Assembly: GCA_016858145.1 (NCBI GenBank) | Contig: JAEHOE010000006.1 | Location: 1,240,001 to 1,304,000, forward strand | Source of the DNA: Edaphochlamys debaryana | Taxonomy: Eukaryota > Chlorophyta > Chlorophyceae > Chlamydomonadales | Direction: 5' to 3' | Length of the DNA: 64,000 nucleotides | Shown here: positions 1 to 64,000 of the stretch, one piece after another | Layout of the letters: every line of letters starts with the position of its first letter | How positions within the stretch are numbered: position 1 is the first letter of the stretch | Made by a program: the position numbers and the translations under genes | The notes under the pieces: generated by a model | Databases searched by the model: none | Seen by the model: only the letters and a program-made list of their open reading frames with translations | Told to the model about the DNA's origin: nothing

Positions 1-3000
1 CAGCGCGTGGCTGGGGCCAGCCAGGCACAGGGACGCTGCGGGGGAGGCAGGGCGGGGTCGGGCGGGGTTGGGGAGCCGTGGGGCCTTGAGGCTTGGGGCA
101 AAGGCATAACCAGGAAGTGTGCCTCCGCCGGGGTTGCAGGCTCGCAGTGGCGTTCAACGTGCAGGGGCGCCCGTTGCACCCTGGTTGTACGGCGTATGCG
201 ATATTACTGCATCCAGGCTAGGATCAAGTCATCAAACGAACATGCCTGCCTTCTGGCCTTTCGCAGACTCCTCTCCTCCTCCTCTCCTCCGACGCAGTCA
301 ACGCACCAGAGGGGCCGCATAGTGCCTCAAGCCACCACTGGCAACCGTCGGCGACTCACCCAGCGGCTCGTCGGCAAAGGGCATCGACCCCGTTGCCATG
401 TACAGCAGGAGCATGCCGTATCCGTACACCTGCGTGGCCGTACCATGCAGACACCAATGTCACCATCAAGGTCACGTCGTCATGAACAGGCATAGGGCTC
501 TAACATTCCCTGGTCCGCACCCACTCGTTTCCGCCCCCGCTCTGAGACCCTAGCGCCCCACACTCACGTCCGCGGGTGCGCTCCGCAGCGCGGCCGCATC
601 GAGCAGCGCCTCGGGCGCCATTGCCGCCACCCACCCCCCCAGCGCCGCCGTGCCCGCGTCCGCCAGCCGCAGCACGAACCCGCGTCGGTCCGCCGCCGCC
701 TCCTCCAGCAGGCAGTTGGACGGCGTCACGCCGCCGTGCGCGTGCCCTGCCGCGTGCAGCGCCGCCAGCGCCGCCGCCACCTCCCGGGCACTGCGCAACA
801 GCGCACGCGCGGCCACGTGCCTGCTCCAGCCGCGCGCGGCGGCGAACGGCCAGGCCGGCGGGCCCGCGGCAGCAGCGGCGGTGGTGGCGCTGCGGCCGTG
901 GCTGCGGCTAGGGGGGCTGTCGGCGGCCGGGGCCGTCACGTCCCCCAGGGCCGTGCGCAGGATGGGGCTGGCGGCGGAGCTGCCGGCGGCGCCCGGGCCC
1001 CGCGCCTCGGCGAGGGCCGCCAGGCAGCCCCGCTCCAGGTAGGGTGCGATGACGGCCACCAGGCGGCCGCCGGGCTGGGGCTGCAGCGCCGCCAGTGCCT
1101 CCAGGGCCGGGGAGTGGGCGGGCAGGGCTGTGCCCGGCCCGCCAGCCACGTCGCTGCCGGTCCAGGCGGAGGAGGACGCACCCAGGGACGCGGCCACGGA
1201 GCGCCAGAGCGCCCAGGAGGGCCGGGGCTGGAAGGCGGGCTCTGCAAGAAAGCGTGACGCATCGGAGGGACAAGGGGAGGGGAAGGGGAGGCACGCCCGG
1301 TGTCATACGTTGCAGGGGTCCGGTACAGACATGGATCAGTAGGGCAGCGCGCAAACCGCGGGGTCCTGGGCCTCCCTCCACCAAAGCCCTTGCAAGGGAA
1401 GAGCTCGGCGGCCGCACCTGCGATGCTGCGACCGGCGTCGGCCTCGGCCCCGTCCCCGCCATCGGAGCTAGGGCCCAGGAAGCGGTGCAGACGGCCCAGA
1501 GCCCGGGCCTGCGGCAGCCCCAGGCCCAGGCCCATGGACCCCACGCCCCTGGCCACCAGGCCCCCCGCCCCTCCCCCTGCCTCCCCCGACGCTAGCGCAT
1601 GCCAAGGCACTCGGGCCACCCGCACGGCCAGCAGGCTCAGCAGGTGGGGCTGGCCCGCCAGGGTCAGGGCGCCACAGGCGAGGGCAGTGTGGAGGCCGTC
1701 GGCCCCCTCGGCCTCCTCGGGGCCCAGGGACAGCAGCTTGACGGCCACCGCCTGGTCGCGCCACACGCCTGCGGTTGTGTGTTTGGATGCCACGTCAGCG
1801 CATCGCATCGTCGTGCCGATAAACCCACCAGACTCCAGTGGGGCTGCCCCCCTCCCACCTAGCGCTCCCACCCATCTGGCGTTTGACCAAGGCTCAGACC
1901 CGGCCGTACAGAAGTACGACATGAGCCGGAGCGCCCCGTCCTATCCCGCCTCGTACCTCGCCAGGTACCGCCGTACGACTGGGAACCGTGGCCGTGGCCG
2001 CCCGCCAGCCCGCCGCCGGCCCCGAGCTGCGCCTGCAGGGTTACCCCCTCGAGCAGCGCCAGGGGCGAGAGCACCTCCTGCACCAACACCCCACCGGCGT
2101 GCGCCGCCTCCGTCCCCGGCGGAGGAGGCCCCGTCGGGCTTCCCTCTGCCCCGGCCCCGGCCGCGGCTTCTGCTGATCTGTCCTCCGACGGGCTTGACAC
2201 GAGTACGCTGGCCGCCCCGATTGCCCGTGCCAAGCCTGAGCCGTTCAGGCCGCTGGCGCTTCCGGTAAAGGCCCCGGACTCGGCCGCCGATACCGGAGCT
2301 GTCCCGGACACCAGCGTCGCGGGCCCATGCCAGGCCTGCAGGGGCCTGGACCCGCCGGGCCCAGAGGCCCGCACCTCCATCCAGCCACTGCCGGGGTCCA
2401 CCAGGGCCCCGCTGTTGCCCCACCCGGCCGCGGGGGCGAAGCGCGAAGCCCCCGGCCGCGGCCCCGCCACTGCCGGTGCCTTGGCGCTGCCTCCCCCGGA
2501 GCCGGGCGTGGTGGAGCGAGTGGTCTCGCTGGAGAGCGTGGCGCAGGCGCCGAGGCCGCTGGGGAGGCCGCCAGAGTCTAGGAAGGCCGGGACGTAGGGG
2601 TGGCGGGGCTCCGAGGCGTGCTGCGGCTGGTAGGCGGAGGGCAGCGCCCAGGCCGAGTTGCCGAAGGGCGCCTCTGTGGCGGCACTTGGGGGCGCCCTGG
2701 GGCCGGGCCTCGGCGGAGAGTCCTGGGCGAGGGCGTTGTGGCTCGGGAGCGGCCCCACGAGGGGGATGACGGCAGGCATGCGCGCGCCGACGTCTGCGCG
2801 AGTAGATAGGAGACGAAGCGATGCACGGTCAGGCTGCGGGAAGCTGGCAGCAGAGACAGGACGTGTGTGTCGCCCGTGACCCAGAGGCTATAAGGAGGCT
2901 GTGTGGCACCACCCGCCAGGGCACGTACCCGTGCTCCCCCCCTCCTTCCCCTCCCACGTACTCCCCAGTCCGCTCGTCACTCCGTTTCCCCTCGTCGGTC

Positions 3001-3486
3001 ACTCTTGAACTCACCACCCGCACCTCCGAAGCGGTTGCCGGTCGTATCTAGGGACTCCAACAGCGCCGCCTGCTCAAGAGCCAGCGAGTCTAGGAATGCG
3101 TTGAGTTCGACCGACTGTGTATTCCCCCGGCCGCGGCCTACGCAGATGACAGTGCTACCGCGCAGTTGTTGGAGCGTCTGCGCATTCTGGCTGCTGCTGC
3201 AGACTGTCGTCGGTCCGTCGGCATTGCGAGTGCCCCGCGCCCCCGCATTGCTCGATAATGCAGCCCCTGGACCCAACGCCTCAAGAATCCTTAAACTTGC
3301 TTGTGAAGCGAGCGCCGTCGCCGTTTCTGCTTGGCGCACGGTAGTGGCGCGTGTCTCTTGACCGCCGGTTAGAGCCGCAGGGCTGACGACAGGGCTGACG
3401 ACGTCGCCATCAGAACGAGCTTCACTGTCAGCTTCCTTGGTCGCGGGTCCAACACAAGGCACGCGGCGGAGAACCCATGCCAACAT
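1..3486 (-). CDS. Protein kinase-like protein, probable pseudokinase (3' end outside window)
   Basis: Modelled exons, all phase-consistent: 3486-3015, 2793-1957, 1768-1418, 1241-568, 429-360 and 35 to beyond the left edge, giving 813 codons so far. The first about 430 residues are low-complexity and unrecognised. The kinase-like domain follows: glycine-rich stretch SYGGTWRGVW, then VAVKLL with the ATP-binding lysine (about residue 447), a long insert rich in Gly/Ala, a helix ending AALHAAGHAHGG, then HGGVTPSNCLLE where active kinases have HRDLKPxNILL, LADAG in the DFG position, MAPEALLD (APE-like) and PADVYGYGMLLLYMATGSMPF (subdomain IX). The catalytic aspartate and lysine of the HRD loop are replaced (HGG, T), so I infer reduced or no phosphotransfer. 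The ATG at 3486 is the first in the open frame, about 150 bases downstream of a TATA-like word. Family assignment is firm; substrate and location are unknown. Confidence 0.75.
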
Positions 3487-4549
3487 CCGCGCGAATTGCC
3501 AGGATGGTGAGGCGACGCTATGTCATTTGCGTGTCATGAGTAGTACATAAGAAGACGAGAGTCGGGGGCGTCTCGGGCGTTCTCAGGTTTGCGCGCTTCC
3601 CCGCGAAACCGCACACAGGCTTTTAGTCGCACGGCGTATATATACGACGGTAACCGGGTCAAGGGGCGCCTGCAGGCAGCTAAAAGTGCTTTGCGCCACA
3701 GCACAACAATACCACAGCAGAGACCCCGGTTGCGGGGACGGTTTCGGTCCAACCGCGCCGCCGACGCAAACCGTCGCGTGCAGCCGGCTGCGCTGCTTCC
3801 TGTCAGCGCTGTGCATAACAGTTACAGTACCAATGTACCATACAGTATCCCCTGTTGGCCAGGTTACGCAAGAGGTTACGTGGTGGCCGTCAACAAGTCG
3901 GGCGAAGGCCGGCTAGGACCGTCTAGGACGGCCCAGAAACCTCAGGACGCCTCTAGGACGCAGGCAGTCTTCCTAAGATACGACCAAACATTTGCCCGCA
4001 GAGCCCTGCCCACTGTCTCTCCGTGACGTGGGCACATAGCTGCGGCGCGGCCACAACCGGACGACCGGACGATACCCCGTAAGGACGAGCACATACCCAG
4101 AGTGCGCTGGACCCGCCAGCGCCCCTCCGCAGGCAGCCGACGCGTCAGCATTCAACACATCCATTAGTACAGAGTCTATGCGGGTTGTTGAGTACTGGCA
4201 CCGGCCTGTGCAGTCGTCCCCACCATGCGAGATTGCGCGCAGCCACCGGCCTGTGCGTGTGCCCCCGTCCGAGACCCACCAGAGGGTCAGCGCCGAGACA
4301 CCCTGTCACCCCTCCTCACGCCAACCTAGGCGACCCTTGCACCGCTCCCAAGTCCCAACACGCGACTCGCCTTCCCCGCTTTCCAGCCCTCCCCCTCGGG
4401 CTTATAACAGTAACCCACAGCGACGCCTGCCTCCCCTCTCTTATTAGAACCCTGCCGCTGCCCCGAGACTTGGCCAATACCCCGCGGAGCGACGGCGCCT
4501 CGTATACTTCCCGAATGCACCCCCGTGCTTCGGCCCTGTGACCGGCCCG
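3487..4549. other. Intergenic region upstream of the kinase-like gene
   Basis: No convincing coding frame. It should contain the promoter and 5' leader of the minus-strand kinase-like gene (starts 3486) and the 3' untranslated region of the minus-strand gene that ends at 4550. Confidence 0.5.
3636..3645 (-). promoter_or_regulatory. TATA-box-like palindrome upstream of kinase-like gene
   Basis: The ten-base palindrome GTATATATAC stands out in GC-rich DNA about 150 bases upstream of the minus-strand ATG at 3486. It could serve either strand; the promoter role is inferred from position only. Confidence 0.35.
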
Positions 4550-6591
4550 TCAGGGTTGAGCGCCCACGGCCTCCGCCGCCGCTGCCGCCGCCATGCGCGC
4601 CCCTAGCTCCCTCCAGTTCCGCAGCGGGCCCCCCCGCTCCGCGGCCTTATACCCCGGGACCGCCACCGGTGCGTAGCCGCGCGCCTGCGCCTCGGCCCCC
4701 GCTGTGAGGCCCGCATGCGCGAGCAGGCGGGAGGCCGCCAGCCTGCATGGGGACAGCAGTGGGGGACCAGCGAGACTCTGCGGACCCGGGTGTCACGTCT
4801 GTCAAGTGGCACCGGCACCTGGCGGCCAGGGCACGGGTGCAGGTACTGGTGTCGAGGTGTGGGCGGACTCGCCGCGTGTCGGGTTCCGGGGCATCGCTGC
4901 ACGTGTGTGTCCCTCCGGGGCACCGCGGCCCTGCGGCTCCAGCCCCCCGCCCCCCGCGCACCCGCTGCGCAGGCACACCAGCAGCTCGTCCCTCGGCTCC
5001 AGGGCCGCCCCCGCCAGTCCGTAGTCCAGCTCGGGCCGGAAGGTCTGGCCCAGCAGCTCGGACCTGGCGGCAGCAGCGGCAGTAGCAGCATCAGCGGCGG
5101 CAGCAGTACGGCAACAGCGGCGGCAGCAGCAGCAGCAGCAGCGTGAGCAGTGTGAGGCAAGTGAGGAAGAAGAGCAGGACAGAGCGGCGCGGGAAGGGTC
5201 GAAGCCTAGTGCGCGCGTGCAGGCGGATTGCGGTCTCACCAAACGGCCTCGGCGGCGGCCATCACGGCAGCGGCAGACGCGGAAGGGTCCTGCGGCGGAA
5301 GGGCGCGTGCGAGGCACCGGTTGCCAGAGCCCATCCATGCTGTTTAGCCCGGCAGATGATGGGCGGGCACTGCAAGCACGCTGGCATCCCGTCTTGCCCC
5401 CACACGGCTTTGCCCTCGCCCTCGCCCTCGCCCTCACCTCAAGCGTAGCCAGGGGCTCCCGGGTGCGGATCTTCTTGAAGAAGGGGGGGCCCGCCTGCCC
5501 CAGCGCCGCCCACAGGGGGTCCGCGAGCGCCTTGCCCTGCGGGCCCCGTAAGCATGACTTTGAATGTGCTTTTGTGGCGGCTGGCGCAGGCTGGCGTAAT
5601 CGTGAAAGAGCACAGGCCGGCGGGAGCCCAGCAGGAGCGATTGCGGTTGCACCAGGTTAGTTTGCATGTATACCCTGCCACGGGGTTACCTCCGGAGGCA
5701 GGGTCAGGGGTGTTGTCAGTGAAGGACCCGAGCAGTCCGCCCCTGGCTGGGAGAGCGGCTGCGTGGCCCAGGCTAGAGGGCGGAACGCAGTCCCGACCCG
5801 GCCAGGAGACAGACATCTCCACCCACTGCTCCCCGGCTCCCAGTGTGCTGCCTGTCGGTATGTTCCACGGCCCCGGGCCCCGGGCCGCGCTGGCCCTTGC
5901 CCTTGCCCCGCCTCCCCCCTCTCCCCAGATCCCTGGCAACGCACCTGCGGCGAGGCGAAGCCCGCGGCCAGGATGGCGCCCCGCATGGCCCCCGCCTCCG
6001 CCTCGCCCGCGGCGCCCCAGCCGTCCCCGCCGGGCCCCAGGACCACCAGGTGCAGCGTCTTGGGCAGCACCTGCGGGGGGTGGCGGGGGGTGCGGGTCAG
6101 CCGGCGGGGAGGGCGGGAGCGCACGGGGGGCTGGAAAGAGTGGAGGGGACGAGTCATGACGCGCAGCCCCCACCCCCTCGTCCCAAGCAGCGGCCCCACT
6201 TGATTCGCCTTTCCTGAAGCCCCGCCTAGTGCGCTCATCGCACGCGGTGTGAAAGCCTCCCGACCCTGTGCTCACAAGCTCTGTGAGGGCGTCGAACTCC
6301 TCCTCGTCCTCCCTGCAAGCGGGGTGTGGGATGGTGTCACGGGACCCTGGACCTGCAGCGACCCAGATGAAGGATTCGACCTCACCACCAATGCTCGGAC
6401 GTCCTCCGCACAATTAGCTGCCGCGGAGCTGAGCGGGCCGTGCGGCGCGGCGCGAGCTGAATCCCTCCAACTCGCTCAACGCGACTCGTGCTACATGTAC
6501 CAAGAGCCCTTGAGGGTAAAATTGGCACTACTGAAGACGGCCGACCAACAGGCCGTGCGTATGCAGCGGTCGACCGAACCGCGAGCGCCAT
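4550..6591 (-). CDS. Unrecognised plastid-targeted protein (270 aa)
   Basis: Seven exons keep phase: 6591-6386, 6312-6276, 6070-5945, 5536-5438, 5289-5240, 5063-4962, 4742-4550 (271 codons with stop). The start ATG at 6591 has a good context (GCGATGGCG). It opens an Ala/Arg/Ser-rich, acid-free stretch of about 65 residues typical of an organelle transit peptide. The mature part begins HWWEDEEEFDALTEL, continues KTLHLVVLGPGGDGWG and AMRGAILAAGF, then PFFKKIRTREPLATLE, and ends NWRELGARMAAAAAAEAVGAQP. I do not recognise the family. LHLVVLGPGG could be a nucleotide- or cofactor-binding strand-loop, but this is a guess. The second exon has only 37 bases. Splice sites are GT-AG throughout. Confidence 0.6.
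5120..5142. repeat. CAG trinucleotide run
   Basis: About seven consecutive CAG units on the plus strand, inside the intron between exons 5 and 6 of the plastid-protein gene. Similar imperfect GCA/CGG runs precede it. Confidence 0.7.
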
Positions 6592-9085
6592 CGCTGAGGT
6601 CAAACGCAAGCGCAAGTTACGCAGAGAAGAGCAGTCAGTGTAAGAAACATATCACGCATGTAGTGCAGGCTGTCTTGCTGGGCGCCCAATCCCGCCTTGA
6701 AGAGGCGGGCCGGGGGATGCGGCACGGCACGGACTGCCTCGAGACCACCCCTGCGCTGAGGTGCGCTGCGCCTCGGCATCAGGACCAAGCAGTGAGCAAG
6801 CTAAGCGACCCTGCAGATACAGCGAGCAGGGGACTAGGGGGACTCGCCCCAGACACGCCCCCCGTAGTTGGAGGTTGGAGGTTGCCAAGTACGCGGACTT
6901 GGCAAAGCATCCCAAAGCGAACGCAGGTAGCGGGACACGACCCAGAAGGAGCAAGGCTGTCCCCAGGCTGCCCCCTGTCCCCAGTCCCCAGTCCCCAGGC
7001 TGCTGTCCCCAGGCTGCTGTCCCCAGTCCCCAGTCCCCAGTCCCCAGGCTGGTCTGTCCCCAGTCCCCTGGCTGGGTGCTGGCGGCCTCGGAGGGTGCCC
7101 CACCTCGGTGCGGCCGGGTCTGTGCCGCGTGTCTGCCGTCAGGCTGCCCTCGGACTTTTGAAGTCTTGATGCCTGCCCCACCCGGGGAGCCTGGCAACGC
7201 CTGGCGCTGGGCCCCTCCGGATGGCGCCTGACCTCTCCTGCATCGACTGTAGGAGGATTCTATATAGGCCAGGCCGTAGAGGCTGTCACGTAGCATTGGG
7301 TGTTGGTATGCAGGTGGCACACCCAGCAGGTGGCGCTCTCACTCAACCCCTCCCCATCTGGAGGCGGCTCCTGCTGTAGTAGTTGCATCCTGCCCCTCCC
7401 ATGCACCGCCCGGGTCAGGCAGGAGGACAGGTAGCTCCCCCTCCTCCTCCTGGGGACAGGTAAGTCGTGCAGGCAGGCACCGGTGCACGGGCTTCCATCA
7501 AATGTGCGCCCGCCGCTTGCGCTCAACCTTTCAACGATAGCCAATAGATAGTTGCATGCCGTAGCGCAGTACGTCAATTGCCTGAGCCCCGCAATACTCT
7601 CGAGGCGCCAACACCCCCCACAGATAAGGTCGCGCAAGGCATGGGTCACGAACCAAGTCCTGCCATGAGCTAGCAATTGCCCTCGTGGCTGCGCGCAATG
7701 TATAGCCGGCCACCCTGCTAAAGGCTGAGCGACGAAGCTCCGCCTCTGCCTCCACCTCGGCTTCATAAGCGCCCTCATGGTGCTCAGAGCCGGAGTGTCC
7801 GCGCGCCGTCCGAGGCCCACATACATCAACACCAAGTATAGCATGCATTTGGGCCCGATATTACCGGTACTAGAATCCGCCACCGCTGAGGCCGGGGGCG
7901 GGGCCGCGAGGACGTCATTTGCGCCCAACATTGATCGAACGCCGTGCTTAGGAACGGTTGCTTTGGACACCACCCGCCGCGTCCTACAAGCTACTACCAG
8001 GCCAGCACCGCAACCAGAGGCCTTAAGACACGACATTCCCTGCACAAAAGGGGCAGGGCCGCATAACAAATAGGGCACTTGAAGGTGATATCAGGCTTGA
8101 ATCGCCATGCTGGGAAGAAGAAAGGCTCCCTTGAGGGCCCCAAAGGCGTGGCACACATTCTTAGCGCATCCACAAGGAATGAGGGGCCGTAGCCCACATG
8201 CCAACCGAAGACGACAAACACTGCCCGTCCCATGCGCGCTTCATCAGAGGCACCTGTACTTCCCGCGGCAGCAGTACGCACCGCAGCATGCCGCGCGCCC
8301 CAAGACCGGCCGTCGCCGCTTCACTTCACATCGCACCCAGACGGGCACAAAAGCTAATGCTACATCACTGCTTGAGAGTTCTTAAAGCTTGAAATGCCCA
8401 GGGCCATGACAGCCCACACAACAGCACAAGCCGGCAGCGTACGCCCGGCTAAGCCGCAAAAGCACACTTGCAGGCAATAAAAGGAGCCTGGGCCCCTGCC
8501 CCCACATCTTACTTGCTCGGGTGCTCCTCCTTCCCACCGCACGCCCCAGTCCCCGCCGCAACCACGCCCAAACCGTGTGTTGCTCACGCTGGGCCTCAAC
8601 CTGCTGGGTCCGCAGGGCATGCACGGGGCGTGTACTGCAGGCACCGCAACACCTCCCTGCCCGGGGCCTCGCCCTCTGCTTTCCTGCCAGAGACCGGCAC
8701 AGCTCAATCGCTGGCGGGACGATACTTTGGCGCGCGGCGGCAAGCGACCCGTTTGGCCACAAGCCCCAACATAAGGACACCCACTCCCAGCATGCACGAC
8801 CACATTCAACACCCCCGTTCCTTTTGCTTGATAGCTTGTGAAGGCGCGCGGCGATGACTCGCGACAGCGGCCCATCGGTGCGTTTCTTCTGCGCGTGAGC
8901 TTTTGCGTTGAAGCCGCCAGACAATGCCTTAATGATTCGACTAGCATGCCCCGCTTTTCCATTCCTCGAGATTTGGTTGATAGTGCTCAGATCCTCAGGG
9001 CGTTACCAAATGAAGCCCGGCTCGACGCCCCGCTGCGTCAAGGCAAGGCACCGACTGCGCACAAGCCTCTCCCGCCGCATTAGCA
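6592..9085. other. Intergenic region, lower GC in places
   Basis: No gene supported. It lies between the start of the plastid-protein gene (minus, 6591) and the stop of the SPL1-like gene (minus, 9086), so it should hold the former's promoter and the latter's 3' untranslated region. Several frames of 70-270 codons exist, but none has splice structure, codon bias or a recognisable motif. Confidence 0.5.
6955..7078. repeat. CTGTCCCCAG/TCCCCAG minisatellite
   Basis: Imperfect tandem array built from the heptamer TCCCCAG interrupted by GCTG or GCTGCTG, repeated about a dozen times. It lies upstream of the plastid-protein gene. Confidence 0.85.
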
Positions 9086-12000
9086 TTAGCTCTTGGTTTC
9101 GAGCCGTCTCGCGCCTCTCGCGCCCTCCGCTGCCGGCTCGTGCGAGCCCGCCCCGCCCTGCGCCGCCTCCGCCTCCCTCTGCCGCATGAAGCTGATCCGC
9201 AGGTACACGTGGCAGGCCAGTGTGGTGAGCAGGAACGCAGCCGTCATCGCCACCGCCCGAAAGAGCGGCTGCGCAAAGCCCGCGAGCCCGTCCGTGATCC
9301 TGCCGTCAACCCCGGTGCCGCTGCCGTCGCCACCCTCCATGCGCTGTGCGGCGGCCGCTCGGCCGAGCAGCAGGTAGAGCGGCAGCCTCAGCGCCGCCAG
9401 CAGCAGCGCGGCGGCAGGCGGCAGCAGGCAGGTGGCGGGCAGCACCACGCCCTCCACCACAAGGCCGCTCAGGCCCAGGCCGCAGCCCTGCATGCACACA
9501 CACGTGGAGCGGACCAGCACAAACACGTCAGCGACGGAGCGTCAAGCACCAAGAAGCCACGGGGCGGACGATGCACGGCAGGGGCGAAAAGCCCAGGACG
9601 CTTATAGAAGAAACGTGGGAGGTTTGGGGGCCGAAAGGGTTGCGCGCGCACCCGTCGCACCTCGAGGCTTGAGGCGGCCGTGGGGCCCCAGGCACCGCCG
9701 CAGCAGCCGGCCATCACCACCAGGGCCTTGGACAGCGTCAGGCAGGCGTGCCGCGCCACCGCCGCCCGCTCCGCCGACGCACCGGGCGCCCGCTCGGGCG
9801 CCGCCCGCTCCGACCGCGGCCCCCTCCCCAGCCCCCGTCCCAGCCGCAGCAGCCTCGAGGCCGTGCCCAGGGTGGAGGGAAGCGTGGCTAGCGCCAGGGC
9901 CGCGGCGCTGAGGGAGGCGCGGTCCCAAGAGAGGGGGTACAGGACGGGGCCCAGCTCGAGTGGATGTAGGATTGCGGCGGAGACGCCTCCCAGCTCGGGC
10001 GTGAAGGCTGCCGAGTCGGGCGAGGCCGCGGCGGCTGGGGCGCCGGCGGCCAGCCTCAGCAGCCCCAGTCGCATGGCTAGGTCCAGCAGGCAGAGCAGGT
10101 CCAGGAGGTAGCTGCGGGGCGGCACGAGGGCAGTTCAGGGCGTGAGCGTCGAGGGGCGCAAGCTAGCGGAGAGCACGCCGAGCGGCCGGAGCAGCCGATG
10201 CCCAACCCTAGTCGACCGCAAGGTCAGGCATCCCTCGTCCTGGCCCAAAGCCCAGCCCAGCTCACAGGACGCAGCTCGCCAGCGCCGCCCTGGAGTGAGC
10301 GAAGGCGGCGTACGCGGCCTCCTCCTCGGCCGCGGCCGGTCCCCTCCGCAGCCCCAGCGCCGCCAGCAGCGCCTCCCGCGTCTGCGGCCATCGCCCGGGG
10401 TGGGGGCCCTCGCTCCGCCACAGCTGCAGGGGGTGGCGGGGCGCAGCAGGCGAAGAGCAGCCGGGCGGGGGCGCTGGGGCGGCCGCCAGCGCGGGGGCGG
10501 GGCTACGGCGGGTGAGACCGGTGGCGCTATGTGAAGCAGCCACGGGGGTAGCACCGGGTGTATTGGACGAGGGCGGCAGCGCCGGCGTGGCCTGGCCGTC
10601 GCCCAAGAGCGGCCTGCGCGGGCGGGCGGACAAGTGCGGGCGTTAAGCAAGCTAAGCAAGCTCTCGCCCACCTGCAACAACTCTTGGCCCCGCCTCATAC
10701 GCTTCCAAGCTCAGCCCTTTCGTCCCCACGCAAGCACCCCTCCCACTCCACCCCACCACCACCGCCGCCCCACCACCCACCCGAATGCCGCAGTGAAGCC
10801 GTTCCCCCGCATGCCCGCCTGCAGCTCCGCCGCCAGCGCCCGCAGCCCGTGCGCGTGTGCGAACTGCAGCAGCGAGGCGCCCAGCACCGGCAGGCAGGCG
10901 GCCTCGCGCCGCGGAGGGGCGGCGCCGGCAGCCGGCGGAGCGGCCCCGGCCGCAGCCGTGGCCCCAGCTGCAGCCGCAGCAGCGGCAGTCGTAGCGAGAG
11001 ACAGCGGCGCCGAGGCGGCTGCTGTGGAGGCAGCAGGAGCGGATGCAGCGGCCGAGGCGTTCGGAGCAGACCGTAAGCTGCTGGCTGAGACTGCGGCCGC
11101 GGCGGCCGCGGAGGAGGCAGCGGCTCGGCGTGCCGCCGTACAGCGCAGCCACACGCCCGTGTCGTACAGCAGGCCGTCCAGCTCCTGGGCGGGGCCGTTC
11201 CAGGCTGACGTCACCAGGGCCAGCTCCAGGCCCAGGGGTAGGTGCTCGGTGAGCAGCACGGGCACCACGTGCACCGGCCGGCCCCTGCACGTGGAACAGG
11301 ATGGGGGGTCGGATTGCTGGTGGCGGGGGCAAGGAAGGCAACGGGGGTACAGCGGCACGAGGGCGGGTTGTATACCGGTGCTCGAGCGGCACAGGAGCGG
11401 TGAGCCCGTGGGTAACTCGGCCCGGGGTCCCGGTCCCGCGCTGCCGCACCTGTAGCGCAGGTCGATCACCAGCACGCCCCCGCCCGCGACCGGCGGCCGC
11501 TCCATCAGCTGCACCCTGAACTCCAGCGGAGCAAACGGGTCGTGCAGGGCCCCGTCGGCCGCCTCGGCGCGCCCGTCTGCAGCTGCAGCCGCAGCGGTCG
11601 CTGCCTCGGGCGCAGGCGCGGGAGCAGGCCTCGAGGGAGCGGCCGTCCGCACGCGTGTGACGGTTGTGGGCAGGTAGGCGCCAGCGCACCGTACCAGGAG
11701 CTCCAGGGGTGGCGGCACCTCGTGCGTGCTCCCGCCGCCGAAGCCGGGGCGCCAGGGCTGGGCCCCCGCCTGCACCGCCGGAGGAGGGAAGCCGTCCGCA
11801 GGGGGGCGGACGACCACCCTGAAGGTCGGGCCCTGCTGGGCCGAGGCCTGGGCCTGGGTCTGGGCCTGGGCTGGGCCGGGAGACGAAGAGGCAAGTGGTG
11901 CCGTACGGGTGGCGGAGCAGGCGGCGGGGCTCGCAGGCGGCACGAGCATCACGCGGGGGGACACGAGCGCCAGTGCGGGGCCGCGGGGCTGCGGCACGCA

Positions 12001-12818
12001 GGTCGCGTGGCCCAGCGGTGTGCCGTGCACCTCCGCCGGCAGGCTGCGGGTGGACACGCTGGCTCGGGGCCGCGGCCGCGGGCCCGCCCCCGCGCCGCCA
12101 AGCACGCTGGCGCTGTGGTCGTCATGGCTCGCGCCCCACGGCTCTGTGGCGATCCCTGTAGGCACTGACACAGTCACCGTCGCCCATGTGGGTCGGGGCT
12201 CTTGGCCGTCCCCGGCCTCTGCCCCGCCCACAGCCGCCGCCGCAGCTGCAGCCGCAGCCGCCGCAGCGGCAGTGCTGTTGCGCACTGCCTTGGCGACCGC
12301 GTCCGCACCCGCCTGAGCGGAGAGGCCCCGGACGCCGCACCCGGCCCCGGGACCGGCGCCGCTTCCGTCCGTGTCCCCAGCGCCCGTCGCCCCTGTGCCG
12401 GCGGCGCTGCTGCCGCCCGCCCCCGCGGTTCCGTCGCCAGAACGGACTGCTGCGAGAGTGGCGCCGCGCGGGTTGCCGACCTCCGCCTCAAGTTCCGCGT
12501 CCGGAAGAGCCCCCAGCAGGCCGGCTGCCAGCGCCTCCTCGACATCGAGGGTCACCTCGATGCAGCCCTGCGGAGCACGGTAGAGAGCTCAGTGCTAGAC
12601 CAACGGGCCTTCTCATGCCACTGCCCTTGCGCAGATACCCCTTACGCCTGTAAAAGGCTGATCATCTGCACCGCCCTCTCCACGCCACCCCTCCCACGAC
12701 CCACCCTCCGGACGTAGTAGTCCGCCAAGCGGCAGCCGCTGCGCTGCGCCAGATCCCCGAGCGCTCGTCCAAAGGAATCCGGATCCAGATCTTCCGGGTC
12801 CCGGCCCGACACCTTGAC
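9086..12818 (-). CDS. SPL1-like membrane protein (post-SBP region), 5' end unresolved
   Basis: Exons in consistent phase: 12818-12705, 12567-11450, 11284-10781, 10613-10266, 10111-9661, 9487-9086 (978 residues; first exon incomplete). The first visible block, VKVSGRDPEDLDPDSFGRAL, followed by YYVRRGCIEVTLDVE, matches the layout of the region after the DNA-binding domain in plant SPL1/SPL12 proteins (FKLFGKxPxxFP... SYIRPGC). Later blocks GLLYDTGVWLRC and LQFAHAHGLRALAAELQ also fit. The C-terminus has hydrophobic segments around YLLDLLCLLDLAMRLGLL, LLPPAAALLLAALRLPLYLL and AMTAAFLLTTLACHVYL, as in membrane-anchored SPL1-type proteins. No SBP zinc finger is visible in any frame between 12818 and about 13900. 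The open frame continues upstream to about 12930 and beyond without an ATG. The family link is an inference from motif order; the exon chain is stronger than the name. Confidence 0.55.
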
Positions 12819-13974
12819 CTGCACGCACGCCAGGCTCAGCACCGCGCCGTAGCGGCAGGGGCCCGAGAGCGCATGACGAGGGCAGAGTGCGGTGGTGGAG
12901 GCCGAGATGGAGGTGGCGGAACCTGCCGTCGCCTCCTGGCCTGGCGTCGGCCCACTATAGCAGCGGCGCGAGGCGCCCGAGGATGCGGTCGGGCAGGCCG
13001 AAGAGCCGCAGAGGAGCGCGTGTCTGACCGCCTTGCAGGAGCTCGGGCTGGATCGGATCCAGCCTCGGCGACAAGTGACAGGCACCGCGTCATTTATGCG
13101 ACAGCACGGTGGCAGGCTACGGCCCACGCAGCTGCCAGCAGCGCCGCAGCCCACGCATGGCTTCCCGTGGGCCGCAGGTGCATGCCAGCTGGGCTGCGAG
13201 AGGCTGCGCTGGGAAGGACAGCTGTATTGCAGGGCCCAGCTGGTGGGGCTGGGCGGCTCCGGTGCATGGAGCCGGCCGGTGTCAGCTGGCGGGGCGTCCG
13301 AAAGAGCCCCAGGGTTTACGCCGGACTGCCGTTCGCCGTTCCCGGACGCCGTAGTGGCCTCCGACAACGGGTGCGGCTCATAGCCGCTGTGCGCTCCATC
13401 ACCGCTGCAAAGAGACGAAGTCGCTCCTCCCGTAGGACCTGGCGGAGCGACAAACACCGAGGTCGCCAATCAATTCGCGCTGTACACCTTGAACGTGGTC
13501 ACAGGCCTCCAGACACGAGAGTCAATGCCCCCAAGCTTGCGTCTACTGGCTGCCGCGTGTCGGACGTCCCGGGGGGTGGGTAAAAAGAAATACACGCCCA
13601 TATGGTCGCACCTGCGGCTGTGGAGCCGAGGAGCCGAGCCAAGGGTTGCCGCCACCCCACCTAAGCCTAGAATAGGCCTCACCCTCACGCTCGACTGCTT
13701 TGTGCAGGGCTCCGCGCGTCTGCGGAGGTGGAACGGGGTCTCCTTGGCCACATCCCCGCGCTGTTTTCCACGAGGCCCATGAACGGATGCTGAGCAGTAG
13801 CAGAGAGATAGCGTCAAGAGCGTGCGTCGAGTCACTCGGGCTCGGGAGTCTATTTTTGTCGCTGAGCATGGCCTGCGCCCTCAGTTGAGCTATGTCGTGT
13901 TTCTCATGTCTTAGATGAATTGTGTGCACAAACCAGTGGCGGTGGGACGGGCAACTGGCCTCCGCCAGGTTCCG
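12819..13974. other. Region between SPL1-like gene and DnaJ-type gene
   Basis: Contains the unresolved 5' part of the SPL1-like gene and presumably both promoters, because the two genes diverge. A minus-strand frame open from 13469 to 12706 lacks an ATG and looks like mixed intron and exon. No cysteine/histidine pattern of an SBP domain was found. Confidence 0.4.
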
Positions 13975-14988
13975 ATGCGCGCCCAAAAGCTGCATTGCGT
14001 GCGCTGCCCGGCCGGAAAACGCTCGCCCGCTTCCAGATACGTGGTGAAACGCACCTTTAGATTCGCAATGGCGACGTCTTGCTGGCCGCGGTCTGGCACA
14101 GGCGTTGGGCGCCCTAGTAATGGACCAGGCCGCACGCTCCACCCCGACGTCTACGTCGGTGCAGCCAGCCGTCCAGCGACGCGAGGTAGAACCTGAACAC
14201 TTGCTGTGAAACCCTGCAAACCCGCCAAGAACCCGGCGACGCCCTCGCGTGCCGGCGTGCAGCCCCTCAGCCGTCCGAGAGCCCCCTGCCTCGGCAATCC
14301 TTCCTTATCCTCCTCGCTTTGCCCTGCCCTGCTTCCCTGTCCAGTTCGAGCCTGTGAGGCGGAGGCCGGTGGCGTGCCGCTGGCACTGGCAGGCCTTGCG
14401 CTAGCGGGCGCAGCGGCGCTGCCGCAAGCGGCCGCGGCGACGGTGGCGTGGCTGGTGGGCTTGGGGTGGGCGGGCGTAGACAGGAGGGCACAGGAGTCCC
14501 CAGCCTTGCCTGGGCAGCTCTGTAAAGTCTGCAGCGGGAAGCGAGGCCGCGGGTGTGGGCTTGCGCTGGGTGACGGGAAGCAGAGCACCCACGGCCGCAG
14601 CATGCTGCTGTCGCTCTTACGAGCACCGACACACGGCATGAAATCCCAATCGCCCAAGCCTTCTTCCGGCTCCTTGCGCCACCCTCGCCACGCTGCACCA
14701 GTAAACCCCCTTCCACCGTGCACACCCCTCGCCCCCCGGCCATTCCCAACCCTCCAGAAGCCGCGCAAGTGCCAGGTCTGTTATGGAGCGGGCTACACGC
14801 CCTGTCACGTGTGCCACGGACGGGGCAAGCTGGGCGGCGGCTTCAAGGGGGTGGAGCTGCGCCCCTGCGCTGAGTGCGGGGCGCGGGGGCGGGTGCGCTG
14901 CGAGCCGTGCGCGCACACGGGCCTCGCCAACCACTGGCTCTGGAAGCCATCCGACAACCCCGGGTGGGGGGCACGGGGCGGCTCGTAG
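13975..14988 (+). CDS. Plastid DnaJ-type CXXCXGXG zinc-finger protein
   Basis: Three exons keep phase: 13975-14185, 14345-14454, 14758-14988. Residues 1 to about 72 are basic and Ser/Ala-rich with VRAC near the first junction, a typical plastid transit-peptide cleavage context. The alternative in-frame ATG at 14068 would give 152 residues, and 13915 is also in frame. Exon 2 encodes a hydrophobic Ala/Leu stretch, possibly a thylakoid anchor. The last exon holds four cysteine pairs: CQVCYGAG, CHVCHGRG, CAECGARG and CEPCAHTG, then NHWLWKPSDNPGWGARG. This is the DnaJ-type zinc-binding fold without a J domain, as in plant proteins such as LQY1 and BSD2 that assist assembly of photosynthetic complexes. 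The particular partner cannot be read from the sequence. Exon 2's end is the least certain point. Confidence 0.7.
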
Positions 14989-17126
14989 GGATACGTAGGG
15001 GTACGGACGGACGGGGGCGTACGCGCGTTTCTGACCGGTGGGAACGGGCCCCGTTGCCAGCCCGTACCACACCGAACGGTTGGCAGCACACGGCACGTGG
15101 CGGCGGGTTGAGGTTCAAGTGGGGCGCGTGCGATTTGGGGGTTGGGGGCATGACTAAACGCTTACAGGCGATCAGGGCCGCTTGAAGTCACCCCGCGAAC
15201 CTGCCGCCTGGCGCTTACCTGCAATGGGGGGAGGATGTCAGGCGGGGGGCCCATGCCCGTTGGGCTTGGGCAGAGGGGTCACAGGGCCTCGACAGGTGTA
15301 CATACGGTACTGGTACAGAGTGCTGGTTGGTGGGTGCTGGGTGCTTGATGTAGGGGGAGCACCGCGGAAGCCGTGTCCTGCCTGCAACCCCGGACGTTGG
15401 CGCGGCAGGGCGATCTGTGCAATGGAATTGCCAAACGGGCGGTCGGTTCCGCAGCAGACGGGTGGGCACTTAGAGGAGGTAGCCTACGTTGCGGCCTTGT
15501 ATGATATGTGGGTACTGTGTGGTGATGGTGGGCACTGGAGGGCGCCTGGCGGCCGTGTGACAGGCGCTGCACAAGCGGCCGAGGTCGTCTCCCTCATGGG
15601 CAAAGCGGCTGGGACAGGGGTACTCTGACGGGAGCGCGGGCACTGCCCTTGCCAGTGCAGGGAGCACCGGGAGCTGTGCGGCAGTGCAGGGCGCGTGGAT
15701 CGGCCTCGTGTGGGCTGTGAGGATGCACTTGGGTGCACCAGGCGGATGGGTATCGAAGGAGGTTGTCGCAAGGGTCTGCCGGTGGGCAAGGTGTGAGCAG
15801 CCAAGTGTTGGGAGCAGGAGCAATACTACGGGATCGCAGGGAGGACGTGCGAGGACGTATGTGCGAGGGGTAGGCAGGGAGGACAATGCGAGGACGTGGG
15901 GCTGAGTTGGATGGGAAACTGCGGAAAGGGAGAGAGGTCCGGCGGTCCGGCCCTGAAGATGTGTGAGGATTAAGACAGGCAGGCTGGGAACTGCCGCGCT
16001 ACATGTAAAAGCGCCAGCCGCGCACCGTGTCAACCGCTCACAACACGTGCACTTCGGGCGCCACCGGTCGGCCACACCAACATCACCGCCTGAAGCGAGA
16101 GGGACACGAGCGGCCCTGTCCCTTTCGCGCGCAACCCCTGCGACCGGTGGAGCAGTGCAACTCCTCCGTCGTCCGATGCTACCCCTCCACACCTGCCCCA
16201 CACCTCTCGGACCAACCCTCTGCGCGGGCCCTTGCCGTGCGCGTGAGGGCCGCCCGAGCCACGCTCCACACCTCTCGTCCGGCCTACCTCACATCTCAAC
16301 CTACGTACAGCCGCTAGGCCGGCCCCTGCGCACTAAACACGTGGAGCTTGCTTTATGCAGCCACTACCGTTCCTGTGGCCTGCGCTTCCTCGGCCTCTAG
16401 AGCAGCCCTTACCACACGACACGGCACACTACGATAGCGCTTTTGGGGTCCAGGCGCCTCGGGTCCACGCGCCTCCCACCAGCACCGCCTAGCACCTCCA
16501 TCTGGCACCGCCACCCGCGTCCGCAGCATCCCGCAGCCCCGCAAATTTCTCGCCCTCCGTCCGCACAAGGCCTGCCGGATGCCACTCACGCCCTGCTCAC
16601 CGCCTGTCTATGCCCCGCCCCCTGCCCCCACGGCACCGGCCATCAGCGCACAGCACACGCCGTCGGTCTCGTCCGTCCTCCGCCGTCGCCCTCTCCTTCC
16701 CTCCGCCGCGGCCCCCTTCGGAGGCGCAGGGCATACATGAAGCATACCCCAGGACGTTGCCGCAGGAAGCGCGAGAAGAGGCGGCGCCGGGGCCCCTGCC
16801 GGCTCTCCCGCTAGCGCACATCCGCGGCGCTAGGAGTCGCACGCACCCGCCGCTGCCCGTGCCTCGCCGCCTCCCTCCGGGGAGGCGCAGCTCGGCTCCC
16901 CCACCCCGCAGACGTCGCCATTGCACTGACCGCGGCCGACCCCGGCCCCACGCCTGCGCTGCGACAGCCGCCCGACGGTCGGGAGCCCCAGCTCCTCCGC
17001 ATGCCCAACTTCCCGTCCCCTCCTCCTCCTTCCTCCGCCTCCCCACCCTCGTTGCTCCCCCTCCACCGCACCTCCAAATCCCCCGCCTCCGCCGCCTCCG
17101 CCTCCCCCCCTGCCGGCCTCCGCCCC
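14989..17126. other. Convergent intergenic region between DnaJ-type gene and RPB2
   Basis: No supported gene. It must hold the 3' untranslated regions of both neighbours. A TGTAA word on the plus strand at 16003-16007 could end the DnaJ-type transcript. Around 15838-15898 a short run repeats GAGGACG/GAGGACA words. The minus-strand frame 16201-15470 shows no recognisable domain. Confidence 0.45.
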
Positions 17127-20100
17127 CTACTTCTCGAACTGCATGCGCGGGGCGATGCACATGGCCATGAGCTCCTGGAACAGCAGCTTGCAGGCGTAGG
17201 GGATGAACACCTGGGAGGGGGGTGGATGGGTGGGAGGGTACCGGTAAGAGGTAGGAAGAGGAACGTGCCGGTGTGCATGGCGGGAAAGCGACATCCTCTT
17301 CAGCCCTGCCCCACTACTTTTACAGGGACTCGCACACTTCCACCCCCCCCCCCCCACGACCACCCAACCGCCCCCGCCCCCAACCACCGCACCCCTCCCC
17401 CCCTACTCCTCGCACCTGGTAGATGTTGGAGCCGTCCTTGTAGATGGTCGACGTGAACTGCTGCTTCTTGAGGTTGGCCACCGCGATGAGCCCCGAGCGC
17501 TCGCACACGTGGATGCGGTAGGCGTCCGACTGGTCGAACAGGCGCTCCTTGAGAAAGGCGGCGGAGCCGTGCGAGATGATGCTGTTGGGGGGGGGGAGGG
17601 GAGGGGGGGGAACGGCGCGGGTTGGTTGGGGTCCTGTCATCATCCTTGACCGGGCAAAATGTAAGCCCCATCAGCTCCCCCAGGCCATGCTCTTGAAGGT
17701 GCCAGGTTAATTCTCGGACGCTGCTGTGCGACTCACCAGTCGCGCTCCATCTCGCCGAAGCTGTTGGGGGGTGGGGGGAAGGGGGGGAGAGGGATTGGGT
17801 GGAGTGGGGATGGGGAGGGGTGCGCATGGGGAGGGGTGCGGGATGGGAGTGGAAGGCGGTGCTGTGGTGATGCGGCGTCCCCGGCCCCACTGGCCGCCTC
17901 CACAGTGACCCCCACCCCCTCCAGGGCGCTCACCGCAGGCCTCCGTCCCTGGCGCGTCCCTCCGCGGGCTGGCGCGTGAGCACCTGCACCGGCCCCCGCC
18001 CGCGGGAGTGGATCTTGAAGTCCACCATGTGCTTGAGGCGCTGGGGGGGGGCAGGGACGGAGGAGGGAGGGGGAGGGAGGGCGGGAAGTGCGTTACTGGT
18101 GCAGCGGGACAAGACCGGGATCCGGCGTTCAAGGAGTAAAGCTGCATATGTCGCGCCGACTTGCACAGCTACTTGTACAGCTGCTGCTATCGCGTAGTCG
18201 CGCGCAGATTAAGGTCGGTGCGACCGCGAAATGTTCGGCATGCCGACACCCCGACCATGCACGTCGCGCCGACTTGTGCGCGCAGCGAACATGTCGACAG
18301 CCTGACCTCGCTGTACTCGCTGTGCGGCGTGCTCATTCTACACAAGCTACATAATGAGCAGAGCTCTTACGCCGCGCGACCGCGACCGCGGCCGCGAGGC
18401 CCAAACGTGTGCCCGAGAATGTCGGCATGTCAGCATGCCGGCCGGCCGACCTCGCGCGTCGCGCCGCCACGAGCTACCGCCTAATACCTCAGCTGATACA
18501 ACTTCAGCACACCTAATGGCATATCCGTAGCTCCTTTACAGCAGACGTGCCGCGCCGGCCTGCAGCCGGTTTCGCACCTGGTAGTAGGTCGGGTTGAGGA
18601 AGATCTGCGCCTTGACCTGCCGCCCTGTGTGTCCGCTATACATGACCTCCCAGCCTCGGCGCTGGTAGCCCAGGTCGTGCAGCATCTGGGACACATTGTC
18701 CACCGTCACCTGGGGTGCGGGGGGGAAGGGGGCGAGGGGTGGTGGTGGCGGGGTGGGACGGATTGAGCGGCGGTAGGTGTAAGGGCAAGGAGCGCTATTC
18801 GGGGGCAGTGTCGGGGCAGATGACCCCCAAAGCTCGCGAGGCCAGTGCCCCCAAGCTCGCACCTTGGTGAAGGGCGTGGCGTCACCCTCGGAGCCCATGA
18901 GCGAAGCCACCTGGGGGGGAAGGCGGACAGGTGGATGAGGGGTGGTGTGAGGGTTGGGACGGGGGGCGTCAAGGGTCAACGCCGCGGCAAGTAGGCCAGC
19001 CCAGGCGGCACGCAGTGCGCCTTGCCTCTCTCCCTAACCCTCCCCCTTTACCCCCCTCCCCCTCCCCCCCTCCCCCACCTTGCTCATGAGCGCCTCCACC
19101 AAGTGCCCGATGGTCATGCGCGAGGGAATGGCGTGCGGGTTGACGATGATGTCCGGCACGATGCCCTCGGCCGTGAAGGGCATGTCCTCCATGGTGTACG
19201 TGATGCCGCACGTGCCTTTCTGGCCGTGCCGGGAGGCGAACTTGTCGCCCACCTGCCAGGGGGGAGAGGGGGAGGGGGAGAAAGGGGGGGAGGGATGGGT
19301 GAGGGACGGGGGAAGATCGCGTGGTGAGAACGGCGTGGGGGTGGTCGGGCTGGCGGCTGCTGGCCCGGCGGCGGGCCCTCCTTGCGTCTTGCACCGGGAC
19401 CGGGCGCCCTGCCCCTGCCTTGCCTTGCCCCCGCCTCCACCCCCGGCCCCCTGCGGCCCCACCTGCGGGATGCAGATGGTCCGCACCCGGATCTTGACGA
19501 ACTTCTGGCCCTCGTCGTTGGTGGTCAGCATGACCTGGGGGGATGGGGAGGGCGGTAGCGTGTTCGAAGCTGAGCGGGATCGCGTCGCCTGGGCCAGGGA
19601 AGCATGGTCTGCTTGGGCGGGGCTGGACCGCGGCGGACGGCCGTGATGCAGGGCGTGCGGTGCACTCCACACTCACAGGCCACGAGGTACGCGAGAAGCT
19701 GAGGCACGGCGCGTGCCAAACCCCCCAACCTTTCCCCCGCTACCCCCCCCCCACGCACCTGGTCGATCACGCCCGCCTCGTGCCCCCTCAGCGCCAGCGA
19801 CGCGTCCTTCTTGGTGTGGCGCTGCACCGCCCCCGTGGGGTCGTCCGGCAGCTGCACGGTCTTGCCGCAGATGATGTCCTCGCCGGACACACGCGTGCCT
19901 GGGGGGGTGGGGTGGAGCGGGTCAGTGGTTTGGGTGGTTTGGTTTGGGTTTGGGAGGTGTGGGTACTGGCTTCCGGCGACCCCTGCATTACAGTGACCCA
20001 AGACCCAAGACCGCGCGTTGCCTCCCCCCTCCGCACCAGCCCCCCTCCCCCCACCCACCCGGCGGCACCAGGCCGTCCGCGTCCAGCTTGTCGTACGTGC

Positions 20101-23100
20101 CGTGCTTCATCTTGGCCGTGATGGAGGGGTCGGGCGCCTCGATCTCCTCGCGGGCCATCACGCCCGACTTCTTGACCTCCTCCTGTGTGTGTGGGGGGGG
20201 GGGGCAGGCAGGCGGGGGCGAGGGGCGATGACTACCGTACGAGGGTGAGAACTGCTGCTTGACCCGAGGTCGGGCACTGGCGAACGGGTGCAGGCCGGCC
20301 GGCTGCTCGTGTTAGCGGAGGCGAGGGCTGGTGACCGGGGTGAGTGCCTGGGCGCCAGCCACGGCCGCGGCGGACCGGCCGAGTTCCCCGTCTTCCCCAC
20401 GCTGCGCTAGCCGTCCGCCCCACCCCACCCTCGCCTCCCGCCGGCCCGCCCCCCTCCGCCCCACCTTGTAGGCGCGGTAGAATATGGACCTGTGGAAGCC
20501 CCGGTCGATGGACGAGCCGTTGAGCATGAGCGAGTCTTCCTGGTTGTAGCCCGTGTAGCACATGATGGCCACGATGGCGTTGATGCCTGGGGGGGGGGGG
20601 GGAGGGTGGTGGTGGGTTGAGGGGGAGAACCGAGGTATGGAGCAGGGGGCCGGCGAGGGCCAGAGCCAGAACTGTGGCGGCAGCTTGCGAGCACTTGGCG
20701 TGCGCTCCAGGAGATGGGCGTGTGCAGGCCCCTCTCACGGTGAGCGCGGCTCTTGACATGATGCCCCAGGAGCCCATGACCCCCCTCGCCCCCTTCCCCC
20801 CCTCACCCCCCACCTGCAGGCAGCTCCCTGAACTTGAGGTAGTCCATGGCGCGGGTGCACACCAGCGGCTTCTGGGGGTAGTACAGCACGAAGCCCTGGG
20901 GGGAAGGAGGGAGGGGAGGGGGGGAGGGGGGAGGGAGGTGATCTGGGCGGACTTGTGCTACTCCGCTAATGCTGGGAGGTCGAGGCCGCATTGGTTCCCC
21001 CCCCCATCAAGCAGGATACCTGGCCTTCCCTGCCCTCCTCGACGGCCCCTCCCCTCCCTGCCCCCCCCAACCCCCTCTCCCCCCACCTGCGTGTCCATGC
21101 GTGTCTGGTAGTTGGTGCAGTACATGCCCATGGCCTGCTTGCCCATGGCGGACTGGGGGGGGAGGGGGGGAAGAAGGCGGTTCAGGTTATGTTGGGAACT
21201 GAGCGGGATCGCGATGAAGAGGGAAGGCGGCTGTTTCACGGCAAGGCGAGATAGGGCAAGGCACCTCGCCAGCCCCCCGTATCCTTTCGAGGTCTACAAA
21301 CTCCCCTTTCCCCCTCTCTCCCCTCCCTGCCCCCCCACCTGGTACGTGTTGCGGGGCGACTGGTTGTGGTCGGGGAAGGGGATGATGGAGGCGCACACGC
21401 CCAGGATCATGGCGGGGTGGATCTCGCAGTGCGTGTACGTGGTGCCCGTGGCGGCGCCCGCCTCGCGGGCGTTACGCAGGTCGGCGATGGTCATGGCAAT
21501 CATGGTCGTCTCCTCCTCCTCCGCGTCGATGTACCTGCGGTTGGCGGTTAGTGGTTGGTTGGTGGTTTGCTTATGGCCTGCAGTGCAGGCCCTACACACG
21601 CGCTTCAGCCCCCCGAAACCGCTGCTCCGCCGCCCCAATCACCGGCTCCGTGAGAATCCACCCCAGCCCGCTGGGCGCCCTCGCCCCCCCACTCACTCCA
21701 CCAGGCCGTCCGCCACCAGCTGCGGCCACGCGTACTCCTCCTCATCGGGCGCTGGGAGGGGGGGGGGGGCGGAGGGAGGGGTGTAAGAGTCGCATTGAAG
21801 CATTGGAAGGCCCTGGCCGTCTCCTCACGGACTCCGCTCTCCCGCCTCTCGGCTCCCCTGGCATGGCGCCCCCGCCCCCCGCCTCCACCACCCGCCGCCT
21901 CCACCCCACCCTCCTCCCCAGCCCCGCCCCCACCCGGGTTGATGAGCCTCCGGATGTGGTGCTTGGACACCAGCAGGCGGTTGCCCTCCACGATGTAGAG
22001 CGGGCGGGAGGTGCGGCCGTAGTCGGTGAAGATGCGCAGCTCCTTGAGCGGGCCGTCGTAGATGATGGACACCTGGGGGGGGAGGGAGAGGGGTAGGGGA
22101 GGTGAGGGTGAGAGAACTGAGAGGGATCGCACCCACTCGCCGGCTGGGCCTTCCCACGGCTCCGTCGCCGGTCTGCCCCTTCCAACCCTTCCCTGCCACC
22201 CCAACCGTGTAACCCCCGGGGTCGTCTTAGCCCTCCTTGCCCCGCTCCGTTGCCCAAGCTGTCAGGGCCCCCCACAAACCCGGCTTCCCTCCCGCTCCCC
22301 ATACCCCAATCCTCACCTCCGTGCTGAACGCCACCTGCCGCCGCATGGCCCTCAGGTTCTTGATGAGGGCGGTGGGGTCGCGCTGGATGCCCAGCCACAC
22401 ACCGTTGATGAACACCTGGGCGCGGAGGGGTGAGCGCGTGAGGGGTGGTCATTAAAGTCGTTGGAGAGCAGAGGCAGAGAAGGAGCACGGGATGGGACGG
22501 CGGCAGGAGTCAGGCCGGCGGGGACAGGAAGCGGGACACCCCGCCCGCCCCATCCCCCGAGCCCAGCCGCCGCTCCCCGCCCCCGCCCTCCATCCCCCCC
22601 CCCTGCCTGCCCCCCGGTCCACGTCCGCCCCTCCCCCCACCTTGGTGCTTGCCGCGATGTCCGCGGGCGTGACCTCGTCCAGCGCCTCCGTGTTGAACTC
22701 CTCCAGGTGGGCCACCACGGGGAGGGAGGGCGTGCCCACTGGGGGGGGGGGGGGCAGGCGTGGGATGGGGTGGGGATCACGTGTCAGGATGGACGGTGTG
22801 AAGAAGCCATACGCCCAGACGAATCGGCTTCAAGGGGCATCCCCACTTTCGCCTTTCTCTTGATGCGCTGGAATGAGACTCAGCCGGCCCGTCGCTCCTG
22901 CCTACACCCCCTCCCTTCCCCTCCCCCCCCACCGGTGATGTAGCACATGAGCGCCATGTTCTTGACCAGCCCCACGGCCTGCCCCTCGGGCGTCTCGGCG
23001 GGGCAGAACATGCCCCACAGGCTGTTGTGCAGCTGCCGTGGCTTGGCCAGCTTGCCCTCGCGCCCGATGGGCGAGTTGACGCGGCGCAGATGGGAGAGCG

Positions 23101-26100
23101 TGGAGGCGTAGGTGAGGCGGGCCAGCACCTGGGACACGCCTGGGGGGGAGGGGGGGGGAGGGGGAGGGAGGAGGGGGGGAGGAGAGGGAAGGGAGTTGGT
23201 GGAGAGCAGGAGGATCGCGTCGCGCCGTCACGTGCTGGGACTTGGTCGTCCGCGCCCGTACCACACCGGCATCGCTGTAAAGCCCGGCCGGGGCATCCGG
23301 AAAGGCCCGAACGGTCCCATGCGGGCTCTGGCCCCGCACCCTCGCCCTGCCTCCCCTCCCCCACCCCTCAACCCAGCACCCCCTCACCTGCTCTGATGCC
23401 CTGCTTGCCCTGCTCCCCCCAGTTGCCGGTGGCCAGGGAGTACTTGAGCCCCCGCGTGATGACCTTCTCGTTGATGGCCGACAGCACGTTGATCTCCTTG
23501 CCCGCGTCCACCTGGGGGCAGGGGGTGAGGAGGGACAGTCAGGTGGACCCAGCCGGCAGCTGCGTCAGCCACTCGTCGGGCCCAGGCACCACACCCGTCC
23601 GCTCCCCCTCCACATCCCTCTAGCCCCCTTGGGGTATCTCAGACAGGCGGCAGCTGGACAGGCAGTGGGGGCCGTCCCCGTCCCCGTCGTCGCCCCCCTT
23701 CAGACCAAATACCCTAAGAGCCCCTAAGAGCCCCGCTTCGTCCCCCTCTTTTCCCCCTCTCCTCCCCCACCCCCCACACTTCCTCCCCCTCTCCTCCCCC
23801 CTCCCTCCCCCCACCATCTTCTGCGCCTGCATGCGCATCTCCTTGCACAGCTTGCGGAACAGCAGCCGGAACAGCCCCGCCAGCAGCGGCCCGCCCAGGT
23901 CCAGGCGCTTGTTGGCGTAGTGGTCGCGGTCGTCCTCGGCGCGGCGGCCCAGGGCCACCAGCATCAGCCTGGGGGGGGGGGGGGGAAGGGGTAGGGGGGA
24001 GAAGGCAAGGGGGACAGGGGAGGGGCTCTTGTTGCTGAGCGGTATCGCGTCGCCGGCGCCAGGGACGCTGTGCTTGTGGAGGTGCATACCGCCGCCGGGC
24101 AGGGGCGGCGGCCAGCCGGCCAGCCCGGACGGCGGGACGGAACTAGGAAGGGGATTGGCCCAGCCCAGCCCAGCCACACCCCAACTACAACCCCCACCCC
24201 CCACCCCCCCACCCACCCCACAGCCACCTGTGCACCATGTACCCCACGAAGTACCCCTTCCGCGTCTCCATGAACTCCTCCGTGCCCAGGTGCGGCAGCA
24301 GCTCCTTGATCAGCAGGTTGCGGGCGTACTGGATGCGGTCGGCCTGGGGGGGGGGGTAGCAGAGGGGTGCGTGGGGCGGGGAGAGGGGGTTAGGAGAGAT
24401 ACGGCGTGGAGGAGGAGGCCTTGCCCGCGTGCTACCTGCCGCAGGGCTGCACCAGAGCACCGCGCACCTCCACGCCCCTGCGTGAGCCTCCCTGGCCTCG
24501 CGGACCGCGACCGCCCGCGGAGCGTTACCTCTGTCCCCTGCCCCTCCCCCTTCCCCATCCCCTTCCTCCCAATCCCCACCTTGCTCGCTCCCGTGACCGT
24601 CCCTCGCTTGCCCAGGTAGTTGAGCGCCTCCTCCTGCGTCTGCACCTCCTGCGCCTCCTCCACGCTCGCCCGCAGCGCCTCCAGCATGGCGGGGTCCGCA
24701 TCCAGGTCGTACACGATGTGCTCCAGGATGTCGCGGTCGGACTGGGGGGAGGAGAGGGGAGAGGAGGAGGGAGGGGAGGGGGGAGGACGCAGAGGGGGGC
24801 AGGGTTGGGTATGGACCGGGACGCGTCGTGTGCGAGTCCGCGTGGAGCTACCCTAGCCAGCAGTTAGCGGGGAAAGGGGAGAGGCGCAGACCCTTGGAGC
24901 TCAGCTCGTCAGAGAGCCGCAGCGGAAGGTGCTCTCACCTCGACCGGGCCCCCTCCCCACACATCCCACCCCCACCCCGCCCCTACCCACCACGAACCCC
25001 AGCGCCCTGAACAGGATGAAGATGGGGAACTCGGCCCGGATGTACGGGATCTGCGCCCGGATCACGCCCGCCGCGCCCGCCTTCTTGCCCTTGGCCAGCA
25101 TCATGATGGACATGGAGGAGGCGGAGCGGGTGGAGCCCTCCACCACGGACCTGTCAGGGGGGGGAGGGAGGGTGGGCGGTTTTGAAGCTGATAAGCGGTA
25201 GGGAGGGGGAGTGGCGGAAGTCATACAGGACGCAGGCTTCCGGAGGACGGAGGGAGAAGCTGCATATATATGCATAGTCAGCCACACAGACCTCGGCCCC
25301 CTCGTTTCCCCATGGCATCCAGACCCCACACACCTGTGCCCAGGCCCCAGCGCCCCAGCTACGCCGCCCCCCAACACACGCACCTGATCTCCGCGCAGAA
25401 GGTGTACTTGCTGGGCTGGCTCTTCTTGAAGACGTACACGTGGTTGTTGGCCATGCGCTCCTGCGCGATGAGCACCTTCTCGGAGCCGTTGATCACGAAG
25501 TAGCCGCCCTGACAGGGGGGGGAGGGGGGGGGAGGCAGGGTGGTGACTAAGCGAAAGTACCGTGGGAGCGGCAGGATAGGGTGCTCCTCGAGGGTGCTCC
25601 CTGGGCCCACCGGCTGCCCATGCCGGCAGCAGGTGCCCCGGATCGCCGCCCACTCCCTCCTCGGCACAGCCCCCCCCCCCCGCGGCCCCCCTCCCCGCCT
25701 CCCGCCCCCCCCACCTGGTCGTACGGGCACTCCCCCAGGTTGGTGGCCTCCTGCTCCGTGGAGGCCTCGTGCAGATTGCAGCGCTCGGACTTGAGCATGA
25801 TGGGCACCTGGGGGTGGGTGGGTGAAGGGGGGGGGTCTGGGTGCCGGGGGTGCCGTGATGGGCCTGTGGGGCTGCGGCCTGCAGCGCTGCTCGCATACGG
25901 CCTGCGGTCCTCTCCGAAGGCCGGATCGGCAGCCGGGCCGCCACCAGAGTCATGTGCACCCCGGCGACGGCTGCTGCGGGTGCCATGTGTAGACCATAAT
26001 TTTTTTCGCGAGTCTAGGGGGGTCCCAAAGCTGGGGCCCAGCGGGGCCCGACAGGGCCTACACCAGGCCCACGCTCCTCTGTCCCTTCGTTGGAGCCCAT

Positions 26101-27588
26101 GCCAGAGCCAGGCCCACGCTGCCCTCCCTCCGAGGTCCCCAGGTGCGCCCTGGCATGCTGGGCGCCGCGACACCGCTGGGCCTGCCGCCCCCACGGGCCG
26201 CCCATGACAGCCGGTGCCCCTGTCTCCACGCAAGCGGGCTTCCCAGTCCCTCCCACCCGCCAGTGCGAGCGCGCCGAAACACACGAGCCGCATGGCCGGT
26301 TTGTAAATTGAGGCTCCCCGACCTCCCTTCCCCTTTCCGTCCCTCCCGCGACTCAGCAGTCAGCACCCGTGCCCTCCTGTCGCTCTGGACCTGAGCACAC
26401 CGGGCTCGAGCGCCGCAGCTCCAGTTAACCCCTTCCAGCCCCTGTGTCCAGCCCCATCCCCGCACCTTCCCCAGGCCGCCCGCAGTCGACGCACCGCCAC
26501 CCCTACTTGACGCTCTGGAACAATCTCGAACGGCCTTGCCCTCTCTCCCGCCGCTCCCGCCCCCCGCCCCCGCCTCCCGCCCCCGCCTCCAGCCCCCCCC
26601 CCATAGCCCCCCCCACCTTGCCCAGGTGCACGTGCTGAAACACCTCCTGCTTCTCCTCCACGCTGTCGTCCGACATGCGCGTGTACTCCGTCTTAGTCAC
26701 GTCCACGTACAGCGGCGCGCAGTAGCTGCGGGCGGGTGGACGCAAGGGGGTTGGGAGCAGGGTTGGTGGGGGGCCGGCTGCGAGATTGGGGTGGCCATGT
26801 CTCTCGCGATCTCAGTGCCAGCAGCTCTGTGCAAACGCGCGGGGACATGGGCGCGCCGTAGCGGGTACGCGGGAGGGCGGCCAGGGCGCCAGCTCCCGGC
26901 CTGATGCCCGGCACTGCTCCCGTCCGGTGCGCCTGCGCCTCCCACGTGTCCAACCCATCCCCCCGTTACAGGCGGGGCTCGGGTGGGGAAATGCACTCCC
27001 AGTGTCAATAATGCTGGGCCGTCGGGGCCATGGCGCGCCGTATGGGGCACGAGAGCAGGGATGCCCGCTGTTGTTCTGCACGCCCACCCTCCCTTTCCCC
27101 TTCCCCTTCCCTCTGCCGCAGGGCCCCCTCTGCCCTTGCGCCCCTTCTGTCGACACCTGTGTGGATTCCCCGCGCCCCCCAAGGGCTGACAGTGCCAGCG
27201 CCAGGGCCCCCCCGCGCACACGGGTAGCTCACGTCAGGTTGCGCAGGCGCGCCTCCTTGGGGAAGAGCACCACCGACTCCCCATCCTGCTCCGTGATCTG
27301 AGGCCGGCTGAGGTACACCTGCCCGAACTTGATGATGTACTCCTTCTCCTCTGCGGCGTCCACGCCGGGGAGGTGCTGGGATTCGGGTTTAATGACGATT
27401 TCGGGCGTCTCGTCGATGATTTCCTGGATAGTGACGTTCACGAACTCGTTGAACGAGTCCAGCTGCTGACGGACAAGGCCCTTGTCGTCGAAGAACGCGG
27501 AAATGACGTTCCACGAGTCCTCCTGCACAATCTCGTCGTCCTCCTGCTCCATCGCAACCTCCATATGGTCCTCATCTGCTCCGTACAT
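17127..27588 (-). CDS. RPB2: RNA polymerase II second-largest subunit RPB2
   Basis: Nuclear mRNA-synthesising polymerase, half of the active-site cleft. Exons: 27588-27233, 26725-26617, 25807-25715, 25508-25384, 25150-24991, 24741-24590, 24344-24228, 23968-23815, 23511-23388, 23139-22933, 22738-22641, 22415-22317, 22072-21934, 21751-21697, 21534-21339, 21152-21087, 20895-20814, 20586-20465, 20182-20059, 19898-19759, 19534-19463, 19252-19079, 18910-18863, 18709-18578, 18040-17934, 17760-17737, 17581-17416, 17210-17127. The sum is 3525 bases, 1174 residues (yeast 1224, Arabidopsis 1188). Family blocks are visible throughout: [88 protein letters not shown] (active-site lysines) and [17 protein letters not shown]. 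The acidic N-terminus [20 protein letters not shown] is typical of the Pol II form. The C-terminal zinc ribbon is degenerate (see findings). All 27 introns are GT-AG. Confidence 0.97.
17405..17581 (-). other. RPB2: Degenerate zinc-ribbon exon of RPB2
   Basis: Encodes [19 protein letters not shown] then [13 protein letters not shown]. The family pattern is HVCxxCG...FxCxxC. Only the first cysteine is present; the second is serine and the CxxC pair is absent. Flanking blocks ([14 protein letters not shown] before, [15 protein letters not shown] after) are intact and in frame. Confidence 0.9.
17737..17760 (-). other. RPB2: 24-base microexon of RPB2
   Basis: Encodes the core of FGEMERDC between exons 18040-17934 and 17581-17416. 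It is flanked by CAG and GTGAGT splice sites and needed to keep both phase and the universally conserved block. Confidence 0.9.
18140..18480. repeat. Repeat-rich insert in an RPB2 intron
   Basis: The 531-base intron 18577-18041 carries sequence unlike the G/C-tract introns around it. A 14-base word occurs at 18150-18163 and again at 18263-18276, and GCATGC-centred near-palindromes are frequent. It may be a worn small mobile element. Confidence 0.4.
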
Positions 27589-27897
27589 GTTTGCTGCGCC
27601 CTCTACTGGGCTGCGGAACGGCGCGGGGCCGCGACGGCCGACCCCGGCCGGGAGGGCACAGGCCTCTCCCTCTACGCTGGTCCCTAGCTACCAGTCGATC
27701 AGGTCAAGAGCGATAGTTGTCACAGTTGCAACGCGTGGACGCGCAATGAGCACTGCAAGATTGGTGCGGTCGGCCTGGAAAGCAGCAAGCAGGTGTGATC
27801 TGAGGCTGACGTGACCTATGTTGTGGCGGGAGGAGCGGGGGGAGAATAGCGGTGCTCTCGCTCCCTCCTTGCCCTTGGCGCCATTCGGGGCACCCGC
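27589..27897. promoter_or_regulatory. Shared promoter region, RPB2 and peptidase gene
   Basis: Only 309 bases separate the two divergent start codons, so both promoters and 5' leaders must fit here or extend into the genes. No clear TATA box is seen. Confidence 0.6.
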
Positions 27898-30800
27898 ATG
27901 CACAGAACACCCGCGATGACCCGCTCTACGTTGTCCCTCGCGAACGCATTTACTGCACTTGACGTTCCATACACCGAAATGCAGCTTGCAGGGCCCATCG
28001 CGACAGGCCCCGCTACCAAAACGGCGTTCCCCGCGCGATGGCTTGCGTGCATCCGCCGCTGTGGGCCCTCCAGCTCGCTGCCCAGCACCACGACCGCAGC
28101 CTCGGCCCCAAGTAGGCCTTTTCTCGCAAATGCCACCGCTCTATGCTCGCGAGGCCGCATCGCGGCGACCGCCCTGCCCGCCGTCGGAGGCGACCGCGAC
28201 GTCGATGCCCTACCCAGCGCCGAGCACGCTCTCCTCACCGCAGACGACCCGCTATGCGCCCGCGTGGAGCAGCTAGCGGGCCGCATCGCCGCCCTCGTCG
28301 CTGCCATCGCCTCCGCCAGCGCCCCGCCGCCGCAGCGGAGGCCCTACGCACCCCTGCCCGCTCAGCCCCAGCCTCAAACCATGCCGCCGCCATACGGACA
28401 GCGGCTCCCGCCCCGCCAGGAGCTGCTGACCCTCCTGGACGAGCTGGGCGCAGCGGCGGCTGAGGCCCGGGCGGCGGCGGCGCTGGTGCGGGCCGGCGGC
28501 GCGAGCAACGACTCGCCCCGGCTGCAGCGCGCACTGGCCCGCCTGGCCGTGGCCGCTGCGGCGGAGGACGCGGTGCTGACTGACCCCGCGGCCTTCGCAG
28601 CCGCCTTCCAGCCCCTGGCCGCACCCCCGCCCTCTCCTTCCCCCGCCCTCGGGCAAGATACCGGGACTCAAAAAGAGGGCGAGAGCCGGTCCGGGGAGGA
28701 GGCGGCTTTCCGGCTGGGTGCGGTGCTGCGGGCCCGGTTCCTGCGGGAGGGGTACCACCCCGACAGCCCCTGGGCCTACGGCGTGGCCATGCCCCGGGAG
28801 GACAAGGCCGCCATGCTGGTGGATGCACGGCGGCAGGAGCGGTTGCTGACGTCAGCGCTGGCGCAACTGCTGGCGGGCGAGTGGGATAACGGCCGTGGAG
28901 CGGGCGTCGGCGATGTGGGTTGGGGCGCGGACGGCGCGGCAGAGGCGGCCGCGGTGGCGGCGCTGGGCCTGCCGCCGCCGGCGGCTGGGCCAGGTTCGGC
29001 GGCGGTGGCGGCGGCGGCGAGCGCGCTGTCGTACGGTCGGCCGTCGTCGTACGTGTCGGGCGAGTTCTATGTGTCGGGCGAGGAGCTGGCGGAGGACCCC
29101 GTGCTGGCGGAGGTGGCGGCGGCGCAGTGGCAGCGGGGCGGCGGCGCTGACGGCGACGGCGGCGGCATGCTGCGGCTGACGCTGGACGCGTGTGCGGCGC
29201 TGCTGCAGCGCCACCCGGACTCGGTGCTGCGGGGGCAGGTGGGCGGGGGCGGGGGGCGGGGGGCGGGAGGAGGGCCAGGTGAGGGGGGGCGGGGGACGGA
29301 GGCAGGCGCCGGCGGGGGCAGATGGGCGGGAGGGCTCTGCACAGCTGGTGCGTGGAGGCAGGGCCGGGGTAAAGAAGGAGTTGTCAGTGAGGTCTAGTCG
29401 CTGTCTAGTCTTGCACCAGGCTGACATGGCTACCGCCCGCCGTACCAGGTTTACGAAGAGGGCCTGCAGCCGCTCTGCGGGGCGGCCCTGGAGCTCCTGC
29501 AGGGCCTGCGGGACGTACGGGCGCAGCAAGCGGCGCTGTACGGCATGTACGACACCACGGCCACTGACAACGGCAGGGACGCTGGCGGCGGCGGCGGGAG
29601 CGCCGGCGATGGCGGCGCTCCGCCTGCGCCGCCCGGCTTCGGCGGCCTGGCCCACATTGACACGCTGGCGGGGGACGGACGTGCGGCGGCCGCCTTCCTG
29701 ACCTCCCTGGCGGAGGCACTGCGGCCGGGGGTGGAGGGGCAGGCAAGGCAGGGGTGCCCGGGCGGGTGCAGGGCGGGGTAGGGAGCAGGGGCGCAGTGAA
29801 CGTCGAGGACGCGTAGGGGGCGCGGCCGGGAGGTCAGAGCAGACAGCGGATGGAGGTCTGAGAAGGGGCAGTCAGGGGCGGGAGGGGCGGGGCCAGGCCG
29901 GCACGTTCGCCCATGTAACGTGTACCGCCCGCTGCCCGTGTGTGGACTCGCAGTTGGAGGCGCTGCGGGAGCTGGCAGCCGCCCGCGGCCTCCCGCCCCC
30001 GAGCGCCGGCAGCCTGGAGCGCCTGCTGCGGCTGCAGGCCTGGGGCGGAGAGGAGCCCGCGACCGCAGACGCAGACGCTGCGGAGGCCCCCGCTCCTGAC
30101 GGCAGTGCCCGCGGTCACAGCTTCCCCGACCCTGCCGCCCCCTACCTCACTGACCTGGCCGCCGTTATGGCGGGGGTGAGTGACTGGCTGGAGGCGGCGC
30201 TGGGGCTTAGACTGGTGTGCCCGGCGGCTGGTGACGTGGCCAGGGAGGCGGTGGCGGCGGACCGTGGCAGCAGCGGCGGCGTTGCCGGCCAGGACGAGGC
30301 TGTACCTGCTGACGTGGAGGCCATGGTCCGGGACCTGGAGCGGTCGTACGGCAGCGGCAGCTATACGGCAGGCGCGCTGCCGCCGCACGTGGCGGACGCT
30401 CTGGCGGCGCTGCGGGAGGCGGCGGCGGCGGAGCCGGGTCGCTTCCTGGCCTTCCGGCTTGAGCCACACAGCGGCGCAGGCGGGGGAGGAGACGGGGGTG
30501 CGGCTGAGGAGGTCAGGCCGCCGGTGCGGTGGGTGCTCCTGGAGCGAGGCGGGGGCTACGGCGCCCGCTACGTCCTGCCGCCGCCGCCGAAGTCACCCTC
30601 GGGAACGGGCGGGCCTCCGGCGGTTGCCGTGGTGGTGGGGCTGCAGGCGGAGTGGGCGCCGGCAGGGGCGGGGGCGGGGGCGGCAGGCGGCCATGGTGCC
30701 CCGTCCTCCGCCGCCCTGCTGTCGAGGGGGTCGGAGCAGGCTCTGTGGGAGGTGAGTCGCGGTCGCGGTGCCACGGGGTGCAGGCAAGGGCAGTCCGGTG

Positions 30801-32510
30801 GCGCTGGGCTTGTGCTCACGAAACCACACCGAGGGTGCACTCTGCCTGACGTAAGCACCAGCACGCGTCCGCAGTCTTGGATGCTGCGTCCGGCTGTACC
30901 GCGCCGTTGCTTCTAATACCAGTCCACCACACGGCGCGGAGGTGTGACCCCTCGTCTCTCCCTCCCAGGTGCTCCACGGTGTCCCCCTTCCCCCATGCCC
31001 CTCCCCTCTCCCCTCTCCCCCCCAGGTGCTCCACGAGCTGGGCCACGCACTGCACTTCCTGCTGGCCTCGCCGCCGTCGCCGTCGCCGCCGGGGGCACGC
31101 GTGAGGCCCGCAGGGCCCTTGGAGCCGGCCCCGCTCGGGACCGGTATCGGGGAGGAGGGGGAGCCGGGGCCTGTGTCGTACGCGCACGCGCACCTGCCGT
31201 ACCAGCTGCCCCTGGAGCTGGTGGAGCTGCCGTCGTCGCTGCTGGAGCGGGGGGCGGCGGACGAGGGGGCCCTGGGGTTGGTGCTGGGGCGGTGCAGGTG
31301 CGCGTGGACGTAGTCTGGACTCTGGGACGGGAATTCTAGCTCCTGTCTACCCAGGGTGTCCCTCTGGGGGCCCATCCCTTGCGGCCCTCATTGGCCCTGA
31401 GAGTGAACCCCCTCCCCACCTGGCCGGCGCCGCAGGCACGCCGTCACGGGCGGCCCGCCCCCGCCCGTCCTGGTCGCGTCCCTCGCCCGTGCGGTGCGCG
31501 GGGCGCACTACAGCCCCATCAGCGTCAGCGTGCAGGTGCAAGGTTCGGAGAGGGAGGAGGGGGTGACGTGTGTCGGTAGACGCGCGGCGACATCCCGTGG
31601 GCAGGGCGGGGCAGTCAGACAAGGGCGCTGCGGTCTGGTGGTGGCGGGGTTCGCGTTCACCCTTGCCGCTCGTTCCTCCAGCTTCCGCCCCTTCCTCTTC
31701 TCTCTGCGCCCCCCCCTCCCCCCCAGGCCCTGTCCTGCCTGCTGGACCAGCTGCTGGCCGACTCCCCCCGCAAGGCCCCGGGCCTGGCCCCGCGGCTGTG
31801 GCGGCAGCTGCTGGCCACCTTCGCCCCCGGCCTGCCCGCGCAGACCACCGTGCAGCAGGTGGGGCACCCTGGGACGAGAAGGAGGGGGATGATCACACCG
31901 ATGTGAAGAGCGGCAGCCAGAGAGCGCGAGGGGGGGCGGATGAAGGCGCAACGTGACTGCCTCAGGCAGGCTCATGCCTTGAGCTCGCGTGCGAAGCCCG
32001 TGATGACCAGCCCGCTGCCCTCACACCCGCTTGAGCGTCGAGCCCCGCTGCCCGCCCTCCTCCCTCCTCCCCTTCTCCCTTCCGTTCGCTCCGCAGCTGC
32101 ATGCACTGGCCCGAGTGGCCCGGGCGGGGGGCCAGGGCTATGGGTACGTGGTGGCGGCCTGCCTGGCGGAGGCGCTGTGGGAGGGGGGGCGGTGGGGGGC
32201 GGCGGTAGCGGAGGCGGGGGCGGAGGGGCAGGAGGAGAGGGTGAGGTGGCAGCGGCTCAGGCGGGCGGCGTTCGAGCTGAGCGCGGCTGGGGAGCCGGCT
32301 GGGGAGCTGTCGAGGCTGTTGGCGGCGCTGGAGCCAGGGGCGGGGGCGGGGGCAAGGGAGGGGAAGGGGCATGGGGCGGGGGCCGGGATGGCTGGTGGCG
32401 GTCGCGGCCCGCCCCTGCTGCTGCGTGTGGCTGGCGGGGGCTGCGTGCCGCGGGTGGACGGGGGGCGGGTGCGGAGGTGGACTGGGGGCTGGGGGCTGGG
32501 GGCGGAGTGA
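27898..32510 (+). CDS. Mitochondrial intermediate peptidase-like M3 metallopeptidase
   Basis: Zinc oligopeptidase of the thimet/MIP family. MIP removes an octapeptide from imported matrix proteins after the main processing peptidase. Exons: 27898-29238, 29449-29742, 29954-30751, 31026-31297, 31436-31535, 31727-31858, 32097-32510 (1116 residues, closed). The metal site HELGHALHFLL follows ALWEVL. The third ligand is in ELVELPSSLLE, 64 residues after the first histidine instead of about 29, because of a Pro/Gly-rich insert. C-terminal GQGYGYVVAACLAEALW fits the family GYGxxYxSYLxxxxxxxxW block. RHAVTGGPPP and HIDTLAGDGRAAAAFLTSL also match family positions. The N-terminal exon is long, basic and Ala/Ser-rich, consistent with organelle import; ATGs at 27898 and 27916 are in frame. 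The intron after 29742 begins GC. Exons are interrupted by Ala/Gly-rich inserts, so the protein is longer than yeast MIP (772). Confidence 0.85.
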
Positions 32511-32726
32511 GGAGGAGGGGCCGAGCCTCGGCTGAGCGGCCAGAAGGAGATTAGGGCGTGGCTTGGCCCGGCTTGCACAAGAGGTGGACTGGACACATCC
32601 TCCAAAACCCTGGCCCGCTGGACACCCTCTTCTTGGACCGTTTGTTTTAATACCACTGGACGCTACCGGTATGTTCGTACGCGGGCTGTACATGTAGGGC
32701 TCTGGCGGAAGGCATACAACATGTGC

Positions 32727-32731
32727 TTACA
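32727..32731 (-). terminator. TGTAA polyadenylation word of TTC1-like gene
   Basis: TGTAA on the minus strand, 473 bases beyond the stop at 33204. TGTAA is the usual polyadenylation signal in Chlamydomonas-type algae. Assigned by position. Confidence 0.4.
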
Positions 32732-33092
32732 TCGCACAGACCGCAGCTTGGAGCACTGGGGCCCAGCGATCAAGCGAGCACCACGAGCTGAGCAGCAGCT
32801 CCTCACGTGATCATGCCGCTCCCGTGATCATGACGCCTATGCGCAAGCGCTGCCCTCAACCTGCACATCTCCTGCACTGGCCTACCCTGCCCCATGGCCT
32901 CGCCTAGCGAGGTGGCCACCCCGAAGGGGCCCATCCGTAAACCCCACTGCCGGACGTCTCCTGCTTCACACCCTGCCCGTACGCAGCCCTCGGCCTTCCA
33001 GCTGCCCGTGCTCCAGCCCCCACTCGGGCCCTCTCACTCTCCAGCGCCCTGCCGACGCTTGCCCCGCCCACGCCTCCACCCGCTACCCTCTC

Positions 33093-33192
33093 GACCGCTC
33101 TCCCACCGCTCTCCCACGGCTCTCCCACCGCTCTCCCACCGCTCTCCCACCGCTCTCCCACCGCTCTCCCACCGCTCTCCTGCCGCTCTCCC
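33093..33192. repeat. 11-base tandem repeat CTCTCCCACCG
   Basis: About nine near-perfect copies of the 11-base unit, ending a few bases beyond the stop codon of the TTC1-like gene, hence in its 3' untranslated region. Confidence 0.9.
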
Positions 33193-33203
33193 CGCGCTGC
33201 CCC

Positions 33204-35008
33204 TCAGCGCTCGAAGCGCACGCTGTAGGAGCCGCTGTTGGGGTCCTTGTCGAACTTGAAGTTGTCCACGCTCATTCCGAACTTGCCCAGGATGCTGTTG
33301 CCCAGGTCCTTGAGCTTGCCCAGCATCTCGGCCTGGGGGAGGGGGTTGGGGAGGTGGAGGGGCGGAGGGGTATGAGGCGGGGTTGGAAAGGAAGAGGACA
33401 TGGCCGAGCCCAGCATGCGTGTTCAGCAGGAGAGGCGGAGTGCAGACACCGGCAGGCCGTGGCGCCGCCTCCCCAGTCTCATACGGGCGGACCCTCCCCG
33501 AGCCCCCTCCCCCGCCCCACCTTGAGCTTCTCCGTGCGCTCGTCCACCACCGGCTGCAGCGCCGCCACCTTGGCCCGGGCCCAGGCGGAGTCGGGGTCCA
33601 GCTCCAACAGCTTCTTGGCGTCTGGGGGGGGGGGAGACGAGGGGGCGCGGGAGGTGTGGGAGGTGGCCCGGGTTGCCACTTCCACTGGGGCCGACCAAGG
33701 GCCAACCGGTGGACGGCCAGGTGGCCCCACGCCTCTTGCTGCCTGCAGTGCTCTGGCCCGTCCCACTCCCTCGTCGATTGCACCTTGGCCGTCCATCGCC
33801 TGCCCCTTCCCCCAGCTCCCCTCCCAGCCCGCCGGGCCCCGACCCCCATCCCACGATCGCCGTCCGTCCTCCGCCCTTTCCCCCAGTTCCCTCCCAGCTC
33901 CCACACCCCGCCATCTTTGCTTCGTTGACATCTACACACACACACACACACACCCAGATTCCCCGGTCCCCCAGGCCCCCACCCGTCAGCGCGTGGTCCA
34001 GCTCGTCCAGGCGCTCGAAGGCCTCGCACCGCCGCATCAGCGCCTTCTGGTACCCCGGCTCCAGCTCCAGCGCCGCGGTGCAGTGCTGCACGGCGGCCGC
34101 GAAAGCGCCCTGCTTGATGTTGGCGGCGCCCAGGTTGGAGAAGTAGACGGAGCGCTGGGCGGAGCAGGAGGCGGGAGCTGCGGGGGATTTGGGGTGGGTT
34201 GGGTGGGTGGGGGGGGTGGGGGGGCGAGAGGGGCTGAGCGCGGGTGCGAGGCCCCACAAGGAGGAACGCCCCCGGTGCTGGCGGGTCAGCTGCCTGAAGG
34301 TAGTGTTGGCCGGCCCGCTCCTCGCCGCAGCGCCGACAGCTGCCTTCTGCTGCCTCCGCCGGTCTCCCAACCAGTCCTCCAGGCACTGTGCCCACAGACT
34401 CCCTGCAATCAGGACCCCAACCCGAACACATAGGTCGCACCCTCATCCAGTGCAGCGTTGTACTTGGCCGCCGCCTCGTCCCACTGCCCCCGCCCAAACA
34501 GCTCGTTGCCCTCCTTCTTCAGGGCTTCAGCCCGCTCCAGAGCCGCGGCTTCCCGCGCCGCCACCTCCTCAGCGCTCGCGGGCGGAACCTCGGCATCCCC
34601 AGCCGCCGGGGGATCTGCTGTGCCCGGTTGCTCTGGCGGTGGGTCTTCCCCTGGTGACGCCCCGCCTTCGCTCGTTACTGCGGGCGCCGGCCCTGTCGCT
34701 GGGGAGCTTGACACATCCGGCTCTAGTTCTGTGTCGTTGCGGCCGGAGTTAGTCGGAACGGCTCCGCTGTTGGGGTCTGCGGCTGGGGACAAGTGGGTGG
34801 GGGGGGGGAGGGGGAGACCGCGGGGGGAGACCGTCGCGACAGCCCAACAAGGCATGAGGACGAGTAGGTAGGACAACAACATTATCAACATTGTCCCACA
34901 ATAATGGCCGCTCACGAGTACGCTCCGGCCCACGTTGAGACACCAGAACTTACTGGAAATTGCCACTGAGCTCTGCGGTTCGTCCTCGTGCTCCGCGACC
35001 ACTGTCAT
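33204..35008 (-). CDS. TTC1: Tetratricopeptide repeat protein, TTC1-like
   Basis: Exons 35008-34954, 34782-34441, 34177-33983, 33621-33521 and 33332-33204 close to 273 residues. Residues 1 to about 85 are acidic, Pro/Ser-rich and probably disordered. Three TPR units follow: [20 protein letters not shown], then [20 protein letters not shown] with [20 protein letters not shown], then [20 protein letters not shown]. The C-terminal [20 protein letters not shown] followed by [19 protein letters not shown] is the hallmark tail of TTC1, a cytosolic adaptor for Hsp90 and G-protein signalling in animals. The first exon is short, with a GTAAGT donor. Length is close to human TTC1 (292). The role in algae is inferred only. 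Confidence 0.9.
33933..33954. repeat. (CA)n microsatellite
   Basis: Eleven or so CA units inside the intron between exons 3 and 4 of the TTC1-like gene. Confidence 0.9.
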
Positions 35009-35539
35009 TTATAGCAGGTCTCTCAGTGAGCAGAAACGTATGCGAGCGTGGAGGGCACTTCTGAGCGCGAGATGGCGCGTGGGATGCTGCCTACAGCAGA
35101 CGTGTGGCAAGAGAACGCCGTCAAGCTATAGTAGCAAGAAGCGTCTCACTTGAAAGCTTGGTCGTGGCCGTGGATCGCGCCGAATGCCTGCATTCGGCAG
35201 GTGGGGTTTGGGCCCCTGACACGCCTGGGCCCCAGACTCCCCGACTCCCCCCGCCGAGCCCCAGTCGGGCGGGAACCCCGGCGCTTTGCACTACGTTTAT
35301 CTACCCCCCGGCCCATCCAGGACCGGATACTGAGCACTGCCCTGTGCCCCGATGCGTCACTCCCACGCCGACCCTCTCGATGCGCCTACCATCGTCCACG
35401 CTTACCGCGCTCCATGCTCAGTGCCGGTACTACTGCCGCTTGTGTGCTGCATGCGGAGTTTGGCCGCCCCCCTGACACCTACCTGAGTACCTGGGCCCCC
35501 GGTCTCGGGCAACGTGGGAAGGTGGGATTGTGCAAGCAA

Positions 35540-36332
35540 GCCTGCAGACCCGTGCAGACTCGCTCAAGCGCCGCGCCCCGCCCGGCGACGCGGCCGGGCC
35601 CAGCGCCGCGCCGCAGCCAGTCTCGCCGCCCGGCACGGCGCAGCACCATCTGGACGCAGCGCGCCACATTCACACGGAGGCGCCGGACGCGCCGGAGGAC
35701 GGCCGGCGCCGCTCCAAGGGTGCGAAGGCCACCGAGGCGCGGCCGAGGCGGCCTCACGGAGTGGTGGCACGCCCGGCTGGGCGCCGGCCACTCCTTCAGC
35801 GCGGACGTGGCGTGGCTGGCTGCCACGACCGCGCTGAAGGCCGCCAAGGCTCGCTGCGTGCACTTCCGCTATGTGCCGGTGGCGGTCGACCGCAGCGGGG
35901 CCGTGGCCTCTCCGGCGGGGCCGGCGCCCGAGCACTGCTCTCTGTGTTAGGCACCGCAGCCGGTCAAGAACGCCCGCGCCCGCGCCCGCGGAGGCGGCGA
36001 CTGCGGCTGCGGCCGGGCTGCCGGGCTGGCCGCTGCTGGCCTGCACAAGCACGTGCTGCAGGTGCGCGCGGGGCTGCTATTGCGCTCACTTCGCTCGCGA
36101 CGCAGCGTCTCGACCTGCCTACTACCTCCCTGTCTGCAACGTGCAGCTGTGGTTGGCGGTCCGGCCGCCCTGCTGCCTCTTCCTTGAGCCGGACGCCCAG
36201 CGCCTCTCTGAGCGGCAGGCGCTGCGCAGCTGGGGCCGCTGCGACGGCTGCACGCGCGGCAAGCGGCTGGAGGCGGACGAGGAAGAGGAGGAGGAGGAGG
36301 GAACGGACAGCAGCGGTTCGGGGGCGGAGTGA
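35540..36332 (+). pseudogene. Doubtful or decayed gene, function unknown
   Basis: Three protein-like blocks lie in different frames. 35550-35740 reads LKRRAPPGDAAGPSAAP and further polar residues. 35745-35940 reads GLTEWWHARLGAGHSFSADV and AWLAATTALKAAKARCVHFR. 36147-36332 reads LWLAVRPPCCLFLEPDAQRL, WGRCDGCTRGKRLEADEEEE and stops. A splice pair CTGCAG/GTGCGC at 36061 and GTGCAG at 36146 joins HKHVLQ to LWLAV in phase. The first two blocks overlap directly with no room for an intron, so a frameshift seems to separate them. I recognise no family. It could be a pseudogene, a transposon-derived fragment, or a real gene with unusual splicing. Confidence 0.3.
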
Positions 36333-36476
36333 GGCTGTTGGTTTGTTGCTGCCCGCTTGCTGACTGCACGTGTTGGATCCTCAGAGGCCACCCTATTGCC
36401 AGACCCACCCTCTCAGCTGATATGGGTTGCCTCAAATCTTTGGATGAGAATCTCGGGGGGAGTGACTTTGCATTAT

Positions 36477-37163
36477 TGAAGGCCAGCAGGGAGTCTTGCT
36501 GAAGAGCTAATAATGGCGCCGCGTGCAGCCGAAGATATTGACTGATCCAGAAAGGCACGCTCTCAGGCAGAACCAGTACAGACATTACATGGGCGCCCAT
36601 GAATCCGTGCTCAGTGCAGCACAGTGTCCATTATCTTGACCACCCACTCTTGCCGCTTGATCCCATGCCATCTCCGCCGTCCAGCTTCGGTAGCTGGTGG
36701 AATCGGATGATTAAGCGAATAACCCTTCACGACCCTTCATCTACGCATGTCTTTCCGATAGTTCAATCCGATTAGGTCGTCCCAAGATACAGAGTTAGGA
36801 GTCAAGGTGTGAAGGGGCAAGCCCCTCAGGCTCGTAGCAGTCATAGTCCCTAACGGGCCGCGTGACAGACATAGTTGTCTGCGGAGTCCGGCCCCCGGCC
36901 TCCAAGTGGCACACATGATGGCGCTTTGAAGGATCCGGCTGGATGGTAGTGGCTTAGCCGCTCTTGAGCTGGCGGGCCTCCTGGCAGATAGAGCAGACCG
37001 GGCAGAAGAAGGCCAGCATGCAGTCATTGCAGTCCGACCCGGCGATGCCGTACTTCCGGCGGATGGCGCCGCGGACCTTCATGTGGTACAGGCAGCAGCT
37101 GCGGGACAGGGAGGAAGGGCGGTCAGGCCGGCGTCTTGGAGGGGGGCTGTGCAACCTTGACTT
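36477..37163. repeat. Tandem duplication, copy A (687 bases)
   Basis: Nearly identical to 37164-37860 in direct orientation. Copy B differs mainly by a ten-base insertion near 37523. The unit spans the last PLAC8 exon, its intron edge and the 3' flank with the TGTAA word. Confidence 0.95.
36954..37098 (-). pseudogene. Orphan duplicate of the last PLAC8 exon
   Basis: Same 145-base exon as 37795-37651, with acceptor CAG and stop TAA intact, encoding KVRGAIRRKYGIAGSDCNDC and the rest of the domain end. No upstream PLAC8 exons accompany it, so it cannot encode the domain alone. It could be used as an alternative last exon of the upstream gene, giving the same protein with a different 3' end. Confidence 0.8.
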
Positions 37164-37860
37164 TGAAGGCCAGCAGGGAGTCTTGCTGAAGAGCTAATAA
37201 TGGCGCCGCGTGCAGCCGAAGATATTGACTGATCCAGAAAGGCACGCTCTCAGGCAGAACCAGTACAGACATTACATGGGCGCCCATGAATCCGTGCTCA
37301 GTGCAGCACAGTGTCCATTATCTTGACCACCCACTCTTGCCGCTTGATCCCATGCCATCTCCGCCGTCCAGCTTCGGTAGCTGGTGGAATCGGATGATTA
37401 AGCGAATAACCCTTCACGACCCTTCATCTACGCATGTCTTTCCGATAGTTCAATCCGATTAGGTCGTCCCAAGATACAGAGTTAGGAGTCAAGGTGTGAA
37501 GGGGCAAGCCCCTCAGGCTCGTCATATTATGTAGCAGTCATAGTCCCTAACGGGCCGCGTGACAGACATAGTTGTCTGCGGAGTCCGGCCCCCGGCCTCC
37601 AAGTGGCACACATGATGGCGCTTTGAAGGATCCGGCTGGATGGTAGTGGCTTAGCCGCTCTTGAGCTGGCGGGCCTCCTGGCAGATAGAGCAGACCGGGC
37701 AGAAGAAGGCCAGCATGCAGTCATTGCAGTCCGACCCGGCGATGCCGTACTTCCGGCGGATGGCGCCGCGGACCTTCATGTGGTACAGGCAGCAGCTGCG
37801 GGACAGGGAGGAAGGGCGGTCAGGCCGGCGTCTTGGAGGGGGGCTGTGCAACCTTGACTT
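37164..37860. repeat. Tandem duplication, copy B (697 bases)
   Basis: Second unit directly abutting copy A, carrying ten extra bases (TCATATTATG-type) near 37523. It is continuous with the upstream exons of the PLAC8 gene, so this copy is taken as the functional 3' end. Confidence 0.95.
37272..37276 (-). terminator. TGTAA polyadenylation word of PLAC8 gene
   Basis: TGTAA on the minus strand, 375 bases past the PLAC8 stop at 37651. The same word is repeated in copy A at 36585-36589. Confidence 0.45.
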
Positions 37861-38475
37861 TGCAACCCAGGGGACCAAGGGGCAGACGGAGATCGGAGGT
37901 ATGCCCCAGTCCAACAAACTTGGTGCGAAGCCCCAATTCACCATCCCAGGGCGTAGAGCAGGTCGTAGCAGCAGCACGCGCCCACGCAAGATCCTCCGCA
38001 GTACACCTCCTGTAGAGAAACGTAGAGGACAGAGTTAGCTTGGCCAGAACTGGTTGACCGGGCGGGCCTTGGGCATTGAAGGGACGCGGCATTGTCGAAA
38101 GTAACGTCGCCCGCACACAACGATCTCCGCTCAACCTCTGGCTCCCCGGTGTACACGGAAAGGATTGGAGCCGTGTGCTATGGTGGTTACCGAGTGGGCC
38201 GCGTGGTTTCGACTGCTACCTCCCTAACTCACGTCTCCACCGAGCTTGGCCACGTTGCTGCCGAACGAGCAGCACGGACAGAAGTAGGTGTACAGGCAGG
38301 AGCCTGGCGTTGGAAGGGGCGGGGCCGCGTGGCAAAGTTCGCGTCAGCGCCGTGTGTGCAAGGGCGCTCGACCGTGCAGCGCGAGCGCAGCCACAAAGCA
38401 GCTGGCTGCATTACTATGCTCACCGCAGTCGCTGAAGCAACCGCACAGGCCGGAAGACCAAGCCTTGTCGCCCAT
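37651..38475 (-). CDS. PLAC8 (cysteine-rich, PCR/FWL-type) protein
   Basis: Exons 38475-38424, 38303-38233, 38009-37942 and 37795-37651 close to 111 residues, the usual size. Domain order: WSSGLCGCFSDCG, SCLYTYFCPCCSFGSNVAKL, VYCGGSCVGACCCYDLLYAL, KVRGAIRRKYGIAGSDCNDC, LAFFCPVCSICQEARQLK. These are the PLAC8 cysteine blocks, including the CCxxC-type cores and the two hydrophobic stretches. Family members are plasma-membrane proteins linked to heavy-metal or calcium efflux and cell-size control in plants; the exact role here is unknown. The ATG at 38475 has a strong context (GACCATGGGC). The frame stays open upstream to 38553 without an ATG, and a CAG acceptor near 38528 leaves room for a further 5' exon. 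Its last exon is duplicated downstream. Confidence 0.9.
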
Positions 38476-38553
38476 GGTCTTAAAGTTGAAGACGCGAGCC
38501 CGCGGCTTGCTGTCGTTGACTGACGGAGGCGGAGGCAGGTATGTGTATGGCAC

Positions 38554-40851
38554 GTGAGGTGAGGGCTAGCTTGTTCTGGCAAGCCGCGTGAAGGAGGCTC
38601 TATTTGAGTCCTTCCGACGAGACTTTGAGTGCCGTACGGTGCCGGGCCTTGGAGACGAAAGTGCCCGCCCAGGCCCGCCCGGTCCGGCCCGGCCCGGGCC
38701 AATGGCGCCAACGTAGGGATCCTGTGTGCAGAACTCTGTGCCGCGTGCTGTAGCGTGGAAGGCGACCGGACGCCAACCGAGTGTCGGACAATACTGTCGC
38801 GCCGGGCCATCGGCGCCTAGGACCTCATACCAGCAGTGCTGAGGCTATCAGAGTCGCATAGCAAGGATGCAGTGCCTGCCTGTCGGACGAGCGTCGTCCT
38901 CATCAACTTGTCGCGATCGGACGGCGAACGGCACCAGGAGCATAGGAAGGCGGGACGCTCAAGGGGGCCAGGCATACCGGCATCGTGCCCGCGGCGCCTC
39001 CCCCAGCGGCGCGGGGGCCGCTCGGCACCCTGCAGCCCGCAAGCGGACGGGATGGCATTTCGGCCATCTCCACCACCTTCACTTGCCCACCCTGCCTTCG
39101 TGGGGTTGAGGGCAAACGCCGTCATCCTAGCCAAGCCCCACCGGCGCATTCGCACACATGTGCGAAGCCGTCAGGCCCGCACGTACCCACTGGGAAGTCT
39201 TCAGGCCCAGCCCAGGCCCGCCGCCACCCCAGGCCCAATTCACCAGGAATTCACAACCAGAGTAGTGCGCATCGCTGGACAGGCCGGCACATGTGAATCA
39301 CGCAGGGGCCTGGCGGGAAGCGTGGCGAGGCGGTGGCGTGGCGCCACGGTGGTGTCTTTCTTCCTGCTGCCGAGCGCCAGGCGCAGCCACGGCGACCCGC
39401 GAGGCCGCGACCAGCCCGCAACCCTCCGCAGGTAGAGTCGTCATCGTGTCGCCATGTCCCGGAAAGCTGTGCTGGCCTGGTCCCGCTGCCGGCAATGCTG
39501 CGATGGGTTACAGCAACGTGCAGCTAGCCGGTGGGTGGAGGAGCAGGGGACTCATGCGAAAGGAAGGGGCCTTCGTGTCCGCAGCCCCCACCGCATGGAG
39601 GCTATGCCTTCCGGCCCCCAGGCTGCACAGGTGGGTCAACGTGCTCTAGCGGGACTGGCGGCCGCCTGCACGCACAACACCGGGGGCCTCGACGCCAGGA
39701 GCCAGGGAAGTACCGTTTGCGCACGCGGCTGCCCCTAGGTTAGCCCCTGCCTCGGCGATGCGCATTGCTGGCACCCCGCCTTCTTCTCTCGCGTTGCGGC
39801 AGCGGCTACATCGACGCGTTCAGCTGCATCCCCCGTCGTCGTGCGGACTACGCTGCACGGCCCCTGCGAGCACAGAACCCCCAGGCTGCTGAGTCATTTC
39901 CCCGGCTGCTGAGTCTGGACTGGACACTGGCGACGCAGGGGTGGAAGCAGGGGTTGCCATATCTTTGCATGCTTGCTTGCCACATGCGGTCCGCCAGGGA
40001 CAGACCGCCCGCAGACGTCTCTCGTACTCCCTCTCGGGCGCAACTGATCACGACCCGATCCCTCTCATCCAGAGCCGCCAGACTCAGGCCAGACCGTGCG
40101 CCCGATCTGCACTCTCCAACCGGCTGTCACCTACGCGGAAACTCTCAGCTCTTGCGCCAAGTATCGCAAGCCCTGCGTGTCTGATTATACTGCCTCGCGG
40201 TCAACACCACCTGTGCCCCCGGCCAACGAGACAACTTCTGACGACAATTCAGCTCTTTCTGCCCGGATAGTCCAGCTCAACATAGCCACCTCTGCTGATC
40301 GGATAGCCTGTGTTCTACCCGCCGCCAGCCAGCCTCGTTCAACTCACTGACCAACCAGCGCGCCAAGTCTTCCAGTAGGGCCATGGCCCGAGCATGTAAG
40401 ATGCGAAGACAAGACCCTCAACAGTGCAGCGCCTGGCTTCTCCCCTGTCGTATCGCCCCGTTTACAACTCTCGGGTCAACTATCTAATGAAGAGGCGCCG
40501 GAAAGGCTGGGGAACCGCCTGGAAACGGCGGACAGCGGGCACACGACAGCCCTCCCCAGACCTTGTCCCTGCAGCGCCACCCATCTAGCCGCAGACCATC
40601 CGACTAATGTACTAAATCCTGTGTGTGCGCCGCTGCGCTCCCGATACGTGTACGGGATCCGGCCTCCATACTTTTGCACGTTCCTGCCGCCCCACCCACC
40701 TACCACGTGCACCCACCTCCCTCATCCGGGGCGCACCGCGGCGCCTGCATCTCCGTCTGCCGCCCCACCCCGCTGGGCTCCCGCGCTTGCGCTCCGCCGC
40801 TCCGCCAGTGCCGCCTCCTGCTCCCACTCCTGCTCCCGCTCCAGCCGCCGC
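38554..40851. other. Intergenic region between PLAC8 and SMP-C2 genes
   Basis: No supported gene. Many short frames on both strands lack motifs, ATGs or splice continuity. It should hold the PLAC8 promoter and the SMP-C2 gene's 3' untranslated region. Confidence 0.45.
40462..40466 (-). terminator. TGTAA polyadenylation word of SMP-C2 gene
   Basis: TGTAA on the minus strand, 386 bases beyond the stop at 40852. Confidence 0.4.
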
Positions 40852-43800
40852 TCACAGCAGGCCGCCGTCCCGAGTGGCCTGCTCCAGTGCCGCCAGGGCC
40901 GCCTGCATGGTCAGCACCGTCAGCTCGGGAGCCACGGCCTGCGGGGGCAAGGGGGGGGCGGGGGTGTTTGAAGCTGATAAGCGGTCGAGCGGCGGGGGCG
41001 GGGACGGGGATGATTTTCGTACGAATTGGCGGGGCCGGGGATGCGAGGTGGGGGATGGTCAGGCAAGCTGTCCTTCGCCGCACAGAGGAGGGGCATAGGG
41101 GCAAGCAGGACAGTCAGGGGCATGCTTGGGGCAAGGGCGCGGCATGTGGGTCGGGGGGCAGGGCATATGGGTCGGTTAAACAGGCGCGAGGAGGAGGCGC
41201 CTCAGGTGAGGCATGCTTTGGCCACGAGTGCGGGACGAGGGTCGGGGTACGTGAGCATATGGGTCGGGGCTTAGGGTATGTGGGTCGGGCTTCGCGGCAT
41301 GTGGGTCAGGAGATCATCGCACGAGGACCAATCCCAGAACTCCAGCCCCGCCAAATCCAACTTCGGGCGGCAATCACTGGTGCCGTCGACAGACAGCAAG
41401 CCACCCCCGCACAGCCCGGCTCCCCCACCTGCATGTGCTCCAGCTGCTCCAGGCGCCACGCCACCACCGCCAGCAGCCCCACCGCCACGGACAGCAGGAA
41501 TGCGGCCAGCATGAGCCACCTGGAGAGGGTTTGGGCAGCGGTGTTGGTGGTGGTCAGGCGCTCGGCTACCCCCGCGCGGCAGCGCTACGAAACCCTTGAG
41601 GGAGCGGTGTGGCCTACTACCATCGATTACCCGCCCCTGGCTGCACAGTGCCCGAGGACTCGACTCCTCCGCACCCACACTGTGAACCTGGCTCTCGCTC
41701 GCCTGCTGCCAGCGCCCCCCCACGTCCTTCCCGTCCCTCCCGCCCCGACCCACTTGCGGTCGTTCCGCTCCACGGCCTTCATCCACAGGTTGGACACGTG
41801 GTCGGTGCGCTCGCGCCAGTTGTCCTCCTGCATAGGGGGGAGGTGTCCAGGGAGGGTGGAAGGGGACGAAGACCTCTGCATTGTGCGGTGGCAACAGCTT
41901 GCACGACCTCCCCCAGCCTCTCCAACCTCCTCACCGCCCCAGCCCCGCAGCCCACCCCACCCTACCCCTACCCCAGCCCCACCTTGAGCCGGGCCACCTC
42001 CGCCGCGATCTCCTCCAGCGGCAGGTCGGGGGGGATGTAGATGGCCTCCACGGGCTTGGCCAGGGACCCCGCGTCCGCCTCCGACTCGTCCTCAGTGGGG
42101 ATGTCCTCGGGCCCCGACACGCCCTGCCGCGCCAGCTCGCGAGCGCGCGCCTTGGCCCGCGCCTCCTTGCTGTCGCGGTCCTTGCCGCCGCCCTCGCCGC
42201 CGTCGCCCCAGAACTGCCACCAGGGCTTGTCCTGTCCGCCGGATGCGGCCTTGGCGGCCGCAGCGTCCGCCTTGGCCTTGGCCTCTCGCTCCTTGGCCTC
42301 CCGCTTCTCCCGCTCCCGCGCTTCCCGCTTCTCCTTCTCGCGCGCTTCGCGGTCGCGGCGCTCGGCCTCCTGCTCGGGCGTCTCCTTGCCGTCGCCCCAA
42401 AACTGCCACCACGGCTTCTCCCCGCCAGGCGGCGCGGCGGCGCCGTCGGCGGACGCCGCTTGCTGCTGCTGCTGCGCTTGCTGCTGGGCTTGGGAGCGCT
42501 TGGGGTCCTCCTCCTCGCCGGAGGAGTGGAGGCCGCCACCGTCGCCGCCGTACCGCGGCAGCAGGGCCGCGAGGGATGCGAACCAGTTGCCCTCCTCCTT
42601 CTTCTCGGCCGGCGCCTGGGCCGCGGCCTTGGGCCGCGGCGGCAGGACCGGGCCGTGGGAGGAGGCGGCGGAGGACGCGGATGGCGACGGACCTCCCGGG
42701 GGGCCGTGCGCGGCCCCGTCGCCGGGGTGTGCGTGTGAGGGGGGTACGAGGTGGGAGGGGTGGTCGGGGCCGACCTCCACCACATCCGCCAGCTGTTGGT
42801 GGAGGAGCCGCAGCTGGGAGGAGGGGGGCGGCGGGACCATGGCGGAGGGGGGCAGGCTGGGCTGGAGCTGCAGCGGCGCGAGGGCGGGGGCCTTGGGCCG
42901 GGCGGGGGCCGTCGCAGCGGCGGCGGCGGCCGTTGTCGAGGAAGACGAAGCGTCGCCCGGCGGGGACTCGAGCGTTGGTGGCCGGGCCGCGTCGCCGCTG
43001 TGGTCCCCGGACTGGGCGGAGGTGGTGGTGTCCGCGGGGCCTGCGGGACCGGAGCCGTTGGCTGGCGGCAGCGGCGGCCGGCCGTCGCCGCCCGCAGCGG
43101 CGCCGCTGGCCCCGTTGCCCGAGTAATGGATCTGGCCGTTACCGCCGCCGCCGCCACCCGGCGCCGCCAGCACCTCCTCCGTCGCGGGTCGCTCCAGGAG
43201 CACGGTGCCGGCGCCGCTAGCGCTGCGCGCCGCCGCCAGCGCCCGCGCACGCGCCTCCACGGTCATCGTCCCGCGGCCCCTGCCGCCGCCAGCCGCCGAC
43301 CCGCCGTCGTCGTCGCCGCCGCCGCCACGCTCGTCGTCGCCGTCGTAGCCCTCCGCCGCGGCCGCCGCTGCCGCCTCCGTCAGCGCCTTCAGGTCCCGCT
43401 GTAGCGACCCCGCCGCCGCGGCGGCGGCCTGCAGCCTGGCGGCGGCGGCAGCGCCGCCGTCGCCGTTGTCGCCGACGATGCTCGTCTTGGCGCCGTCGCC
43501 GGCGGCGAGGATCGCCGCCGCCAGGCGCTCGCGCGCGGCCCGGTTCGCCTCGTCGGCCCCAACCTTCTTGGCGGCGGCGGCCTTGGCGGCAGCCTCCGCC
43601 GCCGCTGCCTCCACGACCGCCTCCGCCGCGACGGCGCTGGCCGAGAGCGGCGGCGGCGGCGGCAGCGCCATGGGGTCGAGCGGCTTGGCCTCCGCACCCT
43701 TGCCGGCCCCCGCCGCGTCCTGCCCGCCGCCACCCGTCATCAACGACGCGCCCTTGACCGCGCCAGCGGCGGCAGCCGCCGCCGCCTCCTGCGCGGCACG

Positions 43801-46800
43801 CGCCGCACGCGCGGCGGCGCGCGCCGCTGCCGCCTTAGTCATCGCGATGGCGCTGACGGCGGCGGAGGCGGCGACGGCGGCGCGCGAGGACGCGGCGGCG
43901 GCGGAGCGGATGTCTGTGATGGGCGCCTGCTGGGAGGCCTGCTTGGAGTAGTTCTCGGCCTCGCGGTAGCCGCTGTCGTGCTCGTCCTCATCGAAAGGCT
44001 GCGGGGGGGGGAGGGGGGCATGGGACGGTCGGGGGTACAGGCGTAAGGAAGCATGCGGTGGGGGGTGCTGGCGGGAGGTGGGAGCCAGGGGGGTTGCGTG
44101 CTAGGCACCTGGGGCGCTTGCTTTCCCATGCATGTCCTCTTACGGCACACCTGCGGGCCCCAGCAACGAACCCCTGGACGCTGAGCAAGCTTTCCCTGAA
44201 GGCTGCACCCCGTTTGCCCTATCCCCTGGACCCCGGTCCCCACCTTGTACACCACCTCCAGCAGTACCTCCCCCGTGGGTACGTCGCTGGCCGTGATGCC
44301 GTACGAGGAGGCCAGCGGCTGCAGGGGCACCCACATGATCGCCTTGCCGCCGTCCTGGGGGGGGGCGGTTGGGGGGGGGTGGAGGGTGGAGGGTGGGGCT
44401 CGGGGAAACGTGAGTCGCTCGCCCCGGCCCCGCCCCCGCATGGACACACCCACAACTCAGCACAGGGCGTAGGCGAACGCACTACCCGCCAAGCCCCTGC
44501 CGGGCGGCGCAACCCTGCACTCTGCTCCCACCCCTCACCCTCCCTCCCTCCCTCCCTGGCCCCCCCCCGCTCACCGCCCCGTGGCCCGCCTTGATGAGGT
44601 CCGCCATCTTGAGCGAGGCCTTGCCCACCTCCGTGCGCCCCGTGAGGTGCGAGTCCTTGACCAGCATCTCCAGAGTCTGGGATTGGAGGGTGGGGTGGGG
44701 GCCGGGGGTATGGGCGCAGAGTCATATCGAAGTTGGCCCCCCTGCCCCGCTCCCTCTTCCCTGCTCCTTCGTCCGGTCAGGCCAGGTCCATCCCATCTCC
44801 CTAGCCCCCCCCCGGTCAACCGGTGAGGCGAAGCAGCCCCAGCCACCAAGCTCCCACCTCCCCTCCCACTCCCCCTCTGTCCCCCTCCCCTCCCCCATCC
44901 CCCCCACCTGGTTGTCCGGGTCCTCCACCAGGAACTGGAACTCCTGGTTCCACACGGGCGCGCGGTGGCGGCCGGGGTGCGAGGTGTCGCCCTCGCGCCG
45001 GCTCTGCACCGCCTGCTCGCCCAGCACCAGGCGGCAGTAGGGGTTGGACTGGCCCGGGAAGCCCCACACGGGCAGGTTGCGCGCCTCCACCAGGGTCACG
45101 GTCAGCTCGCCCTGCGGTGCGGGTTGCGAGGCGGCGGGAGCAGAGGAGGGCGCGTTGACGTGAGGGGTTTACGGGGAAGGTCGCGCTGACAGAGGTCAGG
45201 TGCGAGGCGAGGGACAGAAGGAGCGTGGCCGTGGCGCTGCCTGCCTCCAACCCCCGCCTGAACCCCCCCTCCCCACCAACGTTGCCCTCCTCAACGGCCC
45301 ACCTTGAAGGCCTCGGGCAGCGTGATGCCGCCCGCGGGCGTCTGAGGGCCCAGCGGCAGGGCCGCCAGCAGCGCAGCCTCCACCGCATCCGCCTGCGGTG
45401 TTGGTGTGGTCCGGGCACGGAGTGTCAAGCTGAGTTGCGGTTCAGCAACGCCCCACTTTCCGCCCCCGCCCCGCCCTCCACCACCTCGCATCCGCCTCTG
45501 CCCCGCCCGCCCCCACCCCACCCGTCCCGTCCCCCTTTCCCCGCCCCTCCCCCCCTCGGGCTCGCTGGCTGCCGCTCTATCTCTTCCTTCGCTCTCCAAT
45601 GCTCCGAAAATCATCCCCTCCCCCCCCCCCCACCTGCAGCACGGCGCTGGCCACCGCCCGCATGATGGTGTCCCGCCCCACGGCCGCCTCGGCGATGGTG
45701 GTGACCGAGGGCGGGATGGCGATCTCCAGGCGCTGCGGCAGCACCAGCAGCCCCGGCAGGTCCACGGTCAGCAGCTTGCGGAGGTAGTTCTGGACCACGG
45801 GCACCCGCATCAGCCGCACGCGGTTGTAGGGGGACAGCTGGACCTGGGGGTTTGTGTGGGGCACGGGGGAAGGGGGGAGGGGAGGAGGGTTGGTGGGGCC
45901 TGGCAGCATGGCAGCGCGGGGTGCCTAGCGCTGAGGAGTAAGGCGGCTAGCTGGCCCCTGGGGCAGTCCCTGAACGGCTGTGTGGGCCGGGGATCCCAGG
46001 CGCCCAGAGGGTGAGGCCAGGGGGTGAGGCCAGGGCCCAGCGCTGTGGCCAGCCCTGTGGCGGTCCGGGTGCAAGCGCACCACTCCTGCGCTGACCAACC
46101 CCCGCCACAGCCCGCCCGAGGCCTTGCACCCCGGGCCGGGGGCTGAGGGTCCGGCCCGCACCTTGAGGTTTGGCGGCCCCACGAACGCGAAGCTGATGGT
46201 CCCGATCCAGGGGCACACGGGCGCCAGGCGCAGCTTGAGCCACAGGCGGCACTCCAGATCCAGATCCGACACGAGCACGGGCACCTGGGGGCCGGAGGGA
46301 GAGAAGGGAGAAAGATGGAGAGGATGGGGGAGTCCGTCAGAACCACGTCGCCTTGTCCCACCCGGCTCCCTGACCGCAGCTGCGTGGAGTCTCGCCCAAG
46401 TGGGCTGGGCTCCCAACATGCCACACCCTCACGTCAATCCGGCCCCCCTTCCGTCTGCCCCCCGCCCACCTTGAACCGCCAGCGCCCCTCCCCCAGCTCC
46501 AGCATCAGCAGCATGCGCGCCCCGCCCGTGTACCGCACGTCCACCACCCCGTTGAGGTCCGAGTCCTGGGGGAGGAGGGGGGGGCACACGGGGAGGCGCG
46601 GGCGGCCGAGTCAGTAACAGACGGCGGTTGCTGGCAGCCGCCCTCCCGGGAGACGCAATTCACAAGCGGGCTGCCTACAGCGGGACTGGTGTACACCCAT
46701 GCGGCCGATAACCGACGCTGGGCACCGACTGCAGCAGCCGCGGCCGCAGCTCGCCCCGTGTACCCCCGACGCACGCCGTCTCCGGCCCTGGCCAATCGCC

Positions 46801-48911
46801 TGCCCCCCGCCCCACCTTGCGGCTGTTCCTCCGGCGCATGTTTGAGAAGTAGGGCGCCTCGTGGTCCAGGGTGAACTCCACGATGCGCAGGCGGCACAGC
46901 CAGCGGGGGACCATGCCGTCCTTGATCTGCAGGGGAAGGGGGGGTCCGGGCTCAGGGTCAAGGGGGGGGAAATTGAAGAGCAGGGCTTGGCGGAGCCCAA
47001 TGCGGGCCCAGTCGAGGGCCGCTGGCCCGCCGCACGCTGCACGCTTGCCGGGCGCCAGTCACGCCAGCCTCGGCCAGCTCAGTCCGTCACCACTGTCTTG
47101 GCTTCCCAGGCACCCGGGCGCCGGGTCACCTGCTTGCCGCGCCCTGGTCTTACCTCCTCCCCTCCCCTCCCCTCCCCCTACCTCAATCCTATCCCTCATC
47201 CCCAACGCTGCTCCTACCCCCCCCGATATGCACCACCCCAAGCTAAGCTTCCCTGCCGCAGGCCCAACGACGCTCTCCCGCTGCTCCGCTCCAAACACCC
47301 CCTTCACCCCCACTCACGATCTGGTCGAACAGCGGCTGCAGCAGGTCCATGATCCAGCGCTCCAGCCCCCGCTGGTATACCCGCCACACCTTGCGCCAAC
47401 ACATGTTGACCCACTCCACGCTCTCGCCCGGGTCCGCCAGCCCCCCGGACGTCTGCGTAGACGCACTCGCCTTCTCCGGCCCCCCGCTCCCCGACCCCGC
47501 CCCACTGCCATTCGCCGAGGCGCCGCCCGGCCCCGGGCCCGTCCCCGTCGGCCCTGCGCCGGCAAGCGCCGCCGCCGTTGCGGCTGCCGCCGCCGCCAGC
47601 GCCGCCGGCCCGCCGTCGCCCGTTGAACTTAGCGAGCCGTTACCGCTGCCCGAGGCCTCCGCCCCGTTCCAGCGGTTGCTGCCGCCGCCCTTGCCGCCCC
47701 GCGCCGACCCCGGCCAGCGCCAGCCGTCCCCGTCCGGGCCATCCAGCGTGTCCCCGCCGGGCCCATCCAGTGAGTTGGAGGTGGAGGTGGAGGCCGCGCT
47801 GCCGCTGCTGCGGCGCAGGTCCAGCAGCTCCAGCACCTGCTGCGCCCAGCGCTGCCGCGCCACCCAGCGCCCCGCCAGCTGCAGGGCCAGGCTCAGCAGC
47901 ACGCCCAGGGCCACGCCGCCGGCCGTGATGCTGCGCGGGAGGAGGGCGGGAATGGGGTGGCGGGTGTGTGTGGGTGGGGGGGGAGCAGTACGGGGGAGGT
48001 GATTGCTCGCCAGCACGAGCCCCGGCCCCGGCCCCGAGGCTCACGGCTCGCCAGCTGCACGCTGCCTGGCAGAGCCACCCCTTAGCCCTGGCAAGAAGCT
48101 TCAACCCACGAAACTCATTGCTGCACTTCCCGTCCCCATCCCGTCCTCGCCCCGCCCCGCCCCGCCCCGCCCATGAGCACGCACCCGCCCCGCGGCTGCA
48201 GCTTGGTCGGGGCCACCGGCGCGGGCGCGGGCGGCGGCACCAGCCTCTGCACGATCTGCTGCGCCGCCTCCTGCTGCTGCTGCTGCCGCAGGCGCAGCTG
48301 CTCCTCAGCGGGGGAGGCCACCGCCGTGCTGGGGGGCAGGCCCGGAGCAGGCGCGTGCGCGTGCGGGGCGGGGCCCGCGGGCGTGCTGCGCGGCTCTGCA
48401 TGCGCAGCAGGGGCGGTGGCGTGCTGCGGCGCCTTGCTCGCTGCGGAGCCTGCCGAGACCGGGGCCGGGGCTGAGTCGCGTGGTGCCGCGGCGGTGGTCT
48501 GCGGAAGGGGACCACGCGGTGAAGGGGAGGGGGGGGGGTAGTAAGGGCCGGGTGGCGCGTGGGAGGGGGCCTTCGGGGAGGGGGGGCATTCGAGGTGTGC
48601 ACCCCCCCCCTTGTGGGGGCGTCCCGGTGGAGGTAGACTGGGCCTCAGCCAGGCCTCGACCCCGCGACCCCGCAGCACGTTTCGGAAGGTGGGGACATAA
48701 CCAGAGGCAGACTGCGGGCGGCCGTGTTCCGACCGACCTCGTTCACGAGGTCGCAGGTCGCCGACAACCCGTGAAAAGTGAGGACGGCGGGATTCTATCT
48801 TACCTCTGCCGAGCCCACTGCCGCGCCTCGCCGGACTAGGCGTCGCCTGAAGCCGCCCACGCCCACCCGGCCCAAGTCCGCCCGCAACACGCGGATCGCA
48901 TGCCGTTGTCG
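40852..48911 (-). CDS. SMP-C2 lipid-transfer-type membrane protein (plant NTMC2/synaptotagmin-like), first exon missing
   Basis: Exons: 48911-48804, 48498-48185, 47930-47318, 46926-46816, 46565-46470, 46284-46162, 45843-45634, 45392-45303, 45111-44908, 44676-44575, 44354-44244, 43998-41983, 41827-41754, 41519-41429, 40938-40852. They give 1449 residues in phase without an ATG; the start exon lies upstream. An Arg-rich head resembles a transit peptide. A membrane segment (VALGVLLSLALQLAGRW) follows. The SMP domain starts SVEWVNMCWRKVWRVYQRGL and contains YTGGARMLLMLELGEGRW, WLKLRLAPVCPWIGTISFAF and LLTVDLPGLLVLPQRLEI. The C2 domain has LTVTLVEARNLPVWGFPGQS, NPYCRLVLG and WNQEFQFLVEDP. SMP domains carry lipids at membrane contacts; the closest plant type is the plastid-associated NTMC2T5 group. 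Then come a 672-codon low-complexity exon and a C-terminal membrane helix (LMLAAFLLSVAVGLLAVVAW), absent from usual family members. Confidence 0.85.
41983..43998 (-). other. 672-codon low-complexity exon with repeated WWQFWGDG motif
   Basis: A single 2016-base exon with no intron, unlike the 34-70-codon exons before it. It encodes Ala-rich, then Gly/Ser/Pro-rich sequence. Near its end the decapeptide KPWWQFWGDG occurs twice (codons at 42388-42420 and 42200-42232). Between them lies a strongly charged Glu/Arg/Lys stretch likely to form a long single helix. It closes with PVEAIYIPPDLPLEEIAAEV. Confidence 0.85.
48148..48172. repeat. CGCCC pentamer run
   Basis: Five consecutive pentamers in the intron between exons 48498-48185 and 47930-47318 of the SMP-C2 gene. 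Confidence 0.8.
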
Positions 48912-49856
48912 CTGCGAGACCTACACATGTGATAGGAGGCAAGTCGAGGCAGGAACGACAAGGCGGACCCGGTGCTGACGCACCGAGCATGCGGGGTCGA
49001 CAACACGGACCCCGTTCGCCACAAAAGCTGAGTGCCAGCAAGAGGAGGCATCCCACTCACCAGGGGTCCGGGCACGGGGACGCCCACGCCCTTCCACATA
49101 GGCTGGGGTCCTCTCGCCCAGCCCACAACTCAGGCTCCCGCCTGTGGCCGACCAGCCAGGATCCCTAGGCAAGCATTAACTTGGCACGCAAACTCTAGGC
49201 GGCCCACAACCGGGGGATTCGGGCAAAGACTAGCAATCAGCAGAGCTCCTCCTGACAGGTGACAGGCAGCATCTGGTACAGGTGCGAGTGTTTGATGCAC
49301 AACGGTAGCTCTGTGTGCCGACGGGAAGCGGAGCTGCGGGAGATCGACTTGCCCAGTGCGAGATGGAAAAACCACGAGGGGACGAGGGGGTTGCGGGAGC
49401 AGCCCATACACAGACAACAAGAGAGACACAATTGACCCGCTTGTGACCTTGGCTGACGAAGTCGCTGCAAGTGCACTCGCCGAGACCACTCTCGTTCACC
49501 GACCGGGGCTGTCATTTCCTTGAGCAAGGTCGCCATGTGGCGACGACGTCCATGCCAGCACTTAAACGACACCGCTGGACCTGTTGCTGAAGCGGCTGAG
49601 GTGCGCGGCGATGCGTTCGCTCAAAAGAGCGACGCTGAGGGCTAGCGCGGTCGCTGCAGCAGGGACACACAAGCTCTTCAGATTATTTCGAGTGTCGCTG
49701 CGGGGCCAGGGTCAGCTCTCGGCGCAAAGCAACTCCCATCGGCGTTGACCTGCCGACCACGTCGCTCTGTTGCACGAAGTTTAGCGCTCGCCCGCTTCAA
49801 ACTATACTGCCACACGCTACAGCCAACGCACGTGTCCCCTTGCCCTCTTGGCACAG
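48912..49856. other. Divergent region between SMP-C2 and phosphatase genes
   Basis: Must contain the unseen first exons and promoters of both divergent genes. On the minus strand, ATGs and weak donors exist between 48990 and 49560, but none gives a clear phase-0 junction to the exon at 48911. On the plus strand an ATG at 49611 opens an Arg/Ala-rich frame that could be the phosphatase leader exon. Confidence 0.4.
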
Positions 49857-52800
49857 AATGATGTCCCGGTCTCTGCGGACGATGTGGAAGTTACGGACAC
49901 GAAGGGCGGCGCTGCTGTGCCAGCGAACACGTGCTGCGGACTGGAGCTCCGCGCCGGGGACATCCACGGACCCTACTTGAAGGCGGGTGCACGGCTGGGC
50001 CCGGGGCGGCGTGTCAGACCCCGTACCACGCAACCGTAGATACGAAGGCGGGCACCGACTCAGCCTGCAGTCGGACCCCTCTGCCCTGCCCCACAGTTCT
50101 GGGGCCTGGAGCCACAGCAGACCTCCTCAGAGCCCTTCAAGCCGACCATCCAGCTCCCGGATCCAGCGGACCCGCGCTTCCTCAACCAGAAGCTGCGCCT
50201 CAACTCCTCAGGTGCGGCCGGGGCTGCTGCAGCGACAGCACAACAGGCCGTGCCTGCTCCTAGCCTCACCGTGGGAGCTGCAGGCATCCGCGGAAGTGGC
50301 TGTCCGGACGGGAACGGACAGGTCGGTCTGGCCGAACGGGACAGCAGCTGGGGAGGCGAGGACGGAGCATGAAAGACCGGACGGAGCATGCACTGGCGAC
50401 AATGGGCGCAGGAATGCTCAGGCCTTGCGAGGCCAACAGGGAGCTGCGGGTGCAGGCCGGAGCCCTCGGGGCCCTCTAGCCCACGCTACAACTGGCCGAC
50501 AGCCTGGGAAGGGGCAGCGCGCACGTCCTCATCCCCCCCCCGTGCCTGGGCTCCCGGAGCTGGAGTCGGGGCCCAGGTCTGCGTTACTCGGGGCCCAGGT
50601 CTGCGTTACTCCTGAGGCGAGCAGACGCTGAAGCCCGTGTTACGCGGCTGTCCCACACCTGCACCCCGCAGTGGCGGCGGCCGCGCCCAAGAAGGGCAAC
50701 CAGCGCATCTGGCTGGGGAGCATCCTGATGGTCACCAAGGTGCGAAGCGTTATCGACATGCCCAGCCGACATTTATAAAGGACCTGTGCTCGTGCTGCAC
50801 AATGGGGTCAGCAGTTGGTCCACCAAGCCCCAGGCGGGCTGCAGCCAGCCTTGGCGTGTCATCCCATAGCAATGGTGCCTGGCTTGCCAGCCGCACAGCG
50901 CTGAACCTGGGCCGGTCTCCGCCTGCCCGCCTCCCCGCAGGCGCCCTCCCTGGACGTGGTGGTGACGGTGCAGGACCAGGGCAGCCCCAACCCCGTGATC
51001 CTGGACGGGGAGATCCTGGAGGAGTACGGCGGATGGACGGCGACCCGGTTCCGGATCCGGTTGCCCGTGGGGCAGGAGGAGAAGAAGGCAAGCAGGCCCA
51101 GGGGCGATCGGGGTGGGGGATGCAACCACGGCCCGGACTGGACACGACTGCCACCAGCCTGGCATGCTTTGAGCAGCCTGACTGGGGTTTCGTGAGCGCT
51201 GAAGGATGGAATGAAGCGAGCGTTCTGGCAATGTATGAACGGGATGGGGTCAACTGAACTGCAACGTCTCTCTGCCTGCAGGTCACCTACACGGTCAGTC
51301 TGGGGCTGTCGCTCGGAGTGGAGAGGCGGTGGAGCTTGTGGGGGACCAGGCCCAACGCCCGTGCGCACGACAGCCCCAGCGACAGCTGCTATGCTTGGCA
51401 GTCACTTGAGTTCCGTGGCGAGCCGTAGGCCTCGATCCTCAGGGGGGAGGTATCCCATCCAACGCGCCCCCGTTCCTCTGCGTTGGCCGTCCGCGCAGGT
51501 CACCGTCTCGGGGAAGGAGGTGACGCCGCCCGGCGGCGGTCACTACAGCTTCTACATCGCAGGTCAGGGGCTTCGTGGGCCGGGTGGTATTGGAGCGTGC
51601 GCTCGCAGCTCGAGGCACCGTACCGCGACGGCACGGGCCCGGAGCCTCACGGCCCGGCAGCCGTGCGGCCATGCCCTTCCCTCACCCGTACCCCGCCCCA
51701 CACGCGGCGCCACCTTCCCACCCGCATGCCCGTAATGCCGCCACCACCGCTGCTCCCCCAGGCATGAACCAGCCCGCGCACTGGGGCTACTACTCGTGCT
51801 CGGGGTTCTGCGACGTGTCGGCCAAGAAGATGGTCCGCAAGTGGGGGGGGCTCAAGCCGCTGTGGGAGGACGTCAAGGCGGTGCACGCCAAGGTGGGGCT
51901 GCGGGCGTGGGGGCTGGCACCGCGGTTGGGCCCTGCGGAGGGGCTTGCCGGTGCGTGGGACGTCAAGGGGCCCGGCGCAGCGCAGCGGAAAGGCGGGCCT
52001 GTTGGGGCCAGGGGCGTTGGGTCCCGGGACTGCTGCCACCCTTTAAGGCCTATGCTTGCTCAGTCGCTCACCCCGTTGGCTTCGCACTGTCCGCAGAACC
52101 CCCTGCATGTGCTGGTGGGCGGAGGCGACCAGCTGTACAACGAGTGAGTGAGGAGCGGCCCGCAGCCGTGCTCGCGCCGCCCTTCACCCCACCCGGCGGG
52201 GATGGGCATGACCTTCCGGCACCCTGTCACAACGCTTCCCCACCCCTCTCCATCTCCATCTCTGTCCCCGACCCCCACCCGACCCCACCTCATCCCACCC
52301 CAACCCCGCCCCACCCCACCCCCAGCGACGTGTGGACGCTGCCCAGCCTGCAGCCCTTCCTGGACATGCGCGCCAAGCACCAGGCGGAGCGCGAGGCGCG
52401 CAAGCAGACGCCCTTCACTGCGGCCATGGAGGAGCAGGTGGACGCGTACTACTTCCACCACTACTGCGCGCACTTCTCCTCGGTGAGGGGCGGGGAACGG
52501 AGAGGAGGGGAGGGGAACCCGTGGGCAGGAAGCTGACAGCTGAGCAAGAGCGCCAGGTTGAAGGGCGTGGCAGCCGGAGCCGCAGCGGCAGGCACACTGT
52601 GTGCGGGTGTCTTTTTATTGCGTACGTGAGGAGAGGGACGGGGCCTGTCGTTCAACCCTGCCCTGCGCGCCCCGTGGTTACCCCCTGCAGGAGGTGGTGG
52701 GGGACGTGTACGCCAACGTCCCTCAGATCATGAGCTGGGACGATCACGGTACGGCCTGGGAGTGGCGTGGCATGTGGCGGCCATGCGGCCCCGCCTCGGC

Positions 52801-55800
52801 TTCATTTAGTTTCAGCCGTTTCCCTCCACAGCCTCCATTTTGCGACCTGGGGCGCCCGCCACCCCCACCCATGACTACACATCGCTGCTTTCCGCCGGCC
52901 CTACCCTTCCTTGTCCTACGTGCAGCTATTGAAACACCCACCCGCGCACCCGCTTCCAAACCCGCAGACATCTTCGACGGCTGGGGCTCCTACCCGGACT
53001 ACCTGCAGGACTCGGTGGTGTTCCGGGGCATATTCAAGTCCGCCAACCGCTGGTACTGCATCTTCCAGCAGCACTGCAAGTGAGGCGGGGGTGGAGGGGC
53101 TTGGACATCGGAGCCCCGGGCCTGTGCGCGACGCCACCTCTAGCCCGGAAACCCGCAGCTCCGCACCGCACCCCGCTTGGCCGCTCTGCCCCCCTAAGCG
53201 CCCCGCCCCTGGCCCGCTCCCCAGGCCGGAGGAGAAGGAGGCCATCACGGTGTACGAGGTGGGCGGCCGCACCGCCATCGTGACCGCGGACCAGCGGCAC
53301 CGGCGGCTGCGCGCGCAGATCATGCCGCTGGAGCACTACATGCAGCTCACCAACCTGTGCTCGGGGCTGCCCGAGGGCGTGGAGCACGTGGTCTTCGTCT
53401 TCACAGTGCCCGTGGTGGGGTGGGGGGCGGGCGGGTCGAGTGACTGGGAGGGGGTGGCCGGAGGCGGGAGCCTCTTGAACGAGATGAGGCCAGGGCGGGC
53501 AGGTGGTGGAGCCGTGCAGGTAGCTGTGGGGCAGCATGGGTCGCTGCTGCGAGGTGTAGGGAAGGGCAAGGCGTTTAGGCCAACGCTCCCCCGCGCGCCC
53601 CCGCCCCCAGGTGTACCCGCACGTCCGCGGCGCCCAGAAGGTCCTCCGCGCCGTCAACAACCACTTCATGCGCAAGATGATGCGCGCATTCGGTGAGCGC
53701 GCGCCCCTGAGCCACTCGGGTGGGCCTCGACAGGGACGGACGGGGCGGCAGGGGAGCTGGGGCTGGGGGCGCCTGCCGCTGCGCCGCTCCAGGGTCCAGC
53801 CTCCGCTGCGCAGGCCGCCTCCTCCCTCGCCACCTCCCATCCTTCCCTCCCCCTTTCCCCACCTGACACCCCCCTCACCACCGTCCCCCCCAAGGCGTGG
53901 GCCTGTTCAACAAGTTCGGGGAGCCCGAGCTCATGGACGACCTGGACGACCACTGGACGGCGCGGAGGTGGGGGTCCAGGGGGGAGGGAAGGGGGCGTGC
54001 GTGGCGGGCCGCGTGTTGACTTATCGTAGCTGCGGGCAGCCTGACTTCACGGCTGGCCGGTCCCTGCATCCTGTACTCTCGCTGACGCTCGGCAAGATAA
54101 TAGTCCGCTAAACTACATGCCAACTCGTTCCTCCGGCCCTGTCCCCGCCCCCCTGCAGCCACCATGACGAGCGGCGCTTCCTGATCGAGCACCTGCAGAT
54201 GCTGGCCAAGTACCGCGGATGCCGAGTGACGCTGGTGTCGGGCGACGTGCACGTGTGCGGCGCGGGCTACCTCATCTCGCGCCCGCGCCCGCCCAAGGAG
54301 CAGCGGAAGCACGACTTCAGGTGCGGCCGGGGCGCGGGGCTCTCATGCAGCTCGGCACAGCTGCTCAAGTCGTTAGCGGCCACCCACCAACGCACCCACC
54401 CGCACGCCCACCTTCGAGCAACGTGCTCATCCACCCATCCACCCCCGTGCGACCCAGGTACATGGTCCAGATCGTGAGCCCTTTAAGCCCTTTCCCCAGC
54501 TCCCTTTCCCCAGCTCCCTTTCCCCAGCCGGCGCTTAGAGCTTCTCAGCCGGCGCTTACAGCTCCTCAGCCGGCGCTTAGAGCTCCTCAGCCGGCTCCGC
54601 CTCCTCCTCCGCCTCGGCCTGGCGCTTGCGGTTGCGCGCGGTCTTCTCCACGCTGCTCAGCGGCTTCTCGTCATGGTGAGGTGACCCGCGGGTCGCTGCC
54701 GAAAGTGTGCTGCACAGTTCCAGCAGCCACTCCCAGCAGCCAGTTCCAGCGAGTTCAGCAGCCAGCAGCCATGACCAGCAACGCCAAGCGCCAAGCCAAG
54801 CGGGCAGGCTCAGCTGCTGGCTGGACAAGGTGTAAGGTGCCGCCGTAAGGTGCCATGTAACATGCGACCAAGCGAGTTATCGCGCAACCAGCCCGTGGTC
54901 TTAATTAACTTAATGGTGCTTGTCGGCGCGGCGAGGCGCAAGTTCTGCCCCCTCAGTGTTTTTTCCCGCCCTCCCGACCGGCCCCCTCAGGTACATGGTC
55001 CAGATCGTGTCAAGCGCCATCGTCAACGCGCCCCCGCCCAAGGTACAGAACCAGGGGCCAGATTTCGCCACCCACAACCGCTCCTCCCTCATCGGCATTG
55101 CCCTGGGTCCCAAACTGCCTAAACCCTATGGTGTCACCTTCCCCGCCGGCCCTTGCCTCCCCGGGGCCGCGCGCCCGCGCCCGTCCCCTGGCTCGCCTTC
55201 ACCAACTGCACCCTCCCTCCCTTTGCCTCTTCCTCCCCACCACCACCACCACTACTCTTCAGGGCCTGATGCGGCTGCTGGACCTGTTCACCAAGGGCGG
55301 CAAGATCAACATGACCACCAAGCACAACATGTTCAGGATCATCGGGTGGGTGGGGAAGGAGGGCTCGCGGCACCAGGCGCTGGCCGCATCGGGAGGCCGT
55401 ACGGTAGCCCGGGGTTGGTGTTGGGGGCCGGGGCCTACGTTGCGTGGCGTCGGGCCTTGAGCAGGCGAGGACAGGAAGGGCTGGTGGCTTGCGGCGGGGG
55501 TTGCCAGCGTTTAGTGTCTCACCGCCTGCTCCCTCGCACGGGTGCCCGCAGGGCGCACATGGGGCGCGTGGGGCAGCCGCTGTCGAACAAGCGCAACTGG
55601 TGCCGCGTGGTGGAGCACATGGTGAGGGGCTGGGCGCCTTGTGCTGCCATGCGCCTGCAGCCCTGTTGGCTGGAACTGGGTCGGCCCCTTCCCTGTCCCT
55701 GGAGAGGAGGCACGCCCGGGGTCGGCCATGCAGAGCTGGCGCACTGCTCTGCAGGGCTCGCAGCTGTGAGGTTAGCAGCAGGGAAGCGCGTGCGTGTCCT

Positions 55801-56570
55801 CACGAGCCCTCGCCCCCTCAACCCATGTCCTGCAGCCGAGCGGGCCGGACAGCCTGCGCGCGGGCGGCCTCACCTTCAACCTCCGCATCGAGGTGCGTGA
55901 TGGGTGCGGCCAGGCCCGTGCCGGTGTTCACAAGGAGGCGCTCCTAGCCCCCCCTCCCTTCCCCCTGTGGCCGCTGAGCTGCTGCTCCCTCCGGCTCCAC
56001 CGCAAACAAGCTCATCGTGCACAGCACCTCACGCACCCGCCGTGCCCGCCCGCCCGCCTGCCTCCTCCGGCCCTACATGTCATGCAGGAGGACGACGGCA
56101 TGGGGCCTGTGGGGCTGCGCGAGCTGCCCGTGTTCGTGCCGCCGCTGGAGCCGCTGCTGCCGGGCACTGACGAGTACTTCGACATCCACAGGTGGGGCCG
56201 GTGGTGGTTTGGAAAGTCCTAGTTGGCTGGGGGCATTCGCTGGCGCACGCATCGCCGCCAGCGCACGCATCGGCTGCTGAGCAAAGCTGGGCCAGGCCGG
56301 GGCAAGCGGAGACCCAGGGGCTGAGGGCGTAGAGGGGTCGGGGCGGGGGGGCTGTGTGCTTGGCAGAGCAGAGCCAGGCCGGGAGAACTGCGTCGCGGAG
56401 GCAGCACTTACCAGCTGTCTCCTTATGCGTGCGCGATCGGCACCGCCCTCCTGCCCCTCCCCTGTGCGTGTGCCTGCAGCGTCAAGCTCGTGCGCCGCGT
56501 CTGTGGCTGCGGGGCCGGGGGCCCGCAGGCGAGCAGCTACGGGGCCGCAGCCCCCGATGCACCGCTGTAG
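49857..56570 (+). CDS. PhoD-like metallophosphatase, 5' end unresolved
   Basis: Predicted calcineurin-type phosphoesterase of the PhoD-like superfamily. Exons: 49857-49982, 50097-50211, 50672-50739, 50941-51087, 51282-51293, 51499-51562, 51762-51892, 52097-52143, 52326-52482, 52691-52748, 52968-53079, 53225-53414, 53611-53692, 53895-53967, 54159-54320, 54991-55042, 55263-55345, 55552-55621, 55836-55892, 56088-56191, 56480-56570. They sum to 2001 bases, 666 residues from the first visible exon. The N-terminal part (GPYLK, RIWLGSILMVTK, RIRLPVGQEEKKVTYT) precedes the catalytic blocks: VGGGDQLY (metal aspartate), SWDDHDIFDGWGSYPD, HWTARSHHDERRFLIEHLQM and VTLVSGDVHVCGAGYL (GDxH). The end is ASSYGAAAPDAPL. 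Two introns appear to begin with GC (after 49982 and 51087). One exon has only 12 bases. No signal peptide is visible, but the first exon is missing. The substrate is unknown. Confidence 0.9.
51282..51293 (+). other. 12-base microexon of the phosphatase gene
   Basis: CAG acceptor, then GTC ACC TAC ACG, then donor GTCAGT. It encodes VTYT between QEEKK and VTVSGKE, matching the KVTYS block of fungal relatives. Confidence 0.75.
54455..54476 (+). repeat. 22-base direct repeat, copy 1 (duplicated exon start)
   Basis: Identical to 54988-55009: the CAG acceptor plus the first 19 bases of the exon encoding YMVQIV. Copy 1 ends in GTGAGC, a possible donor, so it looks like a truncated exon. Confidence 0.9.
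54477..54987. mobile_element. Insert between duplicated exon starts in phosphatase intron
   Basis: About 511 bases flanked by the 22-base direct repeats. It begins with CAGCTCCCTTTCCC repeats, then three copies of a roughly 21-base unit around CAGCCGGCGCTTAGAGCTCC. On the minus strand it reads HHDEKPLSSVEKTARNRKRQ ending EAEPAEEL and stop (54670-54577), the apparent tail of an unrelated gene. The flanking repeats look like a target-site duplication or repair-associated insertion. No transposase or terminal inverted repeat is visible. Confidence 0.5.
54988..55009 (+). repeat. 22-base direct repeat, copy 2 (functional exon start)
   Basis: Second copy, followed by the full exon 54991-55042 that continues in frame as SSAIVNAPPPK, the expected family sequence. 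Confidence 0.9.
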
Positions 56571-58092
56571 GTCGGCTGGGGCAGGGGGTGCCCGGACGGT
56601 TCGGGCCGCGCTGAGAGGTGGAGTGAGCGCTGGACGACGCTGTGCACTAAATGCAATGGCTTGGGGAGGTGAGATTGGTTCGGTGTGGTGCAGGTGAGCG
56701 ACGGTGTAGGCCGAGGCCCAGAGCCGTGGGCCGTGTGGCGGGTCCATGCAGGGGCGCGACCAAGTGAGGAGCGGGTCGTTGGTTGCTTCAGTGACATATC
56801 AGGACGTATGGTTTTGGGTTCGCAACACTGGCGCTGGGGCAGTTGTTCACAGCGCATGACTTGAGATGGACCTAGGTATGGTGTGGCTGGGTCGTGGGCG
56901 GGCGCGCGGCATTGTGCGCGGTGGCCGGGCGTCGACACTCGTATGAGCGCATCCTGAAGGGCCAACCGGAACTCGGGCCCGATTAATTCTGACGGTTTCC
57001 TCGGGTTATTGCTTTTACTCTCAACTGTATGGTGGATGGTTCCGGGGGGCTGTCAGCCTCCTACCCCACGCCGCGCCCCCACTGCCTGGAGGCTCTAGGC
57101 GGGTGCGGCGCCGGGTGACCAAGACGAGCAAGAGGCTGGGCCCTCGTCGGCACATATGCGTTGGGTTCCTGCGTGATTTGCAGGGCCCACTCCCCTGACT
57201 CATCTCTAAATTAGACACCGGAATCAATCAGCAGCTTATATGTGTTTCGCACGCGCTGTGGGTGGGGATGCCGCGGGCGTTAGAATTTGCCAACGCAACG
57301 CAAGGGGGTTTGCCCTGGCTTGTTGCTGGGTGCGCCTTGTCTGAAGAGAGCGAAGTGGACGAGGCAGCACGAGGGGACAACGAGGTACGACCAACTTGTA
57401 TTTGCATGAGGCGTCCCAGTCTCCTGAGCTCGGGTTGCCCCACTTGCCCCGGGGTCAGTAAGGTCAAGGCACCAGCGAATCACCAGCACCCGTGGCCCGG
57501 CAGCAACCCCAAGGCCACACCCACAGTCAGCCTCTCTCTGACATAAGGATCATGCAGCGTACTCAATCGACCCTATACCCTACTCCTTGCTAAGAGAAGA
57601 CAGACCAAATGAAAGTCACCACCTGCCTGCTGCTCATTACTACGGACCCCCATCGAACGAAGCTCACGACTCCCCCAGTCTTCAGCCCAGCGCGGTGTTC
57701 GCACCCCCCTGCCAGCATGGCAAGCATGAGGTATCGCAAACGCGTCATGTCACGAAGCCCAACCTCCTCGACATCCTGCTTGATCTGCTGCGGGCATGGT
57801 CCGGAAGGGTCCAGTCATAGTCGCTGCCCCCTACAGGCAGCCGTATCTGCCCAGTCCACGCATCCGATTACAATTCAGCCACATAGCATTGCAGTCCTTC
57901 ACCGCTGCTGCAGGGGCCCGCCGTACCAATTTGTACATTCGCCACACACCTGCAACACTGAAGCTCGCCAGCCCCGCACTTTGCGACCCCAGTACCCGCG
58001 CCCTCTCGACGCGTCCACAAGTATCCACAGCCACGGGGCACGTCCTTCGCGGCATCTGATCAATGCTTGCCGCATTGCCTGCAGACAGCTTG
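56571..58092. other. Convergent intergenic region, phosphatase and PP1-motif genes
   Basis: No gene supported. It holds the 3' untranslated regions of the two convergent neighbours. GC falls noticeably between about 57200 and 58000. Confidence 0.45.
57868..57872 (-). terminator. TGTAA polyadenylation word of PP1-motif gene
   Basis: TGTAA on the minus strand, 221 bases beyond the stop at 58093. Confidence 0.45.
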
Positions 58093-61065
58093 CTAGCCAT
58101 CGCTGCCCACAATGATGCGGAAGGACACGTTCTTGGCTGGGCTGAAGCTGCGCACGGGTGGGGGCGGCGTGCTCCCTGCAATGGCAAGGCACGGGGAGGT
58201 TTCGGCGGGGGGATGGGCTTGCAACATGTGCAATGGCTTCTCATCTCCCGCCCTCCCCGTGCCCTTCCCGTGCTTCCCTGCCGCCTGTTCCCTGCTTCTC
58301 AGCCCCACAGGCCTCACCGTCTCGGAAGGAGCCCGACCTCCGTGAAGCCAGCAGCACCGGGGCAGAACCCCCAACGGGTCCCGCCACACCAACTGGAAGG
58401 TCCAAGCCGCCACCGCCGGTTTCCCCACCGCCGCCGCCAAAGTCACCGCCACCGCGCCCGATCTCGGTTGCCGCTGCCGCTGCCGCCGGCCCTGGCGCCC
58501 GCGCACCCGCATCGTGGGCTGAGGCCGTGGCTCCTACGGGAGCTGAGCACACCTCTGCCCCTCCAGCCGCTGGCATCTCTGATGCTGGGAGGACCAGCAT
58601 GGCCGGCCCGTCGCCGGCGGTGGGGGCGGGGGCGGGGCCGCGCCGGGCGGGGTCCTCGGGGGAGCTCGCTGCGCTGCGGCGGTTGACGGAGTTTTTGAGG
58701 ATGGACCGACTGGGCTTGAGCTCGCGAGTCGCCTGGAACCGCTCCGACGCGCGCCGGCTCGCCAGCAACAGCTGCTCGTCCTCCTGCTCCAGATCCAGAT
58801 CGTGGTCCTGATCGTTTGACCGCCGACGCGAGCGGCCCCAGCCGGCGCCGTCAGTGCCCGCGCCGGCGCCGCCCCGGCCCCCCGCGGCCGCGGCTGCGGC
58901 GGCCGCAGACGCGGCAGCTGCGCGTTTCAGCGCCCTTCGCGCCCTCCTGCGCCTTCGTTCCCGAGCGGCCTCCTCCATTGCGTCCAAGTCCTGACTAGCG
59001 CTGCGGCGCAGCTCGAAGCGCGGCCCGGCGCTGCGGCTGCGGCCGTGTCCAATCAGGTTGCTGCGGCTGAGGGCCCGCCCGCGGGATCCGTGCCTCCGCC
59101 TCGAGCCCTTGTGGCGGTGCCCGTCCTCGCCTGACCCCCCCAGCTCCTCCTCTGCCTCCTCGTCCTCCTCCTGCCCATCCCTCTCCTCGTCCGTATCATC
59201 ATCGTCCTCCAGGTCTACATCGCTGCCCCCGCTGCTGGATTCGCTGCTGCTCGCCGCGTCGTCGTCCGCTCCGTAGCGGTGAGCCGCCGCCTCCCCAGGC
59301 CCCGCCTCCGCCTCCTGCTCGCCTGCGTTCCAGCCCCAGCACTGCACCGGGTCCTCCGTGCCAGCAGGCGCACCGCCGGGGGCCTTGGGCTGTGAGCGGG
59401 CGAGGGCACAGCGGTCAGCACAAACACCCGTCTCAACCCGCCCGACGAGCCCCGAGCCAAGTAGTCCAAGCCCCTGCGTTGCTGCGTTGCCCCCTCCCAC
59501 CAACGCACCCTGTCGCTCGGCCTTGGCTCCTGAGAGAAGGACACCACCCGCCGCGCCCCGTCCGCCAGCTGCTCCCCCGCCTCCTCCTCTCCCGGCCCCA
59601 AGCCGGCCTCCTGCCCCTGCCAGCGCTGCCTCTGCGTCGCCTGGTAGGCGGTGAACGACTTCCAGGTGCGCGGCCCCCCGCGGCCGGCAGCGGCATCCGC
59701 ACCAGCACCAACACCTCCGCTCGGGCCCGCGCCCGCGCCCGCGCCAGTGCCTGCGTTGGCCGCCGCCAGGCGGGCCCGCTCCTGCGCCTGGCGCTTGCGG
59801 CGCCGCGCGTCCTCCTGCTCCCGCTCCTGCAGGGCCCCCACGATGTGCCGGGCGGGCCGCCGGCCGACGGCCGCGCTGTCCGGCTCTGCGCTCAGGTCCA
59901 GCTGGGCGTGGCTGTCGCTGTAGGGCCCCTGGTACCCGGCCCTGTCGGGGCTGTGGTCACGCGCGGAGCTGTCGTCACCGAAGCCGTCGTCGTGTTTGTG
60001 GCGGTGGTGTTTCTTCGGGCGCGTGCCGCGGAAGGCGCGGCCCGCGTCCTCGAGGTCGCTGATGGCCTCGGGCTCCGGCGGCGGCCCGGGCAGCTCCGCG
60101 GGCATGACCCGGTTGTGGCGGAGGGAGAAGGACGCCTGCAGGGAGCGGTTGTGGCCGCGGCTGGGCGGGCCGTGGCTGGAGCTCGAGGCGCCGGGCTCCG
60201 AGCCGCCGCCTAGGAGGGAGCTGATGCGAGAGCCCGCGCCGGAGCCCGCGCCTCCGGCGCGGGTGGCGTCGTCTGGGCCCAGGCCGGGTGCAGAGGCCAG
60301 CCGTGCACAAGCACGAGGGGACAGCGGCGAGGGGTGTGGGGCCTCTGGGGCCACGACACCCCGCGCCGAGCCCCTGCGGTGCAGGCTGCCGCTCGGGGGG
60401 CCCCGGCTCAGGCCGCCGACCTGCGTGTCCGAGGCCTCCCGCCGCGCAGCCGTGAAGGACCCGCCCTCCGCCCCCGCCAGCGGCGACCGCGGCGTCCGCA
60501 GCCCCGAGTCCGAACCGCCCATCCACCCCCCGTGGGACTGGCTGGTGGAGGCGTGGCGCAGGGCCGGCAGTCCGCAGTGCTCCCCGCCGAGGCCGGGCTT
60601 GTGCAGCGGCGAGTGCCCTCCGTGGCTGTGGCTGCGGCTGTCGTCTCCCGTGTGCTTGAGCTGCGCCAGCGCCGCCTGCTGCTCCAGGATGTGCTGCAGG
60701 AGGGACTTCTCGCGGGGCGCCCCCGCAAGCACCGGGTCGGCCCCGGGGGGCGCGGCGCCGCCACCATGCTCGGCGCAGTCCTGAGCGGGAGGGAGGGGTA
60801 ACAGGGTTGGAGGTGGGCCGCGTCAGCACGGTCCGGGCGCCGGGGCGACCGGTATACCGTAACAGCCCCGCCTCTGACTTGCCTTGTAAGGGCTGCCAGA
60901 TTGCCCGGGCTTGTGCGAGGGCTTGGCCACAGACTGCGACCGTAAGGGGCAAGGTCGGGCGGGGCGGGGGGGCCGACGACAAGGTCGAAAGGCAGCCAGC
61001 ACTGGCAACGGTTTCGCGGCACGGTTTCGATTGCCAGCCTCATCGCCGCCGTCAATCGCAGACAT
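58093..61065 (-). CDS. Disordered protein with SILK and RVxF-like PP1-docking motifs (869 aa)
   Basis: Four exons close in phase: 61065-60883, 60780-59509, 59389-58318, 58175-58093. The ATG at 61065 opens SAIDGGDEAGNRNRAAKPLP. The protein is Ser/Arg/Gly/Ala-rich, mostly predicted disorder, with one short helix (KSLLQHILEQQAALAQLKH). An acidic block (DVDLEDDDDTDEERDGQEED) and a basic helix (MEEAARERRRRRARRALKRA) follow. RSILKN near residue 713 fits the SILK motif, while RRVVSF near 472 and AKNVSF near 858 fit RVxF; together these are docking sites for protein phosphatase 1. The C-terminus FSPAKNVSFRIIVGSDG is the best-ordered part. The first intron begins GC (AAG then GCAAGT). I recognise no family; the PP1 link is an inference from short motifs. 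Confidence 0.8.
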
Positions 61066-61537
61066 TGCACCACACCAGCGCTGCAGCGCTCAGGCAAACG
61101 GGGGCTTCTCGATTATGCCAGGACACGCCGCACCTCGTGGCGCGAGTCCTGTGCGACACCAGCGCAGAAGCCGAAACATCCTCTCAACGCCATCCCTCGA
61201 TGTGTCACCGCTGCAGCAGTTGTCCCGTCGCCATGGTGCTCGCCCGCATGTCACGCTCTTGAGCGTATCAAGCCTTGCAAGTGTATACTAGATCATCAGG
61301 TGATGTGTGTGGTGCTGTGAATGTCGGCTCGGGCGAACGCGACTTAGTGTGACAGCGGAACTCGGCATCGGGTTGGCAGAGCCAATTCCGGCAGACCAAC
61401 ACTCCTCCCTGCCATGAGCAAGCGGGAGACTGGCTGGTAGAAGCTCACATTTAGTTAACAGAGTGCAAACTGCGTGAGCTTGACGTCCCGCACGCCACAG
61501 TCGCTCCTCTTGGTCTCCTCTTGTCCCTTCCGCAATC
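61066..61537. promoter_or_regulatory. Shared promoter region, PP1-motif gene and MPC1
   Basis: 472 bases between divergent start codons; both promoters lie here. No clear TATA box. Confidence 0.5.
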
Positions 61538-62511
61538 ATGGCTTCGCGGCTGTTGCAATTCTGGAACTCCCCAACGGGCCCGAAGACGACGTGAGTCGGT
61601 GTTCTCTTTGCAAATGTGCGTCGCGGTGCGCGCAGTTCTTGATCACCTGCCGCGCCCTTGCCCGCATGCAGACACTTCTGGGGCCCGGTGGCAAACTGGG
61701 GCTTTGTGATCGCGGTGGGGCGAGCTACCGGGGGACTCACGCTGTCAGCAGGGGCTAGGTCTTCGGCGACCGCGCTGCTGACTGCGCCTGACCGCTCGCA
61801 TGCAGGGCCTAGCGGATATGCAGAAGGCGCCGGAGATCATCTCTCCCAACATGACCGGGGGTGCGTGACCGGGCGTGCCGACAGCTGGGGAGGCGCTGTG
61901 CCCGCCTGGGGGACCCTCGGCCTTGGGGTGCCGCTGCCCTCAGCTGGGGCCCGAGCTTTATCCCGGAGTGCACTCCAATACGCATGGGGGTGTTGGGGTT
62001 TGACCCGGGGAGGGGGGCCAGAGGCCGGCCCAACGTGGTCCACGCACAGCCTGCCGACCGTGCTGATCCGTGCGCCTACCCCTTCCCCTCGACGCCCCCA
62101 CAACTCCCCAGTCATGTGCGTGTACAGCCTACTATTCATGCGCTTCGCCTGGGAGGTGAGGATCCCGAAGCTCTGAATCCTGGATCCAACATCCTGCTGC
62201 TACTTGCCTTCAGGGGCATGCCTAGCGGCTGCTACCTAGCCTTTGCCCGGTGCCCGAGCCCTGCTCCTCGCTACATCACCACCGCTCCGTCCCCGGCCCC
62301 CTCCCGCAACACACGCCTGCCCCCACCCCCACCTCCCCAGGTCAAGCCCCGTAACTACCTGCTCCTGGCGTGCCACGCCTCCAACGAGGTGGTGCAGCTC
62401 ACGCAGCTCAGCCGCTGGTACGCCTGGAGCTCAGCGCAGAAGGACGCGGGGGCGGTGCCCGCGCCGGCGGTCGCAGCGCCGGCCGCGGCCAAGGAGGCCG
62501 GCAAGGCATGA
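61538..62511 (+). CDS. MPC1: Mitochondrial pyruvate carrier subunit MPC1
   Basis: Inner-membrane subunit that, with MPC2, imports pyruvate into the matrix. Exons 61538-61590, 61672-61714, 61806-61860, 62112-62155 and 62341-62511 close to 121 residues, near the family's 107-130. Family blocks: FWNSPTGPKTTHFWGPVANW, GFVIAGLADMQKAPEIISPN, CVYSLLFMRFAWEVKPRNYL, LLACHASNEVVQLTQLSRW. Hydrophobic segments lie around NWGFVIAGLA, AMCVYS-type helix 2 and YLLLACHASNEVV. The N-terminus MASRLLQFW is short and amphipathic, as usual for MPC1. The tail is Ala/Pro-rich (AVPAPAVAAPAAAKEAGKA), longer than in animals. The ATG at 61538 has a suitable context (CAATCATGGC). Confidence 0.95.
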
Positions 62512-63562
62512 GGGCCCCCTTGAGGCGCGTGGAGCGCTGGAGCTGTGTTGAGCTGCGGGAGCCCTGGCGCTGCTGAGGCCGCTGCGGGGTGCAGGGCGGG
62601 GGCGGGTGGTGCGCAGAGCGCACGTTGAGCGGGAGAACGGACTGGCTTCGCGGTCATGCGTCATGCCGGTCGCGGTCGTGCCGCAGCCGTTCAGGCAGGG
62701 CCGCGGTGCTGACCGCGAGCGGTGTGGATGCGGGGCTGATCGCACCAGGACCCGGGTGGGGGCGGGGTGCAAAGGCCTGGCGGAGCAGGGGCTTAAGGAG
62801 ATGGCGCGTGCGGGGGCGTGGGCATTGGCGCGGAGCTGTACTGCTGCGGGGCTGATAGGGGATGGTGGCGATGCTTGGGCCTCGTGGCTGTGTACGTCGG
62901 CTTACGGATGGAGAGGATGCTCGGAACTGTGTGTGTGTGTGGTGCATACGTGTGGATGAGGACATGGGTGATTGGTGGCTGGTTGGGGGGCTGAAGGCAG
63001 GACTGGGCCAGCGGTTGAGGTGACGATAACGCGCTGTGGGGCGGTCAGGCGGAGCAAAGGGGCTTGGTACGGTATAAAGCTGGCGCGTAGGAGGTTGTCA
63101 CCTGCCCTGGTCTCGTGGCTAGGCTGGCAGCTTCTGCCTTGTGTGCCTTGGGCTAGTGGTGGCGGGTGATTGTGGAAGATTGCAGCTGAGACCTGGGATT
63201 GGGTCGTGCCTGTAACGCTGTTGACTGTGCTGCAGGGCACCAGCCCACGTGCAGGTTGGATCGCGTGCGAAGGGGGGCCTGTGCTCGCAGCGGCCATGCA
63301 GCCTGGGGCGCGGGGGGCAGGCGGGGGCCTTCGCACTGGCGAGGAGGTGGCAGGGGTGATGGGTGGGAATCGCAAGGGAATGCAGCTGGCGGGGCGGGAA
63401 GGCGGTCAGGGGACATCCGCACGGGGGAGGACGGAGCCGGGGGGCAGTCGGGATTGGTGTGTCCGACAGCTTTTCATCGGACTTTGCGCCTTCTCCTGCG
63501 TGCCCCGCGACTGCTCCCGTCGACGACGGTACACTCTACAGCAGTAGCAAAGGACAGTAGCT
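62512..63562. other. Intergenic region downstream of MPC1
   Basis: MPC1 3' untranslated region and promoter of the next plus-strand gene; G-rich on the plus strand. Frames of up to about 220 codons exist without ATG context or motifs. Confidence 0.45.
63211..63215 (+). terminator. TGTAA polyadenylation word of MPC1
   Basis: First TGTAA downstream of the MPC1 stop, about 700 bases away; plausible for a long algal 3' untranslated region. Confidence 0.35.
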
Positions 63563-63772
63563 ATGTCCACGATACATTTTGCTGCGCTCGCGCTTGCGAT
63601 GCTTGCGACGTTTCGGCATCATGCGCAAGCGGTGCCGAGCAGAGCAGCAGGAGGAGCAGCCAAGGAGCTGAGCGGAGGCTCTGTGCAGCCGAACGCGGAG
63701 CTGGGAATGACAGGGTGTCCCTGTCAAAGGGCGGAGCAGTGCGCCTTCGTGGTGGGCGACCGCGAGCGGGAG
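63563..63772 (+). CDS. First exon of a secreted protein, possibly chitobiase-like (GH18), rest outside window
   Basis: The ATG at 63563 opens MSTIHFAALALAMLATFRHH followed by AQA, a clear signal peptide with a likely cleavage after AQA. The mature start leads to GMTGCPCQRAEQCAFVVGDR and EREVR. Donor AG/GTGCGTG at 63772/63773 ends the exon in phase 0; the frame itself stays open to the window end but becomes proline-rich and intron-like. The CPC...C arrangement followed by a charged stretch resembles the N-terminus of lysosomal di-N-acetylchitobiase. That resemblance is weak evidence; any secreted Cys-rich protein is possible. Confidence 0.4.
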
Positions 63773-64000
63773 GTGCGTGCCGACGCAACTCCGACACTCA
63801 AGCGGGCCCGGCCCGCTCCTGCCCCCCCCCCCCCTCCCCCGCGGCTTCCGGGCCCATCTAGGCTCTGGCTATACCGCCCCCGCCCAGCTGAACCTGCTCC
63901 TAGTCCCTCATCCTTGCATACCGTATGCACGCGTCTGAGCGGACCAGCTGACGAGGCCTGGGGTCCCGTGCCCCAGGCGTGCCGGGACAGCGTGAGGCCG

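Follow-up and report, generated by a model that had tools for sequence, protein, structure and literature searches.

Apparent ancient loss of the zinc-binding cysteines from the RPB2 ribbon of RNA polymerase II in Chlorophyceae and Bryopsidales

The RPB2 gene of the green alga Edaphochlamys debaryana encodes a C-terminal ribbon in which three of the four zinc cysteines are replaced. Cysteine-held zinc normally braces RNA polymerase II (Pol II), and the zinc sites of this enzyme are usually regarded as fixed elements of its fold. We consider it highly probable that this gene, the sole cellular RPB2 found, carries a ribbon that lost its zinc long ago and has since been kept as a metal-free module. 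The gene lies in the window, by which we mean the whole stretch of 64,000 nucleotides analysed, and a lineage look-up places its source species in the Chlorophyceae, Chlamydomonadales.

Rebuilt from the minus strand (27588..17127), the gene has 28 exons and 27 introns in a single frame of 1177 codons plus a stop. Its features are:

17127..27588, minus strand: RPB2 gene, 28 exons, 27 of 27 junctions GT-AG, frame open
17416..17581, minus strand: RPB2 exon 27, C-terminal ribbon with three of four zinc cysteines replaced (HVCERSG ...)
17127..17210, minus strand: RPB2 exon 28, conserved C-terminal segment and stop
17503..17505, minus strand: ribbon ligand 1, cysteine kept, C1121 (TGC)
17494..17496, minus strand: ribbon ligand 2, changed to serine, S1124 (TCG)
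17449..17451, minus strand: ribbon ligand 3, changed to serine, S1139 (TCG)
17440..17442, minus strand: ribbon ligand 4, changed to tyrosine, Y1142 (TAC)

The initial annotation had described the absence of three of the four ribbon cysteines, a 28-exon model that closes cleanly and a replacement of equal length, and all three descriptions hold: every junction is GT-AG, the frame is open to the stop, and the ligand positions 1121, 1124, 1139 and 1142 fall within it. The exon had been placed at 17405..17581; the 17581 end stands, and the 17405 end lies 11 bases inside the intron, the exon ending at 17416. The window protein thus has Cys, Ser, Ser and Tyr where a C-terminal zinc ribbon has four cysteines. 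On its remaining sequence features the gene is an RPB2, with a ribbon predicted not to bind zinc.

This identification is supported by an alignment with Chlamydomonas incerta RPB2 that covers 100% of the query at 96% identity. Among solved structures the best relatives are Pol II RPB2 proteins, with residues 1-1174 forming one continuous match to mammalian RPB2 (5flm_B, 1545 bits, against 765.5 bits for Pol III RPC2, 7a6h_B, and 386.2 bits for Pol I RPA2, 7ob9_B). No CxxC occurs in the three minus-strand frames of 18040..17000, so no cysteine-bearing alternative exon is hidden there, and the recurrence of a Cys-Ser/Thr-Ser-x pattern in 24 database proteins indicates that the window ribbon is not a product of chance. 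Assembly error is ruled out by the same ribbon in other species, some of them transcriptome-derived; P0006, P0008 and P0026 give MMETSP as their source, and the identifiers of P0064 and P0122 presumably denote transcriptome assemblies, as they resemble such accessions. With signs of artefact absent, the cysteine loss is confirmed at the level of sequence.

The distribution of the ribbon was surveyed in 183 distinct database RPB2 proteins drawn from two protein searches (the best 120 of 7985 and the best 120 of 2013), a sample skewed to green plants, the second search being aimed at the zinc-less ribbon. We aligned 182 of them, not counting the window protein; P0083, with too little sequence past the anchor, was left out and on separate inspection has four cysteines. 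All four cysteines are present in 158 aligned proteins and the other 24 read Cys-Ser/Thr-Ser-other, with no intermediate state among the 182. The earlier statement that four cysteines occur in essentially all eukaryotic RPB2 proteins was too broad. Within the 24, ligand 2 is Ser in 22 and Thr in two, ligand 3 is always Ser, and ligand 4 is Tyr in 19, His in two, and Asp, Ala and Trp in one each.

The 24 zinc-less proteins comprise all 11 named Chlorophyceae (Chlamydomonas incerta, C. leiostraca, C. eustigma, Astrephomene, Haematococcus, Sanguina, Dunaliella, Monoraphidium, Tetradesmus, Polytomella and Chromochloris, as which we read the identifier Chrzof), both named Bryopsidales (Ostreobium and Bryopsis) and 11 entries without a species name (P0004, P0007, P0008, P0011, P0015, P0064, P0106, P0122, P0123, P0128 and P0170). 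Four cysteines are kept in the Trebouxiophyceae Myrmecia, Coccomyxa, Micractinium, Chlorella, Elliptochloris, Symbiochloris, Apatococcus, Auxenochlorella, Nannochloris and Helicosporidium, as well as in Tetraselmis and the sampled land plants. The lineage assignment of five species comes from a look-up, and the ulvophytes identified by name in the samples are Bryopsidales only. Comparison with related algae, which the initial annotation had proposed, thus returns the same ribbon type in every named chlorophycean. Its presence in all named Chlorophyceae and Bryopsidales argues that the loss of the RPB2 ribbon cysteines is ancient and lineage-wide.

A separate peculiarity is seen in P0086, P0087 and P0101, which have adjacent cysteines (FECCKNP..ER) and a changed spacing at the last two ligands, the last of which may be displaced; the alignment counts these proteins among the 158 complete ribbons.

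The RPC2 subunit of Pol III has changed in a similar way. RPC2 of E. debaryana also lacks the ribbon cysteines (FEVHVDARSGLLGWWDAARACPVSPLDKSS, with identical letters in database entry P0184). Among 119 aligned RPC2 proteins (the best 120 of 6455 without P0252), four cysteines are present in 83, the fourth alone is missing in 22 (replaced by Thr, Leu or His), and 14 read Asp-Ser-Ser-Asp/Thr. The 22 look trebouxiophyte, judging from their named members. The 14 consist of 12 chlorophycean-looking rows (eight named or identifiable by identifier, and four others), Bryopsis P0237, and P0235, which is nearest to Bryopsis (70%). This make-up indicates that the RPC2 cysteines are lost in the same groups as those of RPB2, perhaps stepwise. 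The lineage-specific loss of metal suggested at the outset is therefore supported by sequence and extends further than was claimed, to Chlorophyceae plus Bryopsidales, with RPC2 matching.

Some trebouxiophyte-like RPC2 rows, including P0195 and P0197, have an extra upstream cysteine (CAVC), by which a CxxC might be re-formed in a different register, and many zinc-less RPC2 rows have CAVS at an apparent relic of this motif.

Pol I of E. debaryana is spared, as judged from its conserved motifs: RPA2 keeps VCTCCG and VCPAC, and RPA1 keeps CATC...CPGHFGH and CTCLHC. The cysteines seen in the Pol III subunit RPC1 are likewise kept.

Further Pol II subunits were read in this one species. RPB1, on contig C1, was identified by its heptad-repeat tail (16 YSP[TA]SP in the frame starting at C1:1219423) and its NADFDGD site (NADFDGDEM in the frame starting at C1:1213271). 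Its clamp region reads ICTTDASNANDSPGYFGH, CVSYHTS and then CQGKKLDEATGNPQP, the corresponding stretches of animal RPB1 being CQTCAGNMTECPGHFGH, CVCFFCS and CKGKNICEG...CGRYQP. The first clamp site is C, D, S, Y, with one of four ligands kept, and the second is S, T, D, T, with none kept; the two sites of animal RPB1 are Cys3His and Cys4. Both clamp zinc sites are thus lost, and the initial annotation was right to propose a comparison of RPB1 clamp residues. The genome yielded only three largest-subunit loci (on C1, C7 and C8), with no sign of a second RPB1. The gene on contig C44 resembles RPB3 more than AC40/RPAC1, scoring 205.5 bits against plant 7eu0_C (subunit 3 of polymerases II, IV and V) and 210.6 bits against 8hil_C but at most 96.6 bits against RPAC1, and it has no cysteine at the position of the Cys4 zinc loop of plant RPB3. 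For RPB1 and RPB3 of other species, two scans of viral_contigs turned up no relative.

The first ribbon of RPB9 has Thr at one of its four cysteines and its second ribbon is intact. Cysteines are kept in RPB10 and RPB12, in three other TFIIS-type ribbons and a BRF1-type ribbon, and in ribosomal RPL37A, and the zinc ribbon of the two TFIIB-type genes (contigs C172 and C316) looks complete across two exons. Spt4 had no match in the E. debaryana genome at E <= 1, a search that a short intron-split gene could escape. Taken together, the sequences suggest that Pol II of E. debaryana has shed several of its own structural zinc sites, the RPB2 ribbon being one of them. A 2005 study (PMC1326215) reports that Chlamydomonas RPB1 sits on a long branch relative to those of other green algae and of plants, a result consistent with an altered RPB1 but no proof of it.

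We propose that the ribbon zinc would have been lost in an ancestor of at least Chlorophyceae and Bryopsidales, with the second cysteine of RPB2 becoming Ser or Thr, the third Ser and the fourth mostly Tyr. Several structural zinc sites of Pol II would have turned metal-free with their folds retained, and RPC2 would have changed likewise. In the yeast structure, the RPB1 clamp zinc sites pack near the RPB2 ribbon; because these nearby sites are also gone, the clamp base appears to have been rebuilt as a unit. The ribbon, probably without bound zinc, most likely still seats the RPB2 C-terminus on the RPB1 clamp.

As to why the metal was given up, the algae might have saved zinc by dropping non-catalytic sites of an abundant enzyme, an explanation that we regard as unlikely. 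The joint loss of several Pol II-specific sites in E. debaryana speaks for such thrift, but RPA2, RPA1, RPC1, RPB10, RPB12, the TFIIB-type genes and RPL37A (the sole ribosomal zinc protein examined) retain their cysteines, and ribosomes contain far more zinc than Pol II. With the Pol I subunits, RPC1 and RPL37A all unaffected, general thrift is a poor explanation, and as the cause we favour a relaxed constraint specific to Pol II together with RPC2, which might involve, for example, a shared assembly or clamp partner.

The substituted residues could instead form a new ligand set, with Asp, Ser, Thr and Tyr holding Mg or Ca, or with fewer ligands holding zinc. The Asp-Ser-Ser-Asp/Thr letters of RPC2 and the Asp residues at two RPB1 ligand positions would suit this proposal, but position 4 of RPB2, with five different residues among 24 proteins, varies in a manner unlike that of a ligand, and Ser and Tyr are weak metal ligands; we regard such a ligand set as very unlikely.

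Less probable still is that the ribbon no longer works and merely drifts. The variability of position 4 and the greater divergence of P0006, P0026 and the Ile/Lys/Asn-rich P0170 would be expected of drift, but over a 37-residue ribbon block 22 zinc-less rows share a mean pairwise identity of 0.74, near the 0.77 of 11 named zinc-bearing Trebouxiophyceae, and ribbon length is preserved in every zinc-less RPB2 except P0006 and P0170, which were left out of the block for their length. Since the two identities are so close, the zinc-less ribbon is, on this measure, not decaying. Over the same block, the two Bryopsidales share 0.70 identity with nine of the 11 named Chlorophyceae (those used in this cross comparison) and 0.58 with the 11 Trebouxiophyceae. 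The last 85 residues are 74-91% identical to Ostreobium in 18 zinc-less rows outside Bryopsidales, some of them lacking a species name, and about 71-78% identical in zinc-bearing trebouxiophytes; these ranges overlap and alone are not proof of constraint, and the 37-residue block was used for this reason.

Conservation equal to that of the zinc ribbon in a sister class thus supports a retained metal-free module, whose fold is most likely kept through side-chain packing and hydrogen bonds. For the C. eustigma RPC2, which is zinc-less, AlphaFold2 predicts four strands within or next to the ribbon, at 1094-1100, 1108-1110, 1115-1117 and 1127-1133, with pLDDT of 86-87 over 1101-1130 in a model that is moderate as a whole (64.4). 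VIA-align comparison of this model is whole-chain, with rmsd of 22-38, and is uninformative on the ribbon; it shows a likeness of the entire chain to second subunits of polymerases, with RPC2 ranked first. For RPB2 itself the model is too poor to be of use, with a mean pLDDT of 56.7 and ribbon blocks at 55-63.

The initial annotation had allowed that this locus could be a second, divergent RPB2. That possibility, or a pseudogene, with an intact copy doing the work, is scarcely credible: a cysteine-bearing RPB2-type gene is present on contig C163, but it is intronless, lies in 10 kb of 59% GC against 69% in the window, has its RPB2 reading divided between two frames and is only 42% identical to the window RPB2 in the region compared, while the window gene is intact and nearly identical, as given above, to that of another species. 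This reading was rejected on these features and on the loci of the genome, in which no second cellular RPB2 was found and the further RPB2-type loci are RPC2 (C42), RPA2 (C38) and the C163 gene.

The C163 reading itself (C163:192292-197171) runs through two overlapping frames and has an intact cysteine ribbon. Because it is intronless, has 59% GC and is read across two frames, it resembles a fragment of an endogenous giant virus.

We further asked how often the zinc-less ribbon arose, using RPB2 trees built by a quick method from alignments without the ribbon and all columns after it. In a 42-row tree the zinc-less label requires three changes rather than one, and five long rows were flagged. 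For a second tree, nine rows were dropped (P0170, P0158, P0026, P0002, P0019, P0129, P0086, P0032 and P0062), three of which were among the five flagged. The resulting 33-row tree places 16 zinc-less rows on one side of a branch with weak support (59), and a single clade of 15 zinc-less rows (without P0128) is not rejected (p-AU 0.478); this tree is not an independent test, because the nine rows were dropped after the 42-row result had been seen. A single origin would be the simplest reading, which one gene does not settle. In an independent phylogenomic study marked by strong conflict among gene trees (PMC8941102), Bryopsidales join Chlorophyceae with full support in concatenation and weak support in coalescence analysis, and its 884 gene trees divide among Bryopsidales with Chlorophyceae (36%), Bryopsidales with other Ulvophyceae (28%) and Chlorophyceae with other Ulvophyceae (36%).

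One zinc-less protein, the protist RPB2 P0170, is an MMETSP transcript of 1070 amino acids with the ribbon HICEKSGLIGFSNLKNQIFWSKIW. Its Ile, Lys and Asn content is extreme, with a FYMINK/GARP ratio of 2.85 against 0.96-1.16 in the 12 others measured. The best matches are Viridiplantae at about 42%, in a comparison set that is itself almost all Viridiplantae, and its branch length of 10 in the 42-row tree is too long for placement. Sequenced nucleomorph genomes are described (PMC8887012, PMC4822330) as highly AT-rich, with six examined nucleomorphs encoding their own Rpb1, and a further study (PMC5784168) groups the chlorarachniophyte plastid with Bryopsidales in plastid phylogenies while treating the plastid donor as uncertain. 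P0170 is possibly the RPB2 of a chlorarachniophyte nucleomorph.

A broader scenario is plausible, if doubtful on balance: in the ancestor of Chlorophyceae and Bryopsidales, Pol II may have lost all structural zincs of its large subunits (two in RPB1, one in RPB2 and one in RPB3), so that most of its remaining zinc would sit in the small subunits; RPC2 would have followed, and the chlorarachniophyte nucleomorph would have inherited this polymerase. If the ancestral loss and the nucleomorph reading are true, the ribbon is a rare discrete marker both for the placement of Bryopsidales, a hard node, and for the uncertain green-algal donor of the chlorarachniophyte plastid, on which it may bear. That RPB2 and RPC2 have both lost these cysteines, whereas Pol I in the one species read has not, suggests a constraint common to Pol II and RPC2, and a lineage that includes the model alga Chlamydomonas and lacks several Pol II zincs would make the roles of these zincs testable. 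None of the openly licensed papers listed in our literature searches mentions zinc loss in green-algal Pol II in its title or the opening of its abstract.

Compared with the canonical zinc ribbon of plant and animal Pol II RPB2, the algal ribbon has the same position, length, flanks and first cysteine, and differs in the replacement of three of four cysteines. In bacteria, cysteine-free paralogues of zinc-ribbon ribosomal proteins (C+/C- pairs) work metal-free, and these C- forms are likewise zinc ribbons without cysteines that function without metal; they are, however, paralogues for zinc shortage, whereas the algal form is the only cellular copy found and appears lineage-wide. A parallel within the polymerases is AC40, the Pol I/III counterpart of RPB3, which is described as being without the zinc loop of RPB3 (PMC13374769). 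The loop is absent as in the algal RPB3, but AC40 is a separate paralogue and the algal loss is in RPB3 itself. Similarly, S. cerevisiae C34 is reported to be without the 4Fe-4S motif of human RPC6 (PMC8837262). Here too a structural metal centre next to the clamp is absent in one lineage, as in the algae, although the subunit and the metal are different.
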